The position numbers and the translations under genes are program-made. Under the pieces are notes generated by a model. The model searched no databases, had not been told where the DNA came from, and saw only the letters and a program-made list of their open reading frames with translations. Positions 1 through 64,000 of a stretch of 64,000 nucleotides of DNA are shown here, in pieces; the stretch's first letter is position 1; each line of letters opens with the position of its first letter. This DNA is from Halobacteriales archaeon QS_6_71_20 (GTDB taxonomy: Archaea; Halobacteriota; Halobacteria; Halobacteriales; Haloferacaceae), in NCBI GenBank assembly GCA_003020945.1, contig PXRU01000010.1, forward strand, positions 1 through 64,000, written 5' to 3'.

Positions 1-1
1 G

Positions 2-643
2 TACGAGCGCGGCGTCGAGCTGGACGACGCCGGCCCCCGACGCCGCGAGCGGCTCCGGGATCTCCTCGCGGCCGTCGACGCCGACCGGCTCGTCGTGCTC
101 GGGGACCTCGGCCACCGCATCGGCGGCGCCGGCGACGCCGAGCGCGAGGAGGTCGACGCGCTCCTGTCGGCCGTCGGCGTCCCCGTGACGCTCGCCCCGG
201 GCAACCACGACCCCGGCCTCGCGGAGGCGTTCGACGACCGTCTGGACGTCACGCCCCCGGGCGGCGCCCGCTTAGGCGACGTGGGCGTACTCCACGGGCA
301 CACGTGGCCGGCGCCGGAGGTGCTCGGCGCGGAGGTGGTCTGTATGGGCCACGAGCACTCCGCGGTCCGCCTGGAGGACGCAGTCGGCGGCGGCCGGGCC
401 GAGCCGGCGTGGCTCCGCGGGCCGCTCGCGCGGGCGGCGTTCGCGGAGGCGGTCGACCTCGCGGGCGTGGCGTGGCGCGACCCGGAGCTGGTCGTGTTCC
501 CGGCGTTCAACGACCGCTCCGGCGGGACGTGGGTGAACGTCCGGGGACAGGGCTTCCTCGCGCCGTTCCTCCCCGACGGGCTCGCCGCCGGGGATGCGTA
601 CCTCCTCGACGGCACCCGACTGGGCGACTACCGACGCGTCTGA
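2..643 (+). CDS. Metallophosphoesterase (5' end outside window)
   Basis: The first 214 visible residues run in one frame from base 2 to a TGA at 641-643, so the true start lies upstream of the window. Metallophosphoesterase motifs are visible in order: GDLGH near residue 33, GNHD near residue 67 and GHEH near residue 116. This spacing fits the small archaeal SbcD/Mre11-related phosphoesterase family, whose active site binds two divalent metals. The substrate cannot be told from sequence. The N-terminal D-x-H metal motif should lie just upstream and is not visible. Confidence 0.85.
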   Translation, partial: YERGVELDDAGPRRRERLRDLLAAVDADRLVVLGDLGHRIGGAGDAEREEVDALLSAVGVPVTLAPGNHDPGLAEAFDDRLDVTPPGGARLGDVGVLHGHTWPAPEVLGAEVVCMGHEHSAVRLEDAVGGGRAEPAWLRGPLARAAFAEAVDLAGVAWRDPELVVFPAFNDRSGGTWVNVRGQGFLAPFLPDGLAAGDAYLLDGTRLGDYRRV

Positions 644-792
644 GCCGGCTGCCGTCCCGCCGCCGGGACCCGTCCCCGCCGCGCTCGCGTGCCGCGCGGG
701 CCGCGACGTCGGCGGCCCCCGTGTGTCCGTATCACACGTATCCGGCGGTGTGAGAGGTCGTACCACGTGTTCTCACCGTTCGCAGCGAAGGA

Positions 793-800
793 ATTATATA
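793..800 (+). promoter_or_regulatory. TATA box for the coiled-coil gene
   Basis: A strong AT-rich box (ATTATATA) stands out in GC-rich sequence. With an archaeal spacing of about 25-27 nt, transcription would start near 822-824, about 125 nt upstream of the ATG at 950. The gene would then have an unusually long leader for a haloarchaeon. Confidence 0.6.
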
Positions 801-823
801 CGGTACCCGTGTACGTAGAGCTA

Positions 824-949
824 CCAGAACGCCTTCGGGCGTGGTGGCATCGATCGCTGAATGAAACGGTGTTCTCACTCACAGGCGGACGCACGCAACC
901 GCACAGCGTCCGCTCCGTCCGAAGCGGTATGGTGTCGAGGTAACGAACC
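824..949 (+). other. Structured 5' leader of the coiled-coil gene
   Basis: The gap 644-949 holds no convincing gene. Downstream of the TATA box at 793-800 the predicted leader has two perfect stem-loops. The first, 829-842, is a 5-bp stem closed by a TTCG tetraloop, almost at the predicted 5' end. The second pairs 885-892 with 906-913 (8 bp, GCGGACGC with GCGTCCGC). A Shine-Dalgarno-like GAGGT lies at 937-941, nine bases before the ATG, and a 31-codon open frame (861-956) overlaps the start of the main gene. Together these suggest post-transcriptional control, or a small RNA sharing this promoter; neither is proven. Confidence 0.45.
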
Positions 950-1873
950 ATGGTAACGAAAGAGGAAGTTCTCGAAGAGTACGGTCTCGACCAGCTGGAC
1001 GAATCACGAAACGTCTCCCTTTCCGAGGAGGAACTGGAGAACGATTCGAAGGGCCAGCTGATCAAGAAGGCCGGTCAGCTTCGCGACCGACGTAACGAGC
1101 TCAATCAGATGGCGTCCGAACGCGCGTCCGAGCGCGACGACCTGAACGCGAAGACCCGCGAGAAGGTCGACGAGGCGCAAGAGCACCGCGAGCAGCGGGA
1201 CGAGCTCAACGAGCAGGTCCAGGAGCACAAGGAGTCGCGCAACGAGCTCAACGCCGAGGCGAACGAGCTGTTCGACGAGGTCGAGCAGATGAAACAGGAC
1301 CTCGAGCTGAGCTCGGGCAAGTCGATCGAGGAGCTCAAAGAGGAGATCGAGGACCTCGAGTTCAAACAGCAGACCGAGGTGCTGGGCACCGACGAGGAGC
1401 GCGAACTCATCGAGAAGATCGAGAGCAAGCGCGAGAAGCTCGCCGAGAAGAAGGGCAAGGTCGACCAGAGCGGCGAGCTCGAAGAGCTCGTCGAGGAGGC
1501 CGAGGAGGTCCGCTCGGAGGCGTCCACCCACCACCAGAAGGTGACGGAGCTGGCCGACGAGGCCCAGGAGCACCACAACCAGATGATCGAGGCCTACCGC
1601 GAGGCCGACGAGATCCGCGACGAGGCGGACGCCATGCACGAGCTGTTCGTGGAGGCACAGGAGTCGGCCGACCGGCACCACGAGGACTTCGTCCGCGTCC
1701 AGAAGCGCCTGCGCGAGCTGGACAAGGAGGAGGAGGAGGAGAAGAAGGAGGAGCGCGAGGCCAAGATGGAGGAGGAGCGCGAGGAGGCCGAGGAGATCTA
1801 CCAGAAGTTCAAGGAAGGCGAAACCCTCGACACCGAGGACCTGATGAAGCTCCAGAAGACGGGGCTGCTGTAG
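950..1873 (+). CDS. Archaeal coiled-coil protein (COG1340-like)
   Basis: This 307-residue protein is almost wholly Glu/Lys/Arg/Gln-rich heptad sequence from about residue 20 to 285, with no membrane segment or catalytic motif. It resembles the archaeal COG1340 coiled-coil family, often mislabelled phosphoserine phosphatase. No enzyme fold is visible, so I reject that label. The C-terminal 40 residues (ending TEDLMKLQKTGLL) look non-coiled and may be a docking tail. The ATG at 950 is preceded by a GAGGT ribosome-binding-like site. A structural or nucleoid role is possible but unproven. Confidence 0.8.
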   Translation: MVTKEEVLEEYGLDQLDESRNVSLSEEELENDSKGQLIKKAGQLRDRRNELNQMASERASERDDLNAKTREKVDEAQEHREQRDELNEQVQEHKESRNELNAEANELFDEVEQMKQDLELSSGKSIEELKEEIEDLEFKQQTEVLGTDEERELIEKIESKREKLAEKKGKVDQSGELEELVEEAEEVRSEASTHHQKVTELADEAQEHHNQMIEAYREADEIRDEADAMHELFVEAQESADRHHEDFVRVQKRLRELDKEEEEEKKEEREAKMEEEREEAEEIYQKFKEGETLDTEDLMKLQKTGLL

Positions 1874-2022
1874 GTCCGCACGCGTCCGACGTTCGACTGC
1901 GGCCGGATCTCACGTTTTCACGCCCCGCCAGCGACGCCCGGCCGCCGCGCCGCGACGCCGCCGGAGTGCGCCATCGGGCCGTCGTCACCGGGTCTTATGA
2001 CGGGACCGATCTAAGGGGGGAT

Positions 2023-3036
2023 ATGACAGACTCGACAGTCCAATCGGTCGTCTCCGTCGCCGTTCTCGCCGTCGTCGCGGCGGTCGCGGCGGCGGTCGGC
2101 TACCTTCTGTTCGTCCGGTTTCCGGGAGACCTCGCCGATCTCCTGGGCGTGCTGCTCGTGCTCGCGGTCGTCGGTATCGCCCTCCGGACCGCCTCCTCGG
2201 CGCTGGCCTCGCGGTACGCCGACTACTCGGTCGCCGAGGTCGCCGTCGAGGGACCGATCACCCGCGACGGCGGCGGCGGGCGGCTCCCCTCCTCGCCGAC
2301 GACGCCCGGCGCCGACGACGTCGTCGACCGGATCGAGCGCGCCGACGACGACCCGAACGCCGAGGCGCTGCTGGTGAGGCTGAACACGCCCGGCGGCGAG
2401 ATCGTCCCCAGCGAGGACATCCGACTCGCAGCCGAGCGGTTCGACGGCCCGACGGTCGGCTACGCCACCGACACCTGCGCCAGCGGCGGCTACGCCGTCG
2501 CGGTCGGCTGCGACGAGCTGTGGGCCCGCGAGGGGAGCGTCGTCGGCTCCATCGGCGTCATCGGCTCGCGCCCCAACGTCCACGAACTGGCTGACCGCCT
2601 CGGCGTCAGCTACGAGCAGTTCACCGCCGGCGAGTACAAAGACGCCGGCCTCCCGCTGAAGGAGGTCACGCCCGACGAGCGGGCCTACCTCCAGGGGATC
2701 GTCGACGACTACTACGACCAGTTCGTCGAGCAGGTGGCGGCGGGCCGCGACATGGACGAGGAGGCCGTCCGCGACACCGAGGCCCGCGTGTTCCTGGGGA
2801 CGGAGGCCCACGAGCGCGGCCTCGTCGACGGGCTCGGCGACCGCGAGGCGGTCCTCGACCGGGTCGAGGAGCTCATCGGCGCCGAGGCGACCGTCCGGGA
2901 GTTCGAGCCCCAGCGCGGGCTGGTGAGCAGGGTCCGGGGCGGCGCCGCCGCGACGGCGTACGCGTTCGGCGCGGGGATCGCGGACGCGTTCGGCGGCGAC
3001 GCCGCCGAGGGGATCGACGTCAGCTTCCGGCGATAG
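2023..3036 (+). CDS. sppA: S49 family signal peptide peptidase (SppA-like)
   Basis: The 337-residue protein has two N-terminal membrane segments (about residues 8-30 and 38-58) followed by an S49 Clp-like serine protease domain. The nucleophile is probably Ser154 in ASGGY and the general base Lys206 in EYKDAG, the Ser-Lys dyad of SppA enzymes. It probably cleaves remnant signal peptides or membrane proteins at the cytoplasmic membrane. I chose the ATG at 2023, right after a purine-rich GGGGGG tract, over an in-frame GTG at 1966 that would add 19 unlikely residues. The length matches short archaeal SppA proteins rather than the double-domain bacterial form. Confidence 0.88.
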   Translation: MTDSTVQSVVSVAVLAVVAAVAAAVGYLLFVRFPGDLADLLGVLLVLAVVGIALRTASSALASRYADYSVAEVAVEGPITRDGGGGRLPSSPTTPGADDVVDRIERADDDPNAEALLVRLNTPGGEIVPSEDIRLAAERFDGPTVGYATDTCASGGYAVAVGCDELWAREGSVVGSIGVIGSRPNVHELADRLGVSYEQFTAGEYKDAGLPLKEVTPDERAYLQGIVDDYYDQFVEQVAAGRDMDEEAVRDTEARVFLGTEAHERGLVDGLGDREAVLDRVEELIGAEATVREFEPQRGLVSRVRGGAAATAYAFGAGIADAFGGDAAEGIDVSFRR

Positions 3037-3157
3037 CCCCCGCCCACGCTCGGATTCGGGTTCCTCGTCGGCGACGGCGGCGACACGTCCGGCGGGGAGA
3101 ACGGGCCGGATGCACACTACGGTGGCCTTTTTGAGGTGAGGCCTCCTCCCCCCGCAC

Positions 3158-4309
3158 GTGACGACGCTGGTCCTCTGTGTGGACCGCTCCAACGACATCG
3201 GCCGGAAAGCCGGCGTCGACACCCCGGTGTGGGGGTGGGAGGCGGTCCGCTCGCTCGTGACCGACCTCGGGCTCGCGGACCCGGAGGACGTCGGCGTCAA
3301 CTCGCTGCTGGAGTCGCTGCGCGTCGCCCGCGACCTCTCGGACGAGGGGGAGGAGGCGGTCGTCGCGGTCGTCTCGGGGGCGGGCGACTCGGCGGTCCGA
3401 GCCGACCGGGCGCTGGCCCGCCAGCTGGACGACGTGCTCGCGGGCCGGGAGTTCGACTCGGCGGTCGTCGTCATTGACTCCGCGGGCGACGAGCGCGCGG
3501 TGCCGATGGTCGAGTCGCGGCTCCCGGTCGACGCCGTCGACCGGGTCGTCGTCCGCCAGGCCCGCGATCTCGAGTCGACGTACTACCTGCTCAAGCAGTT
3601 CATGGCCGACGAGGACCTCCGCGAGACGGTGCTGGTTCCGATCGGGATCGGGCTGCTCATCCTGCCGGCGCTTCTGGTGTACTTCTCGCCGGTCGTCGCG
3701 GTCGCGGGCGTGACGACCCTGCTGGGGGCGGCGCTGCTGTACTACGGGCTCGGCGTCGACGAGGTCGTCGAGTCGACGCCCGAGCGGGCCCGCGAGGCGC
3801 TGTACTCCGGGCAGGTGTCGGTCGTGACGTACGTCGCCGCCCTCGGGCTGTCGGTCGTCGGGGTGTTCCTGGGCGGGCTCGCGGCGTCGGCCGAGGGGAG
3901 CGGGGAGTTCGTCGCCGCGATGCGGTTCGCGTACGCCGCCGTGCCGTGGCTGGCGTTGGCGGCGCTGACGGCGTCGTTCGGCCGACTGCTCGACGAGCTC
4001 ATCCGCGACGAGGGCGTCCGGACGTCGTATCTGAACCTCCCGTTCGGCGTCCTCGCGGTCGGGCTGCTGTTGCGCGGGTTCGCGGGCTACTTCCTCGAAC
4101 GCGAGGCGGGGCGGGAGCCGCTCGTCCTCCTGGGCGACGCCCTGACGCCGACCGAGCGCCTCGCGGTGTTCATCGTCGGCGGGATCGCGCTCGCGCTCGT
4201 GGGCGTCCGCGTCGCCGCCAGCGTCTCCGACGAGACGCTCGACGAGGTGATCGACGAGTCCGGCCGGCCGGGCGAGGCCAACCGGCCCCGCGAGCGCGAC
4301 CGCAGGTGA
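3158..4309 (+). CDS. DUF373 family integral membrane protein
   Basis: The 383-residue protein has a soluble N-terminal half starting with a beta strand and a VDRSNDIGRKAGV motif. It contains a conserved VVVRQARDLESTYY segment near residue 130 and then about six hydrophobic helices from residue 155 on. This is the layout of the archaeal DUF373 family, whose function is unknown. The start is a GTG at 3158. A second member lies at 11667-12806 with the same VVVRQAxDLES block. The charged C-terminal tail is low-complexity. Confidence 0.85.
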   Translation: MTTLVLCVDRSNDIGRKAGVDTPVWGWEAVRSLVTDLGLADPEDVGVNSLLESLRVARDLSDEGEEAVVAVVSGAGDSAVRADRALARQLDDVLAGREFDSAVVVIDSAGDERAVPMVESRLPVDAVDRVVVRQARDLESTYYLLKQFMADEDLRETVLVPIGIGLLILPALLVYFSPVVAVAGVTTLLGAALLYYGLGVDEVVESTPERAREALYSGQVSVVTYVAALGLSVVGVFLGGLAASAEGSGEFVAAMRFAYAAVPWLALAALTASFGRLLDELIRDEGVRTSYLNLPFGVLAVGLLLRGFAGYFLEREAGREPLVLLGDALTPTERLAVFIVGGIALALVGVRVAASVSDETLDEVIDESGRPGEANRPRERDRR

Positions 4310-4321
4310 GCGGCGGGCCGC

Positions 4322-4510
4322 CTACCGCCCGCCGGCGCGGTACTCCCCGTGTTTGATGCCGATGATCAGCGACGCGACGCCGAAGACGGCGAGTCCGACG
4401 CTGATGCCGGCGCTCAGCGCCGTCGGCATCGGGCTACTGACGGTCCCGCCGACGAGGACAAGCAGCAGGACCGTGAACAGGACGCTCGTGGTACGCAGGT
4501 CGAATCGCAT
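4322..4510 (-). CDS. Small two-helix membrane protein
   Basis: This 62-residue protein begins MRFDLRTTSV and has two hydrophobic segments (about residues 10-27 and 33-52) and a short basic tail ending GEYRAGGR. I chose the ATG at 4510 over the TTG one codon upstream. It lies tail to tail with the DUF373 gene, 12 bp apart. I recognise no family; it is probably a small conserved haloarchaeal membrane protein. Confidence 0.6.
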   Translation of the reverse strand: MRFDLRTTSVLFTVLLLVLVGGTVSSPMPTALSAGISVGLAVFGVASLIIGIKHGEYRAGGR

Positions 4511-4553
4511 CAACGGACGTGGGTGTCGACCGCGAGTAAGCGTTGCCCTCGAC

Positions 4554-5315
4554 TCAGATCCGGGTGCCGCCGGAGGTCCCGTCGGGCTGGGGTCGGACCA
4601 CGTCCGCCAGCGCGACGAGCACGCCGAACAGCCACCCCAGCGGGACGGAGATACCGACCCACAGCAGCACGTACGCCGTCCCGCGCAGGGTGAACCGCGC
4701 CCGGATGGCGTCGTTGAGCCCGCCGACCGAAAGCGGCCCGTCGAGGATCCACACCGCGAGCGTCGTCGTGTTCGGGAACACCACGTCCGCCAGCGTCGGC
4801 GAGTACAGCGCCGCCACCACCGGCGGCAGGAGGAACGCGGTCACGGCGGCGGGGTACGCGACGAGCACGCTCGTCCCGCGGCCGCCGAGCCGGGAGGCGC
4901 CCAGCGCGACCGCCGCCGCGACCGTCGCCACCGCGCCCGCAGCGCCGACGGCGATCAGGCCGTCGACCGAGAACTCCCTGATCCACGCCGCGACGGTGAG
5001 CAGCCCCCACGCGAGCAGGGAGACGAGCACGACGCCGACGACGCCCAGACGGGCGGCCGCCGAGTCGACCCGCGTCGCGTAGAAGCGCGCGGCGAAGCCG
5101 AACAGCAGGAGCGGATACCCGACGGCGACCGGCGGGAGGCCAAGCGCCGCCCACAGGTAGTACGCGAGCGTCTGGGGCGTCGTCTCGGGGGTCCACTTCC
5201 CGACGACGCGCCCGGGGTCGAGCTGTCGCGGGAACGCAAGCTCCATCCACGTGGCGTGCAGCCGGGCGATATCGATCCGGACGGCGTCGACCACCCCCGT
5301 GGAGCGTCGTTCCAT
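4554..5315 (-). CDS. Haloarchaeal multi-pass membrane protein, function unknown
   Basis: About 253 residues with six or so hydrophobic helices from residue 55 to the C-terminus and an N-terminal soluble section containing ARLHATWMELAFPRQ. No catalytic motif is visible. An upstream in-frame ATG at 5342 would add nine residues; I prefer 5315 because the leading residues look non-conserved, but the choice is weak. It is followed by the small membrane protein gene on the same strand, about 43 bp downstream, so the two may be co-transcribed. Confidence 0.65.
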   Translation of the reverse strand: MERRSTGVVDAVRIDIARLHATWMELAFPRQLDPGRVVGKWTPETTPQTLAYYLWAALGLPPVAVGYPLLLFGFAARFYATRVDSAAARLGVVGVVLVSLLAWGLLTVAAWIREFSVDGLIAVGAAGAVATVAAAVALGASRLGGRGTSVLVAYPAAVTAFLLPPVVAALYSPTLADVVFPNTTTLAVWILDGPLSVGGLNDAIRARFTLRGTAYVLLWVGISVPLGWLFGVLVALADVVRPQPDGTSGGTRI

Positions 5316-5399
5316 CGGATCGCCGATGCGCGGGCCGCCCATTGAGGGTTTCGTTCGCGCGCGGGAGCTCCCGCCCGGTCGACACGTTCGCCCGGCCGC

Positions 5400-6236
5400 T
5401 CAGTTCCAGGGGGCGAAGTCGGGGTCCACGCGGCGGTCCTCGCGGTCGATCGCGTCGATCGTCGCCACGTCCTCGTCGTCCAGCTCCAGCGCGAGCGACG
5501 CCCAGTTGTCGCGGACATGGTCCTCCCCGGTCGCCTTCGGGATCGCGGTGACGCCCTTCTCGCGGAGCCACGCGAGGCTCACCTGCGCCTCGCTGACGCC
5601 GTGTTTCTCGGCGATCTCGGTCAGTTCGGGCACGTCGAACACCGCGCCCCGGGCCAGCGGCGAGTACGCCACCACCTCGACGCCGTGGTCGGCACAAGCC
5701 TCGCGCAGCTCCGTCTGCTGGAGCAGGGGGTGACACTCGACCTGATTGGCGAACACCGGCGCATCCGTGCGGTCGACGGCGTCGGCGACCTGTCGCGGCT
5801 CGAAGTTGGAGATCCCGATCCGGTCGACCAGTCCGTCGTCGTACAGCTCGTCGAACGCCGAGAGCGTCGCCTCGGGGTCGTACTCCCGGGCCGGCCAGTG
5901 GACGTACATGAGGTCGACGGCGTCGACGCCGAGCCGATCGAGGCTCGCTTCGGTCGTCGCGCGCACGTCCTCGGGCGCGAGGTTGTCGATCCACACCTTC
6001 GTCGCGAGGAACACCTCCTCGCGGTCCACATCGGCGCGGGCGATGCCGTCGCCCACCTCGGCCTCGTTGCCGTAGATCTGGGCGGTGTCGACGTGGCGGT
6101 ACCCCGTCTCCAGCGCCGTCGCGACCGCGGTGCGACAGGCCTCGGGGTCGGTGTTCTCCCAGGTGCCGAGGCCGAGCATCGGCATCCCGCTTGCGGTCGG
6201 TGCGTCGGCTGCCGCGAGCGACTGCTGGTCGGTCAT
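5400..6236 (-). CDS. Aldo/keto reductase
   Basis: The 278-residue protein is a typical (beta/alpha)8 aldo/keto reductase. The full catalytic tetrad is visible: Asp50 and Tyr55 in DTAQIYGNEAEVG, Lys80 in ATKVW and His113 in VHWP. It would reduce aldehydes or ketones with NAD(P)H in the cytoplasm; the substrate cannot be read from sequence. The ATG at 6236 follows a T-rich box (CCTTTTCC) about 30 nt upstream. A second aldo/keto reductase domain in this window is fused to a Gfo/Idh/MocA enzyme (61556-63574). Confidence 0.92.
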   Translation of the reverse strand: MTDQQSLAAADAPTASGMPMLGLGTWENTDPEACRTAVATALETGYRHVDTAQIYGNEAEVGDGIARADVDREEVFLATKVWIDNLAPEDVRATTEASLDRLGVDAVDLMYVHWPAREYDPEATLSAFDELYDDGLVDRIGISNFEPRQVADAVDRTDAPVFANQVECHPLLQQTELREACADHGVEVVAYSPLARGAVFDVPELTEIAEKHGVSEAQVSLAWLREKGVTAIPKATGEDHVRDNWASLALELDDEDVATIDAIDREDRRVDPDFAPWN

Positions 6237-6364
6237 CGGTTCGACGGAGGTGCCTCGCGGGAAAAGGCGTTGCGGCAGGCGCGGTCGGTGCCGGTATGTG
6301 GCTCGGTGACGGCCGGCGCGGGGCGCGGCCGCCGAGCGTCGCCCGCGGGGGCCGTCCCGCCCGC

Positions 6365-7132
6365 TCAGCCGATGTAGCGGAGCTCGTCGTCGCCGGGCAT
6401 CCCGCCGCCCCCGCCGCCCTGCATCTCCCGGATCTTGCCGACGACCTCCTCCATCTCCTCGGCGCGCTCCTCCAGGTTCGAGAAGTCGACCTCGACGTCG
6501 AGCAGCGACTGCAGCACCTCCAGCACGGCCTGCGCGCTCTTGGGATCAACGAGGTAGCCGGAGGTCTCGCCCATCAGGCAGGCGGCTCCGAGGCCGCGGC
6601 GGCGGCCGAGCCCGAGCACGAGCCCCGAGACGCCGACGATGCCGCCGGCCGGTTCGTCCTCGCGGAACTGTACGCCCGCCTCTTCGAACGCCTCCCGGTC
6701 AGCCGCCTCCGTGAGCGCCCCGAGCACGTCGTACTCGTCGTCCTCGATCAGCTCGCCGGTGGGGACGCCGCCCAGCGCGAACGCCCGCTCGCAGCCGAAC
6801 TCCTCGGCGATGTCGAGGAACTCGGCCGTGAGCGTGTAGTGGCCCTCGTTGCTCGCGGCCTGGTGGTCGCCGGTGAGCACGATCAGGTCCCGGCCGTCCG
6901 CCTCGACGTGATGGAACTGCGCGTGGGTGAGTTCGGCGACGCCGTCGTCGTCGACGGTCACCTGCGGCGGGAAGTCGGTGGTGTAGACGCGCCGGACGAG
7001 GTCGCCGTCGAACTCCTCCAGGAGGTGTTCGGCCACGAGCTTGCCGACGTGCCCGACGCCGGGCAGTCCCTCGATGAACACCGGGTCCGCGAGGTCGGGG
7101 TCGGCGACGACCTCGGTGTCGATGTGATCCAT
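6365..7132 (-). CDS. PAC2-family proteasome assembly chaperone-like protein
   Basis: The 255-residue protein starts MDHIDTEVV and has the family's early PVFIEGLPGVGHVGKL block and later GGVPTGELIEDDEYDVLGA. It matches the archaeal proteasome assembly chaperone (PAC2) family, and the C-terminus contains a GGGGGG linker. The ATG at 7132 lies 26 nt downstream of an ATTTATC box, implying a leaderless mRNA. In archaea this gene usually follows nop10 in the L44e-S27e-aIF2alpha-Nop10 cluster; here about 1.4 kb of foreign-looking DNA lies between them. The biochemical role in archaea is inferred from the family only. Confidence 0.85.
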   Translation of the reverse strand: MDHIDTEVVADPDLADPVFIEGLPGVGHVGKLVAEHLLEEFDGDLVRRVYTTDFPPQVTVDDDGVAELTHAQFHHVEADGRDLIVLTGDHQAASNEGHYTLTAEFLDIAEEFGCERAFALGGVPTGELIEDDEYDVLGALTEAADREAFEEAGVQFREDEPAGGIVGVSGLVLGLGRRRGLGAACLMGETSGYLVDPKSAQAVLEVLQSLLDVEVDFSNLEERAEEMEEVVGKIREMQGGGGGGMPGDDELRYIG

Positions 7133-7154
7133 ACCGTGTGGACGGGTCGGGGGC

Positions 7155-7161
7155 GATAAAT
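7155..7161 (-). promoter_or_regulatory. TATA box for the PAC2 gene
   Basis: ATTTATC on the minus strand is centred 26 nt before the ATG at 7132, the canonical spacing for leaderless haloarchaeal transcription. It indicates that PAC2 has its own promoter, which it would need once separated from the nop10 operon. Confidence 0.6.
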
Positions 7162-7293
7162 GCGCGTCGGCTCGCTCCGGTCGGTTCCGGACGCTCCCTG
7201 TCTCCGCCCGGGCGAAAAAATTCGACGGCGACGCGACTGACGACACGTTCGGTGATAGCGTCTCCCGGAAACCGAACGCTCTCTGTTACAGCG

Positions 7294-7569
7294 TGAACGA
7301 CTCTTCTCGTTGATGGTGATCGGTTCACCGTCGAGATACGCACTGACGGCGGAGTCGTACTCCTGGACGTAGAACTCCCGACCGTTGCCACCGTTCCATC
7401 GTCCGATGTCGTACCCGGGCGCGGTCGCGCCGTCGGATACGTAGAACTCACAGTTCAGATCATCGCCGGGGTACGGTTCGAAGACATCGTCGTACTCCCA
7501 CCGTCAGGGGCAATGAGACACGGTTCGGCACCGGACGCCATCTTCGGTAATCTCTTCTCCCTCAGTTAA
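7294..7569 (-). pseudogene. Decayed coding fragment with in-frame stop
   Basis: Reading the minus strand from 7569 gives a protein-like frame containing EGEEITEDGVRCRTVSH, then a TGA at 7504-7506. It continues in the same frame with YDDVFEPYPGDDLNCEFYV, YDIGRWNGGNGREFYVQEYD and SAYLDGEPITINE before becoming non-protein-like. There is no start codon after the TGA, and an in-frame TAA lies just upstream. Composition and the aromatic/acidic residues look like a real haloarchaeal, perhaps exported, protein. I take it as a relic of an inserted gene. I do not recognise the family. Confidence 0.55.
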
Positions 7570-7581
7570 TTACACGACGCT

Positions 7582-8418
7582 GTGTGTGATAGTGGATCGG
7601 AGCCGGATTCTGCAGACCCTTCCGGGGACTCCTTCGCCGAGAGCGACGGAATATCAGATGGCCGACAGAAAGCGACTCGCTCTCAGTACGTCTCGGAAGG
7701 AGCGGCGTTTCTCAAAGAGATAGTCACGAGTGTGGTCTGCGTTTCGTTAATAGGGCTGCTGTTGTTCGGTATTTCCGGCGTCTGGCCGCCGATGGTTGCC
7801 GTCGAGAGCGGAAGCATGCAACCACATATGTCCAAGGGCGACTTAGTGGTAGTTTCCGAGCCCGGTCGATACGCTCCCGAGGAAGCCTACGGCGAGACCG
7901 GTGTTCTTCCGTACAGCCACGCACGACAGACCGAGTATACGAAGTTCGGGTCGTCCGGTTCGGTCGTCGTGTACAGTCCGCCCGGCGAACCCGGTCCGCC
8001 GATCATTCATCGAGCGCGGTTCCGGGTCGAGGAGGGCGAGAACTGGTACGACAGAGCAGATTCCGAGTACATAAACGCCGACAACTGCCGGGAACTCCTC
8101 CACTGTCCGGCGCCACATTCAGGATTTATAACCAAAGGAGACAACAACGCCGGATACGACCAGTCGCTCGGGCTTTCACCGCCGGTCAAACCGGCGTGGA
8201 TCGTCGGGATCGCGCACGTGAGAGTTCCGTACTTGGGATGCGTTCGGCTCGAGCTTTCCGGATCCGAATGTCTGAGGGGGTTCCCCGGAACGATCGTTCC
8301 AGTGGGAAGCCAGAACGGCTACCACGGTCAAAACAGCGACGAGCGGAGCCTGAACAACATTCGTAAAACACAGACTTACGACGCTACTTCTCCCGACAGT
8401 ACGAAACCAGTCCTGTGA
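7582..8418 (+). CDS. Archaeal (ER-type) signal peptidase I
   Basis: The 278-residue protein has a hydrophilic N-terminus, one membrane anchor at about residues 43-66, then the S26B catalytic domain. Ser78 in ESGSMQPH is the nucleophile, His143 in PIIHRARF replaces the bacterial lysine as in Sec11-type enzymes, and Asp187 in TKGDNN completes the triad. It would remove signal peptides from Sec-exported proteins on the outer face of the membrane. The start is a GTG at 7582. The gene is visibly less GC-rich than its neighbours and lies inside an otherwise conserved translation cluster next to a decayed gene. It therefore looks like an acquired specialised paralogue, perhaps dedicated to a lost neighbouring substrate. 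Confidence 0.88.
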   Translation: MCDSGSEPDSADPSGDSFAESDGISDGRQKATRSQYVSEGAAFLKEIVTSVVCVSLIGLLLFGISGVWPPMVAVESGSMQPHMSKGDLVVVSEPGRYAPEEAYGETGVLPYSHARQTEYTKFGSSGSVVVYSPPGEPGPPIIHRARFRVEEGENWYDRADSEYINADNCRELLHCPAPHSGFITKGDNNAGYDQSLGLSPPVKPAWIVGIAHVRVPYLGCVRLELSGSECLRGFPGTIVPVGSQNGYHGQNSDERSLNNIRKTQTYDATSPDSTKPVL

Positions 8419-8515
8419 TCGGTGTCTCGTCGAGAGCTACGTAGACTCTACGAGAATGCGTTCGGCCGTATTTCCTCCCTGGTCAATACCTCAGTCGACG
8501 GCAGACGGGTTGCAA

Positions 8516-8710
8516 TCACTCATCGCAGTCCTCGCGGTCGCGGAGCCGCGCGCGACGACGATACTCGCCGTACGGGTCCTCCGGGTTGAACGGTGCGGGC
8601 GCGGAGTTGACGGCGTCGGCGCCACACGCCGGGCAGTCGTCGCCGAGCGTGTAGATGGGGCGCTCGTGGGCCGACTCCCACGCCGAACACACCCGGATGT
8701 CGGACTTCAC
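8516..8710 (-). CDS. nop10: H/ACA RNP protein Nop10
   Basis: The 64-residue protein begins MKSDIRVC and has a short zinc-ribbon (CxxC near residues 26-29) and the highly conserved DAVNSAPAPFNPEDPYGEYR block. This is Nop10, the small core protein of the H/ACA ribonucleoprotein that guides RNA pseudouridylation. In many archaeal copies the zinc site has four cysteines; here Cys8 and the CPAC pair are visible. The start lies 6 bp after the aIF2-alpha stop, in one operon with L44e, S27e and aIF2-alpha. Confidence 0.93.
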   Translation of the reverse strand: MKSDIRVCSAWESAHERPIYTLGDDCPACGADAVNSAPAPFNPEDPYGEYRRRARLRDREDCDE

Positions 8711-8716
8711 GCGCGG

Positions 8717-9517
8717 CTACTCGTCGTCGCTTTCGCGCTCGCGGTGGAACGAGCCGGAGCCGCCGACGGCCTCGATCGCCTCGCGGGCGCGCTCGGCCGA
8801 CGTCTCCAGCTCGGTCTCGGCCGTCTTGTAGTCGGGCGCGCGAACGCGGATCCGGTACTCCGGGGAGCCGACGTAGGAGACGTCCAGTTCGATCTCGTCG
8901 GGCACCTCGCCGTTGCCCTCGGCGGCCGTCAGCGCCTCGCGGACGTCGTCGACGCCGTCGTGGCCCGGCGACCGGAGGTCGACGTAGCCCGTGACGGTGA
9001 CGTACGGCACGGAGACGTTCTCGCGGGCGGTGTCGACGACGGCCTCGACCTCGCCGTCCGACAGGTCCGTGTCCGAAAGCGCCTCCTCGCCGTGGATCGC
9101 CGCGGCCTCGAACCCCTCGTACATCGAGCCGAACTCGGCGTACAGCGCCTGCGCGACGGCGGTGTACTTCCCGTCGTCGACGTCCTCGCCGAAGGCGATA
9201 CCCATCCAGTTGTCGGCCTTGCGCTCGTTTTTCCACTCCTGGATCTTGTCGGAGCGCTGGTGGTCGTTGACGTCCTTGATCGAGAGGTCGATCTGCTGGC
9301 TCGACTCGTCGACGTCGAGCACCTTCGCGACCACCCGGTCGCCCACGTTCACGTGGTCGCGGATGTTCTTGATCCACCCGGAAGCGACCTCCGAGACGTG
9401 ACACAGTCCGCGCTTCTCCTCGTACTCGTCGAGGTCGACGAACACGCCGAAGTCGGCGATCTCGTCGACCTCGCCCACGACGAGTTCGCCCTTCTCGGGC
9501 CAGCCGGTGAATTTCAT
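8717..9517 (-). CDS. eif2a: Translation initiation factor aIF2 subunit alpha
   Basis: The 266-residue protein has an N-terminal S1/OB-fold (residues about 8-85, with [20 protein letters not shown]), a helical middle domain ([20 protein letters not shown]) and a C-terminal alpha-beta domain. This matches archaeal aIF2-alpha in length and order. It joins beta and gamma subunits to deliver initiator Met-tRNA to the small ribosomal subunit. It sits between S27e and nop10 in the conserved cluster. Confidence 0.95.
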
Positions 9518-9625
9518 ACGCGACAGTTACGGGCCGACGCTAATACCGTTTGTCAATCGCCCGGCGCGCGACCGCCGGCGCCGCGGCTGGCGAGTGTCGG
9601 AGCCGCGGAAGGAACTGCGGGCCTG

Positions 9626-9799
9626 TTACCGCGCTTCGACGGTTTCGACGACGTCGCCCGCGAACTCGGCGTTGCCGCCGGTGGTGTGGGCGAGCGTCGT
9701 GCCGCAGACGGCGCAGTTGACCTCGCTCGAGGCCTTGCCGAAGACGACCTGCTCGTTCTCGCAGTCGGGACAGCGGACGCGGAAGAAGCTCCCCGCCAT
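9626..9799 (-). CDS. rps27e: 30S ribosomal protein S27e
   Basis: The 57-residue protein starts MAGSFFRVRCPDC and has the four-cysteine zinc finger of S27e: CPDC at residues 10-13 and CAVC at 29-32. The ATG at 9799 lies only two bases after the L44e stop, the normal archaeal arrangement. It is a structural component of the small ribosomal subunit. Confidence 0.95.
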   Translation of the reverse strand: MAGSFFRVRCPDCENEQVVFGKASSEVNCAVCGTTLAHTTGGNAEFAGDVVETVEAR

Positions 9800-9801
9800 G
9801 C

Positions 9802-10083
9802 TTACTCCTGGAAGGTGAGTCGCCCGGCGCGCCAGCCCTCTCGCATGTGGGCCTTGCCGCAGTCGCTGCAGCGGTAACTGAGGTGGGTCTTCTTCGTCGG
9901 CTTGTCGCCGCCGGGCACCTTCGAGAACTTGCCGGCGTTCCCGATGACGGACGTGCCGCGGGCCTGCTGGCGGTGGGTCCACTTCATGCCGGTGGTGCGG
10001 CCCGAGCGGACCTTCTCGACCTCGTGTTCGTGGTGGGCGTTGCAGTGCGGACAGTACGTGTTCATCCGGCGTGGCATCTCCAT
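9802..10083 (-). CDS. rpl44e: 50S ribosomal protein L44e
   Basis: The 93-residue basic protein begins [14 protein letters not shown]. It carries the L44e zinc site (CPHC near residues 11-14 and CSDC near 72-75) and the conserved GGDKPTKK loop and [10 protein letters not shown] tail. It binds 23S rRNA near the E site. It is the first gene of the L44e-S27e-aIF2alpha-nop10 operon. I kept the ATG at 10083 because haloarchaeal L44e proteins commonly start MxMPRR. Confidence 0.95.
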
Positions 10084-10120
10084 GACGGGATCCCCTCTTG
10101 TCCGTCCCTTCCGCGTCGGT

Positions 10121-10130
10121 GCTTAAAACC
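10121..10130 (-). promoter_or_regulatory. TATA region of the L44e operon
   Basis: GGTTTTAAGC on the minus strand is the only AT-rich stretch between the L44e ATG (10083) and the divergent side. It is centred about 43 nt upstream of the ATG, which would leave a leader of about 16 nt. Confidence 0.5.
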
Positions 10131-10179
10131 CATACGGTACGGTCCCGCCGGGACGATCCGGCACCCGACGGGGTCTGTC

Positions 10180-11556
10180 CTAGTACTTCGGGTCCGCGCC
10201 CGAGACCTCGTACAGCTCGTCCATCAGCGAGTCGCGCTCGGTCAGCCAGTCGGCGAAGCCGCCGGCGCGCTCGGGGTAGGCGTCGTAGTGGTCCTTCAGC
10301 TCGCCGGCGATCTCGCGGACCTTGTGCAGCTCCCACAGCGTGTCCCAGTGGCCGTACGTGTCCAGCAGCGTCTTCAGCTTCAGCCGCAGTCCCATCGACG
10401 TCTCCCCCTTCGTCATCGCGTTGAGGAGCTGTTGGGCGGGCAGCGCCGTCACGATCTCCGTGAGCTCGTCGACGCTGTGGGCCGTCCCCCAGATGTTGTA
10501 CACGTCCATCGCCGCGAAGCGCTTCCCGAAGTCGGTCATCACGTCGGCGTTGTACGACCACAGGCGCTCCTCGGTGACGTCGCCGTCGACGACCGCCTCG
10601 ACCGCCCGCTCGATCGCCCAGTGGGCGGACTTGGCGGCCCCGGGGATGCCGCCGCCGGTGGTGGGGTTGACGTGGCCCGCGGCGTCGCCGACGGCGACGA
10701 AGCCGTCCGCGACCGCGGAGTCGTACGGGCGGCGGGTGGGCAGCGCGGCCCCCAGCTTGTCGGTGACGGTCGCGCCCTCGAACTCGGGGCGTCCCCGCAT
10801 GTCGCGTTTGAGCACCTCGACGAGCTTCATCGGCGGCTCGGTCATCTGGAAACCGAGGCCGGCGTTGATCTCGGTACCCGTCCGCGGGAAGTACCAGAGG
10901 TAGCCCAGCTCGTCGGTCGGCTTGAACACGATGGCGTCGTCGTAGTCGACGGGCTCGGGCACCTCGACGATCTCCCGGTACGCCGAGCAGAACTGCGAGT
11001 AGGAGACGTTCGTGTCGAAGCTGGCGTCGTCGAGGTCGGCCTTGTCCTGGAGGATCGACAGCGCCCCCGCCGCGTCGACGGTGAGCTCCGCCTCGTAGGT
11101 GACGACATCGCCGTCCCGCTCGGCGCGCACGCCCGTCACCCGTCCGGAGTCCGTCTGGGTCACGTCCTGGACGACCGTGTCGTAGTGGATGTCGGCGCCG
11201 GCGCGCTCCGTCTCCTCGAGGAGCACCTCGCCGTACCGCTTGCGGTCGATCACCGCCCCGGACTCGCCGAACGGCACGTCGAGTTCCTCGCCGGTGGCGG
11301 GGTTCTCGAACACCGCGCGGCTGATCCGTTGGTTGGTGAACGACTCCTCGCGGAGGTACTCCCGGTCGACGACGTCCGGGAACGTGGACTTCCCCTTGAT
11401 CGCGTCGCCGCAGGCGATGTGGCCCGCCTCCGCCTCGGGCTTTCGCTCGAGGATGACCGCGTCGAGGCCCTCCCGCGCGGCCGTCGACGCCGCGAAGGCG
11501 CCCGCCGTCCCGGCGCCGACGACGACGATATCGTACGTGTCCGATGCCGCAGACAT
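10180..11556 (-). CDS. Geranylgeranyl reductase family flavoprotein
   Basis: The 458-residue protein opens with an FAD-binding Rossmann motif (VVVGAGTAGAFAA). It has a later GDAAGHVNPTTGGGI block that contacts FAD, and PRTGTEINAGL in the middle, all typical of the archaeal geranylgeranyl/digeranylgeranyl reductase family. Such enzymes saturate isoprenoid chains of membrane lipids or quinones; which substrate this paralogue uses is not clear. The ATG at 11556 has a T-rich box (CCTTTTTTC) about 28 nt upstream. The stop is about 100 bp before the divergent L44e promoter. Confidence 0.88.
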   Translation of the reverse strand: MSAASDTYDIVVVGAGTAGAFAASTAAREGLDAVILERKPEAEAGHIACGDAIKGKSTFPDVVDREYLREESFTNQRISRAVFENPATGEELDVPFGESGAVIDRKRYGEVLLEETERAGADIHYDTVVQDVTQTDSGRVTGVRAERDGDVVTYEAELTVDAAGALSILQDKADLDDASFDTNVSYSQFCSAYREIVEVPEPVDYDDAIVFKPTDELGYLWYFPRTGTEINAGLGFQMTEPPMKLVEVLKRDMRGRPEFEGATVTDKLGAALPTRRPYDSAVADGFVAVGDAAGHVNPTTGGGIPGAAKSAHWAIERAVEAVVDGDVTEERLWSYNADVMTDFGKRFAAMDVYNIWGTAHSVDELTEIVTALPAQQLLNAMTKGETSMGLRLKLKTLLDTYGHWDTLWELHKVREIAGELKDHYDAYPERAGGFADWLTERDSLMDELYEVSGADPKY

Positions 11557-11666
11557 AGCTTCACATTTCGGATCGCCCCTGAAAAAAGGCGCGTATCCGG
11601 CCGGACGGCCGCGATTTCGTTGCCGGCGCGACGACGGGAGCCGGCGTCCGCGGGCCGCCGGCGCGA

Positions 11667-12806
11667 TCAGACAGCGCCGGTCTCGCCGTCGCCGCGGGCG
11701 AACTGCGACTCCGCGACCGCGAACGTCAGCGTCGACAGCACGCCAAGCAGCGTGCCGGCGGTCAACGCGACCGCAAGTCTGGCGAGCGACAGCGGCACGA
11801 CCGCGGCGCCGGGAATCTGCGGGAGGAAGTAGCCCGAGAGCCCGTACAGCACGACCGCGATCGCCACGACGTAGAACGGCGCGTTGAGGTAGCGCCAGCG
11901 GAAGCGGTCGGCGAGGTACTCGTCGGTCACCTGCCCCAGCGAGGAGGTGATCCCCGCGGCGGCGGCCCACCGCACCGCCGCGTGGACGAACACCGCCACC
12001 GTCTGCGTCGGCGACAGCGACGGCGACCCGGACGCGGATCGTGCCGCCTCAAGTGCCTCCACGCCCTGCACGCCGCCGATCACCAGCAGCGCCAGCGCCA
12101 CGAGGTAGGTGACGATCGTCACGCGCCCGGCGTAGAGACCGTTGCGTGCCCGCTCGGCGAGCCCGTCGATCGTCTCCTCCAGCCCCAGCCCGCGAAACAG
12201 CGTGTACAGCCCGAGCAGCGTCGATATCCCGCCGATGACGAACGCGCCCGGGAGGTCCATCACCCCCGCGATCACGGAGAACGGGTACACCAGCAGAAGC
12301 ACGCCCAGCGGGATGAGGATCGTCCCGCGGGTCTCCGGGTCCGCGAGCACCTGCTTCATGGTGTAGTAGATGGATTCGAGGTCCTGCGCCTGCCGGACGA
12401 CGACCCGTCGGACGCCGTCGAGCGGGACCCGCGACCGGATCACCGGTAGGACGGACTCGTCCTGTGCGCCGTCGGTGATGACGACGGCGCGCACCTCCTC
12501 CCCGGTCGACAGCGCCGCAAGCACCGTGTCGACCTCCTCGCCGACCGCCCGGTTCGCCTTCACGTCCCCCTCGTCGACGCCGGCGACGGCGGCGACGGCG
12601 ACCTCCTCGTCGACGGCGTCGTCGGCCCGGAGGTCGTCGTGGGCGTTGATCGCCTGGAACAGGACGTTCACGTCGGAGTCCTCCGGGTCGACGGTGGCGA
12701 GCCGTACGGCCGCCGCCTCGACCTCCTCGCGGCCGATCACCGGGGTCCGGACCCCGGTCTTGCGACCGAGGTCGTCGTCGAGGTCCACGGGGAGGACGAG
12801 GATCAT
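11667..12806 (-). CDS. DUF373 family integral membrane protein (second copy)
   Basis: The 379-residue protein starts MILVLPVDLDDDLGRKTGV and shares layout and the VVVRQAQDLESIYY block with the gene at 3158-4309. It has a soluble N-terminal half followed by about six membrane helices from residue 150. The function is unknown. It lies 110 bp upstream of the geranylgeranyl reductase gene on the same strand. Confidence 0.85.
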   Translation of the reverse strand: MILVLPVDLDDDLGRKTGVRTPVIGREEVEAAAVRLATVDPEDSDVNVLFQAINAHDDLRADDAVDEEVAVAAVAGVDEGDVKANRAVGEEVDTVLAALSTGEEVRAVVITDGAQDESVLPVIRSRVPLDGVRRVVVRQAQDLESIYYTMKQVLADPETRGTILIPLGVLLLVYPFSVIAGVMDLPGAFVIGGISTLLGLYTLFRGLGLEETIDGLAERARNGLYAGRVTIVTYLVALALLVIGGVQGVEALEAARSASGSPSLSPTQTVAVFVHAAVRWAAAAGITSSLGQVTDEYLADRFRWRYLNAPFYVVAIAVVLYGLSGYFLPQIPGAAVVPLSLARLAVALTAGTLLGVLSTLTFAVAESQFARGDGETGAV

Positions 12807-12950
12807 CGGCGTGGGACGGATTGTCCCCCCGGGTATATCTGCCTTCGGGAGCGATCAGTCCGGGTCCGTTGACGACATTGTGGCGAGTGCGGATGAAAAG
12901 AGGGGGGTGACGACCGGAAACTCGACTGGGGAGACGGGGGTGACGACCGC

Positions 12951-13061
12951 GAAAGCCCCCGCGGCTGTGCGCTCGCGCGGCCCGCGCTGCGCTCCTCGCC
13001 TCGCTCCGCTCGCCTGCGGTGCTTGCGGGACCGGGCTTCCCGCACAGCCGCGGCCCCTTTC
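12951..13061. repeat. GC-rich inverted-repeat intergenic element
   Basis: The 558-bp gap 12807-13364 has no convincing gene. It contains an inverted repeat whose arms (12951-12971 and 13041-13061) match at 18 of 21 positions, including 13 consecutive perfect pairs. The enclosed loop holds alternating CTCGC/GCTCC blocks, and a related block recurs just outside at 13099-13124. A smaller GAAAGGGG-CC-GGGGCTTTC-type palindrome lies near 13233-13251. Dense short repeats of this kind are familiar in haloarchaeal intergenic DNA. The promoter of gpmI must lie in the last 80 bp but no clear TATA box is visible. Confidence 0.5.
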
Positions 13062-13364
13062 AGTCCCACCCAACCACGGCCTCCCCCTCCCCAGCCGGCT
13101 CGCCTCGCTTCGCTCGGCTCGCCCCTCGCGCGCTCCCGGCGCGGCCGTCGCCGCGCCGGCGCGCGCCACCGCGGTTCGTGCACACCGTGTGAGGAGTTCC
13201 GACGCTGAGCCCGTCCGAACCCGGGCGGGAATGAAAGGGGCCGGGGCTTTCCGGAACCACTACCTGACGAGCACGCCCGAACCACCGACCACACCTCGAA
13301 CCGCACACGATCGGAGGAACCGACGCAGTCAACACGCCGCCCGGAGAACCACCAATCAACGATT

Positions 13365-14906
<1,542 letters not shown>

Positions 14907-14927
14907 CGGGTCGCCGCGGCGACCGGG

Positions 14928-16271
14928 TTACGCCGACAGCAGTCGGTCGGCGGTGACGACGCGCACGCTCGCGGGCCGCTTCACGTACTCGCCCTCCGAG
15001 TCGGCGACGACCTGGCCGACGCCGCGCTGGGCCGCCACGTCGAGCACGCGCTGGGAGAGCTCCCCGTCGAGAACCAGCGCCGCCGGCGTCCCCTCGGCGC
15101 CGGAGACGGCCCCGAACGCCTCCGCCGCCGGCACCTCCGTGAGGACCCGGCAGTCGGCATCGAGGAGGCGCGCGCGGTTCGACCCCGACGCGATGACGGC
15201 CGACACGTGGTCCCGGAGCGTCGTCGGCTCCGACCCCGGCGCGCCGGGCGTCTCGGGCGCCGGCGTCGAGCCGGCGCCGTCGGGGTCGACGCCGGGCGCC
15301 GGCTCCGTGCTCCCGTCGGTCGCGGCGACGGCACCCCCGTCGCCCGCGGAACCGCCGTTCGTCCGCGCGCCGTCGTCGGCCGGCTCGCCGGCCGCCCCCC
15401 GGCGGTCGGTCGGGGCCGCGCTGTCGTCCGTCGGCCCCGTGTCGTCGCCGGCCGTCCCGCCGTCGTCCAGGTCGACCGACTCGAACGGCACCTTCTCGCG
15501 CAGCGCCGCCATCAGCTCGTGGCGCGGAAGCTCCTCGACCGAGCGCCCCTCGGGCGCGAACGCCACGTAGTCGACGTCGCCGACCTGCGCGAGTTCCTTG
15601 AGGATGAGTTCGCCGCCGCGGTCGCCGTCGAGGAACGCCGTCACCGTGCGCTCGCGGGAGAGGTCCGCCACCGCCTCGGGGACGTTCGTCCCCTCGACGG
15701 CGACGCCGTTCTTGATGCCGTACTTCAGCAGCGTCAGCACGTCCGCACGTCCCTCGACCACGACGACGGCGTCGGAGTCGTGGACCCGGGGGCCGGCCGG
15801 CAGGCCCTCGTACTCGCCGATGCGCTCGACGCGGTTGGCCTCGCGGACCTCGGCGAGGATCTCCCCGGAGTCCATCACGGCGTCGTCGAACGAGTCCGCC
15901 AGCAGCTCCTTGGCGCGCTCGACGACCTCCCGGCGCTGGGCCGCGCGCGTGTCCTCGATGTCGGTCACCTCCACGCGAGCCTCGCAGGGGCCGACCCGGG
16001 TGATAGCCTCCAGACTGGCCGCGAGGATCGCGGTCTCGGCCTTGTCGAGCCCGGAGGCGATCGTTATCTCGCCGAAGCTCTGTCCGTTCTCGCTGTCGAT
16101 GCGGACGTCGATGCGACCGACCTTCGACGACTGCTGGAGGTCCCTGAGGTCCAGTTCGTCGCCGAGCAGACCCTCCGTCTGTCCGAACACCGCGCCGACG
16201 ACGTCGCTCCGTTCGACGACCCCGTCGGCCGTGATCCGTGCGTGAATGAGGTATTTGGCTGAATCGTCCAT
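14928..16271 (-). CDS. dnaG: Archaeal DNA primase DnaG
   Basis: The 447-residue protein has an archaeal N-terminal domain (MDDSAKYLIHARI), then a Toprim domain with VVVEGRADVL near residue 172 and FLDGDRGGELI near residue 212. A long Gly/Asp/Pro-rich linker (about residues 265-345) leads to a C-terminal domain. Archaeal DnaG is found with the RNA exosome and has some primase activity; the main replicative primase is PriSL. A CTTATATG box at 16321-16328 predicts a leader of about 25-30 nt that includes a CCCC-TCGC-GGGG hairpin just before the ATG. Confidence 0.94.
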   Translation of the reverse strand: MDDSAKYLIHARITADGVVERSDVVGAVFGQTEGLLGDELDLRDLQQSSKVGRIDVRIDSENGQSFGEITIASGLDKAETAILAASLEAITRVGPCEARVEVTDIEDTRAAQRREVVERAKELLADSFDDAVMDSGEILAEVREANRVERIGEYEGLPAGPRVHDSDAVVVVEGRADVLTLLKYGIKNGVAVEGTNVPEAVADLSRERTVTAFLDGDRGGELILKELAQVGDVDYVAFAPEGRSVEELPRHELMAALREKVPFESVDLDDGGTAGDDTGPTDDSAAPTDRRGAAGEPADDGARTNGGSAGDGGAVAATDGSTEPAPGVDPDGAGSTPAPETPGAPGSEPTTLRDHVSAVIASGSNRARLLDADCRVLTEVPAAEAFGAVSGAEGTPAALVLDGELSQRVLDVAAQRGVGQVVADSEGEYVKRPASVRVVTADRLLSA

Positions 16272-16493
16272 GTGAGATCCCCTCGCGGGGGTGACGCGTT
16301 GGCGGCGTGGCCCGCCGACGCATATAAGTGTCTCACGGTGGAAATAACTGTCGTCAGGCGGCTGTCCCCGTCGAATACCGCGGTCCGAGGCCGCCGTCGC
16401 TCCGTCCGCGACAGCGGAGCCGCGCTCGATCGGTCCCGGTTCGGTCGTACGCGGGCCGCCGAACGGTCGCTCGACACCGCACCCCTCTCAAGA

Positions 16494-17312
16494 ATGAACG
16501 AGGACCACCTTCAGGCGCTGTGTGACCAGGCGACGACGATCGAGCGGGCGCGGGCCGACGACGCGCCGGCGTGGCTGACCCGACACGTCGAGACGTTCTC
16601 CGGCGCGCTCACCGGCGAGCGGAACGGGACGCCGTTCCCGTGTCACTTCGGGACGAACGCCTTCGAGCGTGGCGACCTCCTGTACACCGCGGTTCCGTCG
16701 CTGACCGACCCGGACGCGCTGTTCGGGTTCCGCGACGCCCTGCTCGAGTACCTCGGCACCTACCGGGACCACGCCGAGCTCGCGCCGCTCGTGACGTTCT
16801 TCGCGCCGCCGGAGGGCGGCGTCGACGCGTTCTCGGAGGCCGACTGGCACGAGGCGCTGTGGCACGTGCTCCAGTTCCTGCACGTGAACGACCCGGAGCC
16901 GTGGCCCGAGGACGTCCCCACCGATCCCGACGACCCCCGCTGGGAGTTCTGCTTCGGCGGCACGCCGATGTTCCCGACCTCGCGGGCGCCCTTCTACGAC
17001 GAGCGCCGCAGTCGCTACTGCCCGGTCGGACTGGAGATCACGTTCCAGCCGCGGGACGTGTTCGACGGCCTCACCCACGACACCGAGGCGGGCGCTCGCG
17101 CCCGCGAGGTGATACAGGGACGGCTCGCGGGGTACGACGGCGTCTGCCCCCACGCCGACCTGGGCGACTACGGCGTCGAGGGCGACCGCGAGTGGCGCCA
17201 GTACCTCTTCTCGGAGGACGAGTCCCAGTTCCCCGAGGAGTGCCCGCTGGCCGTGACCCGGGAGGTGACCGCGCTGGACGCCAACCCTGCGGGCGGCGTC
17301 CGGGGTAACTGA
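16494..17312 (+). CDS. YqcI/YcgG family protein
   Basis: The 272-residue protein contains [16 protein letters not shown] near residue 46 and [20 protein letters not shown] near residue 120, then [17 protein letters not shown]. This pattern of conserved Cys, His and Trp fits the YqcI/YcgG (PF08892-type) family of unknown function. The ATG at 16494 follows short AT-poor DNA with no obvious TATA. Its stop overlaps the start of the next gene by one base, so the two are translationally linked. Confidence 0.75.
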
Positions 17313-17983
17313 TGGCCCGGGAGCGGTCCGCGGACGCCCCCGACTCGGCGTCCGGGGCCGGCGGCTCGACCGACGCGTCCGAGGACCCGCCCGCGTTGCT
17401 CCTGATCGACCTCCAGACCGGGTTCGACGACCCGGGGTACGGCCGGCGCAACAACCCCGACGCGGAGGCGAACGCCGCCCGCCTGCTCGACGGCTGGCGC
17501 GACCTCGACGGCGCCGTCTTCCACATTCGACACGACTCCACGGAGCCGGAGTCCCCGCTACGGGGCGACGCGCCCGGGTTCGCGTTCAAGGAGGCGTTCG
17601 TCCCGCGCGAGCGCGAACCCGAACTGGTCAAGCGTGTCAACTCGGCGTTCGTCGGCACCGACCTGGCGACGCGGCTTCGAGACGGGGGCCACGACCGGCT
17701 CGTGGTCGCCGGGCTCACTACCGACCACTGCGTGTCGACGACGACCCGGATGGCCGAGAACCTCGGGTTCGACCCCACGGTCGTCGTCGACGCCACCGCG
17801 ACGCACGCGCGAACCGGACCGGAGGGCGAGCGGATCGACCCCGGGACAGTCCACCGGACGGCGCTGGCGCACCTGCGCGGGGAGTTCGCGTCGCTTTCGA
17901 CGACCGAGGAGCTGCTGGCGTCGCTGTCGGGGAACGACTCGCCGGACGGCCGGCGCGGTCGCGGCGGGGATCAGCCGTCGTAG
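17312..17983 (+). CDS. Isochorismatase-family cysteine hydrolase
   Basis: The 223-residue protein carries the catalytic triad of the family: Asp33 in LLIDLQ, Lys107 in VKRVNSAF and Cys140 in TTDHCVST. The N-terminal 28 residues and the C-terminal 20 are low-complexity tails. Related enzymes hydrolyse nicotinamide, isochorismate or other amides, and the substrate here is unknown. The gene starts within the stop of the YqcI-like gene and its last 13 bp overlap the convergent regulator gene. Confidence 0.85.
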
Positions 17984-18582
17984 CTGATGTACGACGCCGC
18001 CTCGTCGGCGAACGCGACGGCGTCGGCGCCGAAGGAGTCGGCGTAGCGGACGACAAGCGCGATCAGCGCCGGGGGCCGGGCGACACGGTAGCCGTCCCCG
18101 GCTTCGAGCAGTCCCGCGTCCGTCAGGTCGCTCGCGTGCGTCGAGACCGTCGGCCGCGACACGTCGAGCGCCCGGGAGAGGTCCGCCCCGGAGGCACCCG
18201 GCTCCCGTAACAGGTGAAGCAACATTCCGCGCGGGGTGTCGCGCCGGAGGTAGCCCAGCGCGCGCCGCTCGAACGCACCGAACCGCCCCGCGGGGAAGTA
18301 GCGGCGGTAGTCGCCGTCCTTCCGGGAGACGATCTCCCCGCTCGATTCCAGGCGGCGGAGGTGGTGTTGCGTCTCCCCGGTCGCCAGCGAGAGGTCGTCG
18401 CGCAGCTTCGAGAAGTGGGCGCCGGGCGTCGTCGCGAGGTAGCCGCGGATCGCGTCGCGGGGGGCGGAGTCGTCCCCGTCGTCGGCGGACGCGCGCTCGC
18501 CGGCCGAAAGCGGCGTGGCGGCGCCCAGCGCGGCGAAGCGCCGGAGCGTCGCGCGTTTGTCCGCGTCGACCTCGCGTGTCAC
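17971..18582 (-). CDS. Winged-helix regulator with two HTH domains
   Basis: About 203 residues. A first winged helix (residues about 45-95, with [20 protein letters not shown]) is followed by a second (about 110-160, with [21 protein letters not shown]). This tandem ArsR/MarR-like layout is common in haloarchaeal regulators. I chose the GTG at 18582 because a CCTTTTGC box lies about 27 nt upstream; a TTG at 18609 would overlap that box. No ligand-binding domain or metal site is obvious. Confidence 0.78.
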
Positions 18583-18802
18583 ACCGCCCCGTAGCCAGGA
18601 TGCACGCAAAAGGGTGTCGTTGTGTCAGACGAAAATAAGGTGATGTAGTTCGACAGCGAGCCTGCAACAACCCGGTCGACAGCGCCCCGCGGTGAGGGGG
18701 CGGCGGCACCCCCGCGATGTCGGTCCCGCCGGTCGCGAGCGCGGGTACGGTCGGGGCGGTGAAAACGGGGTCCTCGCGGCGCCGCAGGGGTGGGTGCGAC
18801 GG

Positions 18803-19963
18803 CTATTCCGTCTCCGTCTCGGCGTCGCGCTCGTCGACGTCGGCGCCGTCGGCCGGCGCGGCGCCGTCGTCGGCGTCGGCGATGACCTCCTCGGCGGGCG
18901 CGATCTCGTCGCCGATGTTCCCCTCCTTCACGGCGGCGGCCTCCTGTTCGAGCGCCTCGGTGTCCATCTGGGCGGCCTCGTCGATCTCGCCGAGGATGTC
19001 CTCGATGTCGTCGAGACCGAGCATCTCGCGGGTCTCGGCGTCGAACTCCAGCGAGTCGAGGCCGGCGGAGTCCTGGACGTCGGAGCCGGTGAGCTGCTTC
19101 CCGTAGCGGCCGACGAGGCTGGTGAGCTCCTGCGGGAGGACAAACGTGGTGGAGTCGCCCTGGCCGATCCGCTCCAGCGTCTCCATCCCCTTGTCGATGA
19201 TGGCGCGCTCGCCCATCGACTCGGCCGACTTCGCCCGCAGGACCGTGGAGATGGCGTCCCCCTGCGCCTCCAGGATCTGGCTCTGCTTCTCGCCTTGGGC
19301 GCGGATGATGTTCGACTGCTTCTCACCCTCCGCGGACTCGACGGCCGAGCGGCGTTCCCCCTGCGCCTCCAGGATCATCGCGCGGCGGCGGCGCTCGGCG
19401 GAGGTCTGCTGCTCCATCGCCTGCTGGACGTCCTTCGAGGGGTTCACCTCGCGGACCTCCACGGACTCGACGCGGATCCCCCACTCGTCGGTGGGCTCGT
19501 CGAGCTCCTTGCGGATGCGGGCGTTGATCTCCTGGCGCTTGTTCAGCGTGTCGTCCAGCTCCATGTCGCCCAGCACCGCCCGGAGCGTCGTCTGCGCGAG
19601 GTTGGAGACGGCGGTCTTGTAGTCCTCGACCTCCAGGAACGCCTTCTTGGCGTCCATCACCTTGATGTAGACGACCGCGTCGGCGGTGACCGGCGAGTTG
19701 TCCCGGGTGATCGCCTCCTGGCGGGGCACGTCGAGCGTCTGGGTCCGCATGTCGAAGGTGTACGTCCGGGAGACGAACGGGGGCACGACGTTGATCCCCG
19801 GTTCGAGCAGCTGTCGGTACTCGCCGAACACCGTCAGCGCCTGCTTCTCGTAGGCGTCGACGATCACGATCGCCTGATACACGGCTACGATGGCGACCAG
19901 CAGGAACAGCACCCCGATCGTCGCCGCGCCGAGGCCGGCGAACTGCAGTGGTACGAGGACCAT
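18803..19963 (-). CDS. SPFH/band 7 (stomatin-like) membrane protein
   Basis: The 386-residue protein has one N-terminal membrane helix (residues about 8-32) and then a band-7 domain containing EPGINVVPPFV, TLDVPRQEAITRDNSPVTAD and NKRQEINARI. A long Glu/Gln/Arg coiled coil follows (residues about 185-245), then an acidic C-terminal tail. This is the stomatin/SPFH architecture, which forms membrane-associated oligomeric scaffolds. It lies directly downstream of an NfeD-type gene, the classic partner in bacteria and archaea. A CTTAAGC box about 28 nt before the ATG suggests its own promoter. Confidence 0.93.
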   Translation of the reverse strand: MVLVPLQFAGLGAATIGVLFLLVAIVAVYQAIVIVDAYEKQALTVFGEYRQLLEPGINVVPPFVSRTYTFDMRTQTLDVPRQEAITRDNSPVTADAVVYIKVMDAKKAFLEVEDYKTAVSNLAQTTLRAVLGDMELDDTLNKRQEINARIRKELDEPTDEWGIRVESVEVREVNPSKDVQQAMEQQTSAERRRRAMILEAQGERRSAVESAEGEKQSNIIRAQGEKQSQILEAQGDAISTVLRAKSAESMGERAIIDKGMETLERIGQGDSTTFVLPQELTSLVGRYGKQLTGSDVQDSAGLDSLEFDAETREMLGLDDIEDILGEIDEAAQMDTEALEQEAAAVKEGNIGDEIAPAEEVIADADDGAAPADGADVDERDAETETE

Positions 19964-20068
19964 GTGCGGGTACTTCGACCGCCGAGGCTTAAGCGTTCGG
20001 CCGCTGACGCGAAGAACCGCGAGACGGGACCGGGTCGGCCGTCGGATCCGGCCGGACGGATCTCGCGT

Positions 20069-20707
20069 TCACTCCCGTTCGCGTTCGAGTTCGCCGTCGT
20101 CGGCCCCGTCAGCCGACTCGGCGTCGGCGGCACCGGCCGCCCCGTCCCCGGACGACCGTTCGGCGTCGCGGAGCCGCTCGCGGCCGCGGGCGAGCTCGCG
20201 GTCGATGTCGTCGACGCCGCCGCCCAGCGACTCGACGGTGAGGACGTTCCCGCCCCCGGGGTCGACGACCATCACCTCGGTCCCCTCGGCGATCTCGCCG
20301 TCGACCGAGCGGGCGGAGTAGAACGGGTTGAACCCCCCCTGGTCGAGCTTCACCTCGCCGCCGGTCGGCGTGACCGTCTCCGTGACGCGGCCGGTCTCGC
20401 CGCGCAGCGACCCGGAGTCGGAGGTTTGGTCCCGGCCCGTCCCGCCGTAGAGGTCGAACTCGCGGTAGCCGTAGAACGCGAGGCCGCCGAACGCGAGCAC
20501 GAGCAGGCCGAGCACGAACGGTCCGAGCACGACGCCGAGCAGGGGACCGAGCGCGAGGCCGACGAGGCCGGCCGACAGCAGCGCGACCCCGATGACGACG
20601 AAGTGTGCGCCCGGGGCCAGCGCCTCCGCGATCGACAGCGCCAGCCCCGCGGCGACCAGCAGGAGCGGGAGCGTCTCGGGGGCGACGAGCCCCGACTGGA
20701 GCAGCAT
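20069..20707 (-). CDS. NfeD-family membrane protein
   Basis: The 212-residue protein has about four hydrophobic helices in the first 85 residues, then an OB-fold-like domain (GETGRVTETVTPTGGEVKL and IAEGTEVMVVDPGGGNVLTVE), then an acidic tail. This is the NfeD-C arrangement seen next to SPFH proteins, and the SPFH gene follows on the same strand. A CCTTTAAC box lies about 28 nt before the ATG at 20707. The N-terminal serine-protease domain of long NfeD proteins is absent, as in the short form. Confidence 0.85.
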   Translation of the reverse strand: MLLQSGLVAPETLPLLLVAAGLALSIAEALAPGAHFVVIGVALLSAGLVGLALGPLLGVVLGPFVLGLLVLAFGGLAFYGYREFDLYGGTGRDQTSDSGSLRGETGRVTETVTPTGGEVKLDQGGFNPFYSARSVDGEIAEGTEVMVVDPGGGNVLTVESLGGGVDDIDRELARGRERLRDAERSSGDGAAGAADAESADGADDGELERERE

Positions 20708-20731
20708 GAGCGTGTGTAGGGGCCGCCGATG

Positions 20732-21031
20732 TTAAAGGGTCACCGAGAACAGGAGCAGGAGCGTCCCCAGGACGCCGGCGACGACGAACAGGGCGTTCTC
20801 CACGTCGACCGGCTCCGGCTCGATGGGGGGGTTGCGCGCGGCCTCCCGTTCGGCCTCCGCCTCGGGGCCGACCTCGTCGAGCGCGAAGCGCCACTGGCCC
20901 CCCGGCTCGACCGCCTCGCCCGTCTCGTCGCCCTCGGCGGTCTCGTCACCGTCGGCCGTCCCGACGGCGCCGTCCCGGCGGGCGGCGCCCGGCTCCTCGC
21001 CGTCCGCGTCGGCGCGGGGGTCGTCCGTCAT
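20732..21031 (-). CDS. Small acidic protein with C-terminal membrane helix (DUF7312-like)
   Basis: The 99-residue protein has a disordered acidic N-terminus, a conserved-looking GGQWRFALDEVGP segment near residue 45, NPPIEPEPVDVENA near residue 68, and one hydrophobic helix to the end. It resembles haloarchaeal DUF7312 proteins from memory. A CCTTTACTGG box about 27 nt before the ATG supports leaderless expression. It lies just upstream of the NfeD/SPFH pair on the same strand, but no functional link is shown. Confidence 0.68.
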   Translation of the reverse strand: MTDDPRADADGEEPGAARRDGAVGTADGDETAEGDETGEAVEPGGQWRFALDEVGPEAEAEREAARNPPIEPEPVDVENALFVVAGVLGTLLLLFSVTL

Positions 21032-21078
21032 GCACTCCCGTAGCGGACGGGCCAGTAAAGGGGTGTCGGGGCGCCGGC

Positions 21079-22836
21079 CTACCGTTCGCGGGCGTGGCCG
21101 ATCACGTCGCCATCGTAGACGACGCCGCGCTCGGCGTCGACCGTGACCACGGCGTCGTCGGCCACGGCGTCGGGGACCGGGGCGCCCGAGACCATCGGGA
21201 GCCCTCGCTCGCGGGCGACCAGCGCGGGGTAGCCGGTCATCCCGGCGCGGGCGTCGACGATCCCGGCCAGCTTCGCGGTGTCGCCGGCGAACTCGGCGTC
21301 GAAGCCGGCGGGGAGGTACGCGACGGTCCCGTCGGGTGCGTCGGTCAGGTCGCCGTCGGGGACCCGCCGGAGCGGCCCCGAGACGCGGCCGCCGACGACG
21401 TGGCGGCCGGTGGCGATCGTCTCGGCGGCGACGTGGAGCTTCAGCGTGTTCGTCGTGTTTGTCCCCTCCAGCTCGGTCATCATCCCCGAGAGGACGACGA
21501 GCGTGTCGCCGGACTCAGCGACGCCGGCGCCGAGCGCGGCCGAGACGGCGGCGTCCATCATCCCCTCGACGCTGGCGGAGTAGTCGGCGTACATCGGACG
21601 GACCCCCCACGAGAGGGCGAGCTGGCGACGGACGCGGTCGCTCGGCGTCGTGGAGACGACGGGGACGGCCGGGCGGAACTTCGCGGTCCGTCTGGCGGTG
21701 TAGCCGGACTCGGAGGCCGCGACGACCGCGGCGGCGTCGGTGTCGCGTGCGAGGAAGCGCGCCGACCGGGCCAGCGGCTCCGTCCGCGACTCCGTCTCCG
21801 CCAGCGGGACGCGCCCCTCGCGCGTCTCGGCGTACTCCTCGCTGGTCTCCACCTGTCGGACGATCCGGTCCATCGTCTCGACGACGCGCACCGGGCGGCT
21901 CCCGACCGCGGTTTCGCCCGACAGCATCACCGCGTCGGTGCCGTCGAGCACCGCGTTCGCCACGTCCGACGCCTCCGCCCGCGTCGGCCGCCGCGAGGCG
22001 ACCATCGAGTCGAGCATCTCCGTCGCCGTGATGACCGGCGTGCCCGAGTCGATGCACCTGCGGATGATGCGCTTCTGGATCATCGGCACCTCCTCCAGGG
22101 GGCACTCGACGCCGAGGTCGCCGCGGGCGACCATGACGCCGTAGGCGGCGTCGATGATCCCGTCAAGGTTCTCGACGGCGTCGGCGCGCTCGATCTTCGC
22201 GACGACCGGCACCTCGCCCGCGTCGCGCGCCTCCAGCGCGTCCGCGACGGCGTGGACGTCGCCGGCGTCGCCGATGAAGGACGCGGCGACGAAGTCGACG
22301 TCGTGGTCGGCCACCAGGTCCAGCTCCCGCCGGTCGCGCTCGGTGACCGTCGGGAGCCCCAGGTCGACGCCCGGGACGTTTACGCCCTTCCGGGAGCCCA
22401 ACTCGCCGCCGGAGTCGACCCGGACGCGGACTCCCTCCCCGTCGACCCGGAGCACCGTCGCCTCGATCCGCCCGTCGTCCAGCAGGACGCGGGCGCCCGG
22501 CTCCGCCGCGTCGATGGCGTGGCTCACCCCGACGCGCTCCGGCGTCGCCGTGTCGCCCTCGACGAACAGCGGCTCCGACCCCGTCTCCAGTTCGACCGGC
22601 TCGTCGATCGCGGCGGTGCGGACCTCCGGTCCCTGGAGGTCGAGCATCGCCGCGAGCGGCTCGTCGGTGGCGTCGTCGACGGCCCGGATCCGGTCGATCA
22701 CGTCGCCGCGGTGGTCGGTGTCGCCGTGGCTGGCGTTCAGCCTGGCGACGGACATCCCGGCGTCCGCGAGCGCCCGGACGGTCCCCCTGTCGTCGGAGGC
22801 GGGACCGAGCGTGCAGACGATCTTGGCTCGTCGCAT
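21079..22836 (-). CDS. pyk: Pyruvate kinase
   Basis: The 585-residue protein begins MRRAKIVCTLGPAS and contains the MLDLQGPEVRT strand, the catalytic VAKIERADAVENLDGI block and MVARGDLGVE. An extra C-terminal domain (about residues 480-585, with MVSGAPVPDAVADDAVVTVD) resembles the PEP-utiliser mobile domain found in some Bacillus and haloarchaeal enzymes. It converts PEP and ADP to pyruvate and ATP. I chose the ATG at 22836 because a CTTTAAC box (22867-22873) lies about 34 nt upstream. A TrmB-type palindrome lies just beyond that box. Confidence 0.95.
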   Translation of the reverse strand: MRRAKIVCTLGPASDDRGTVRALADAGMSVARLNASHGDTDHRGDVIDRIRAVDDATDEPLAAMLDLQGPEVRTAAIDEPVELETGSEPLFVEGDTATPERVGVSHAIDAAEPGARVLLDDGRIEATVLRVDGEGVRVRVDSGGELGSRKGVNVPGVDLGLPTVTERDRRELDLVADHDVDFVAASFIGDAGDVHAVADALEARDAGEVPVVAKIERADAVENLDGIIDAAYGVMVARGDLGVECPLEEVPMIQKRIIRRCIDSGTPVITATEMLDSMVASRRPTRAEASDVANAVLDGTDAVMLSGETAVGSRPVRVVETMDRIVRQVETSEEYAETREGRVPLAETESRTEPLARSARFLARDTDAAAVVAASESGYTARRTAKFRPAVPVVSTTPSDRVRRQLALSWGVRPMYADYSASVEGMMDAAVSAALGAGVAESGDTLVVLSGMMTELEGTNTTNTLKLHVAAETIATGRHVVGGRVSGPLRRVPDGDLTDAPDGTVAYLPAGFDAEFAGDTAKLAGIVDARAGMTGYPALVARERGLPMVSGAPVPDAVADDAVVTVDAERGVVYDGDVIGHARER

Positions 22837-22884
22837 AGTCTTGCCCGGCACTTCCCGACGAGTCCTGTTAAAGCCGCGGAGACG

Positions 22885-22900
22885 TACTCGTCTCCGAGTA
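22885..22900. promoter_or_regulatory. TrmB-type operator upstream of pyk
   Basis: The sequence TACT-N7-GAGTA occurs here exactly and reads the same on both strands (TACTC-N6-GAGTA). This is the motif reported for the Halobacterium sugar-sensing regulator TrmB, which controls pyruvate kinase and gluconeogenic genes. It lies about 11 bp upstream of the CTTTAAC box and overlaps a TTTTTACTC stretch that could be an alternative TATA. Whether it represses or activates therefore depends on which box is used. Confidence 0.65.
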
Positions 22901-23045
22901 AAAACCGCGTCCCCGGCGCCGTGACGTGGGCGAGGGTGGCTCCCCGTCGGCCGTGGGGGCACCCTCTCCCCCCGCCACGCGAACAGCTCTCGTCGGTCGC
23001 GGGGACCGGTCTGACACGCGAGCCGGCTCTCGTCGGCCGCGAGGG

Positions 23046-23315
23046 TTACCGGGTCACCATCCAGGTGGTGCCCGAGGAGTAGCCCCACTTCTCCACGTCG
23101 ATGTCGGCGCCGGCGTCCGCGACGGCGGCCATGTTGGCGCCGACCTCCTTCGCGGAGAGCCCGAGTTCCTCGGCGATGAGGCGGGATTTGAAGTACGTCC
23201 GCTCGGGGGCGTGCTCCCGGAGGTACGCGAGGATCCGCCTCTGCTTGTCGTTCAGTTCGTCGCCGGCGGCCGTCTCGCCGCGCTCGGTCGCGTCCACGGC
23301 GGTGGTCGCGCTCAT
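23046..23315 (-). CDS. Small winged-helix protein (DUF7123-like)
   Basis: The 89-residue protein contains LNDKQRRILAYLREHAPERTY and SRLIAEELGLSAKEVGANMA, a helix-turn-helix fold, and ends with a WGYSSGTTWMV wing. It resembles the haloarchaeal DUF7123 family. I chose the ATG at 23315 because a CCTAAGCG box lies 26 nt upstream. No ligand or metal site is visible. It is probably a small DNA-binding regulator. Confidence 0.72.
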   Translation of the reverse strand: MSATTAVDATERGETAAGDELNDKQRRILAYLREHAPERTYFKSRLIAEELGLSAKEVGANMAAVADAGADIDVEKWGYSSGTTWMVTR

Positions 23316-23564
23316 ACCCCGGCGGACGGTAGGCCGACGCTTAGGGGGTTTGGTACGCGGGGTTAACACGGTGCTGTCGGGCGGTTCTCCCCGAGGTCGG
23401 GACCCGCGAGTCGGGCGCTACGGCCCCGCGTCGGTACGGTCGGCTAACAGCCGGTGGTGGGACGGAAACGACCGCATACGGGTCAGATTGCCGACATGGG
23501 TCCCGTCGGCGGCGCGCCGGAACTACAGAAGGTTCTTACGCCGCCGAGGGTCACGCAACCACCA

Positions 23565-25451
23565 ATGAGTGGTCCGGACGATCCCGGCGGCGACGCGGGT
23601 CGGCTCCGCGTCAGCGTCGTCCTCCCGGCGTACAACGAGGCCGACAGCCTGGAGGGGACCGTCCGGACGACCGTCGCGACGCTGGAGGGGTTCCTCGGCG
23701 CCGACGAGTTCGAGGTGATCGTCGCCGAGGACGGCTGCGACGACCGAACGCCGGAGATCGCCGACCGCCTCGCCCGCGAGGACGACCGCGTGCGACACGT
23801 CCACAGCGACGAGCGGCTGGGCCGGGGCGGCGCGCTGGAGTACGCGTTCGCCCGGGCCGGCGGCGAGACGCTCGTCTACTTCGACACGGACCTGGCGACG
23901 GATATGCGCCACCTGGCGGAGCTGGTGGACGCGATCGAGGGCGACGGCTACGACGTGGCGACCGGGTCGCGGTGGCTGCCCGGGAACCGTGCGGACCGCC
24001 CGGCCAAGCGAGGGGTCCCCTCCCGGGCGTACAACCGCCTCGTCCGGGGCGTCCTCGGCTCCGACCTGCGGGACCACCAGTGCGGGTTCAAGGCGCTCTC
24101 GCGGGCGGCGTTCGAGGACCTCCGCGAGGCCGTCGAGGACGAGCACTGGTTCTGGGACACCGAACTGCTCGTGCGCGCCCAGCGCCGGGGGCTGCGCGTC
24201 GCGGAGTTCCCGGTGGAGTGGAAGCCGAAGGGCGACTCGAAGGTCGACCTCGTCCGGGACGTGTTCGGGATGGGGAGCCAGATCGTCCGACTGTGGTACC
24301 AGCTGTCGGTGTCGCCGCGGATCACCCGCACCCGGACCGTCGCCGCCGGCGCCGCCCTCACGCTGGCGGCGCTGGCGCTGATGACCGTCTACCTGAACCC
24401 CGCCGCCGTGCTCGCGGCGTTCGAGGGGGCGAACCCGGTCCCGGTCGCGCTCGCGACGCTCGTGTACGTGGTCTCGTGGCCGCTGCGGGGGCTGCGCTAC
24501 CGTGACGTCCTGAAGGAGCTGGGGTATCGGGAGACGGTCGGCTTCCTGACGGGCGCGGTGTTCATCAGCCAGACCGGCAACCTCGTGTTCCCGGCCCGCG
24601 CGGGCGACGCCGTCCGTGCGTACGTGGTGAAGGCCCGGCGCGGCATCCCCTACCCGACGGGGTTCGCATCGCTGGCGGCCGAGCGAGTGTTCGACCTGCT
24701 CACGATCACCGCGATGGCCGGCGCGGTGCTGGCGGGGCTGCTGCTCACGGACGGGACCGGCGCGGTCGCGACCGCCGTGTCCGGGAACGTCCCCGGCGTC
24801 TCCGCGGCCGCCGTCTCGACGGCCGTCAGGGTCGCCGCCGCCGTCGGCGTCGCCGCGGTCGCGAGCCTGCTGGTGATCGTCGCCACCGCCCGCAGCGACC
24901 GCAGCTACGTCCGCGCCGTCGTGTCGCGGGTCTCCACCGACTCGTACGTGGAGTACGTCGTCGGCGTCGTCGAGGAGTTCGCCGCCGGCGTCCAGACGGT
25001 CGCCGGGTCGCGCGGGTCGTTCCTCCGCGTCGGCGGCGTCTCCGTGGTCGTGTGGGCGCTGGACGTGGCGACCGCGCTGCTGGTGCTCTCGGCGTTTCCC
25101 GCGGCCGCGGCGGCGATGTCGCCCGCACAGCTGATCGTGGTCGGCTTCTTCGCGGTCTCGGTGGGGAACCTCGCGAAGGTGCTGCCGCTGTCGCCGGGCG
25201 GGATCGGCCTGTACGAGGCGGCCTTCACCGCGCTCGTGGTCGGGCTGGGCGGCGTACCCGCGGCGGTCGCGTTCGCCGCGGCCGTGCTCGACCACGCCGT
25301 GAAGAACGTCGTCACGGTCGGCGGCGGCGTCGCCGCGATGGTCGGGCTCAACGTCTCCCTGACCGCCGCCGTCGACGAGACGGAAGCGCTTGAGGAGACG
25401 GAGGCCGAGACGGAGCCGGATCTCGAGACGGCGGACCTCACCGACGACTGA
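23565..25451 (+). CDS. Glycosyltransferase 2-flippase-like fusion (AglD-like)
   Basis: The 628-residue protein has an N-terminal GT-A domain (residues about 14-245) with VVLPAYNEADSLEG, a FDTDLATD metal motif and FWDTELLVRAQRRG. The C-terminal half has eight or so membrane helices of the LPG-synthase/flippase type, with FPARAGDAVRAYV and LPLSPGGIGLYE. The same architecture is known for Haloferax AglD, which charges dolichol phosphate with mannose for S-layer N-glycosylation. A role in protein or lipid glycosylation is likely; the sugar is not known. I chose the ATG at 23565 because the 37 residues before it look non-coding. Confidence 0.88.
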   Translation: MSGPDDPGGDAGRLRVSVVLPAYNEADSLEGTVRTTVATLEGFLGADEFEVIVAEDGCDDRTPEIADRLAREDDRVRHVHSDERLGRGGALEYAFARAGGETLVYFDTDLATDMRHLAELVDAIEGDGYDVATGSRWLPGNRADRPAKRGVPSRAYNRLVRGVLGSDLRDHQCGFKALSRAAFEDLREAVEDEHWFWDTELLVRAQRRGLRVAEFPVEWKPKGDSKVDLVRDVFGMGSQIVRLWYQLSVSPRITRTRTVAAGAALTLAALALMTVYLNPAAVLAAFEGANPVPVALATLVYVVSWPLRGLRYRDVLKELGYRETVGFLTGAVFISQTGNLVFPARAGDAVRAYVVKARRGIPYPTGFASLAAERVFDLLTITAMAGAVLAGLLLTDGTGAVATAVSGNVPGVSAAAVSTAVRVAAAVGVAAVASLLVIVATARSDRSYVRAVVSRVSTDSYVEYVVGVVEEFAAGVQTVAGSRGSFLRVGGVSVVVWALDVATALLVLSAFPAAAAAMSPAQLIVVGFFAVSVGNLAKVLPLSPGGIGLYEAAFTALVVGLGGVPAAVAFAAAVLDHAVKNVVTVGGGVAAMVGLNVSLTAAVDETEALEETEAETEPDLETADLTDD

Positions 25452-25495
25452 GGCGTCCCTCGCCGATCCCGGTTCCCGGCGACCCGACCCCGACG

Positions 25496-26074
25496 CTACC
25501 CGTACAGCTCCGTCACGAACGGCCCGAGCGCGGCCGAGACGGCGGTCGCGAGCGCCTCGGTCCGGTCGACGCCGCCGCCGGTGAGCGCGCCCGCGGCCCC
25601 CTGGTTCCGTGCCACGCCCGACTCGCCGAGCACGTCGTCCATCACCGGGCCCAACTCCTCGCCGTCGCGGACGCGGCCGGCGATCGCCTCGGGGAGCGCG
25701 AGGCTCGGCCCGGCGCCGACGCCGAGCCGGTCGCCGTCGGTCGCGGCCGCCCACATCACGAGGAACAGGTCGTCGCTCCCGTCGAACTCGGCGACGCCGC
25801 CCTCGATGCCGACCCCGAGGTCGTACCCCGCGCCGGCGTCGGCGTCGGCCTCGCCCCCGGCTTCGATCCCGTCGCGGTCCGCGGCCAGCACGGCCTCCGC
25901 ACGATTAACCGCGCCGGCGCGCGTCTCCCGCGTCCCCCGGGGTTGCTCTGCGACCCCGGAGGGAACGGGCACCGCCTCGACGGTCGCGCCCGCTCCGTAG
26001 CCGTCAGTCGCGGCGACAGCCCGCTCCGTCGCCGCCCGCTTCACCGGGTTCCCCGACCCCACGCCGATCAACAT
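25496..26074 (-). CDS. DUF84 family inosine/xanthosine triphosphatase-like protein
   Basis: The 192-residue protein begins MLIGVGSGNPVKRAAT, the nucleotide-binding GSxNPVK motif of the YjjX/DUF84 house-cleaning NTPases. It also has GVGIEGGVAEF in the middle and NQGAAGALTGGGVDRTEAL near the end. It would hydrolyse non-canonical purine triphosphates. An upstream in-frame start would add 22 basic residues and is unlikely. The gene is divergent from the gene preceding mre11. Confidence 0.85.
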   Translation of the reverse strand: MLIGVGSGNPVKRAATERAVAATDGYGAGATVEAVPVPSGVAEQPRGTRETRAGAVNRAEAVLAADRDGIEAGGEADADAGAGYDLGVGIEGGVAEFDGSDDLFLVMWAAATDGDRLGVGAGPSLALPEAIAGRVRDGEELGPVMDDVLGESGVARNQGAAGALTGGGVDRTEALATAVSAALGPFVTELYG

Positions 26075-26100
26075 ACCTGGTCGTTCACGAGCCGGTACGT

Positions 26101-26745
26101 GTGTCTTCCCCTTCCGTCCGGAAGCCGTCGAGGCGGTCACGGGGAATCGAGGCCGCCGACCGGAACCGAGGGTTCAAGTTGGAAGCCGGGGCCAATCGGC
26201 GCGTGACCGGGGACGCCGCGACCGGCGGGACGTCGGGGTCGGACGCCGTCCGAGCGAGGCTGCAGGCGCTCGCGCTCGGGAAGCCGCCGGAGCCGGTGGA
26301 GCCGACCGACCCCGAGGCGCTCGTCGAGGAGGCCGAAACCGCGCTGTCGAGCGTCCGCGCCGCCGCCGCGTTCGCGGAGACGGACGGCTTCCGGCGGCTC
26401 CGACCCGTCGCGGCGGGTGCGGGTGGGAGAACCGACGACGCCGTGGCGCGCCGCGCGACGGCCGTCCTCGACGCGCTCTCGCGGTACCGGAGCGCGTACC
26501 GCGCGGTCGGCGGCGCCGCTGACGAGCGTCCCAAGCCCAAGGACAGCGGGCGCCCCGAAGGCGGCAGGTCAGTCGAGGACAGCGAGCCGGTCGAGAACGG
26601 CGAGTCAGTCGGGTACGGTGAGCGCGACGGGGACGGCGAATCCGCGGGGAGCGGTCCCGGGGGTGGCGGCGACGCCGCGGACCACTTTCACTCCGCTCAC
26701 GACAGTCATATCCCGGACGGGGCAGTACGCGGGGACAACCGATGA
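26101..26745 (+). CDS. Conserved haloarchaeal protein upstream of mre11
   Basis: Up to 214 residues. The core (residues about 48-145) is helical and acidic, with LEALALGKPPEP-like and RAAAAFAETDGFRRL segments. A Gly/Ser/Asp-rich linker follows, then a tail ending DHFHSAHDSHIPD. The stop overlaps the mre11 start (ATGA), so it is part of the mre11-rad50 operon. The start is uncertain: GTG at 26101 is the longest, and GTG at 26203 is an alternative that would leave a normal intergenic space. The function is unknown; an accessory role in break repair is inferred from position only. Confidence 0.55.
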   Translation: MSSPSVRKPSRRSRGIEAADRNRGFKLEAGANRRVTGDAATGGTSGSDAVRARLQALALGKPPEPVEPTDPEALVEEAETALSSVRAAAAFAETDGFRRLRPVAAGAGGRTDDAVARRATAVLDALSRYRSAYRAVGGAADERPKPKDSGRPEGGRSVEDSEPVENGESVGYGERDGDGESAGSGPGGGGDAADHFHSAHDSHIPDGAVRGDNR

Positions 26746-28154
26746 CGCGGATCATTCACACCGGCGACACCCACATCGGGTACCGACAGTACCACTCGCC
26801 GGAGCGTCGGGCGGACTTCCTCGACGCCTTCGAGCGGGTCGTCGCCGACGCCGTGGACAGCGCGGAGCGTGACTCCGCGAGCGGCCGGACGCAGTCCGGC
26901 GACGACCGGGTGGACGCGGTGGTTCACGCGGGCGACCTGTTCCACGACCGCCGTCCCGACCTCCCCGACCTGCTGGGCGTACTGTCGGCCCTCCGGACGC
27001 TGGACGACGCCGGCGTCCCGTTCCTCGCGGTCGTCGGCAACCACGAGTCGACGCGCGGCGGCCAGTGGCTCGACCTGTTCGAGTCGCTCGGGCTCGCGAC
27101 CAGGCTGGGCGCGGAGCCGGTCGTCGTCGGCGAGACGGCGTTCTACGGCCTCGACCACGTCCCCGAGAGCCGGCGCGACGAGCTGGCGTACGAGTTCGCG
27201 CCACACGACGCCGGGACGGCGGCGCTGGTGAGCCACGGGCTGTTCGAGCCGTTCTCCCACGCCGACTGGGACACCGAGACGGTGTTGCGGGAGTCGACCG
27301 TGGAGTTCGACGCGATGCTGTTGGGCGACAACCACGCGGCCGACACGGCCCGGGTCGACGGCACCTGGGTGACGTACTGCGGGTCGACCGAGCGCGCCTC
27401 CGCCGACGAGCGCGACGGCCGGGGGTACAACGTCGTGACGTTCGGCGCGGACGCGCCCGGCGACGACGGGGCGGCCGTCGACGTCCGGCGTCGGGCGCTG
27501 GAGACCCGACCGTTCGTGTTCGTCGACGCCGATCTCGGCCCCGGGGAGGGGATCGACCGCGTCCGCGACCGCGTCCGCGAACGCGACGTGACGGACGCCG
27601 TCGTCATCGTCGAGGTGACCGGCGAGGGGGAGCCGGTCGCGCCCGCCGCCGTCGAGGAGTTCGCCGCCGAGCGCGGCGCCCTCGTCGCCCGGGTCACCGA
27701 CCGCCGCGAGGTGGAGACGGAGGGGGAGCTGTCGGTCAGCTTCGCCGACCCCGACGACGCGGTCCGCGAGCGGGTCGCCGAGCTCGGCCTCTCGGCGGCC
27801 GCACACGACGTGGACGACGTCGTCCGGGGGGAGCTGGCCGACTCGAACGTCCGCGAGGAGGTGAAATTGCGGCTGGAGGAGCGCTTGGAGGAGGGGGCCC
27901 TCGGCGAGAGCTTAGACGCGACCGCCGAGGACGGCGACGACGACACCGACGCCGACAGCGACGGCGAAGGAGAGTTCGACGACGGCGACGGCAGCGCGCC
28001 GGCCGGGAACGACGCCGCGAGCGACCGCGAAAACGACGCCGCAGACGCCGGCGATGACGACGACGCGGGGACGACGAGCGTCGCCGAGACGGAGACGAGC
28101 GACGAGGCCCCGACCGACGACGACGGCCAGCTCACGCTGGGTGATTCCCGATGA
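26742..28154 (+). CDS. mre11: DNA double-strand break repair nuclease Mre11
   Basis: The 470-residue protein has the phosphoesterase motifs of Mre11: HTGDTHIGY (Asp9, His11), [17 protein letters not shown] and SHGLFEPF, then GDNH. The capping region follows to about residue 385. The last 85 residues are a very acidic Asp/Glu/Ala tail ending in QLTLGDSR, a short motif resembling a PCNA-interacting or docking end. With Rad50 it processes DNA ends. Its start overlaps the preceding gene by 4 bp and its stop overlaps rad50 by 4 bp. Confidence 0.95.
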
Positions 28155-30856
28155 TGTTCGACCGGCTGCGACTGCGCAACTTCAAGCCGTACGCCGACAC
28201 CGACCTCCGGCTCGCCGAGGGGGTGACGGTGATCCACGGCCTCAACGGCAGCGGGAAGTCGTCGCTGCTGGAGGCGTGTTTCTTCGCGCTGTACGGGTCG
28301 CGGGCGCTCGACGGCACGCTCTCGGACGTGGTGACCAACGGCGCCGAGGAGACCGAGGTGGAGCTGTGGTTCTCCCACGACGGGGAGTCGTACCACGTCC
28401 GCCGGGAGCTGAAGCGATACGGCGACCAGACCCAGACGACGACCTGCACGCTGGAGTCCGACGACGGGACCGTCCACCGCGACGGCGCCACGGCCGTCCG
28501 TCGGTTCGTCGCCGACCTGCTGCGCATGGACGCCGAGGCGTTCGTCAACTGCGCGTACGTCCGGCAGGGCGAGGTGAACAAGCTGATCAACGCCACGCCG
28601 AGCCAGCGACAGGACGTGATCGACGACCTCCTCCAGCTGGGGCGGCTGGAGGAGTACCGCGAGCGCGCCGGCGACGCCCGGCTCGGCGTCGAGGACGTGC
28701 TCTCGACGAAGCGCGGCGCCCTCGACAACGTCGAGGAACAGGTCGAACAGAAGGAGTCGAAAGACCTCCACGAGACGCTCAACGGCCTGCGCTCCGATCT
28801 CTCGGAGGTCGACGAGCGGATCGAGAACTACGAGGCGCAACGGGCGAAGGCGGAGTCGACCCGCGACGACGCCCGCGAACTGCTCGACGAGTACGAACAG
28901 CGTCGCGAGGAGCTGGCGACGCTGGAGACGGAGGTCGAGGAGCTAGTGGAGACGATCCGCGACGATGAGGACGAGCGCGAGCGCCTCGGCGACCGCGTCG
29001 CGGACCGGCGCGACCGGATCGAGGAGCTGGAGGCGACGCTGTCGGAGCGGCTCGCGGCCGTCGCCGTCGACGATTCCGCCCCGGAGACGCTCGCCGCACG
29101 CCGCGAGGCGCTCGACGACCGGGAGGAGACGATCCGCGCGGAGCTTCGAGAGACGCGCTCGCGGGCGGAAGCGCTGCGGAACCGGTCGGAGAGCCTGGCC
29201 GAGACGGCCGAGGAGACGGAGTCGCGGGCGGCCGAGAAGCGCGAGCGCGCCGACGAGCTCGACGCCGACGTCGAGGAGGCGGAGGGGACGCTCGCGGAGC
29301 GGCGGGCGTCGCTGTCGGAGCTGGACGACGAGCGCGAGGAGCTACACGAGGAGTTCGACGACTCGCCCGTCGCCGTCGGCGAGGCGGAGTCGCGCCGCGA
29401 GACCGTCCGCGAGGAGCTCGACGAGGCGCGGGAGCGCCGACGGGAGGTCGACGGCGACCTCCAGGTGGCCCGGTCGAGCGTCGAGGAGGCGGAGGCGCTG
29501 CTGGAGGCGGGCAACTGTCCGGAGTGCGGGCAGCCGGTGGCGGACTCCCCCCACGTGGACGGCCTGGCGGACGACCGCGAGCGGGCGGCGGAGCTGGAGT
29601 CGACGCTGTCGGACCTCCGCGAGCGCGAGACCGAGCTTGAGGAGGCGCTCTCCCGAGCGACGGAGCTCGTCGACGCCGAGAGCCGGCTCGGCCAGATCGC
29701 GGACACCCGCGAGCTGCTGGAGGACGGCATCGCGGAGACGGAGTCGACCGTCGAGGAGAAGCGGGAGCGGGCCGCCACGCTCCGGGAGACGGCCGAGGAG
29801 CTGGAGACCGACGCCGAGGAGCGCCGCGAGGCCGCCGAGACGAAGGCGACGGAGGCCGAGGAGGCCGAGGCCGACGCCGCCGACCTGGAGTCGGACCTCG
29901 AGGAGGTCGCGGCCGCCCGCGAGCGACTCGACGCCGTGGAGTCGACCCGGGAGGCGATCGACGACGCCGAGGCCGACGTCGACCGCCTGACCGAGAAGCG
30001 CGCGGACATCGCCGACCGCAACGAGGAGCGTCGGGAGTTCCTCGCGAGCAAGCGCTCGCGGCGCGATGAGCTCCGGGAGGCGGTCGACGAGGCGGCCGTC
30101 GAGACCGCCCGCGAGCGGCTGGAGAAGGCGGCGGACTACATCGAGCGGGTGACGGAGACGCTGGCCGACCTCGCCGACCGGCGCGACGACCTGACGAGCC
30201 GGATCGGCGCGGTCGAGAACGAGCTCGACGAGCTGGAGTCGCTCCGCGAGAACCGCGACGCCCTCGCCGAGCGCGTCGGGGAGCTGGAGGCGCTCCACGA
30301 GGAGACCGAGGAGCTGGAGGCGATGTACGGCGACCTCCGGGCGGAGCTTCGCCGGGCGAACGTGGAGAACCTCGAACGGATGCTCAACGAGACGTTCGAG
30401 CTGGTGTACGGCAACGACGCCTACTCCCACATCGAGCTGGACGGCGAGTACGAGATCACGGTGTACCAGAAGGACGGCGAACCCCTCGACCCCGAGCAGC
30501 TCTCCGGGGGCGAGCGCGCGCTGTTCAACCTCTCGCTGCGGTGTGCGATCTACCGCCTGCTCGCGGAGGGGATCGAGGGGGCCGCCCCGACGCCGCCGCT
30601 CATCCTCGACGAGCCGACGGTGTTCCTCGATTCGGGTCACGTCTCCCGGCTGGCGAACCTGGTCGCGGAGATGCGCGGCTTCGGTGTCCGGCAGATCCTC
30701 ATCGTCAGCCACGACGACGAGCTCGTGGGCGCAGCCGACGAGCTCGTCCGCGTCGAGAAGGACCCCACGTCGAACCGCTCGACCGTCGAGCGCGCGGACG
30801 ACCCGTCGCTGGCCGCGGTCGCCGAGCAGCTGGAGACGGAGCGCGCGGGGGACTGA
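28151..30856 (+). CDS. rad50: DNA double-strand break repair ATPase Rad50
   Basis: The 901-residue protein has Walker A (GLNGSGKSS, near residue 33), two long coiled-coil arms, a zinc hook with Cys456 and Cys459 (NCPECGQPV), the ABC signature [14 protein letters not shown] and Walker [14 protein letters not shown]. Length and order are those of archaeal Rad50. It dimerises through the hook and gates Mre11 on DNA ends. Two adjacent ATGs (28151 and 28154) could serve; both overlap the mre11 stop. Confidence 0.97.
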
Positions 30857-30918
30857 CGCGGGACGCCACGGCCATCGGAACCGACGGGGGTGAGGGCTCC
30901 CGACGACCGGTTCGTGGG

Positions 30919-31338
30919 TTACCTGCGGAAGCGCTCGACCACCGCGAGCGCCTCGTCGGTCGGCTCGTAGCCGCGCTCGCCGGCGACGGTCGTCTCCGCG
31001 AGCAGCCCGGCCGCGCGGAACTCCCCGAGCAGGCCGTGGAGGTCGGACTCACAGAGCCCGTAGGAGTCAAGCAGCGTGCGGACCGACAGCGCCCCCCGGT
31101 CGGCGAACTCGACCAGCAGGCCCAGGGCGTGCTCGTCGCGGCAGGCAAGTACCGCGCGCCGGAGCGCCGGGGGGAGCCCGCCGGCGGCGGCCGACAGCGG
31201 CGACTCCCCCTCCGGCTCCAGTTCGGCGTTCGGCAGGTGTCGCCGCTCCCCGGTCGCGGGGTCGCGCACGAGGCTCGACTCCGACGACCGCTTCACGAGG
31301 AGGTAGCGGCCGCCGTCGGCGTCGCGAACGGGTCGCAT
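30919..31338 (-). CDS. Winged-helix-like haloarchaeal protein (DUF7346-like)
   Basis: The 139-residue protein begins MRPVRDADGGRYLLVKRSSESSLVRDP-like with a basic N-terminal strand pair. Its C-terminal half looks like a winged helix (LCESDLHGLLGEFRAAGLL and YEPTDEALAVVERFRR). It resembles the DUF7346 protein often found beside rad50 in haloarchaea. It converges on rad50 with 62 bp between stops. No catalytic residues are evident. Confidence 0.7.
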   Translation of the reverse strand: MRPVRDADGGRYLLVKRSSESSLVRDPATGERRHLPNAELEPEGESPLSAAAGGLPPALRRAVLACRDEHALGLLVEFADRGALSVRTLLDSYGLCESDLHGLLGEFRAAGLLAETTVAGERGYEPTDEALAVVERFRR

Positions 31339-31386
31339 GGACGAACCGAGCGGCCGAGCGCGAATAGGCGTGTCGGTGGCCGGCGC

Positions 31387-31791
31387 TCAGCCATCGCCGT
31401 CGGAGGTGACGGCCGTCTCCGGTTCCGGCTCCGTCTCCGGGACGTCGGACCCGCTCTCGTCGTCGTCGCGGTCGCGGGTTCGGAACGCCCGCACCGTCTG
31501 ATACACGCGGACGCCGGCGAGGAGGCCGACGGCGACGGCGAAGCCGCCCCAGCGCCACTGGCCGCGGAACCCGATCAGCATGAGTCCCAGCGAGACGCCC
31601 AGCACCGCGACGTTCGCGTAGATCACGGCGACCGCGAACGACCGCTGGATCTCGGGGTCCACCGTCGAGGGGTCAGGGAGCGACTCGGACGGGTCCTCGA
31701 CGGAGGGGATGTCGACCCGGGGGCCGAGCCGCTCGGCCTCGGAGGCCTGTCCCTCCAGCCCGAACGGGTCGCCGTCGTCGTCTCCGAGCAC
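31387..31791 (-). CDS. Small membrane protein (DUF7322-like)
   Basis: The 134-residue protein has an acidic N-terminus with RVDIPSVEDPSES, two hydrophobic segments (about residues 50-72 and 78-98), and a charged C-terminal tail. It resembles haloarchaeal DUF7322 proteins of unknown function. It lies 48 bp before the DUF7346-like gene on the same strand and may share its transcript. Confidence 0.65.
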   Translation of the reverse strand: MLGDDDGDPFGLEGQASEAERLGPRVDIPSVEDPSESLPDPSTVDPEIQRSFAVAVIYANVAVLGVSLGLMLIGFRGQWRWGGFAVAVGLLAGVRVYQTVRAFRTRDRDDDESGSDVPETEPEPETAVTSDGDG

Positions 31792-31848
31792 GGCCTCGGG
31801 TAGGCGAACCGCCGGGAAAAGGGTTGCCGGAGGGACCGACCGGCGCCG

Positions 31849-32019
31849 TCAGACGAAGTCGGCGAGGACGACAGCGGTGCCGGCCTCGACCCACGCGAGG
31901 GGGTTCTCGGCGTCGTACAGCACCGTTCGCCCGTCATCCTCGTACGCCTCGACCGTCTCGACGGCCTCGTCCGGGCTCGCGCCCGAGCGCTCAAGCGGGG
32001 GATCGGATGCGTGACTCAT
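31849..32019 (-). CDS. 56-residue haloarchaeal protein (DUF7331-like)
   Basis: A short complete frame from ATG 32019 to TGA 31849 encodes 56 residues with an ETVEAYEDDGRTVLYDAENP core and a WVEAGTAVVLADFV end. This matches, from memory, the small haloarchaeal DUF7331 proteins, whose hallmark is a VLYDxxNPLAW motif. A CATATACC box about 30 nt upstream of the ATG supports expression. The function is unknown. Confidence 0.72.
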   Translation of the reverse strand: MSHASDPPLERSGASPDEAVETVEAYEDDGRTVLYDAENPLAWVEAGTAVVLADFV

Positions 32020-32241
32020 CTCCGAACCGTGGTAAGTCGTGTCACGGTATATGTTTTTCCGTGGCGGCTACCCTCGCCGTCCCGGCCACGTCTCCCGATC
32101 CGCGGCGGTCGAACGGCGTCGGATCGGTCGGCCGACGGGTCCGGGTACACCGCGCTTACACCGACGAACGCCGGTCCTACCTCGCCGGCCCGCTCCAGGG
32201 AGCCGGTGTGAGCCGGTCGTCGCCTCCGGGCGAAGGGGAGG

Positions 32242-32247
32242 TTTTTA
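32242..32247 (+). promoter_or_regulatory. TATA box for polB
   Basis: TTTTTA preceded by purines (GAGG) is centred 27 nt before the polB ATG at 32272, the leaderless spacing. The rest of the 250-bp gap 32020-32271 shows no gene. Confidence 0.6.
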
Positions 32248-32271
32248 CCGACCAACGGCAAAGAACCGGCA

Positions 32272-35200
32272 ATGACCGATTCGCAGGCGGGCCTCGGACA
32301 GTTCGGCGAGGACGCCGATACGGAGGCCGGGGACGACAGCGACGCACGCCCCGACGAGGAGGCGACGGCCGTCGCCGGCGCGGGCCAGGGACGAGTGAGC
32401 GACGTGATCGACCGCGAGGACGTCGTCGTGCCCGACTCCCAGGGGACGGTCGAACTGATGGTCACCGCGGTGGACTACACCGTCGAGGGGACCGGCGCCG
32501 AGGAGTACCCCGTCGTCCACGTGTTCGGACGGCGGGCCGACGACACCCCCGAGCACGTCCGCGTGCTCGGGGTCGAGCCGTACTTCTACGTCCCGACCGC
32601 CGACGTGGCGGACCGGGACCTGGTCGAGGCGTACGACGCGATCCTCGACACCCGCGAGGAGGGTCCCGACGGCGAGCGCTTCGAGTCGATCCGCGGCGAG
32701 CCGGTGACGAAGGTCGTCGCCCGGACGCCCCGCGACGTCGGGGGGATCCGCGACGACTTCGACCGGACGTACGAGGCCGACATCCTGTTCCCGAACCGGT
32801 TCCTCATCGACCACGACGTCACCGCCGGGCTCCGCGTCGAGGAGCGCCGGCTCTCCGGCGACGACGACCCCGCCCGGCTCCAGGTCACGCCGGACCAACT
32901 CGAACCGTGCGACGCGGACGCCGACATCCGGGTGAACACCTTCGACATCGAGGTCGACGACCGGTCGGGGTTCCCCGAGGACGGCGAGGAGCCGATCGTC
33001 TGTCTCACCTCCCACGACAACTACCAGAACGAGTACATCACCTGGCTGTACGACGCGCCGGTGGGCGGCGTCGACGCCCCGACGGCGCTCGACGGCTACG
33101 AGCAGATCGGCGACCGCGACGACGACGTCGAGGTCCGCACGTTCGCCGAGGAGGACGCCATGCTCGACGCGTTCATCGCGTACGTCGCGGAGACCGACCC
33201 GGACGTGCTCACGGGGTGGAACTTCGAGGACTTCGACGCGCCGTACTTCATGGACCGCTGTGAGGAACTCGACGCCGCCAGCGAGTACGACCTCTCGCCG
33301 GACCGGCTCTCCCGCGTGAACGAGACGTGGCGCTCCGGCTGGGGCGGCCCCGACGTGAAGGGCCGGGTCGTGTTCGACCTGCTGTACGCCTATCAGCGCA
33401 CGCAGTTCACCGAACTGGAGTCGTACCGCCTCGACGCCGTCGGCGAACTCGAGCTCGACGCCGGGAAGGAGCGCTACACCGGCGACATCGGCGACCTCTG
33501 GGAGCAGGAGCCCGAGCGCCTCCTGGAGTACAACGTCCGGGACGTGGAGCTGTGCGTCGAGATCGACCGGAAACAGGAGATCGTCGCCTTCTGGGACGAC
33601 GCGCGCAGGTTCGTCGGCTGTCAACTGGAGGATGCCCCGACCCCCGGCGACGCCGTCGACATGTACGTCCTCCACAACGCGTTCGGCGAGTTCGTCCTCC
33701 CGACGAAGGGGCAACAGGGGGGCGAGGAGTTCGAAGGGGGCGCCGTCTTCGAGCCGATCTCCGGCGTCGAGGAGATGGTGTCGGTGCTCGACCTCAAGTC
33801 GCTGTACCCGATGTGCATGGTGACAATCAACGCCAGCCCCGAGACGATCGTCGACGACCCCGACTCCTTCGAGGGCGAGACGTACCGCGCCCCGAACGGG
33901 ACCCGGTTCCGCAAGGAGCCCGACGGGATGATGCGCGAGATGGTCGACGAACTGCTCACCGAGCGCGAGCGGCTGAAGGGGGAGCGGGACGAGCACAGCC
34001 CCGGTTCGGACGCGTACGAGCAGTACGACCGGCAGCAGGCAAGTGTCAAGGTAATTATGAACTCTCTCTACGGGGTGTCGGGATGGGATCGGTTCCGCCT
34101 CTACGACAAGGACAACGCGGCCGCGATCACGGCGATGGGTCGGCGGGTGATCGAGTTCACCGAGGAGGCGGCACGCGAGATCGACCACCAGGTCATGTAC
34201 GGGGACAGCGTGACCGGCGACCGACCCGTCGTCGTTCGGGACCCCGACCGTCGAGTCCGCATCACCCCGATCGAGGACCTCTTCGCGCGCTCCGAGCCGA
34301 AGAACGACCTGCTCATCACGACGGACGGTGGACCGGTCGGACGCGCGTCGGCGGGGAAGGACCGCGGAACGCTCGACGGCTGGGAGGCGCTCTCGCTCGC
34401 GGACGATGGCGAGTCGGAGTGGCGACCGATCGAGGAGGTCGTCAGACACGAGGTCGACGAGCCGGTCGTCAGGCTCCAGCACAAGTTCGGGGAGTCGACG
34501 ACGACCCGCGACCACTCGTACGTCGTCGACGAGGACGGTTCGTACGTCGAGGCGACTCCCGAGGAGATCGAGGAACCGTTGCGGATCCCCGGGGTCCCCG
34601 ACGTGGATACGGTAGATACGATCGATGTGTACGACGTGCTCGACGGGTACACACGCGAGTATCAAGACGGCCGGAGCGTCGGAGCCGAGAACGCCGTTAC
34701 GAAGACGAAAGCGGTCCACACGGACGACGAGTACGTCTGGTTCGGTCACGAGAACCACGGCGAGCTGGACTCCACAGTGAAGGTACGACGGCACATTGAT
34801 CTCGACGGCGAGGACGGCCGGGCGCTCGTGCGTTTGCTCGCCGCGTACGTCACCGAGGGAAGCGCGTCCACGGTCGAGACGACCGATTCGAAGTTCGGCG
34901 TGGGGATCGCCGAATCCCGCCGTGAGTGGCTCGAAGGACTCGAACGCGACTACCGACGGCTGTTCGAGAACGCGACGACGTCGGTCATCGAGTCGGACAG
35001 CTCCGACGAGCGGACGGTCACATACGAGACCGCTACCGGAGAGAGCGAGGCGACCTACGAGGACCGGACGAGGAAGCTCCAGATGATGAACGAGCTCTCG
35101 GCGGTGTTCTTCCGGGAGTTCGCCGGACAGACCTCGCGGGGTAAACGCATCCCCTCGTTCGTCTTCCACTTGCCCGACCGACTTCAGGAACTGTTCCTCG

Positions 35201-36342
35201 ATGTGCTCATCGAGGGCGACGGTTCACGGGAGTTCCCCCGCTACTCGGAGGAGTACTGCGAACGGAACTTCGACTTCGAGACCACGAGTCGCGAACTCGC
35301 GGCCGGCGTTTCGATGTTGCTGATCCAGCGGAGGCGGAAACACTCGCTGAAATACCGCGATAGCAAGGACTCGTACACAGTCCGTACGTGTGACTACTAC
35401 CGTACCGGGCGTGAGCCACAGCTCACCGAGGTCGAGCACGACGGGTACGTATACGACCTCAGCGTCGTCGAGAACGAGAACTTCGTCGACGGTGTCGGAG
35501 GGCTCGTACTCCACAACACCGACAGCGTCATGCTCGCGCTCGGCGGCGATGTCTCGGCGGAGGCGGCGATCGAGCAGTCGTCCGGGATCGAACAGCACAT
35601 CAACGGCCGCTACGACGACTTCGCGAGCGAGGAACTGGACGCCGACGAGCACCGCTTCGAGATCGAGTTCGAGAAGCTGTACCGTCGGTTCTTCCAGGCG
35701 GGCAAGAAGAAGCGCTACGCCGGCCACATCGTCTGGAAGGAAGGGAAGGACGTCGACGACATCGACATCACGGGGTTCGAGTACAAGCGGTCGGACATCG
35801 CCCCCGTCACGAAGCGAGTGCAGAAGCGCGTCATCGAGATGATCGTCTACGGCGAGGACACCGGGGCGATCGCCGACTACCTCCACGGGGAGATCCAGAC
35901 GTTCCTCGACGGCGAGGCGGACCTCGACGACGTCGGCATCCCGGGCGGCATCGGCAAGCGACTGGAGGGGTACGAGACGGACACGGCCCAGGTCCGCGGC
36001 GCGAAGTACGCGAACCGCATGCTGGGGACGAACTTCCAGCGCGGCTCCAAGCCCAAGCGGCTGTACCTGGAGAAGGTCCACCCGGACTTCTGGGCGCGGA
36101 TGGAGGAGGAGCGCGGGCTCGACCCCCAGACGGACCCGCTGTACGGCGAGTTCAAGCGCGACCCGGACGTGATCTGCTTCGAGTACGCCGACGAGGTGCC
36201 CGAGGAGTTCGCGGTCGACTGGGAGAAGATGCTCGACAAGACGCTGAAGGGGCCGATCGCCCGGATCATCGAGTCGCTCGGGATGTCGTGGGAGGAGGTC
36301 AAGAGCGGACAGGAGCAGACCGGACTCGGCAGCTTCATGTGA
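32272..36342 (+). CDS. polB: Family B DNA polymerase with intein
   Basis: This 1356-codon frame encodes a family B polymerase. The 3'-5' exonuclease motifs are NTFDIEVDD (Exo I), LTGWNFEDFDAPYF (Exo II) and YNVRDVEL (Exo III). The polymerase motifs are VLDLKSLYPM (A), KVIMNSLYGVSG (B) and YGD|TDS (C), the last split by a 437-residue intein. Removing it leaves 645 plus 274 residues, about 919, the usual length of haloarchaeal PolB. The N-terminal 40 residues are acidic and disordered. It is a replicative or repair polymerase acting with PCNA, and active only after protein splicing. Confidence 0.96.
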   Translation: MTDSQAGLGQFGEDADTEAGDDSDARPDEEATAVAGAGQGRVSDVIDREDVVVPDSQGTVELMVTAVDYTVEGTGAEEYPVVHVFGRRADDTPEHVRVLGVEPYFYVPTADVADRDLVEAYDAILDTREEGPDGERFESIRGEPVTKVVARTPRDVGGIRDDFDRTYEADILFPNRFLIDHDVTAGLRVEERRLSGDDDPARLQVTPDQLEPCDADADIRVNTFDIEVDDRSGFPEDGEEPIVCLTSHDNYQNEYITWLYDAPVGGVDAPTALDGYEQIGDRDDDVEVRTFAEEDAMLDAFIAYVAETDPDVLTGWNFEDFDAPYFMDRCEELDAASEYDLSPDRLSRVNETWRSGWGGPDVKGRVVFDLLYAYQRTQFTELESYRLDAVGELELDAGKERYTGDIGDLWEQEPERLLEYNVRDVELCVEIDRKQEIVAFWDDARRFVGCQLEDAPTPGDAVDMYVLHNAFGEFVLPTKGQQGGEEFEGGAVFEPISGVEEMVSVLDLKSLYPMCMVTINASPETIVDDPDSFEGETYRAPNGTRFRKEPDGMMREMVDELLTERERLKGERDEHSPGSDAYEQYDRQQASVKVIMNSLYGVSGWDRFRLYDKDNAAAITAMGRRVIEFTEEAAREIDHQVMYGDSVTGDRPVVVRDPDRRVRITPIEDLFARSEPKNDLLITTDGGPVGRASAGKDRGTLDGWEALSLADDGESEWRPIEEVVRHEVDEPVVRLQHKFGESTTTRDHSYVVDEDGSYVEATPEEIEEPLRIPGVPDVDTVDTIDVYDVLDGYTREYQDGRSVGAENAVTKTKAVHTDDEYVWFGHENHGELDSTVKVRRHIDLDGEDGRALVRLLAAYVTEGSASTVETTDSKFGVGIAESRREWLEGLERDYRRLFENATTSVIESDSSDERTVTYETATGESEATYEDRTRKLQMMNELSAVFFREFAGQTSRGKRIPSFVFHLPDRLQELFLDVLIEGDGSREFPRYSEEYCERNFDFETTSRELAAGVSMLLIQRRRKHSLKYRDSKDSYTVRTCDYYRTGREPQLTEVEHDGYVYDLSVVENENFVDGVGGLVLHNTDSVMLALGGDVSAEAAIEQSSGIEQHINGRYDDFASEELDADEHRFEIEFEKLYRRFFQAGKKKRYAGHIVWKEGKDVDDIDITGFEYKRSDIAPVTKRVQKRVIEMIVYGEDTGAIADYLHGEIQTFLDGEADLDDVGIPGGIGKRLEGYETDTAQVRGAKYANRMLGTNFQRGSKPKRLYLEKVHPDFWARMEEERGLDPQTDPLYGEFKRDPDVICFEYADEVPEEFAVDWEKMLDKTLKGPIARIIESLGMSWEEVKSGQEQTGLGSFM
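34207..35517 (+). other. Intein at the YGDTDS site of PolB, with homing endonuclease
   Basis: The insert begins with Ser (SVTGDRPVVVRD, block A) directly after YGD and ends VGGLVLHN (block G), with Thr as the +1 extein residue. Block B is the TTTRDHSYVV segment, and block F is the HDGYVYDLSVVENENFVD region. Two LAGLIDADG-like helices, VRLLAAYVTEGSAS and FLDVLIEGDGS, both keep their acidic residue, so the homing endonuclease looks intact. The length is 437 residues. The DNA is less GC-rich than the flanking extein. This is the well-known active-site insertion point used by archaeal PolB inteins. Confidence 0.95.
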
Positions 36343-36360
36343 GCCGTGGGTCGGCCGATC

Positions 36361-36399
36361 CCCCGAACTGGGGTTTCCGATCCGAAAAACGATTTTTCG
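36361..36399 (+). terminator. polB terminator-like hairpin and AT palindrome before suf
   Basis: Just after the polB stop, CCCC (36361-36364) pairs with GGGG (36370-36373) and is followed by TTT, a short terminator-like hairpin. Next comes a 17-bp palindrome (36383-36399) with perfect 7-bp arms, CGAAAAA and TTTTTCG, around CGA. The second element could terminate polB or act as an operator for sufC, which starts 83 bp further on. Confidence 0.4.
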
Positions 36400-36481
36400 C
36401 GCGAGAAAATCACATGGCGGCGGATGCGAAACCTTCATGCGTCGTTCGGCCTCACAAACGAGTAGAGGCGCACACACGAAC

Positions 36482-37399
36482 ATGGCGACACTCCGACTCG
36501 AAAACCTCCAGGCGACGGTCGCGGAGACGGGCGAACAGATCCTTCGAGGCGTCGACCTCGAGGTGAACAACGGCGAGATCCACGCGCTGATGGGACCGAA
36601 CGGGTCCGGCAAGTCGACGACCGCGAAGGTCATCGCCGGCCACCCCGCCTACGAGGTCACCGGCGGCTCGGCGACGCTGCAGCTCGCCGAGGAGGACGTC
36701 GCCGACATCGACGACGTCGACGACGGGGACCTCACCTGGGACCTGCTGGAGCTGGAGCCGAACGAACGCGCGGCGCTGGGCATCTTCCTCGGGTTCCAGT
36801 ACCCCGCGGAGATCGAGGGCGTGACGATGGTGAACTTCCTCCGGCAGGCGCTCAACGCCAAGCTGGAGGAGCGCGAGGAGCTGTTCGAGGAGGACGACGA
36901 GGAGGAGGCCGGCGCCGAGGACGAGGACGACGAGGGGTATGACACCTCGCCGATGGAGGGTCCCGCCGACGAGGGCGACGTCGGCGTCGCCGAGTTCCAG
37001 CAGCTTCTCAACGAGAAGATGGAGCTGCTCGACATGGACAAGCAGTTCGCCGAGCGCTACCTGAACGCCGGCTTCTCCGGCGGCGAGAAGAAGCAAAACG
37101 AGGTGCTGCAGGCGGCCATCCTCGAGCCGAGCGTCGCCGTGCTCGACGAGATCGACTCCGGGCTCGACATCGACCGGCTCCAGGACGTCTCGAAGGGGAT
37201 CAACGCCCTCCGCGACGAGCAGAACACCGGCATCCTCCAGATCACCCACTACCAGCGCATCCTCGACTACGTCGAGCCGGACCACGTCCACATCATGCTG
37301 GACGGGAAGGTCGTCGAGTCGGGCGACGCCGAGCTCGCGGAGAAGCTCGAGGACGAGGGGTACGACTGGGTGCGCGAGGAAGCGTACGGGGCGGCGTAA
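36482..37399 (+). CDS. sufC: Fe-S assembly ATPase SufC
   Basis: The 305-residue protein has Walker A GPNGSGKSTTAK near residue 38, the FQYPAEIEGVTMVNFLRQ block, signature FSGGEKKQNE and Walker B VAVLDEIDSGLD, all diagnostic of SufC. A haloarchaeal acidic insertion (about residues 138-170) separates the helical domain. It powers the SufBCD scaffold for iron-sulfur cluster building. I chose the ATG at 36482 because an upstream in-frame start would add only basic, non-conserved residues. sufB and sufD follow in order. Confidence 0.96.
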   Translation: MATLRLENLQATVAETGEQILRGVDLEVNNGEIHALMGPNGSGKSTTAKVIAGHPAYEVTGGSATLQLAEEDVADIDDVDDGDLTWDLLELEPNERAALGIFLGFQYPAEIEGVTMVNFLRQALNAKLEEREELFEEDDEEEAGAEDEDDEGYDTSPMEGPADEGDVGVAEFQQLLNEKMELLDMDKQFAERYLNAGFSGGEKKQNEVLQAAILEPSVAVLDEIDSGLDIDRLQDVSKGINALRDEQNTGILQITHYQRILDYVEPDHVHIMLDGKVVESGDAELAEKLEDEGYDWVREEAYGAA

Positions 37400-37455
37400 C
37401 CCCAAGTAGTTACTGAGTAGCCTAATATGTACACAACCGTAAACACGAACTACCA

Positions 37456-38886
37456 ATGAGTTCCGATCAGAACCACCTCAAGGAGACGGACACCGAGGAC
37501 CGCTTCGACTTCAAGAAGGAGGAGAAGTCGGCGTTCCAGACGGAGAAAGGACTGAACGAGGAGACGATCCGCGCGATCTCCGAGGACAAAGACGAGCCCG
37601 AGTGGATGTACGAGCGCCGCCTGCGCGCGCTCAAGCAGTTCCAGGAGCTGCCGATGCCGACCGACTGGCCGGGGCAGCCGGACCTGTCGGAGGTCGACGT
37701 CGCGGAGATCGTCCCGTACATCCGCCCCGACGTGGACGTCCGAGCGGGCGTCGACGACTGGACGGAGCTGCCCGACGAGATCAAAGACACCTTCGACAAG
37801 CTGGGCATCCCCGAGGCCGAGAAGAACGCGCTCTCGGGCGTCGGCGCCCAGTACGAGTCGGAGGTCGTCTACCAGAACATGCAGGAGCGCTGGGAGGAGA
37901 AGGGCGTGATCTTCTGCAACATGGACGAGGCCGTCCGCGAGCACGAGGAGATCGTCCGCGAACACTTCATGACGACCTGTGTCCCCCCGAGCGACAACAA
38001 GTTCGCCGCGCTCCACGGCGCGGTGTGGTCCGGCGGCTCATTCGTGTACGTCCCCGAGGACGTCACCGTCGAGATGCCGGTCCAGGCGTACTTCCGGATG
38101 AACTCCGAGGGGATGGGCCAGTTCGAGCACACGCTCATCGTCGCCGAGGAGGGGTCGGAGGTGCACTACATCGAGGGGTGCAGCGCCCCGAAGTACTCCG
38201 CGTTCAACCTCCACTCCGGCGGCGTCGAGGTGTTCGTCGGCGAGGACGCCCACGTGCAGTACTCGACCGTGCAGAACTGGTCGAAGAACACGTACAACCT
38301 GAACACCAAGCGCGCGCTCGTCGAGAAGAACGGCCGGATGGAGTGGATCTCCGGGTCGATGGGGTCGAAGGCGACGATGCTGTACCCCTCCTCGATCCTC
38401 AAGGGCCGCGGCGCCTCGGACAACCACATCACCATCGCGTTCGCGGGCGAGGGGCAGGACATCGACACCGGCGCGAAGGTGTACCACAACGCCCCCGACA
38501 CGAAGTCGACCATCGAGTCGAAGTCGATCAGCAAGGACGGCGGCCGTACGAACTACCGCGGCCTGGTCCACATCGCCGACGGCGCCGAGAACTCCTCGAC
38601 GGCCGTCGAGTGTGACGCGCTGATGTTCGACAACGAGTCGACCTCCGACACCATGCCGTACATGGAGATCAACGAGTCGAAGGTCGACGTCGCCCACGAG
38701 GCGACCGTCGGGAAGATCGGCGACGAGGACGTGTTCTACCTGCAGTCGCGCGGCCTCGACGACGACGACGCCAAGCAGATGATCGTCTCGGGCTTCATCG
38801 AGCCGATCACGGAGGAACTGCCCATCGAGTACGCGGTCGAGCTCAACCGGCTCGTCGAACTGGAGATGGAGGGCTCGCTCGGGTAA
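37456..38886 (+). CDS. sufB: Fe-S cluster assembly scaffold SufB
   Basis: The 476-residue protein has typical SufB features: IRAISEDKDEPEWMYERRL at the start, IFCNMDEAV, FVYVPEDVTVEMPVQAYFRMN, HYIEGCSAPKYS and the late RGLDDDDAKQMIVSGF helix. It is the scaffold on which Fe-S clusters form in the SufBC2D complex. A CCTAATAT box at 37421-37428, about 31 nt before the ATG, suggests an internal promoter in addition to readthrough from sufC. Confidence 0.97.
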   Translation: MSSDQNHLKETDTEDRFDFKKEEKSAFQTEKGLNEETIRAISEDKDEPEWMYERRLRALKQFQELPMPTDWPGQPDLSEVDVAEIVPYIRPDVDVRAGVDDWTELPDEIKDTFDKLGIPEAEKNALSGVGAQYESEVVYQNMQERWEEKGVIFCNMDEAVREHEEIVREHFMTTCVPPSDNKFAALHGAVWSGGSFVYVPEDVTVEMPVQAYFRMNSEGMGQFEHTLIVAEEGSEVHYIEGCSAPKYSAFNLHSGGVEVFVGEDAHVQYSTVQNWSKNTYNLNTKRALVEKNGRMEWISGSMGSKATMLYPSSILKGRGASDNHITIAFAGEGQDIDTGAKVYHNAPDTKSTIESKSISKDGGRTNYRGLVHIADGAENSSTAVECDALMFDNESTSDTMPYMEINESKVDVAHEATVGKIGDEDVFYLQSRGLDDDDAKQMIVSGFIEPITEELPIEYAVELNRLVELEMEGSLG

Positions 38887-38920
38887 CCCCCGGCGCTCCG
38901 TTTCTTACACACCACACACA

Positions 38921-40138
38921 ATGAGCACACAGCTACCCGCGAACCTCTCCGAGGAGATCGTGGAGACGATCGCCGAGGAGCGCGACGAACCGGACTGGCT
39001 CCGTCGGACGCGTCTGGACGCGCTGGCGGCGCTCGAGGACCTGGAGATGCCGAGCGTCATCGAGACGCCCGGCCGCCGCTGGACGAACCTGGAGGAGCTC
39101 GACTACGAGACGCTGGTCGACCCGCTGAACCAGAGCGACGAGACCGAGCGTGTCGCCGCCGAGGGCGCGGAGGTGCTCGACTTCGAGACGGCGCTTTCCG
39201 AACACGGCGACCTCGTCGAGGAGCGGTTCGGCTCCGTCACCGACCCGCGGACGAACTACCTGACGGCGCTGTCGACGGCGCTTTTCACCACGGGTACGGT
39301 CATCTACGTCCCCGAGGGCGTCGACGCCGAGGGCGTGACGGTGCGCGCCGAGATGAACAGCCGCTCGCTGTTCAGCCACACGCTCGTGATCGCCGAGGCG
39401 AACACGTCCGCGACGATCCTCGAACGGATCAGCAACGGCGGCGAAGCCGCCACAGTCGACGGCGACCGCTACTTCAGCAACCTCGTCGAGATCGCCGCCG
39501 GCGAGAACGCCTACGTCCAGTACGGCTCGCTGCAGAACCTGGACGAGGACGTGTACGACTTCACGCTGAAGCGTGGCGACGCCGACCGGTACGCCACGGT
39601 CGACTGGATCGAGGGGAACATCGGCTCCCGGCTCACCCGCTCGGACATCGAGACGGAGCTGAACGGCGACTCCTCGGAGACGAAGATCGTCGGCGCCTTC
39701 TTCGGCCACGACGACCAGCACTTCGACATCAACGCCCGCGTCTGGCACAACGGCGAGCACACGACCGCCGACCTCGTGACCCGGGGCGTGCTCGACAACG
39801 AGGCGCGCTCGGTGTACGAGGGCGTCCAGGACGTCGGCCGCGACGCCTGGGACACCTCCAGCTACCAGCGCGAGAACACGCTGATGTTGAGCGACGAGTC
39901 CGAGGCCGACGCCTCGCCGAAGCTCATCATCCACAACCACGACACCGAGGCCTCCCACTCCGCGACGGTGGGGCAGGTGGACGCGGAGGACCTGTTCTAC
40001 ATGACCTCCCGCTCGATCCCGCCCGGAACCGCCCGGAACATGCTCGTGGAGGGCTTTTTCGTCCCCGTCCTCGAGGAGGTCGAGGTCGAGGAGCTCCGCG
40101 ACGACATCGAGGACCTGATCCTCGCGCGCCTCGACTGA
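38921..40138 (+). CDS. sufD: Fe-S cluster assembly protein SufD
   Basis: The 405-residue protein is a shorter paralogue of SufB. It has RDEPDWLRRTRLDAL near the N-terminus, VIYVPEGVDAEGV, a beta-helix core (DWIEGNIGSRLTRSDIE), HNHDTEASHSATVGQ and the SIPPGTARNMLVEGF C-terminal helix. It completes the SufBC2D complex. It starts 34 bp after sufB, so the two are very likely co-transcribed. Confidence 0.95.
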   Translation: MSTQLPANLSEEIVETIAEERDEPDWLRRTRLDALAALEDLEMPSVIETPGRRWTNLEELDYETLVDPLNQSDETERVAAEGAEVLDFETALSEHGDLVEERFGSVTDPRTNYLTALSTALFTTGTVIYVPEGVDAEGVTVRAEMNSRSLFSHTLVIAEANTSATILERISNGGEAATVDGDRYFSNLVEIAAGENAYVQYGSLQNLDEDVYDFTLKRGDADRYATVDWIEGNIGSRLTRSDIETELNGDSSETKIVGAFFGHDDQHFDINARVWHNGEHTTADLVTRGVLDNEARSVYEGVQDVGRDAWDTSSYQRENTLMLSDESEADASPKLIIHNHDTEASHSATVGQVDAEDLFYMTSRSIPPGTARNMLVEGFFVPVLEEVEVEELRDDIEDLILARLD

Positions 40139-40260
40139 GGCGCGGCTTCGACTTCGAACACCGGCGTCCGTCCTTCCGTGTTCTAACCGACCGCGACCAC
40201 GAGCGGCCGCACCGTCGCCGACGGGGGCGGCGCGACTCACCGTGAGGGCTCGGGGCGAGG

Positions 40261-41598
40261 TCAGCGCTCCGCCCCCTCCCGCGCGCTCACCTCGAAGGAG
40301 ACGCCGGCACCTTCGAGTCGGTCGACGAGCGGCAGTCCGATCCCCGACGCCGGGGTCGACACGCCCCCCTCGATCGGGGTGTCGGTCTCGCCGCGGGCGA
40401 GACACACCGCCGCCTCCGCGACCATCCGGGAAGTGGAGCCGTAGCCGGGGTCGCGGTCGCCGGCGACGGTCGCCTCGACGGCGTAGCCCGCCGGGTGGTC
40501 CGCCGAGGCGCCCCTCCCGAACAGCCGCATCTCGAAGGAGCCGCCCTCGACGGCGTCGCGGTCGGGACCCTCGCCGGAGTCGGGCAGGACGAACCGGTCG
40601 AGCGCCCGCCGGATCGGGGGGACGTCCAGCGCGCCGGCGGCCAGCCCCTGTCCGGCCGCCAGCGCGCCCGCGACGGCGGCGCCGCCCACGCCGCGTCCGA
40701 CGGCGAGCGATTCGCGGTAGCCGAACTCCCGTCCCCAGGGGTAGCCGAGCAGGGCGTTCGACCGCCGGACGACCGGCTCGTTGATCGCCGCCATCACGAA
40801 CGGCGCGGTCCACTCGCGGGTCTCGGGGTCGCGACGGACGCCGCGCTGTGGCCCCGTGTCGGGGCCGCCGCGCTCCCCCTCGGGGGCGAGCGCGTACGGG
40901 TTCGCGAGGACTCGCCGGACCGCGCGGTCGCGGTCGGCCGCCGCGGCCGTCTCGACCATGCTGGCGAGGGTGCCGCCGCTGAAGCCGCCCCCGCGGACCG
41001 ACACGAGCGCTCGGACCGCCGAACAGGGCGCTCCGAACGTCTCCGCGGCGTGCGACTGGAGCAGGAGGGTGCCGAGGTCGCCCGGCACGGAGTCGAACCC
41101 GCAGGCGTGGACGACCCGGACGCCGCGCTCGCGCGCCCGGTCGTGGTGCTCGTCGACCATCCGCCGTATCCACTGAAGCTCCCCCGAGAGGTCGCAGTAG
41201 TCGGTCCCGGCGTCGACGCAGGCGGCGACCAGCGGCGACCCGTGGCGGGCGTAGGGACCGACCGTCGAACAGACGACGGCCGTCCGCTCGGCGAGGGCGT
41301 CGAGGCTCGCGCGGTCGTGTGCGTCGCCCGTGAGGAGGTCGGGGACGGTCGCGTTGTCGTCGCCGTCGCCGGTGGTGCCGTCCATGGCGTCGCCGTCGGC
41401 GTCATCGGCGTCGCCGTGGTCGATCCTATCGGTCACCGAGTCGCGCACGGCGGCGAGTCGGTTCGCGTCGCGGCCGGCAAGCGCCCAGTCGAGGGCGCCG
41501 TCGCCGTAGCGGTCCGCGAGGTGTTCGGCGACGAGCCGGCCGGTGAAGCCGGTCGCGCCCCACAGGACGAGGTCGTAGTCGCGGTCGGTGTCGGACAT
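40261..41598 (-). CDS. Saccharopine dehydrogenase/trans-acting enoyl reductase family protein
   Basis: The 445-residue protein has a Rossmann start (LVLWGATGFTGRLVAEHL), GRDANRLAAVR, then CSTVGPYARHGSPLVAACVDAG and DYCDLSGELQWIRRM. This is the pattern of the saccharopine-dehydrogenase-like NAD(P)-binding family that includes mycobacterial trans-acting enoyl reductase. An Asp/Gly-rich insertion (about residues 58-85) is a haloarchaeal addition. The substrate is unknown; a lipid or isoprenoid reduction role is possible. It converges on sufD and is followed upstream by an MFS gene on the same strand. Confidence 0.85.
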   Translation of the reverse strand: MSDTDRDYDLVLWGATGFTGRLVAEHLADRYGDGALDWALAGRDANRLAAVRDSVTDRIDHGDADDADGDAMDGTTGDGDDNATVPDLLTGDAHDRASLDALAERTAVVCSTVGPYARHGSPLVAACVDAGTDYCDLSGELQWIRRMVDEHHDRARERGVRVVHACGFDSVPGDLGTLLLQSHAAETFGAPCSAVRALVSVRGGGFSGGTLASMVETAAAADRDRAVRRVLANPYALAPEGERGGPDTGPQRGVRRDPETREWTAPFVMAAINEPVVRRSNALLGYPWGREFGYRESLAVGRGVGGAAVAGALAAGQGLAAGALDVPPIRRALDRFVLPDSGEGPDRDAVEGGSFEMRLFGRGASADHPAGYAVEATVAGDRDPGYGSTSRMVAEAAVCLARGETDTPIEGGVSTPASGIGLPLVDRLEGAGVSFEVSAREGAER

Positions 41599-41685
41599 GG
41601 CGCGGGGTGGGACACACCGACGGGACGGACGCGCATGAGGCTTGCCGCGGTTCCGACGGGCGCGAACCGCGAGGTGTCGGGGCGG

Positions 41686-42993
41686 TCAGTCGCCGCCGAA
41701 CACCGCCGTCCGGCCGCTCCGGCGACCCAGCCGCACCAGCGCGGGCAGCGCCGCGACCGCGAGGAGGAACTCGCTGGCGCCGGCGACGACGAACGCGGCG
41801 GCGAAGCCGTGACGGGCGGCGACGGCGCCGCCGACGAGCGAGCCCGCCAGGAAGCCCAGGCTGCCGGCCGCGTTGAAGCCGGCGACGGCGGCGCCGCGGT
41901 CCGACTCGCCGCCGAGGTCGACGACGAGCGCGAGCGTCGCCGGCGCCATCAGCGCGCCGAGCACGCCGACCCCGACCATGGCGGCGGCCACCAGCGGCAC
42001 CGACGGCGCGAACCCGACCGCGACCACGACCAGCCCGTAGACGGCCGACCCCGCGGCGATGGGTGTCACCCGTCCCACGCGGTCGGCGAGGAGGCCGAAC
42101 GGGTACTGCAGCAGCGCGAACGGGGCGAAAAACGCCGCCAGGAGCAGCCCCGTGGCGCCCGGCCCGAGGCCGAACGCCTCCCGGAAGTACAGCGTCCCGA
42201 CCAGCGCGAAGAAGCCGGCCGTGAGACGGTCGACGAACGCGAACGCGAACGGCACCGAGAGCGACCGGTTCTCCCGCAGCCCCGCCAGCATGGCCGAGAG
42301 TCCGCCGCGCCGGCTCTGGCCGACGGACCGGCCGGCGACGGGCGCCCGGTCGGGCGTCGCGAGCGCGCCCGCGCCGGCCACGAGGAGCAGCCCCCCCGCG
42401 GCGACCAGCGGGACGGTCGGCCCGACCTCGAACAGCCGCCCGCCGACCGGCGCGCCGGTGGCCGTGCCGAGGCCGATCGCGATGCCGGCGACGCCCATGT
42501 TGCGGCCGTTGCCGCCCGGGCGGTCCGCCAGCGCCGAGACGGCAAGCGACAGCGCGCCGACGGTCATCGCCCCCTGAAGCACGCGGACGACGAGCGCGAG
42601 GAGGAACGTCCGCGACAGCGACAGCGGCTCGACGAACGGGAGCGGGAGCGTCACCCCCGCGGCAGTCGACGGGGCGAGGGCGGGCAGCGACGCGAGCGCG
42701 AGGTAGCCCGCGGCGCCGCCGACGGCGGCGACGGAGACGAGCCGTCGCCGCTCGCCGAGGCGGTCCGAGAGTGCCCCCCAGGGCCCGGCGAAGGCGACGA
42801 ACGCGGCGAACTCGGCGGCGAGAAACAGCGTCGGCGCGGCGACGCCCCGCCCGCCCAATGCCCCCGCGAGGAGGTCGACGCCGGGGTAGACGAGCGTCTG
42901 CGCCAGCAGGACCGCGTAGACGACCAGCGCGAGCGCGACGCGGTCCCGTCGCTTTCCCCCGGGTCGGACGGCCGCCTCGCCCGTGTCGCGCAT
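41686..42993 (-). CDS. MFS transporter
   Basis: The 435-residue protein has about twelve hydrophobic helices. The signature between helices 2 and 3 is GPWGALSDRLGERRRL, and its repeat in the second half is FGLLADRVGRVTP. It fits the drug/metabolite exporter type of major facilitator. I chose the ATG at 42993 because a CTCAAGCC box lies about 27 nt upstream. The substrate cannot be told. Confidence 0.88.
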   Translation of the reverse strand: MRDTGEAAVRPGGKRRDRVALALVVYAVLLAQTLVYPGVDLLAGALGGRGVAAPTLFLAAEFAAFVAFAGPWGALSDRLGERRRLVSVAAVGGAAGYLALASLPALAPSTAAGVTLPLPFVEPLSLSRTFLLALVVRVLQGAMTVGALSLAVSALADRPGGNGRNMGVAGIAIGLGTATGAPVGGRLFEVGPTVPLVAAGGLLLVAGAGALATPDRAPVAGRSVGQSRRGGLSAMLAGLRENRSLSVPFAFAFVDRLTAGFFALVGTLYFREAFGLGPGATGLLLAAFFAPFALLQYPFGLLADRVGRVTPIAAGSAVYGLVVVAVGFAPSVPLVAAAMVGVGVLGALMAPATLALVVDLGGESDRGAAVAGFNAAGSLGFLAGSLVGGAVAARHGFAAAFVVAGASEFLLAVAALPALVRLGRRSGRTAVFGGD

Positions 42994-43121
42994 TACCGGC
43001 CGTTGCACCGCCCCCGGCTTGAGCGTTCGGCGTCGACGTCGCCCGTCGCGGGGCGACCGGGACGGCCCGCTCCGCCGAACGAGGGGAAGGCTTACGGTCG
43101 CTGTCCCCGGACCCTGTAGCG

Positions 43122-43184
43122 ATGAACGTGGAATCGGTCGGGAACCGTCCCGTCGCCGCACCCGACGAGGGTGATCGCCCGTGA
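43122..43184 (+). CDS. Possible 20-residue leader peptide coupled to the ferritin-like gene
   Basis: An ATG at 43122 opens a 20-codon frame (start MNVESVGNRPV) whose TGA overlaps the GTG start of the next gene by 4 bp (GTGA). A GGCTTACGG box at 43089-43097 is about 29 nt before this ATG, so a leaderless mRNA would begin with this micro-frame rather than with the ferritin-like gene. This suggests translational coupling. It may be a short peptide or merely a leader; I have no homology evidence. Confidence 0.35.
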   Translation: MNVESVGNRPVAAPDEGDRP

Positions 43185-43666
43185 GCCTGGGCCGGCGGGT
43201 CGCGTCGGACCACCAGCTCGCGCGACTGCTGCAGATCGGCGTGGTGCTGGAGGAGGTCGTCGAGGCGCGCTCGACCCGCCACCACCGGGAGATGAGCGAG
43301 GCGTTCGACCGGGATACGGCGACGCTGCTGCGGGAGGCGGCCTCGGAGTCCGCCGACCACCGGGAACGGCTGGAGGAGCTGATCGACGACCTCGACGCCG
43401 AGTCCGTCTCGTACGACGAGATCGAGACGCTGGTCGAGGCGCAGTACGGGAAGACGAAGCCGGAGGACTTCGACGGCGTGTTGTACGACCAACTGTGCAA
43501 CGAGGAGACGGCGTACAAGTTCTACGACGACCTCGTGGCCGCCATCGAGGGGAGCGACTCGACGTTCTCCGTCGACCGCGACCGGGTGCTCGACACGCTC
43601 CGGGGCATCCGCGAGGAGGAGGCCGAGGGCGTCGAGGAGGTCACCGCGATCATGGAGCGACGATAA
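43181..43666 (+). CDS. Ferritin-like protein paired with SirR
   Basis: The 161-residue all-helical protein starts at a GTG (MSLGRRVASDHQLARLL) and has Glu/His-rich helices typical of ferritin-like four-helix bundles (VVLEEVVEARSTRHH, ESADHRERLEELIDDL and LCNEETAYKFYDDLV). Metal binding is likely but the ligand set is inferred. It sits directly upstream of a DtxR-family regulator with a 2-bp gap, so it is probably part of a metal-homeostasis module. Confidence 0.75.
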   Translation: MSLGRRVASDHQLARLLQIGVVLEEVVEARSTRHHREMSEAFDRDTATLLREAASESADHRERLEELIDDLDAESVSYDEIETLVEAQYGKTKPEDFDGVLYDQLCNEETAYKFYDDLVAAIEGSDSTFSVDRDRVLDTLRGIREEEAEGVEEVTAIMERR

Positions 43667-43668
43667 CG

Positions 43669-44106
43669 ATGAACACGGCAGACCAGTATCTGAAGGCCAT
43701 CTACCTGGTACAGGAGACGGAGGACGGCCCCGCCGCTACCGGCTCGGTCGCCGACGCGCTCGACGTGAGCCCCGCCTCCGCCAACGAGATGATCGGCAAG
43801 CTCGAGGGTCGGGGCCTCGCAGAACACGAGAAGTACAAGGGCGTCTCCCTCACCGACGACGGCATCGTCCGGGCGCGGGAGGCGCTGTCCGACTACTGCA
43901 TCATCGAGCGCTTCCTCGCGAACGTCCTCGAGGTCGAGGAGTTCCGGGCGGAGGCGCGCTCGCTGGAGGCCGTCATCGACGACACGGTCGCGGAGCGACT
44001 CGACACGATCATCGACCGCTCGCCGGAGTGTCCCGACTGTTTCGACGCGGAGACGGACGCCTGCGAGTACCTCGCCGAGGTCGAGCCCGAGAGTCCCGCG
44101 GACTGA
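43669..44106 (+). CDS. sirR: SirR/DtxR-family metal-dependent regulator
   Basis: The 145-residue protein has an N-terminal winged helix (NTADQYLKAIYLVQE and VADALDVSPASANEMIGKLE), then a dimerisation/metal domain (YCIIERFLANVLEVE) and a Cys-rich end (CPDCFDAETDACEY). This is the DtxR/MntR layout without the SH3-like third domain, as in haloarchaeal SirR and Idr proteins. It would repress metal uptake genes when loaded with Fe or Mn. It is co-transcribed with the ferritin-like gene. Confidence 0.9.
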   Translation: MNTADQYLKAIYLVQETEDGPAATGSVADALDVSPASANEMIGKLEGRGLAEHEKYKGVSLTDDGIVRAREALSDYCIIERFLANVLEVEEFRAEARSLEAVIDDTVAERLDTIIDRSPECPDCFDAETDACEYLAEVEPESPAD

Positions 44107-44226
44107 CACAGATCCGACGGAACGGCCCGTTACGGCCGCGCTCGCTACGGATTCGGATCCCGCGAGCGCCGACCGCTCGGCGGTTCCGGCGAGATTAAGT
44201 GGCGGGAATCGGTACCGGAGCGATAC

Positions 44227-44376
44227 ATGGGTGTCGACGTCACGGGTCGGATCAGGTCGCTCGTTGGGGTGGCCAACGACGACCACGACTTCGAGTGTGT
44301 CGCCTGCGGCCACGGCTTCGACGCGAACAGACAGGCGTGTCCGGAGTGTGGAGGGTTCGACATCCGGCGGTCGTAA
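44227..44376 (+). CDS. 49-residue zinc-ribbon protein
   Basis: A short complete frame begins MGVDVTGRIRSLVGVAND and carries two zinc knuckles, CVAC (residues 25-28) and CPEC (39-42), a rubredoxin-like zinc-ribbon. It ends FDIRRS. A GATTAAG box lies about 30 nt before the ATG. Small zinc-finger proteins of this kind are abundant in haloarchaea and some affect biofilm or swarming, but this one's role is unknown. Confidence 0.78.
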   Translation: MGVDVTGRIRSLVGVANDDHDFECVACGHGFDANRQACPECGGFDIRRS

Positions 44377-44459
44377 GCGAGGTCCCCCGCTTCGAGCGGT
44401 CGACGCGACGGCGGCAAGGACAATCCTATTGTGTATCCACACAGTAGCAGTCAACACGC

Positions 44460-44532
44460 AGTCCCGTGGTGTAGCGGCCAATCATGAGGGCCTTTGGAGC
44501 CCTCGACGGCGGTTCGAATCCGCCCGGGACTA
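44460..44532 (+). tRNA. tRNA-Gln (anticodon TTG)
   Basis: A 73-nt cloverleaf folds cleanly. The acceptor stem AGTCCCG pairs with CGGGACT, and the anticodon stem AGGGC/GCCCT encloses loop CTTTGGA with anticodon TTG. The T arm is GGCGG-TTCGAAT-CCGCC and the discriminator is A. No CCA is encoded and no intron is present. T-rich stretches follow at 44539-44542 and 44553-44557 as likely termination sites. The last bases are repeated 1.9 kb downstream, marking the tRNA as an integration site. Confidence 0.93.
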
Positions 44533-44534
44533 TT
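44519..44534 (+). repeat. Putative attachment-site repeat at the tRNA-Gln 3' end
   Basis: These 16 bases, TCCGCCCGGGACTATT, cover the 3' T-stem and acceptor strand of tRNA-Gln. They recur in direct orientation at 46411-46426 with one mismatch. Integrases of archaeal elements commonly recombine within tRNA 3' ends and leave exactly such a direct repeat. Confidence 0.7.
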
Positions 44535-44682
44535 CACATTTTGGTACGGGTCCGTTTTTATTGTGGCTTTGCCAGTAGTTCTAGCTGATGAGCGTCGGCG
44601 CAGTGAGGAGAATGATCTCGGACGTGAGCCGACTATCTTGCCGTTCAGATGATGGACGAAGTGAAACTGAGCTGACTGTTTT

Positions 44683-45636
44683 TTACGCCGTAGGCGTGCC
44701 ACGAGCAACCTGCTCGTAAATGTGCTTTTCAGACCGCACGAAGTCCCCATCCTTCTGAATCACGTCCACAGATGCGAGCTCGCCCAGCTTGTCTTGGAGG
44801 TAGAAGCGATCCTTGCGCTCCCCATGCAGCTCCTCGAAGTTGTCTGCAATCGTGTCGATGTCCAGCCACAGGTCTTGCTTCCCGCGCTGAACGGCGTCGA
44901 AGTAGTACGCCCCAGAGTACTTCTGGTAGTGCCCAAGCATACTGAGGTTTAGCTTGTCGCGAATCGTGACGTACCCTCGTTGCACGACGTCACCGAGGAA
45001 CTTCCGACCGAACTCATCCCAACTGTATTCGTTCAAATCAGCGGATTGCAGGCGCTCACCAGGTAGAATTTCATCGTCTTCGACTTTGATGTACCCGAAG
45101 TTCTTCAACAATTCAACGTACTCACGCGTGTTCTTCGAACGCTGGTTATCATCGGTCCGAGACACTGTGAGACCGCGTCGGTTCCGAGCGGCACGTAGAA
45201 TCTGGAGAATCGGATTGAGCTGCGTTCGGACAGCTGGGAGGTCATAGACGTGTTTGTAGATGGCTTGGGCCATCGAGAAATCCAGTTTCTCCCTGATTTC
45301 TTCCTCACGCTGATCAATGCCATCGATAACCTCGCTGCGGTCAGGGACATCAATGAGGTAGACACCCTGACCGGTGTCTTCGGCCTCAATCGTGTATACG
45401 TCTCGCAGTGTGATGAACTTCAGAACGTTGTCATGGTCACGACAGTCGCTGAGGTCTCGTGGGAAGGCGTTCCCGAGAGACACTTCTAGATTCCCGTTCG
45501 GGAGTTTGTGCACGTCGTGAACGTAAACGCCTCTGCCGAGGTGGCGCTTGAGACGCGTTTCGGCGTGACCGCCTCGTAGTGCTTCTGGATTCTGAACGCG
45601 AATTGCGTTGTCTGGTGATGCTTCAGTCGTAACCAT
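44683..45636 (-). CDS. Unrecognised cassette protein with winged-helix-like segments
   Basis: The 317-residue protein starts MVTTEASPDNAIRV (ATG 45636). Its N-terminal part (residues about 25-110) is predicted beta-rich. A middle part resembles a winged helix (PILQILRAARNRRGL, then NTREYVELLKNFGYIKVEDD). A second wHTH-like region is near the end (FYLQDKLGELASVDVIQKDGD). It has no catalytic motif I can name and no membrane segment. It starts one base after the stop of the C39-like peptidase gene, so the two are co-translated. It may be a DNA-binding regulator or the target or sensor for the peptidase; I cannot decide. Confidence 0.6.
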   Translation of the reverse strand: MVTTEASPDNAIRVQNPEALRGGHAETRLKRHLGRGVYVHDVHKLPNGNLEVSLGNAFPRDLSDCRDHDNVLKFITLRDVYTIEAEDTGQGVYLIDVPDRSEVIDGIDQREEEIREKLDFSMAQAIYKHVYDLPAVRTQLNPILQILRAARNRRGLTVSRTDDNQRSKNTREYVELLKNFGYIKVEDDEILPGERLQSADLNEYSWDEFGRKFLGDVVQRGYVTIRDKLNLSMLGHYQKYSGAYYFDAVQRGKQDLWLDIDTIADNFEELHGERKDRFYLQDKLGELASVDVIQKDGDFVRSEKHIYEQVARGTPTA

Positions 45637-45637
45637 G

Positions 45638-46282
45638 CTATTCGTCTCCGAATGCTGCTGACAGCGTTTGTTGTTTGGATGGTTCGAGCCACAGCGCCCA
45701 ACGTTTTTCAGGTCGTGCCCACCACTCGTTGAAGGACTTGATGGGGACATTCATTGCGCCGTCTTCGTCGATGGTGTCGAGCTCGTGGAAGAACTGGATA
45801 TAGGGATCGAAGTAGAGCACAGTATTGTCGTTGATTTTGAACGGGATGATGACGTGTTTCCATCTTCCGAATCCGTCCAATCCGGGTTCAGGTGTGTAGT
45901 TGTCGGTGTGCTGAGCAATGTCTTCGAAGTATTGTTGATGGAATTCGCACAGCGGGAGAGAGCGGTCGTCAGATTCAATGATAGTTTGGAGTTGGTCGTA
46001 GCCGACGCCGGTCATGTGATTGACTTCCCAGCCAGCGTCCTCAAGGAGTGGGTCGAGGCGTGCGGCGAGGCGGTCAGATGCTGATGCGCGGTTTTCGACG
46101 TAGTCGAGGGCGTTGCCGAGGTCGCTGATACTGTAGCGAAGGTCTGGGTCATCTTTGCGGTCGGCGAGTTCGTCGAGGATGTTTTTCAGGGCGGTTGGGA
46201 AGCAGCTGTCAGGTTCAGGTTGGGTATGGAAGTCGGTGACAGCTGTCTGGTATCGTTCCCTGTCGTCGTTCGTTATTGTCAC
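45638..46282 (-). CDS. C39-like papain-fold cysteine peptidase
   Basis: The 214-residue protein (GTG start at 46282) contains Gln21-x5-Cys27 followed by FPTALKNIL, the exact spacing of the oxyanion Gln and nucleophile Cys in C39 peptidases. His143 (WKHVIIPF) is followed 16 residues later by Asp159 (YFDPY), the family spacing for the rest of the triad. There is no signal peptide or membrane segment, so it acts in the cytoplasm unless released. C39 enzymes normally cleave after double-glycine leaders in exporters. A free-standing one in an integrated cassette could be a toxin, a processing enzyme or a defence effector. The middle domain (residues 45-110) is helical. Confidence 0.65.
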   Translation of the reverse strand: MTITNDDRERYQTAVTDFHTQPEPDSCFPTALKNILDELADRKDDPDLRYSISDLGNALDYVENRASASDRLAARLDPLLEDAGWEVNHMTGVGYDQLQTIIESDDRSLPLCEFHQQYFEDIAQHTDNYTPEPGLDGFGRWKHVIIPFKINDNTVLYFDPYIQFFHELDTIDEDGAMNVPIKSFNEWWARPEKRWALWLEPSKQQTLSAAFGDE

Positions 46283-46314
46283 TTTTCGACCCTGTCTGTG
46301 AATTGCATTGGCAC

Positions 46315-46322
46315 TAATTAAA
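46315..46322 (-). promoter_or_regulatory. Promoter of the integrated cassette
   Basis: TTTAATTA on the minus strand is the strongest TATA-like box in the neighbourhood, centred about 36 nt before the GTG at 46282. The gap 46283-46746 otherwise holds the second att-like repeat (46411-46426) and a T-arm-like fragment (46517-46530). Confidence 0.5.
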
Positions 46323-46410
46323 TATGGTAGTTACTGTGTAGCCTCCGGCCGTTCATAGGTTCAAGGAGCGGAGTTTATATCAATTCGGATTAGAATTTCT
46401 CCGGTATCAG

Positions 46411-46426
46411 TCCACCCGGGACTATT
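46411..46426 (+). repeat. Distal copy of the tRNA-Gln att repeat
   Basis: TCCACCCGGGACTATT matches 44519-44534 at 15 of 16 positions in the same orientation, with one G-to-A change in the T-stem position. It is followed by a T-run. It marks the far end of the cassette. Confidence 0.7.
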
Positions 46427-46516
46427 TTTCCGCGAGCAGTTCCGCGAACGACATCGTGAGCGCTGTTAGTCACGACGCGGATCCGAGTCCGGGAGACGCG
46501 CGAACGTGAGTCTTCG

Positions 46517-46530
46517 CGGTTCGAATCCCG
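46517..46530 (+). other. tRNA T-arm-like fragment (B-box)
   Basis: The 14 bases CGGTTCGAATCCCG carry the complete archaeal and eukaryotic tRNA T-loop/B-box consensus (GGTTCGAATCC). They share 13 bases with the T arm of tRNA-Gln 2 kb upstream. No acceptor or anticodon stem can be built around it, so it is not an intact tRNA. It may be a relic of an earlier integration or of a lost tRNA. Confidence 0.35.
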
Positions 46531-46746
46531 CTTCACACTCCTGCAACCGACGCGCGGAGTCACGGCGGCGACTCGGGCCCCCCCGAGCGGTCGAGCCGGC
46601 GTCGCCGCGGTCGGGTCCTCCCGTCGAAAAGTGCTCAGATCGGGCCGCGGGCGGACACGACCGTGCACGACGGAGCGACGCCCGTCGGACCGTCATGTCG
46701 CCAGTCTGTAACAACCACTTAGTGTCGATCTCGTGAACTGCGTGCC

Positions 46747-47973
46747 ATGAGTACGCTCTCCGCCGCGTCACAGGTCCTCAGGCGGGTCGCCGCGGACTTC
46801 TCCGAGAAGAACGTGACGTTCATGGCGGCGGGTATCGCCTACAACGCCCTCGTCTCCCTGGCCCCGCTGGTGATCCTGCTGTTGTTCGTCGTCTCCGAGA
46901 TCGGCGGCGGGCTGGAGCGACGGCTGATCGACACGGCGACCGGCTCGCTGCCGGGACCGATCGCCGGGGTCGTCACCGACATCGCGGGCGCCGACACCGC
47001 CGTCTCCACCGCGTCCGTCGTCGGCGTGGTCGTCCTCCTCTGGGGGACGCTCAAGATCTTCCGCGGGCTGGACACGGCGTTCTCCGAGATCTACGAGACG
47101 GAGGCCGAGAACTCCATCGGCGACCAGATCGTGGACGGACTCGTCGTGCTCGCCGTGCTGGTCGTCGCGATCGTCGCGACGGCGGGCGTTACCGTCGTCG
47201 TCTCCGCGCTCTCGGGCACGATCCCGTATATCTGGTTGGCCACCCCGCTCGTGTTAGTCGCGGGACTGTTGGCGGCGTTCCTCCCGATGTACCGACGGTT
47301 CCCGGACGCCGGCCTCCGATGGCGAGAGGCGCTCCCGGGGGCCGTCGTCGGCGCGGTCGGCTGGGCCGCGCTTCAGGGGCTGTTCCGGGTGTACCTCACG
47401 TTCACGGGCGACGGCACCGGCGGCTTCTTCGGCGGCGTGATCGTCGTCATCACCTGGCTGTACTTCTCGGGGGTCGTGCTGCTGCTGGGCGCCGTTCTGA
47501 ACGCCGTCCTCGCCGGCCGGTCGACCGGCCGGCCCGGCGGCGTCGGCGCGGCCGTCGCGTGCCGCGACACCGAGACGGAGCTTGCGCGGTCGCTGGAGCG
47601 GGCGGAGCTGTCGAGCTACCTCCGCGACCTCCGGGAACGGATCACCGGGCGCTACGAGGAACTGGAGCCGGCACCCGACCGGCCGAGTTCCGAGTCCGAC
47701 GGGGCCACCGGGGCCGGCGGGGCGGCGTCGGGCACGGCGAACGGCGGTTCCCCCGGCGGCGGGGGCGCCACCGTCCTCGCCCGGGAGGCGACGTCGGCCG
47801 GCGCCGACGGGCGAGACGGCGACCGACTCGTGCGAGAGATCGAGGGCACCCTCCGGGCGTACCGACCGCGCTCGCCGCCGGAGGAGCCGATCGAGGTGGT
47901 CGAGTGCTCCCGCGTCGACGACGGCGAGCGGGTCCACGAGGTCACGGTCTCCTGGCGCACGCCGGAGTCGTAG
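46747..47973 (+). CDS. YihY/BrkB family membrane protein
   Basis: The 408-residue protein has six membrane helices in residues about 20-260, with FMAAGIAYNALVSLAPLVIL near the start, LRWREALPGAVVGAVGW and VVITWLYFSGVVLLLGAVLN, all typical of the YihY/BrkB family. The C-terminal 150 residues are soluble and acidic with a Gly/Ser-rich linker. The function of the family is unclear; the RNase BN label is outdated. The ATG at 46747 has a CACTTAGTG box about 30 nt upstream. Confidence 0.88.
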   Translation: MSTLSAASQVLRRVAADFSEKNVTFMAAGIAYNALVSLAPLVILLLFVVSEIGGGLERRLIDTATGSLPGPIAGVVTDIAGADTAVSTASVVGVVVLLWGTLKIFRGLDTAFSEIYETEAENSIGDQIVDGLVVLAVLVVAIVATAGVTVVVSALSGTIPYIWLATPLVLVAGLLAAFLPMYRRFPDAGLRWREALPGAVVGAVGWAALQGLFRVYLTFTGDGTGGFFGGVIVVITWLYFSGVVLLLGAVLNAVLAGRSTGRPGGVGAAVACRDTETELARSLERAELSSYLRDLRERITGRYEELEPAPDRPSSESDGATGAGGAASGTANGGSPGGGGATVLAREATSAGADGRDGDRLVREIEGTLRAYRPRSPPEEPIEVVECSRVDDGERVHEVTVSWRTPES

Positions 47974-48094
47974 GGAGCGGGGTCGCCGCCGCACCCGGCG
48001 GTCGACCGACGGCGAGGCGGGCGCTTACGGCCGGTGGGCGCGGGCGAACGCTCGCGCCGGCGAGGGTAAGCGGCGCCGTGCGATCGGGCGGTCC

Positions 48095-48178
48095 TCAGAT
48101 GAACGACACGGCGTACGCCAGCGACGAGAACACCATGAGTCCGACGAGGACGAGCGCGAGCACCTGTTGGCGGTCCAT
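48095..48178 (-). CDS. 27-residue single-helix membrane protein
   Basis: A complete tiny frame, start MDRQQVLALVLVGLMV, is one membrane helix with a short charged N-terminus. An AGTTTTGC box about 27 nt before the ATG supports leaderless expression. Similar one-helix proteins starting MDRQQ occur in other haloarchaea as far as I recall. The function is unknown. Confidence 0.5.
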   Translation of the reverse strand: MDRQQVLALVLVGLMVFSSLAYAVSFI

Positions 48179-48233
48179 GTCGGCAGACTGTTCTCCGGGA
48201 GCAAAACTCCTCGGCGTCGTGGCGCCCGCCCGC

Positions 48234-48359
48234 TCACAGGCTGAACAGGAGGAACGGGACGCCGAACAACAGCAGCGTCATGACGGCGAGGATCGCGCCG
48301 TAGCCGGCGGCGGTGGCGACGGCCGCGCGGAACGACTCGTGGTCCCGGCTGTCGTCCAT
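48234..48359 (-). CDS. 41-residue membrane protein
   Basis: A complete frame, start MDDSRDHESFRAAVATAAG, has one or two short hydrophobic segments and ends FLLFSL. A GGTTTTATCG box is centred about 26 nt before the ATG at 48359. It lies 55 bp upstream of the 27-residue gene on the same strand. The function is unknown. Confidence 0.5.
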   Translation of the reverse strand: MDDSRDHESFRAAVATAAGYGAILAVMTLLLFGVPFLLFSL

Positions 48360-48501
48360 ACCCACACGTTCGGGGGCGACGATAAAACCGTTCTCCCTCG
48401 CTCGGTCGCCCCCGCCGCGGGTCGGTGCCGTACGCGTGTCGCCGGGCCGCGGCGTCGACGGCGTCCGAACCGTTCAAGCCGGCGGCGCCGCTGGGTCGGC
48501 C

Positions 48502-49185
48502 ATGGGAACGCCGCCGGATTCGCGGGAGGCACACGTCGCCGAGGTGCTCGACAGGCTGTACGGGGAGTACCCCGACACGGACATCTCGCTGCGGTTCTCG
48601 ACGAAGCTGGAGCTGCTCGTCGCGGTCGTCCTCTCGGCACAGTGTACCGACGAGCGGGTGAACGACGTCTGCGAGGACCTGTTCGAGACGTACCGGTCGC
48701 CGGAGGAGTACGCGAGCGCGACCGAGGAGGAGCTCGCGGACGCGATCTACGGGATCACCTTCCACAACAACAAGGCGGGCTACCTGCAGGGGATCGGCGA
48801 GATCCTCGTCGAGGAGCACGACGGCGAGGTGCCCGACACGATGTCGGCGCTGACCGACCTCCCGGGTGTCGGCCGCAAGACCGCGAACGTCGTCCTCCAG
48901 CACGCCCACGACGTGACCGAGGGGATCGTCGTCGACACACACGTCCGGCGCATCGCGCGTCGGCTCGGGATCACCGAGGCCGGGCGACCGGAGTCCATCG
49001 AGCGCGACCTCATGGGGGTCGTCCCCGAGGCCGACTGGCGGATGTTCACCCACCTGTTCATCAGTCACGGCCGGGCGACGTGTACCGCCCGCAGTCCCGA
49101 CTGCGACGACTGCGTGCTCGCGGACGTCTGCGCCTCCGAGCGGGGCGACTCGGCGGTCGACCTCGCGAGCGGCGAGGCGTGGTGA
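48502..49185 (+). CDS. nth: Endonuclease III
   Basis: The 227-residue protein has the helix-hairpin-helix LPGVGRKTANVVL with catalytic Lys126, Asp145 in VVDTHVRR, and a [4Fe-4S] site at Cys194, 201, 204 and 210 (C-x6-C-x2-C-x5-C). It removes oxidised pyrimidines and nicks the abasic site in base excision repair. The ATG at 48502 follows a GTTCAAGCC box by about 30 nt; longer in-frame starts would add unlikely residues. Confidence 0.96.
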   Translation: MGTPPDSREAHVAEVLDRLYGEYPDTDISLRFSTKLELLVAVVLSAQCTDERVNDVCEDLFETYRSPEEYASATEEELADAIYGITFHNNKAGYLQGIGEILVEEHDGEVPDTMSALTDLPGVGRKTANVVLQHAHDVTEGIVVDTHVRRIARRLGITEAGRPESIERDLMGVVPEADWRMFTHLFISHGRATCTARSPDCDDCVLADVCASERGDSAVDLASGEAW

Positions 49186-49273
49186 CTCCGGAACGACCGC
49201 CCCGCGGTCGCCCGGGTTCCGGCGTCGTCGGAACGCGCCTCGCCCTTAGGTAGGCGACCGGCCAAGCGCGTCC

Positions 49274-49489
49274 ATGGGGGACGACGAACACGGGATCGAC
49301 GTCGAGGAGGACACCGACCTGGACACCGCCGAGGACGCGACGTCCTCGAAGGACGACCCCGACGAGGAGGTACCGGAGGAGGCGATGCCGGACCAAGAGC
49401 CCGGGGACGCCGACGAGGAGCGCGAGGCGGAGGCCGCCGAGCAGGAGAACCCCGACGCCCACCGCGACGAGGAGCCGTACATGTCCTGA
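49274..49489 (+). CDS. Small highly acidic protein
   Basis: The 71-residue protein is more than 40 percent Asp and Glu with no hydrophobic core and ends DEEPYMS. It is likely disordered. A CCCTTAGG box about 30 nt before the ATG supports expression. I recognise no family. It may be a conserved haloarchaeal acidic peptide or a spurious frame in GC-rich DNA. Confidence 0.45.
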   Translation: MGDDEHGIDVEEDTDLDTAEDATSSKDDPDEEVPEEAMPDQEPGDADEEREAEAAEQENPDAHRDEEPYMS

Positions 49490-49541
49490 GCGGTCGCCTC
49501 GACCTCCGGCCGGGGTCCGCACGCTCCCCGGGTCGCCGCGC

Positions 49542-50027
49542 TCACGCCATGTAAAGGCTGTAGTACCGATAGACGCCGACGACGTAGGCCAGCAGCCAGA
49601 AGATCACGTAGCCGAACACGCCGATCCGGAGGCGACCGCGCCACGCGCTCATGTTCTCGTGGAGGTCGTTCAGGCTCGTGTCGGGGTCCTCGACCTCGTA
49701 GAGGTCGGCGTTCCGCTTCACCTGGAAGATCCGGACGATCCCCGTCAGCCCGAACGCGAGGAGGGCGTACGCCTGGAGGCCGAGGAACGCGTGGAGGGCG
49801 GCGAGGCCGCCGAACTGGTCGAGGAGCCGCGGGCCCATCCACAGGACGACCGGCACGGTGTTGAGCACCAGCCCCGGGAGGATGACCCACAGGTGACGCA
49901 CCAGCCGGTCCCAGGTGACGTGGTCCCGCTCGCGCCCGACCATGATCCACGCGCCGTAGAGGTAGAACGGCAGGCTCGCCGTCACCATCGCGCCCGCGAC
50001 CGTCGCCGTCGTCCCCTCCGAGAGCAT
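49542..50027 (-). CDS. Membrane protein beside the bc cluster (DUF7321-like)
   Basis: The 161-residue protein has four or five membrane helices. A conserved-looking middle includes WDRLVRHLWVILPGLVLNTVPVVLW and LHAFLGLQAYALLAFGLTGIVRIFQ, whose His residues could bind haem. It matches the DUF7321 protein that accompanies cytochrome bc genes in haloarchaea. It is divergent from the DUF7319-like gene. A role in bc complex assembly or electron transfer is inferred from position. Confidence 0.7.
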   Translation of the reverse strand: MLSEGTTATVAGAMVTASLPFYLYGAWIMVGRERDHVTWDRLVRHLWVILPGLVLNTVPVVLWMGPRLLDQFGGLAALHAFLGLQAYALLAFGLTGIVRIFQVKRNADLYEVEDPDTSLNDLHENMSAWRGRLRIGVFGYVIFWLLAYVVGVYRYYSLYMA

Positions 50028-50190
50028 CCGACACCCACTCGGGGTGGCGGCGGCCTAAGCCCTCCGGAGCGCCGTCGGGGGAGGACGCCGACGGGCGGAG
50101 GGGACCGCGGGCGGCGTCCGTCTCTCGCCTCGACGGCGGGTCGACCGCACGTCGCGGCGCTTATGCGCCTACAGGTCCGAGTTCGAGGGG

Positions 50191-51207
50191 ATGACCGACG
50201 CCTCGGACGACCGGTCCGTCGAGCGCGCCGAGACGCCGACGGAGGGGCCGGCGGACGCGGCCGACGCCGTCAACGACGCCGACGCCGTCGACGCCGCCGC
50301 CGACGCCGATCCGCCAGCCGAGACGGGCGACGACGCCGAGACGGGCGACAGCGACGGGGACGCGTCGGCCGACGGCGACGAGGACGTGTCGATCGAGACG
50401 CTCCGTGCCGAGGTCGAACAGAAGTACGACTTCGACGACTTCGGCCCCGCCGACATGGCCGAGATGACGCCCGCCGAGTGGGAGGCCGCGTTCGACCCGG
50501 AGACGTGGATCACCGGGGAGCCGCTCCTCGACCGCGTCGAGATGGACCTCCGCAACCGGATCGCCTCCCGGGAGGTGTTCGCGGTGTTGGACCGCCGGGA
50601 CGACCCGCCGTCGGTGGTCGCCTACTCCGACGAGGGGTGGGCGGTCGTGTACGGCGACGGGAGCGTCGAGGGGGAGGGGACCGTTCTCCGCGACGTGAAG
50701 CCGACGGTCGCCCTCTGCTCGATGGACTCCTACGAGGTGCGCGAGCCGCCCGAGGAGTACGAACTCCCGACCCCCGAGGACGTGGAGGGTGGCACCGGCG
50801 AGTTCGGCAACCTGATGCTGCAGGCGGTCGCCGCGATGCAGCTGCTCGGCGGGCTCGGCCTGTTGGTCGCGTGGCTGTTCCTCGGCGTGGAAACGATCGT
50901 CGCCCCCGTCGCGGGCGGGTTCTTCGTGCTCGTGGGGGTGTTCCTGTTCGCGATCGTGGCGAACGCCCGGCTGTCGGACCGGTTCCGCGCCGAGGAGTAC
51001 CGCGACCGCCTCCGGGCGGCCGGCATCGCCGACGGCGGCGACGCCGCCGAGTTCGTCCCGTTCGAGGAGGTCGCCGAGGAGGCGCTGGCGGCCGCTCGCG
51101 GCGAGGAGCCGAGCGGCCCCGACCGGTCCGTTCCCCCGGCCGAGCAGTCGGCGGGACGAACCGGCCCCGAACGGGTGGGGGGTCCCGGCGACGAAACCGA
51201 CGGGTAG
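50191..51207 (+). CDS. DUF7319-like membrane protein of the bc cluster
   Basis: The 338-residue protein has a 70-residue Ala/Asp low-complexity N-terminus, then IETLRAEVEQKYDFDDFGPADM, a soluble alpha-beta domain, two membrane helices (about residues 207-253), and an acidic tail. There is no C-x-H...C-x2-H pair, so it is not a Rieske protein. A GCTTATGC box about 30 nt before the ATG likely starts the operon. Confidence 0.7.
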   Translation: MTDASDDRSVERAETPTEGPADAADAVNDADAVDAAADADPPAETGDDAETGDSDGDASADGDEDVSIETLRAEVEQKYDFDDFGPADMAEMTPAEWEAAFDPETWITGEPLLDRVEMDLRNRIASREVFAVLDRRDDPPSVVAYSDEGWAVVYGDGSVEGEGTVLRDVKPTVALCSMDSYEVREPPEEYELPTPEDVEGGTGEFGNLMLQAVAAMQLLGGLGLLVAWLFLGVETIVAPVAGGFFVLVGVFLFAIVANARLSDRFRAEEYRDRLRAAGIADGGDAAEFVPFEEVAEEALAAARGEEPSGPDRSVPPAEQSAGRTGPERVGGPGDETDG

Positions 51208-51284
51208 CGGCCCGTTGTGTGCGGTAGGGGTCGGCGTGGAGGTCGGTGGGTTTATGCTCGCAGGACTCCGAGACTGGACTACCG

Positions 51285-51920
51285 ATGAAGAGGCGGGACT
51301 TCATGAGACGGGCCGGCGGTGCGACGGCCGCTGTCGGTGCCGGCGCGACGGCGACGGCCGGCACCGCGACCGCCGAGGAGGAGGGCGGCGGCGGGCAGAA
51401 GCCCGACTTCGGCGGCTACACCGACGGCGCCAAAGGCGGCGAGTATCTCGACGCCCGCGGCGAGTCCGAGGTGACCGTCGAGGTCGGCGGCGGCGGCGGC
51501 CTCGCGTTCGCGCCGACGGAGGTGTGGATAGACTCCGGAACGACCGTCACGTTCGAGTGGATCTCCGACGGCCACAACGTGATCTTCGAGGAGATGCCGT
51601 CCGACGCCGGCGTGAGCGGCCACGAGTCCATCGAGGGGGAGGGCTTCTCCTTCGAGGTCACCTTCGAGACCGGCGGCGTCTACGGCTACTACTGTGACCC
51701 GCACAAGTCGCTCGGCATGCTCGGCGGGGTCGCGGTCGGCGAGGAGGTGCCGACGGTGTCCGCCGGCGGCGGCGGTCCCAAGGAACTCCACGACCTCGGC
51801 GTCGCCATCCAGGCCCACTGGGTCGGCGCGGCGACCATCCTCGGCATCATTATGAGCGTGATCTTCACGTTCTACCTGGTGAAGTACGGAGAGTCCGCAC
51901 ACACCGGCACGGGGAGATAA
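51285..51920 (+). CDS. Tat-exported, membrane-anchored halocyanin
   Basis: The 211-residue protein begins with a twin-arginine signal (KRRDFMRRAGGATAA). It contains a plastocyanin-like copper domain with ligands His (DGHNVIF), Cys (YYCDPH), the following His and Met (LGM). A C-terminal membrane helix (HWVGAATILGIIMSVIFTFYL) anchors it. It would carry electrons on the outer face of the membrane from the bc complex to the terminal oxidase. It precedes the DUF7318-like and cytochrome b genes with gaps of 3-4 bp. Confidence 0.93.
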   Translation: MKRRDFMRRAGGATAAVGAGATATAGTATAEEEGGGGQKPDFGGYTDGAKGGEYLDARGESEVTVEVGGGGGLAFAPTEVWIDSGTTVTFEWISDGHNVIFEEMPSDAGVSGHESIEGEGFSFEVTFETGGVYGYYCDPHKSLGMLGGVAVGEEVPTVSAGGGGPKELHDLGVAIQAHWVGAATILGIIMSVIFTFYLVKYGESAHTGTGR

Positions 51921-51923
51921 CAC

Positions 51924-52310
51924 ATGTCAAGCACCGGATCCACCTACGGCGACATCCACCGGTACGAGCCGGCGCGCGAGAGCACCGCCGCGGCCATCGC
52001 GATCGTTCTGCTGACGGTCGTCGAGGTCGTGTTCGTGTTCATGTTCACCTACGGGCTGGTCAACGGCTGGGGCCTGTCGGACACGGGGAACATGTTCCTG
52101 GGCGGCGTGCTCGCGGTGATATTCATCGACCTCGCGTTCATCCTCGCGCTGTACCGCAAGGAGTTCCTCCCGGACGTGATGATCGTGAAAAAGCGGCGCC
52201 GCAAGTGGGAGGACCTGTACATCCGCGAGGAGGCCGTCGACGGGACCACCCTGGGCAGCGACGCGTGGGAGCAGGTGAAACGCGCCGTCTACCCCTACTA
52301 CAAGCAGTGA
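51924..52310 (+). CDS. DUF7318-like two-helix membrane protein of the bc cluster
   Basis: The 128-residue protein starts MSSTGSTYGDIHRYEPARES and has two helices (about residues 22-45 and 52-75), then a basic/acidic C-terminal domain ending YPYYKQ. It is embedded between halocyanin and cytochrome b in one operon. It is probably a small bc complex subunit; direct evidence is lacking. Confidence 0.75.
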   Translation: MSSTGSTYGDIHRYEPARESTAAAIAIVLLTVVEVVFVFMFTYGLVNGWGLSDTGNMFLGGVLAVIFIDLAFILALYRKEFLPDVMIVKKRRRKWEDLYIREEAVDGTTLGSDAWEQVKRAVYPYYKQ

Positions 52311-52314
52311 TACG

Positions 52315-53121
52315 ATGAGCTTAGAGAAGAAAGACGAGTACGACCACAAGAACTGGCTCGACAGCAAGGACCTCACGCCGGTCGAACAGACGTTCCTGAC
52401 GGCGCTCATCTGGGTGGACAAGCGGCTGCGGATCGTGGACTACCTCGAACTCCTCGAGACGCTGTACTACCGCTCGAACCTCCAGATGCCGAAGTCCCAC
52501 ACCGAACAGTACGACCTGGACAACAAGTTCTGGTACTGGTACGCGCTGTACACGCTGGGCTTCTTCAGCACGCTCGCGTACGTCGTGGCGGCCATCTCGG
52601 GCGCGCTCCTCGGGTTCTACTACGTCCCGGCGGTCGGGAGCGCGGGCCCGGGCGAGGCGTCGATCGCCTACGGCCAGATCGCGTTCATCATGCAGGACCT
52701 CCAGTTCGGCTTCATGCTGCGTTCCATCCACCGGTGGTCCGCACAGGTGATGACCGCCGCGGTGTTCCTGCACATGCTTCGTGTCTACTTCACGGGCGCG
52801 TACAAGGAGCCGCGGGAGCTGAACTGGCTGCTCGGCATCGTGCTCATCTCGCTGACGATGGTGTTCGGCTACACCGGCTACCTCCTGCCGTGGGACCAGC
52901 TGGCGTTCTGGGCCGGCCAGATCGGCGTCGAGATGAGCCTCTCGATCCCGCTCATCGGCGAGTGGGTCGCCCAGCTCCTGTTCGGCGGCTTCTCGCTGAG
53001 CCAGGCGACGCTACAGCGCATGTACATCCTACACGTGTTCCTGCTCCCGTTCGTGGTGACGACGCTCATCGCGATCCACATCGGCATCGTGTGGGTGCAG
53101 GGCATCGCGGAGCCACACTGA
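52315..53121 (+). CDS. Cytochrome b, N-terminal half (b6-like)
   Basis: The 268-residue protein has four or five membrane helices and the paired haem-binding histidines of cytochrome b (IHRWSAQ, FLHMLR, ILHVFLLP and AIHIGIVWV). FGYTGYLLPWDQLAFWA matches the conserved loop after helix C. It forms the quinone-oxidising core of the haloarchaeal bc complex with the next gene. Confidence 0.94.
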   Translation: MSLEKKDEYDHKNWLDSKDLTPVEQTFLTALIWVDKRLRIVDYLELLETLYYRSNLQMPKSHTEQYDLDNKFWYWYALYTLGFFSTLAYVVAAISGALLGFYYVPAVGSAGPGEASIAYGQIAFIMQDLQFGFMLRSIHRWSAQVMTAAVFLHMLRVYFTGAYKEPRELNWLLGIVLISLTMVFGYTGYLLPWDQLAFWAGQIGVEMSLSIPLIGEWVAQLLFGGFSLSQATLQRMYILHVFLLPFVVTTLIAIHIGIVWVQGIAEPH

Positions 53122-53125
53122 GACA

Positions 53126-53896
53126 ATGACCGACGACACCACCGACGACGGCGAACCCAAGACGGACGGCGGCGGCACCGGCATCGTGGCGCCGGACGAC
53201 GAGACCCCGACGTGGCGCGAGCGCAAGGAGCGCACCGAGGGGCTCTCCCGGCTCACCTACGAGTACTTCGAGCGCGCCCGTCGCGAGGACGAGGACCTCC
53301 GCCGGGAGTCCGACTACGTCGAGCGCGACGTGCTCGCGTTCCCGACATGGCCCCACGAGACGGTCCGCAACCTCGCGCTCACCAGCTTCTTCGTCGGCAT
53401 GATCGTCTTCCTGTCGGCGACGCTGCCGCCCCACATCGGCAACCCGGCGAACCCCAACTCCACGCCGGCGATCATCCTGCCCGACTGGTACCTCTACTGG
53501 TCGTTCGGGCTGCTCAAGCTGGGCCCGCTCAACCCCGAACTGGCCATCCTCGGCGGACAGAAGCTGATGGCCGACCGGACGTACGGCGTGCTCGCCAACG
53601 GGATCATCGTCGGCGCCATCGCGGTCGTCCCCTTCCTCAACAAGGGGAGCGCGCGTCGGCCCGTCGAGCAGCCGTTCTGGGCGGCCGTCGGCGTGTTCGG
53701 TATCGTGCTGGCGTTCACGCTGTCGATGCTGTCGGTGAAGAACCTCATGCCGATGAACGTCGACCTGCTGTTCGACCTGACGTTCTTCGCGCCGCTGGTG
53801 GCCGGCTTCGTCGCCTACGCGGTGCTGAAGACGATGCGGGAGGGGTACATGTACGACCTCAACCGCCGCTACTACCGGCTGCGCCCCCCGAAGTAA
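53126..53896 (+). CDS. Cytochrome b, C-terminal half (subunit IV-like)
   Basis: The 256-residue protein has a 90-residue soluble acidic N-terminus, then four or so helices. The LPDWYLYWSFGLLK segment is the counterpart of the PEWY quinol-site motif, with Asp for Glu as in other archaea. It pairs with the preceding gene to build a split cytochrome b. Confidence 0.9.
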   Translation: MTDDTTDDGEPKTDGGGTGIVAPDDETPTWRERKERTEGLSRLTYEYFERARREDEDLRRESDYVERDVLAFPTWPHETVRNLALTSFFVGMIVFLSATLPPHIGNPANPNSTPAIILPDWYLYWSFGLLKLGPLNPELAILGGQKLMADRTYGVLANGIIVGAIAVVPFLNKGSARRPVEQPFWAAVGVFGIVLAFTLSMLSVKNLMPMNVDLLFDLTFFAPLVAGFVAYAVLKTMREGYMYDLNRRYYRLRPPK

Positions 53897-54081
53897 GCGA
53901 CGGCGGGCGCGCCCACGACCCGTTTTCCGTCGCCGAACGTCGCCCGCTTCGTCGCACGTCGTCCGTTCGCGCTACGTGTCTCCGCACCGACCTCCCGGGT
54001 CGCCGCCCCGGTCTCCCGCCGGCGACGGCGCCCGTCGCCGCCCTTCGCAGGACATAGTACCGTCCGTCCCCTTCCGCGGGT

Positions 54082-54606
54082 ATGAGCGACGAGTCGGCCG
54101 GCCGGGGTCCGGGGACCGGAGGCAAACCCGACGGACCGTCGTCCGGCGGCGAGCCGGCGGACGGACGCGGCGACGGCGGCGAAGCGGCGGGGTCCTCGTC
54201 GGGGCGCCCGGACGCGGCGGCTGAGTCGCCGTCCCGGGCCCCCGGCGACGCGGGCGTCGCGCGGGCGGAGGGGGCGGGACGCGCCCGCGACGTGGTCGTC
54301 CCGATCGCGGTGTACAAGCGCGTGACCGCGTACGCGACGCTGACGGCCGTCGTGGCCGTCGTATCGGGGTTCGTCATGCTGGACGCGGCGACGCTGCAGG
54401 TGTCGCTGACGCGGCGGCTACTCTTGGGCGTCCTCGGCGCGGCCGGGGTCTCCCCGCCGGAGACGCTGACGACGGCGCTGTTCTCCCTGCTCGGGCTCGG
54501 GCTGATCGGGTTCGGCGCGGGCGTGTACGTGCTCGGGTCGCGGTTCCGCGCCGAGGGGATGGGCGCCGAGAACGGAAACGCTCAAGACGACGACCCCGAA
54601 CTGTAA
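54082..54606 (+). CDS. Membrane protein of the bc cluster (DUF7315-like)
   Basis: The 174-residue protein has a Gly/Ser/Asp-rich N-terminal third, then VVVPIAVYKRVTAYATLTAVVAVV and a second hydrophobic segment (LTTALFSLLGLGLIGFGAGV), two or three helices in all. It is separated by 185 bp from cytochrome b and is followed after 4 bp by the DUF7314-like gene. It is assigned to the cluster by synteny. Confidence 0.68.
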   Translation: MSDESAGRGPGTGGKPDGPSSGGEPADGRGDGGEAAGSSSGRPDAAAESPSRAPGDAGVARAEGAGRARDVVVPIAVYKRVTAYATLTAVVAVVSGFVMLDAATLQVSLTRRLLLGVLGAAGVSPPETLTTALFSLLGLGLIGFGAGVYVLGSRFRAEGMGAENGNAQDDDPEL

Positions 54607-54610
54607 CGCA

Positions 54611-54874
54611 ATGGCAGACGAGTTCATCAAGGGCCTCGCGCTGTTCTGCGGCGCGGGGCTGGCGTGGATGGTGCTCGCGGGATGGTACCGAACGCCCTCC
54701 TTCGAGAGCTCGCGACAGCTCATCGCGGCGCCGCCAGAGCCCGGGACCGTCTTCGACGCGATCGGCATCTTCCTCAACAACGTGTTCTTCTGGACGGCGA
54801 TCATCGGCGCGCTCACGTTCTGGCTGCTGGTGCCGGCGATCCACCGGCTCCGCGACTCGACCAACGCCTCGTAG
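54611..54874 (+). CDS. Two-helix membrane protein of the bc cluster (DUF7314-like)
   Basis: The 87-residue protein has a first helix at residues 6-25 (GLALFCGAGLAWMVLAGW) and a second at 52-76 (IFLNNVFFWTAIIGALTFWLL). It is the last gene of the bc cluster. The function is unknown. Confidence 0.7.
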   Translation: MADEFIKGLALFCGAGLAWMVLAGWYRTPSFESSRQLIAAPPEPGTVFDAIGIFLNNVFFWTAIIGALTFWLLVPAIHRLRDSTNAS

Positions 54875-54927
54875 GTCGGTCGACGGGTGCGCCTCGCGAA
54901 CGGAGCCTCCACGTCGCCGCCGCGTCG

Positions 54928-55914
54928 ATGAGCCGAACGGCGGTCGTCCGACGCGTCGGCCGGGTGATCCTCGCGGCCAACGTCGCGCTCGCGCTCGCGA
55001 AGGCGGCCGTCTGGTACGCGACCGGCAGCCTCGCGGTCGGCGGCGAGGCGGTGAACTCGCTGGCGGACGTGGGCTACTCGGCGGTCGTGCTCGCGGGGCT
55101 GTACCTCACCACCCGGCCGCCGGACGGCGAACACCCGCACGGTCACGAGCGCATCGAGCCGTTCGTCTCGCTGTTCGTCGCGGCGGTGGTGCTGGCGGCC
55201 GGCGTCGCCGTCGCCTACTCCGGCGTTACCGCATTGGTGTCGCCCGGGCCGCCGCGGACGTTCACCGGCGGTCCGCTGGCGGTCGGGGTGCTCGTCGTCG
55301 CCGGCGGCGTGAAGCTGCTGCTGTACCGCTACTGCCTCCGCGTCGGCCGGGAGCGCGACTCCCCGGCGCTGGTCGCGACGGCGCTCGACAACCGCAACGA
55401 CACCCTCACTGCGGCCGCGGCGCTGGTGGGCGTGGTCGGCGCGGCCGCGGGCTACCCGGCGCTGGACCCGCTCGCGGCGGCGGCCGTCTCCGTCGGCATC
55501 CTCTACACGGGCTATGAGATCGTCCGCGACAACGTCGGCTACCTGGTCGGCGCGGCCCCGCCGGAGGCCCTCCGCGAGGAGATCCTCGACCGGGCGCTGT
55601 CGCACCCGGAGGTGCGGGGCGCACACGACGTCGTCGCACACTACGTCGGCCCCGAGGTGGACGTGAGCCTCCACGTCGAGGTGGAGGGTGAGCGCTCGCT
55701 GTTCGAGGCCCACGAGGTCGAGACGGCGGTCGTCGACTCGATCCGGGCGATCCCCGCCGTCGACGACGTGTTCGTCCACGTCGACCCGAAGGAACTGGGC
55801 GAGTGGAAGGAGGCGGCCGACGCCCGGGTCGCCGCCGGCGAGGGACGTCCGGACGACGGCGACGACGGGGGCGACGACGACAGCGGCGACGACAAATACG
55901 ACGAGGAGCCGTAG
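54928..55914 (+). CDS. Cation diffusion facilitator transporter
   Basis: The 328-residue protein has six membrane helices, with metal-site signatures EAVNSLADVGYS in helix 2, HPHGHERIEPFVS in the loop and ALDNRNDTLTAAAALVG in helix 5. A soluble C-terminal domain (residues about 205-300) and an acidic Asp-rich tail follow. It would export Zn2+, Fe2+ or Mn2+ in exchange for protons. I chose the ATG at 54928; a longer frame would run into the upstream gene. Confidence 0.92.
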   Translation: MSRTAVVRRVGRVILAANVALALAKAAVWYATGSLAVGGEAVNSLADVGYSAVVLAGLYLTTRPPDGEHPHGHERIEPFVSLFVAAVVLAAGVAVAYSGVTALVSPGPPRTFTGGPLAVGVLVVAGGVKLLLYRYCLRVGRERDSPALVATALDNRNDTLTAAAALVGVVGAAAGYPALDPLAAAAVSVGILYTGYEIVRDNVGYLVGAAPPEALREEILDRALSHPEVRGAHDVVAHYVGPEVDVSLHVEVEGERSLFEAHEVETAVVDSIRAIPAVDDVFVHVDPKELGEWKEAADARVAAGEGRPDDGDDGGDDDSGDDKYDEEP

Positions 55915-56151
55915 CCGCCCGCTCAGCAGAAGTTCAGCCGGCCGCCGTCCGCGCCCGTCACCGACAGGGAGGGATCCCCCCGGTCGAGCGTCGCCCCGCC
56001 GCCCCCGCCGGTCTCGATGCGTGCGGCGGCTCCGGGTCGCGTCGAGGTCGGCGGACGCGCTCGGCCCCGATCGACGGGTCACGGCTCGCGGTACGGACCG
56101 ACGTCACATCGATCCGGTGCCGACGCCGTCGGCGCTCGGGCGACTGCGGGG

Positions 56152-57402
56152 TCAAACTGGTTCGCCGAACGCGTACATCGTGTTGTGGCCGACGACCTCC
56201 ACGTCGAGGAAGTCGCCGGGCTCGACGCCGCGGTCGTCGGCGTCCCGTACGATCACCTGACGGTAGGCGCCGTCGCGACACTTCACGGAGTCGCCAGTGC
56301 CCGGCTCGACGGCGAGCACGCGGCGCCGCGTGCCGACCATCGACTCGTACGCCTCGCCGACGATCTCCCGTTTCGCGGCGCTCATCTCCTTCGAGCGGTC
56401 CTTCTTCGTCTGCCCGCCCAGTCCCTTCAGCGCCGCGGCCTCGGTGCCGGGCCGCTTCGAGAACCGCGTCACGTTCACCTTCTCCGGGCGGACCTCCCGC
56501 AGGAGCGCCATCGACTGCTCGTGGTCGCGGTCGGTCTCCGTGGGGAAACCGACGATGAAGTCGGTCGACAGCGTCCACCGGTCCAGTCGCTCGTCGAACG
56601 TCTCCACGATCTCGAGGAACTCGTCGACGCGGTGCTGACGGCGCATCTCCTCCAGCACCTCGTCGCTGCCCGACTGCACCGGTAGGTGGATGAAGTTGTA
56701 CAGCTCCTCGTTGCGCGCGAACACGTCCGCCAGCTCCTCGCGGATGCCGTGGACGCCGCCGGGGTTCGCCATGCCGACGCGGACGCGGAACTCGCCGTCG
56801 ACGTCGCAGATACGGTCGAGCAGCTCCGGAAGCTTCCGTTCCTTGTCGTCCCAGCCGTAGACGCCGGTGTCCTGGCCGGTGACGCGGATCTCCGTGGCGC
56901 CGGCGTGGACCAGCGCGCGCGCCTTCTCGACGTTCTCGGCCACGGGCGGGGAGTCGATGCGGCCGGTCGCGAACTTCGTGATGCAGTACGAGCAGTTGCT
57001 CATACAGCCGCGGGCGATGGGCAGGATCCCCACCTCGCCGTCGAGCACCGGCTCGGCGTCGGGCGTCGGCGTCGGGCACTCGCCGTTCATCACGGCGGTC
57101 GGGACGTCCTCCCAGTGGAGCACCCGCGCGTCCACGTCGGCCTCGGCGAACTGCTCGCCCTGCGCCAGCGCCATGCAGCCGGTGACGATGAGGTCGGCCG
57201 TCTCCTCGCTCAGCTCCTCGGCGCGCCGGAGCATGTTGCGCTCCGTCTTCTCGACGACGGTACAGCTGTTGAGGATGGCCACGTCCGCCTCGCCCGGCCC
57301 GTCCACGGGACGGTGGCCGCCGTCGCGGAGCCGTCGCTCGATCTCGCGGCTCTCACCCCGGTTGGACGTGCAGCCGTACGTCTCGATGTGGTACGTCGCC
57401 AT
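56152..57402 (-). CDS. tRNA methylthiotransferase (CDKAL1/e-MtaB type)
   Basis: The 416-residue protein has the N-terminal MTTase domain (HIETYGCTSNRGES with Cys11, LNSCTVVEKTE and VTGCMALAQGE supplying the first cluster). The radical SAM motif CMSNCSYC follows, then a C-terminal TRAM domain. It adds a methylthio group to t6A37 of tRNA. A CCTTAACC box about 30 nt before the ATG at 57402 supports leaderless expression. The 237-bp gap 55915-56151 shows no gene. Confidence 0.94.
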   Translation of the reverse strand: MATYHIETYGCTSNRGESREIERRLRDGGHRPVDGPGEADVAILNSCTVVEKTERNMLRRAEELSEETADLIVTGCMALAQGEQFAEADVDARVLHWEDVPTAVMNGECPTPTPDAEPVLDGEVGILPIARGCMSNCSYCITKFATGRIDSPPVAENVEKARALVHAGATEIRVTGQDTGVYGWDDKERKLPELLDRICDVDGEFRVRVGMANPGGVHGIREELADVFARNEELYNFIHLPVQSGSDEVLEEMRRQHRVDEFLEIVETFDERLDRWTLSTDFIVGFPTETDRDHEQSMALLREVRPEKVNVTRFSKRPGTEAAALKGLGGQTKKDRSKEMSAAKREIVGEAYESMVGTRRRVLAVEPGTGDSVKCRDGAYRQVIVRDADDRGVEPGDFLDVEVVGHNTMYAFGEPV

Positions 57403-57639
57403 TCGATCGTCCGTGTTTGCCGGTCCGCGAGGTTAAGGGGTACGGTCCGGCCCGGGTCATCGAGGCGTCGCTCCCGGTCTCAACGGCCGACGATGGCGCG
57501 AACGCCGGCGGCGGGACGGGAACGGCCTTCCCGCCGAGCCGGGACTCCGGGACGGAGTGGTCGCTTCCAGGATGCGGGCCGCTCGCCCCCAACTACGGCT
57601 CCGACGCCGCCGCCCCCTGCCGCCCGCCGGCCCCGCCGC

Positions 57640-58344
57640 TCAGGCGTCCGGGTGGCCCTCGACGATCGCCACGCCCGAGGAGGCGCCGATCCGCTCGGCC
57701 CCCGCCGACAGCATCGCACGGGCGTCCTCGTAGCTGCCGACGCCGCCGCTGGCCTTCACGGGGAGGTACTCGCTCATCAGCGCCACGTCGGCGACGGCGG
57801 CGCCGCCGTCGGCGAACCCGGTCGACGTTTTCACCATCGCGGCGTCGGCGTCGCGGGCGGCCGCACACGCTCGCCGCGTCTCCTCGTCGGTCAACAGCGC
57901 CGTCTCGACGATCACCTTCACCGGGAGCGGCACCGCGGCGACCAGTCCCGCGACCTCCTCGCGGACCGCGTCGTCCTCGCCGGCCTTCAGCCGGCCGACG
58001 TTGATCACCATGTCGAGCTCGTCGGCGCCGTCGCGCCACGCGGTCTCGCCCTCGGCGTGTTTCGTGGCCGGGGCGTGCTGGCCGTGCGGGAACCCGACCA
58101 CGGTCGCGAGCGTCACGTCGGGGGCGTACTCGGCCGCCTCGGCGACGTAACACGGCGGGACGCAGGCGTTCATCCCGTGCTCGTCGGCCTCGTCGAGCAC
58201 GCGCCGCACGTCCGCGAGCGTCGTCTCCGGCCCCAGAACCGTGTGGTCGATCGTCGCGGCGAACGCGGCCCGGGAGAGCGACCCGGGGTCGGCGACGCCG
58301 TGAGAGCCGGCTTCGGCCCCGTCGTGGCCGGTGTCGTCGGTCAT
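57640..58344 (-). CDS. deoC: Deoxyribose-phosphate aldolase
   Basis: The 234-residue protein has Asp111 (LDMVINVG), the Schiff-base Lys172 (VKTSTGF) and Lys197 (VKASGGV), with [12 protein letters not shown] near the start. It cleaves 2-deoxyribose 5-phosphate to acetaldehyde and glyceraldehyde 3-phosphate in nucleoside catabolism. I chose the ATG at 58344; four more residues are possible upstream. No TATA-like box is distinct. Confidence 0.95.
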
Positions 58345-58477
58345 ACCGCCCCCCACGGGTGGCGGCCGGAAAAGCTACCGGGAGGCGCCGTCTCCCTGCG
58401 CCCCCGTCGCAACGCCGTCCGGCGGACCGTCGAGCGGGTTCCGCAACGCTTTCGGCCGCCGGCCCGGCCCCACGACC

Positions 58478-59323
58478 ATGCACTCGCTCGCGTCGGCGGC
58501 GCCGCTCCCGGGCCAGCTGCTGCCGGCCGGCTTCGGCCTCCCGCCGCTGCCGTACCTGCTCGCGCTCGCCGCGGCGTCGGCGGGGCTCGCGCTCGCGCTC
58601 CGGCGGCGCGACCCCGCGTTCGGTCGCCGGCACGTGTTCGCGCTCGTCCCCTGGATCTGCGTCGGCGCGGCCGCCCACGTGCTGTACGCGGTGAACGCGC
58701 TGCCCCCGGGGCTTTCCCCGCTGTTCGGGACGCCCGCCGCCTACCTCACCACGGCCGTCGTCGCCGGCGCGACGTGGCTGGGCGCGCTCGCGACCGGCCG
58801 CGACGACGCGACCCTGCTCGCGGCCGCCGGCGCCGTCGCGCTCGTCCCCGCGGCCGGCGGCGTGCTCGGCTACGGCCTCGCGAACGGAACGCTCTCGCCG
58901 GCGCTGCCGGCGGTCGGACTCGTCGGCGGCGCCGCCCTCGGCGTCGCCGCGGGCGGCCTCCTGTCGCGGCTCCGTGAGGACGTCGCCGTCACCGGGAGCG
59001 CGGGGCTGCTGACGGTCGCGGCCCACGGCGTCGACGGCGCCACGACCGCCGTCGGCGTCGACCTGCTCGGCTTCGGCGAGCGGACGCCCGCCTCGCGGGC
59101 GATCATCGAGTTCGCGGCGGGGCTGCCGACCGCCGAGGCCCTCGGGGCGGGCTGGCTGTTCGTGCTCGTGAAGCTCGCGGTCGCGTGCCTGGTCCTCGTC
59201 GCGCTCGCGCCGACGGTGCGCGAGGAGCCGCGCTACGGTCACGCGCTGCTGGCGCTGGTGACGGCCGTCGGGCTCGGTCCCGGCGTCCACAACGCGCTGC
59301 TGTTCGCGGTCGCCGGTACCTGA
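58478..59323 (+). CDS. DUF63 family membrane protein
   Basis: The 281-residue protein has about eight hydrophobic helices and conserved-looking AHGVDGATTAVGVDLLGFGE and GLGPGVHNALLF segments, which fit the archaeal DUF63 family of unknown function. A GCTTTCGG box about 29 nt before the ATG at 58478 supports this start over longer frames that overlap deoC. Confidence 0.82.
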   Translation: MHSLASAAPLPGQLLPAGFGLPPLPYLLALAAASAGLALALRRRDPAFGRRHVFALVPWICVGAAAHVLYAVNALPPGLSPLFGTPAAYLTTAVVAGATWLGALATGRDDATLLAAAGAVALVPAAGGVLGYGLANGTLSPALPAVGLVGGAALGVAAGGLLSRLREDVAVTGSAGLLTVAAHGVDGATTAVGVDLLGFGERTPASRAIIEFAAGLPTAEALGAGWLFVLVKLAVACLVLVALAPTVREEPRYGHALLALVTAVGLGPGVHNALLFAVAGT

Positions 59324-59379
59324 CGCATCGCGACTGCACGACCGCAATCGAGTAGTCGCTCCGACCGGTACCGTCGTGC

Positions 59380-59955
59380 GTGACTCGCGTCCGCGAGGCG
59401 GACCCCGCCGACGCCGCGGCCGTCCGTCGCGTCCACGAGGCGTCGATCCTGGGGCTCGGTCCCCGCGGCTACGATGCCGAGCAGGTCGACGCCTGGGCCG
59501 GCGACCGGACGCCGGCCGACTACGGCCACCTCGGCGGGGCCGGTCGCCACTCCGTCGTTGCCGAGCGGGACGGCGACGCCGACGGCGACAGCCGCGGCGA
59601 CGGAGCCGTCGTCGGCTTCGGGGAGCTCACGCCCGAGCGCGCCGACTACCTGGCGGGACCGCCCGCGACCGTCGGCGGCGACGACGCCGCGGTGGGCGCC
59701 GTCGAGGCGGTGTACGTCCACCCGGCCCACGCCGGCGAGGGCGTCGGCTCGGCGCTGCTCGCGGCGCTCGAACGCGAGGCGAGCGCCCGCGGCCTCGACG
59801 CGCTCGGCCTCCACGCCTCCCTGAACGCCGTCGGGTTCTACGAGCGCCGCGGCTACGAGCGCGAGCGCGAGGCGACTCACGCGTTCGGCGACGACCCCGA
59901 CGTGACCGGAACGGTCGTGGAACTGTGGAAGCGACTCGACCGGGGACCGCGGTGA
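59380..59955 (+). CDS. GNAT family N-acetyltransferase
   Basis: The 191-residue protein (GTG start) has the acetyl-CoA pocket VEAVYVHPAHAGEGVGSALLAALE and the later LHASLNAVGFYERRGYER motif of GNAT enzymes. An acidic Asp/Gly insertion near residue 65 is a haloarchaeal addition. The substrate is unknown. It converges on the frameshifted asparaginase gene. Confidence 0.88.
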   Translation: MTRVREADPADAAAVRRVHEASILGLGPRGYDAEQVDAWAGDRTPADYGHLGGAGRHSVVAERDGDADGDSRGDGAVVGFGELTPERADYLAGPPATVGGDDAAVGAVEAVYVHPAHAGEGVGSALLAALEREASARGLDALGLHASLNAVGFYERRGYEREREATHAFGDDPDVTGTVVELWKRLDRGPR

Positions 59956-59986
59956 GACGGCGGTCCGGTCGCCCCGGGGCCGCCGG

Positions 59987-60755
59987 CTATTCCGGGGCGG
60001 TCGCGACGCTCGTCTGCATCCCCTCGGAGTTGAACGCCGACCCCGCGCCCGACCCGTCGAGGACGATCACGCCCGCAGAGGAGCCGGTCAGTTCCCCGAA
60101 CTCCTCGATCGCGCGGTCGGCGGCGGCCTGGGCGTCCAGCCCCGCCTCCAGGTGACGGACCGCCCGCCGGGTCAGTGTCGCCCGCGCGATGTCCTCGCCG
60201 GCGCCGGTCGCGCTGGCGCCGCCGGCGGGTCCACAGAAGAAGCCCGAGCCGATCTGGGGCACGTCGCCGACGCGGCCCGCCAGCGCGAACCGGCGACCGC
60301 CGGTGGAGGTGCAGGCGGCGAACGCGTCGGTCGCCGGGTCGTGGGCGACCGCGCCGACCGTGTCGTGGCCGCCGAACCGCTCCGCCAACCACCCCAGGTG
60401 TGCACGCGGCCCGGCGTCGGGCGCCGGCGGGTCGGCGTCCTTGGGGGGTCTCCTCGGCGACGACGCGGGCGACCGCGGCGGCGTTGGCGACGCCCGGCAT
60501 CGACGCGACGGCGCCGGCCTCGCGCTCGTGGGTCATGATCCCCGCGTCCGTGCGGACGACGCCGTCCGACTGGACGGCGCCGCCGTGGCCGGCGTTGAAC
60601 CGCGGCGACTCCTCCAGCACCTCGGCCGCCGAGACGACCGCCTCGACCGGGTCCGACGCGGCCGCGCCCGCGCTCGCGGCCTCGTCGAGCACCGCCTGCC
60701 TGGGATCGGGCTCCTCGGGGACGCCGCCGGCGCCGCCGTGACAGATGATTCGCAT
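59987..60755 (-). pseudogene. Isoaspartyl peptidase/L-asparaginase with frameshift
   Basis: The first part, start MRIICHGGAGGVPEEPDPRQ and continuing through RFNAGHGGAVQSDGVVRTDA, is in one frame. The second, with the Ntn nucleophile Thr in HDTVGAVAHDPATDAF and GVGDVPQIGSGFF-like sequence, is in another. The switch falls at a run of six G on the plus strand (60443-60448), after EETP. Removing one base restores a full-length enzyme of about 255 residues. The break is either a real mutation or a homopolymer sequencing error. If repaired, the enzyme would autocleave before the Thr and hydrolyse isoaspartyl peptides or asparagine. It lies downstream of another broken gene in the same operon. Confidence 0.75.
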
Positions 60756-60850
60756 GGAGAGTCCGCGGGCTCCGGTCGGCATCAAACCACGGGGATCGAC
60801 CCGCGAGCGGGCGCTCAGGAAAGCGGGCCGGCGGACGATCGACCCGCCGC

Positions 60851-61559
60851 TCAGTTGTCGGGGCTCGGCTCGGCGCGCTTGCCCGGCCGCTCCGGGGCGT
60901 CGGCGGTCGGGCCGCCGCCCCCGTGGCCGGCCGTCTCCGGGGTCGGCGCCCCGAGGTGGCCGGCGACGGCGAGGTAGTCGCGCACGAACACCGACAGCGA
61001 CGGGGCGAGCACGACCGCCGCGAGCGTGCCGACGACGGCCGTCGGGAGCGGCGGCGCGAGCGCGACGGCGATGAACGCCATCTGGAGCCCGGCCAGCGGC
61101 CGGCGCACCCGGCTGTCCGGGAGGTCGAACACGGGGCGGCCGCGCGCGCGCCGCTGCCAGCGACCCAGCTTGAACAGGTAGCGCGCGGCCGACAGCGAGA
61201 GGTACCACGCCGGGAGCCGCCCCCACGCGACGCCGACCAGCGGCGCGACGAGGAAGCCGAGCGTGTCGAACGCCATGTCGAGCCGCTCGCCCAGCGCCGT
61301 CAGCCGGCCCGGGCCGCGCGCGAGCGCGCCGTCGACGGACCGCGACCGCGTCGGGGTCGCCGGGCGGGTGGTTCGCCCCCGCGTTGCGCCGGAGGAAGCG
61401 CCCCTCCCAGGCGACGACGGCGGTGGTCGGGACGGTCCACAGCGCGGCCGTCCGCGGGTCGACGACGGCGGCGAGCGCGAGCGCCCCCGTCGCCACGGAC
61501 GCGCCCGCGGCGAGGGTCCATCCGGCGCGGCGGGGGCGCGTCGGGACCGCGTCGCTCAT
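60851..61559 (-). pseudogene. CDP-alcohol phosphatidyltransferase-like gene with internal deletion
   Basis: The frame starting at ATG 61559 (MSDAVPTRPRRAGW) gives a helix-rich N-terminus up to NHPPGDPDAV. Another frame then resumes with VDGALARGPGRLTALGERLD and AFDTLGFLVAP. The second part holds most of the family motif DG-x2-AR-x8-G-x3-D-x3-D. The first Asp of that motif, and the two or so helices that should precede it, are missing. Some tens of codons therefore appear to have been deleted around 61330-61352, shifting the frame. An intact version would make a membrane phospholipid alcohol transferase. The gene overlaps the stop of the Gfo/AKR fusion gene (ATGA). Confidence 0.65.
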
Positions 61560-63574
61560 CGCCGGAACCCCGGGTCGGCGAGCCCGTCCAGTCGCGCTCG
61601 CTGCTCGTCGGTGAGTTCGACCCTGGCGGCCGCGAGGTTCGCGACGACGTGCTCGGGGTCGACGCTCGACGGGATCGGGATGACGCCGTCGGCGACGTTC
61701 CACGCGAGGACGACCTCGGCCGGCGTCGCGTCCGCCTCCCCGGCCACCTCGCGGACGACCGGCTCCGCCAGCAGCCCGGGGGCCGACAGCGGCGAGTGGG
61801 CGACCACCCGGATCCCGCGCTCGTGGCACCACTCGACGAGGGCCGAGCGCGGCGCGTACGGATGTCGCTCCACCTGCACGAGCGCCGGTTCGATCCCCGT
61901 CTCGGCGACCAGCGCCCGCAGTCGGTCGAGTCCGACGTTACAGACGCCGATCGTCCGCGTGAGCCCCGCATCCCGGAGGCCCGCCAGGTCGCGCCACGTC
62001 GCCGCGAGGTCGCGGTCGGCGGCGGCGCGCTCCCCGTCGTCGTCGGTCGGGAACGTCAGCGCCTCCTGCCGGGCGACCGGGCGCTCCGCGAGCCGTCGGA
62101 GGGGTCCCTGATACGCCCACGCGTCCGGCCAGTGGAGCGCGTAGCAGTCGAAGGCGTCGACGCCTAGCTCCGACAGCGACCCCTCGCATGCCTCGCGCAG
62201 GCGGCCGTGGTTGGTGTTCCACGCCTTCCCGAGCAGGAACACGCCGTCGCGGTCGGGCGAGCCCGGCGACGCCAACAGGTCGCCGATACGGAACTCGTTG
62301 CCGTACAGCTCCGCGGTGTCGAGCAGCCGGTAGCCCGCGTCCAGCGCGGTCGCGATCGAGTCGGCCCGGTCGACGTACTCCCCGTCGCGGTAGCGCGAGC
62401 AGCCGAACCCCACCGGCGGGAGCCGCAGCGCCGCCCCGGCGGGAACGCCCCCGGCGGGCGGGCGGACCGGCGGCGGCGACCGATCCCGCGACGCCACGGA
62501 CGAGCTGTCGACTCCGCCGACCGGCCGGCCGTCGCGACTCCCCGTTCCGCCGTCGTTGCCGTGGTCGGGGACGTCGCCGCCGGCCGCCTCGGCCTCGATG
62601 GCTGCACAGACCGCGACGATGTGGGCCGCCCGCCGTGCGGAGCCGCGCGGCCGGTCGCCGCGGGCGACGGCGCGCGCGAGCCGCTCGGGGCCGTCGAGGT
62701 GGGAGCGCTCGCGTCGCGGCCGCGGCTGTGACGCCGTCACCGACTCCCGCCCGCCGCCGCGGACCCGCACCGCGTCGCGGTCGGCGGCCATCGCGCCCGC
62801 GTCCGACAGGTACAGCGTCCCGTCGTCGCCGTGGAGCTCGACCGAGTAGAACTCCCGGCTGCGGTGGTCGGCATAGAGGCTCGCGCGCAGCGAGACGACC
62901 GGGCCGTCGGCGAACGCCAGCGTCGCCTCGACGTGGGGCGCGGCCGTCGGGCGCGCCGTCTCCCGGTCCGGCCACGCGTCGACGGCGTCGGCCGAGCGGA
63001 CGCGCTCGACGGGACCGAACCAATCGACGAGCACGGACAGCGGGTACACCGCGCCGTCGTACAGCGGGCCGACCGCGAGAAACGAGTCGGGCCGGTCGTG
63101 CCACTCGGTGACCCGCCCGACGTGCGCCGTCGCGTACGCCAGCCGGACCTCGCCGAGCCGGCCGTCGTCGAGCAGCGTCCGGGCGTGTCGCTGCGCGTCG
63201 CAATCGGGCGCGATCGGGGCGCAGCCGTACGCCAGGTCGCGCTCGCGGGCGAGCGCGAGGAGGTCGGTCGCCTCCCCGGGGGACAGCGCCGGCGGCTTCT
63301 CGGAGAAGACGTGGCGGCCGGCGTCGAGGAGCGTCCGCGTCACGTCCGCGTGGGCGGCGTGGCCGGTGAGGACGACCGAAAGCGGGGCGTCCTCGCGAGC
63401 CAGCATCGCGTCGACGTCGGCGTAGACGGCGGGGTCGGCGTCGAGGTCGGCCGCGAGGGCGTCGGCGCGCTCGCGGTGCAGGTCGCAGACGGCCGCCGGC
63501 GACAGTGGCGACCCGGAGAGGCCGGCCGCGTACCGTCGTGCCACCGCGCCCGCGCCGACGAACAGACAGTCCAC
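61556..63574 (-). CDS. Gfo/Idh/MocA oxidoreductase fused to aldo/keto reductase
   Basis: One 672-codon frame joins two enzymes. Residues about 1-330 are a Gfo/Idh/MocA dehydrogenase (CLFVGAGAVARRYAAGL, FSEKPPALSPGEA and DGAVYPLSVLVDWFG, with Tyr where many relatives have His). After a Gly/Ser/Pro-rich linker, residues about 385-672 are a complete aldo/keto reductase (DTAELYGNEFRIGD, LLGKAWNTN and YALHWPDAW supply the Asp, Tyr, Lys and His). The start is a GTG at 63574 with a TTATATA box 27 nt upstream. The pairing suggests successive oxidation and reduction of a sugar or polyol. The substrate is not known. Confidence 0.85.
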   Translation of the reverse strand: MDCLFVGAGAVARRYAAGLSGSPLSPAAVCDLHRERADALAADLDADPAVYADVDAMLAREDAPLSVVLTGHAAHADVTRTLLDAGRHVFSEKPPALSPGEATDLLALARERDLAYGCAPIAPDCDAQRHARTLLDDGRLGEVRLAYATAHVGRVTEWHDRPDSFLAVGPLYDGAVYPLSVLVDWFGPVERVRSADAVDAWPDRETARPTAAPHVEATLAFADGPVVSLRASLYADHRSREFYSVELHGDDGTLYLSDAGAMAADRDAVRVRGGGRESVTASQPRPRRERSHLDGPERLARAVARGDRPRGSARRAAHIVAVCAAIEAEAAGGDVPDHGNDGGTGSRDGRPVGGVDSSSVASRDRSPPPVRPPAGGVPAGAALRLPPVGFGCSRYRDGEYVDRADSIATALDAGYRLLDTAELYGNEFRIGDLLASPGSPDRDGVFLLGKAWNTNHGRLREACEGSLSELGVDAFDCYALHWPDAWAYQGPLRRLAERPVARQEALTFPTDDDGERAAADRDLAATWRDLAGLRDAGLTRTIGVCNVGLDRLRALVAETGIEPALVQVERHPYAPRSALVEWCHERGIRVVAHSPLSAPGLLAEPVVREVAGEADATPAEVVLAWNVADGVIPIPSSVDPEHVVANLAAARVELTDEQRARLDGLADPGFRR

Positions 63575-63597
63575 GACCGATTCAGGGACGGGTCGAG

Positions 63598-63604
63598 TAT
63601 ATAA
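63598..63604 (-). promoter_or_regulatory. TATA box for the fusion-gene operon
   Basis: TTATATA on the minus strand is centred 27 nt before the GTG at 63574. It fixes the start of the fusion gene and rules out the longer frame to 63697. Confidence 0.65.
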
Positions 63605-63695
63605 CCCGAGGCTCGTCGGCGCCTCGTCCGGCGGATCTCCGGGCGAGCGTGATAACGGCAGGCTTTTTCGCCGGCCTCCGGAACGGGGACGTGCC

Positions 63696-64000
63696 ATGAG
63701 CTACGACATCGCCGACCGTCCCGAGGAGGGCGAGGCCATCACCCTCGCCGACGAGGAGACGGGAGCGCTCGACGTCCCCGCGAACCCGGTCGTCCCGATC
63801 ATCCACGGCGACGGGATCGGCACCGACGTCGGCCCGGCCGCCCAGCGGGTGCTCGACGCCGCCGCCGAGGCGACGGGCCGCTCCATCGCGTGGATGCGCG
63901 TCTACGCCGGCGAGAGCGCACGCGAGCGCTACGGCGAGCACCTCCCGGACGAGACGGTCGAGGCGTTCCGCGAGTTCCGCGTCGGCATCAAGGGCCCGCT
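63696..64000 (+). CDS. icd: Isocitrate dehydrogenase (3' end outside window)
   Basis: The first 101 residues are visible, start MSYDIADRPEEGEAITL, then VVPIIHGDGIGTDVGPAAQRVLDAA, the N-terminal motif of NADP-dependent isocitrate dehydrogenase. VYAGESARERYGEHLPDETVEAFR follows. It converts isocitrate to 2-oxoglutarate in the TCA cycle. A GGCTTTTTCG box at about 63661-63669, near 30 nt before the ATG, is the likely promoter. The rest lies beyond the window. Confidence 0.93.
   Translation, partial: MSYDIADRPEEGEAITLADEETGALDVPANPVVPIIHGDGIGTDVGPAAQRVLDAAAEATGRSIAWMRVYAGESARERYGEHLPDETVEAFREFRVGIKGP

Follow-up and report, generated by a model that had tools for sequence, protein, structure and literature searches.

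An AT-rich insert between tRNA-end repeats at a haloarchaeal tRNA-Gln gene carries a conserved gene pair with a predicted protease-like member

How did a short stretch with two genes come to lie between two copies of a tRNA 3' end in a haloarchaeal chromosome, and what might its cargo do? The locus belongs to a 64,000-nucleotide stretch of DNA (the window) on contig C10 of a haloarchaeal genome (G000; 2.65 Mb in 32 contigs), whose sole tRNA gene, as found by ARAGORN, is tRNA-Gln(TTG). The original prediction, made from the sequence alone, described an AT-rich cassette of 1.9 kb with two co-oriented genes and no integrase, bounded by a 16-bp direct repeat of the tRNA end, and all of these elements were borne out (Table 1). 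The two repeat copies, TCCGCCCGGGACTATT on the left and TCCACCCGGGACTATT on the right, are identical at 15 of 16 positions and can be extended to 25 nt at 80%. With at most one mismatch allowed, the 16-mer has just these two copies on both strands of the window; the number expected from composition is about 4e-5 copies (a figure for the given 16-mer, in 2.5 kb on one strand). The GC content between the repeats is 0.529, against 0.714 in the rest of the window, and the lowest value for any 1876-bp segment starting outside 43-46.5 kb is 0.617. The insert contains two genes, referred to here as A and B, both on the minus strand, and no integrase gene; the genome as a whole has six integrase-family matches, none of them on contig C10.

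Table 1. Features of the tRNA-Gln locus, with positions counted from the first nucleotide of the window
Feature	Position	Strand	Basis
tRNA-Gln (anticodon TTG), intact, attachment gene	44460..44532	+	ARAGORN; syntenic in 10/10 genus-mates
Left repeat, attL-like core (tRNA 3' end plus 2 bases)	44519..44534	+	Same core bounds the G009 island
AT-rich insert, 1876 bp, GC 0.529	44535..46410	.	Its genes are absent from the site in 10/10 genus-mates
Gene A, 317 aa, ATG start; predicted beta-rich N-terminal domain and winged-helix-like units; partner of B	44683..45636	-	Model
Gene B, 214 aa, GTG start; predicted C39/papain-like cysteine protease fold, Q21-C27-H143-D159	45638..46282	-	Model and Foldseek
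Right repeat, attR-like, 15/16 identical to the tRNA 3' end	46411..46426	+	Repeat comparison
Degenerate tRNA-downstream unit of about 100 bp, ending in a partial tRNA 3' copy (46516-46528)	46444..46530	+	nhmmer E 6.5e-9; blastn E 4e-7 to L108
BrkB-family membrane protein, nearest chromosomal gene on the right side of the insert	46747..47973	+	Pfam PF03631 E 2.3e-42; orthologue right of the G009 island

A control search for any repeat in the 600-bp flanks of the module showed that two of 21 other loci score at least as high as the window (13), namely L091 (a 14-bp repeat, score 14) and L094 (15/16, score 13), which puts them level with the window in this respect; reverse-complement controls reached up to 12. 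None of the flanking repeats around these 21 loci is tRNA-like. As repeats of this strength are thus found at 2/21 other loci, the weight of the repeat in the window lies not in its length, but in its identity with the tRNA 3' end and in its position just before the native flank.

We compared the locus with that of the ten other genomes of the genus, in all of which the order DtxR-like gene, tRNA-Gln, ... EndoIII is kept. Counted from the tRNA core, the position of the DtxR-like gene is -718 to -1226 bp (10/10). EndoIII is found to the right of the tRNA at 771-968 bp in eight genomes; the distance grows to 2060 bp in G008, 3989 bp in the window and 21.9 kb in G009. A and B are both absent from the tRNA-Gln locus in the ten genomes, and no B homologue was found anywhere in them. 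The original prediction had expected an empty site with BrkB directly after the tRNA. The expected absence of the two genes holds in 10/10 genus-mates, but BrkB follows the tRNA immediately in none of them; in eight, the tRNA core is followed first by 'VTL', a conserved gene of small size, at a distance of 83-238 bp. 'VTL' lies at 1346 bp in G008, behind a redoxin-like gene, and G009 alone among the genus-mates possesses a close BrkB orthologue at the locus (67%).

Four of these genomes (G001, G005, G007 and G010) have, after tRNA-Gln, a unit of about 100 bp that ends in another copy of the tRNA 3' end. A profile made from eight units of this kind, located at tRNA-Gln, -Leu and -Lys genes, matched the 64-kb window once to the right of the second repeat (Table 1), the one further match being the tRNA's own end. 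This copy of the unit had been missed by the original prediction. Its location implies that, past the second repeat, one is back in the sequence that natively follows the tRNA. The stretch from the tRNA to that repeat showed nothing resembling the unit.

The corresponding site is filled by a much longer element in G009. Here CCGCCCGGGACTAT occurs at 200382, within the tRNA, and again at 220072, just before BrkB, 19.7 kb apart. The island encodes an HsdM (PF02384, E 4e-103), a Phage_integrase protein (PF00589, E 3.6e-18) and a PLD-domain protein, and two further genes resemble, by our reading, HsdS and HsdR. This filled site, along with the absence of A and B from the locus in all ten genus-mates, supports the original reading as an insertion at tRNA-Gln, and there is little doubt that a piece without an integrase was inserted at this tRNA attachment site. 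Window insert and G009 island share no arm sequence beyond chance, and integrases of the window's own genome (L154, 34% identical over residues 88-364; L158, 26%) are too distant from that of G009 to mark either as its sister. We infer that a recombinase of the type that serves the G009 island brought the insert in. The piece would have entered via site-specific recombination by a tyrosine integrase, which may have been supplied in trans or lost since. If this is right, a clean two-gene insert at the site of a full integrase island in a relative makes mobilisation in trans testable in haloarchaea.

The cargo is found far beyond this site. Of the 392 genomes searched in the order, 20 have B, spread over 17 of 95 genera, and 23 have A, with three of the 23 matching just part of the N-terminal third of A. 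At all 19 loci besides the window, B immediately precedes A in the same orientation; at one of them (L088) B is split by a 1.65-kb insert. The A profile gave five matches across 392 genomes drawn from the phylum, including the window's own genome and one (L153) outside the order. Two haloarchaeal plasmids also carry A, and at one of these plasmid loci (L129, Haloferax lucentense) a tyrosine recombinase precedes B, with a DNA methyltransferase and a helicase nearby. No relatives were found in viral contigs (searched with B and with the A alignment) or in phage records (searched with A). The dN/dS ratio is 0.022-0.052 in all 12 comparisons among four close copies, at dS values of 1.06-3.0 that are near saturation.

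The closest copies (L087, L120 and L121; A 88-90% identical) match the window's DNA across the genes and for no more than about 50 bp upstream, at 79-82% identity. At these loci the pair forms an AT-rich patch (GC 0.48-0.56 in 500-bp bins) among ordinary genes with a GC content of 0.58-0.74, with no tRNA within the 10-20 kb examined and no tRNA-like flanking repeat (the left flank of L120 being about 200 bp). A tRNA is close by at two of the 19 other loci of the order search. In L102, tRNA-Val lies about 440 bp from A, and there is no copy of its end. In L101, a three-gene module stands just past tRNA-Leu, with its third gene beside the tRNA; the last 20 bases of this tRNA recur exactly about 90 bp further on, on the tRNA side of the module, and no copy of the tRNA end was found on the far side within the 20 kb examined. 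L101 was the sole case with such a copy when the tRNAs of L097, L101, L102 and L105 were searched, and no locus among the 19 has a tRNA-end repeat on both sides. The att-bounded form is thus special to the locus in the window and is not the general vehicle of the pair, as its closest relatives lie away from tRNAs and no second two-sided tRNA-end repeat was found. Purifying selection acts on the two genes, which move together and for the most part not through tRNA sites that are still visible.

Searched against Pfam, PADLOC, NCBIfam and PHROGs, B gave chance-level matches at most, with no Pfam peptidase among them, and its sequence gave chance matches in PDB. An AlphaFold model of B from eight sequences has a mean pLDDT of 68.6 (other four models, 67.7 to 37.7). 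Foldseek matched it best to ComA C39 domains (E 2.8e-4 and 5.5e-4, probability 1.00), then to CtaG and staphopains; for the top match, 3k8u, the probability is 1.00, E 2.8e-4, and the TM-score 0.42 by query and 0.61 by target. C39/papain-like enzymes have a general arrangement of Gln, Cys, His and Asp. In the model, C27 of B lies near the start of a long helix, H143 opens a strand and D159 follows the next strand, and Q21, C27, H143 and D159 are predicted to fall where the papain-like Gln, Cys, His and Asp stand. Among the relatives of B, L097 gave no match in Pfam and that of L092, to PF13529 (E 0.0033), is below cut-off. Outside the order, the A homologue of L153 (hhalign probability 96.8%) follows a protein of 220 aa whose best Pfam match is PF03412 Peptidase_C39 (E 2e-4, 21.6 bits for a cut-off of 22); the comparison of the B profile with this C39-like protein is weak (16%, E 0.0016). 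Judging from the model, a C39-like fold of B is very likely.

Gene A likewise gave chance-level matches in Pfam, PADLOC, NCBIfam and PHROGs, and nothing by sequence in PDB. Among the systems of PADLOC 2.0.0, B had no match and A just a chance-level one to Csx19 (E 0.0081, 14.5 bits). The best model of A (pLDDT 82.9; next 75.0, others down to 57.8) combines a beta-rich N-terminal domain, long helices and winged-helix-like units. Its best Foldseek match, to SelB winged helices (E 0.0033, TM 0.17/0.26), is a hint, and the predicted architecture would be consistent with a sensor or regulator.

The family is split by the presence of a third gene. We scored the catalytic residues at 24 loci with a readable B, excluding L088 and its copy L122 (B split), L127, L128 and the distant L153; L127 has a frameshifted B and no third gene, and L128 lies at a contig end and possesses a DUF2254-like gene. 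Cys, His and Asp are all present at the 13 loci without a third gene (13/13: the window, L087, L089-L097, L120 and L121), among which L094 has its Gln replaced by Arg and holds a stop. At the loci with a third gene, Cys and/or His is lost throughout (11/11, or 10 distinct cases as the A proteins of L103 and L130 are identical); L100 and L102 have kept the Cys and miss the His, and L129 has kept the His and misses the Cys. The third gene is DUF2254-like and convergent with A at seven loci (L098, L101, L103, L104, L126, L129 and L130), and DUF2971-like and divergent from B at four (L099, L100, L102 and L105). The two profiles used were built from L101, L103 and L104 and from L099, L100 and L105, and the independent matches are those of L098, L126, L128, L129, L130 and L102 alone; the stretch searched was about 20 kb (5 kb for L092, 9.8 for L120, 13.5 for L089 and 14 for L121). 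Pfam places the third genes below cut-off (DUF2254 at E 9.7e-6 and 0.0011 for two proteins; DUF2971 at E 0.027 for one of four), and one record carries the annotation DUF2254 itself.

On a midpoint-rooted tree of 26 A proteins, each third-gene group forms a clade with a support of 100/100 in a different part of the tree, so that two label changes are needed and the split amounts to about two independent events. The two clades, together with the C39-like neighbour in L153, which hints at an older catalytic form, suggest that B probably lost catalysis on two occasions, a different new gene appearing beside the pair on each. This is our main ground for regarding B as the likely effector in the two-gene form, although the independent events are few.

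The neighbours of the module were also examined. Among the PADLOC matches listed (E at most 1e-10; first 25 of 117 families) for 80 neighbours of eight third-gene loci are three type IIG restriction enzymes and two each of mad2, mad3 and mad8 (MADS). A Pfam scan, which covered the third-gene loci, the neighbours of the protease form being read in part, found three Eco57I proteins and, in 2 of the 80, ABC transporter proteins. For 92 neighbours of nine protease-form loci, the matches (best 25 of 51 families) are single, except for two to a HIT-family model; those listed include one PD-Lambda-3_A. The single matches are probably for the most part one type IIG gene of L097, and the two others are probably the HIT genes by L094 and L096. 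This defence-type company is suggestive of a defence role, and more weakly so for the two-gene form found in the window.

The overall explanation that accounts best for these data, and that we consider reasonably probable, is a tRNA-site insert carrying a protease effector (B) and a sensor (A), the effector having been replaced in side branches. B would most likely be a C39/papain-like cysteine protease acting as the effector, and A would most likely be the sensor or regulator that keeps it inactive until a trigger appears, for instance viral DNA or RNA, or a disturbance of some host process. B, once triggered, would cleave proteins of the cell or the virus, and growth or infection would stop. 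In the two side branches, B being devoid of Cys and/or His, the DUF2254-like membrane protein or the DUF2971-like protein would have become the effector, with A and the B scaffold retained. We give an even chance to the pair being an effector-sensor pair with effector replacement, and slightly less than that to its function being antiviral, rather than addiction or something else. More tentatively, one might speculate that B-A is an archaeal immunity family with a constant sensor A, a scaffold B and three interchangeable effectors (the protease activity of B, the DUF2254-like membrane protein or the DUF2971-like protein), whose protease form is a minimal cargo that can settle at tRNA sites via the integrases of other elements. 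If true, this would provide a candidate defence or addiction family that has no name in the four profile libraries (Pfam, PADLOC, NCBIfam and PHROGs), and a natural experiment in which the same pair occurs with and without its catalytic site, each loss being matched by a new third gene.

The insertion itself could be explained otherwise. This family duplicates tRNA 3' ends downstream, and the second repeat may have predated the insert, the genes having entered the spacer by a route without integrase. Cargo-free duplications at tRNA-Gln in 4/10 genus-mates (G001, G005, G007 and G010), tandem copies after tRNA-Lys in G130 and the one-sided 20-base copy beside the L101 module, past tRNA-Leu, all speak for such a history. 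However, the window has its duplicated unit to the right of the second repeat, which therefore stands at the position that the tRNA end has in the relatives, nothing unit-like separates it from the tRNA, and in G009 an integrase island lies between copies of the same core; we thus think a pre-existing repeat unlikely. The pair could also be an addiction (toxin-antitoxin) module with B as a toxic protease and A as antitoxin and autorepressor, the tRNA site being a mere landing place. This would agree with two small adjacent genes of patchy distribution (20/392 genomes) that stand alone among ordinary genes in L087, L120 and L121, lie between HIT- and Prs-type genes (by our reading) in L094 and L096, and occur on two plasmids, and with the winged-helix hint in A. 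Typical antitoxins, however, are smaller than A, the N-terminal part of A is conserved, and the loss of catalytic residues alongside a newly gained third gene is better explained by effector replacement, which leaves addiction a somewhat unlikely reading.

A further alternative takes its cue from the structural matches, the best of which are C39 domains of ComA exporters: B would be a processing protease, like the C39 enzymes that act on leader peptides, and A its regulator, in peptide maturation or another cell function. ABC transporter proteins do occur near the module, at the 2/80 neighbours of third-gene loci mentioned above, but these genes adjoin loci whose B is without catalytic residues, and the pair is retained despite catalytic loss at 11 loci. 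We find a processing role distinctly improbable.

Among known systems, the insert resembles most closely the tRNA-anchored, tyrosine integrase-bearing island of G009, with which it shares the tRNA gene, the 3'-end core, the intact tRNA and accessory genes richer in AT; it differs in its 1.9 kb, its two genes and its lack of an integrase. B resembles the C39/papain-like peptidases (PF03412 and PF13529; ComA domain, staphopain) in its predicted fold and, in the two-gene form, in the order Gln-Cys-His-Asp. Unlike these, it stands alone, with no fusion to an ABC exporter, the window's copy has no Pfam peptidase match, and the residues are lost in two branches. The pair shares with toxin-antitoxin and abortive-infection modules its small two-gene build, patchy distribution, mobility and purifying selection, but has no PADLOC match beyond chance and acquires a third gene where catalysis is lost. 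Searches of the open-access literature on the module, on haloarchaeal islands and on tRNA-downstream units, with PMC4158269 and PMC8371274 among the papers, turned up no description of the B-A module or of these units. The island is genuine, a small element of a familiar type that lacks an integrase. What is new about it is its cargo, two conserved genes that move together, one of them protease-like, along with two derived forms of three genes.

In one genus-mate (G008, locus L107), a different insert of about 1.3 kb occupies the same site, between tRNA-Gln and the small conserved VTL gene; as read from the sequence, it carries two genes, one redoxin-like and the other small, and it shows no clear tRNA repeat. 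At L114 (G010) and L115 (G002), in two of the 10 genus-mates, the tRNA-Gln gene itself is interrupted some 39 bases in; the short insert there is probably an intron, and such an interruption is also present in other genera of the family. ARAGORN run in bacterial mode overlooks the interrupted gene of L114.

The pair made up of gene A and gene B (in the window, a protein with a predicted C39/papain-like protease fold) was also found elsewhere. At L101, the module in its three-gene form adjoins a tRNA-Leu gene (12518-12605), the last 20 bases of which are repeated exactly about 90 bp downstream. At L094 and L096, in two genomes of one genus (G258 and G304), the B-A pair lies at an identical position, flanked by what read as HIT- and Prs-type genes.

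Damaged and partial copies were also seen. In one genome (L088/L122) a 1.65-kb insert splits B, and in another (L127) B is frameshifted; A is still open in both cases. Three further loci, L022-L024 (in G168, G265 and G176), match A over just a portion of its N-terminal third (roughly residues 31-117), within open frames of 170-198 aa, and no match to B was found in these three genomes. The N-terminal domain of A may thus occur alone as well.

Short units of about 90-111 bp lie downstream of various tRNA genes, and each runs from a spacer through an inverted T-arm piece (GGATTCGAA, present in most units) and a stretch that the units share in part (GCAGGGAACGGAGCGAAGCGGAGTGACC or a sequence like it) to a direct copy of the 3' end of that very tRNA.

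Places of the tRNA-downstream units
Feature	tRNA gene	Location
Unit, degenerate copy, at the tRNA-Gln locus		window 46444-46530
Units	tRNA-Gln	L108-L110, L114
Units	tRNA-Leu	L132, L136, L143
Units	tRNA-Lys	L134, L146
Unit	tRNA-Val	L137 (own genome, contig C22)

In genome G130, tRNA-Lys is followed by four copies of the unit, at exactly 111 bp. A strict pattern was recovered in 5 of 195 genomes of the order, and a looser one in 8 of the 11 genomes of the genus (10 rows, 2 of which are tRNA clusters). The units resemble either minimal tRNA-end elements or the products of serial duplication; no description of them was found among the papers listed in literature searches.
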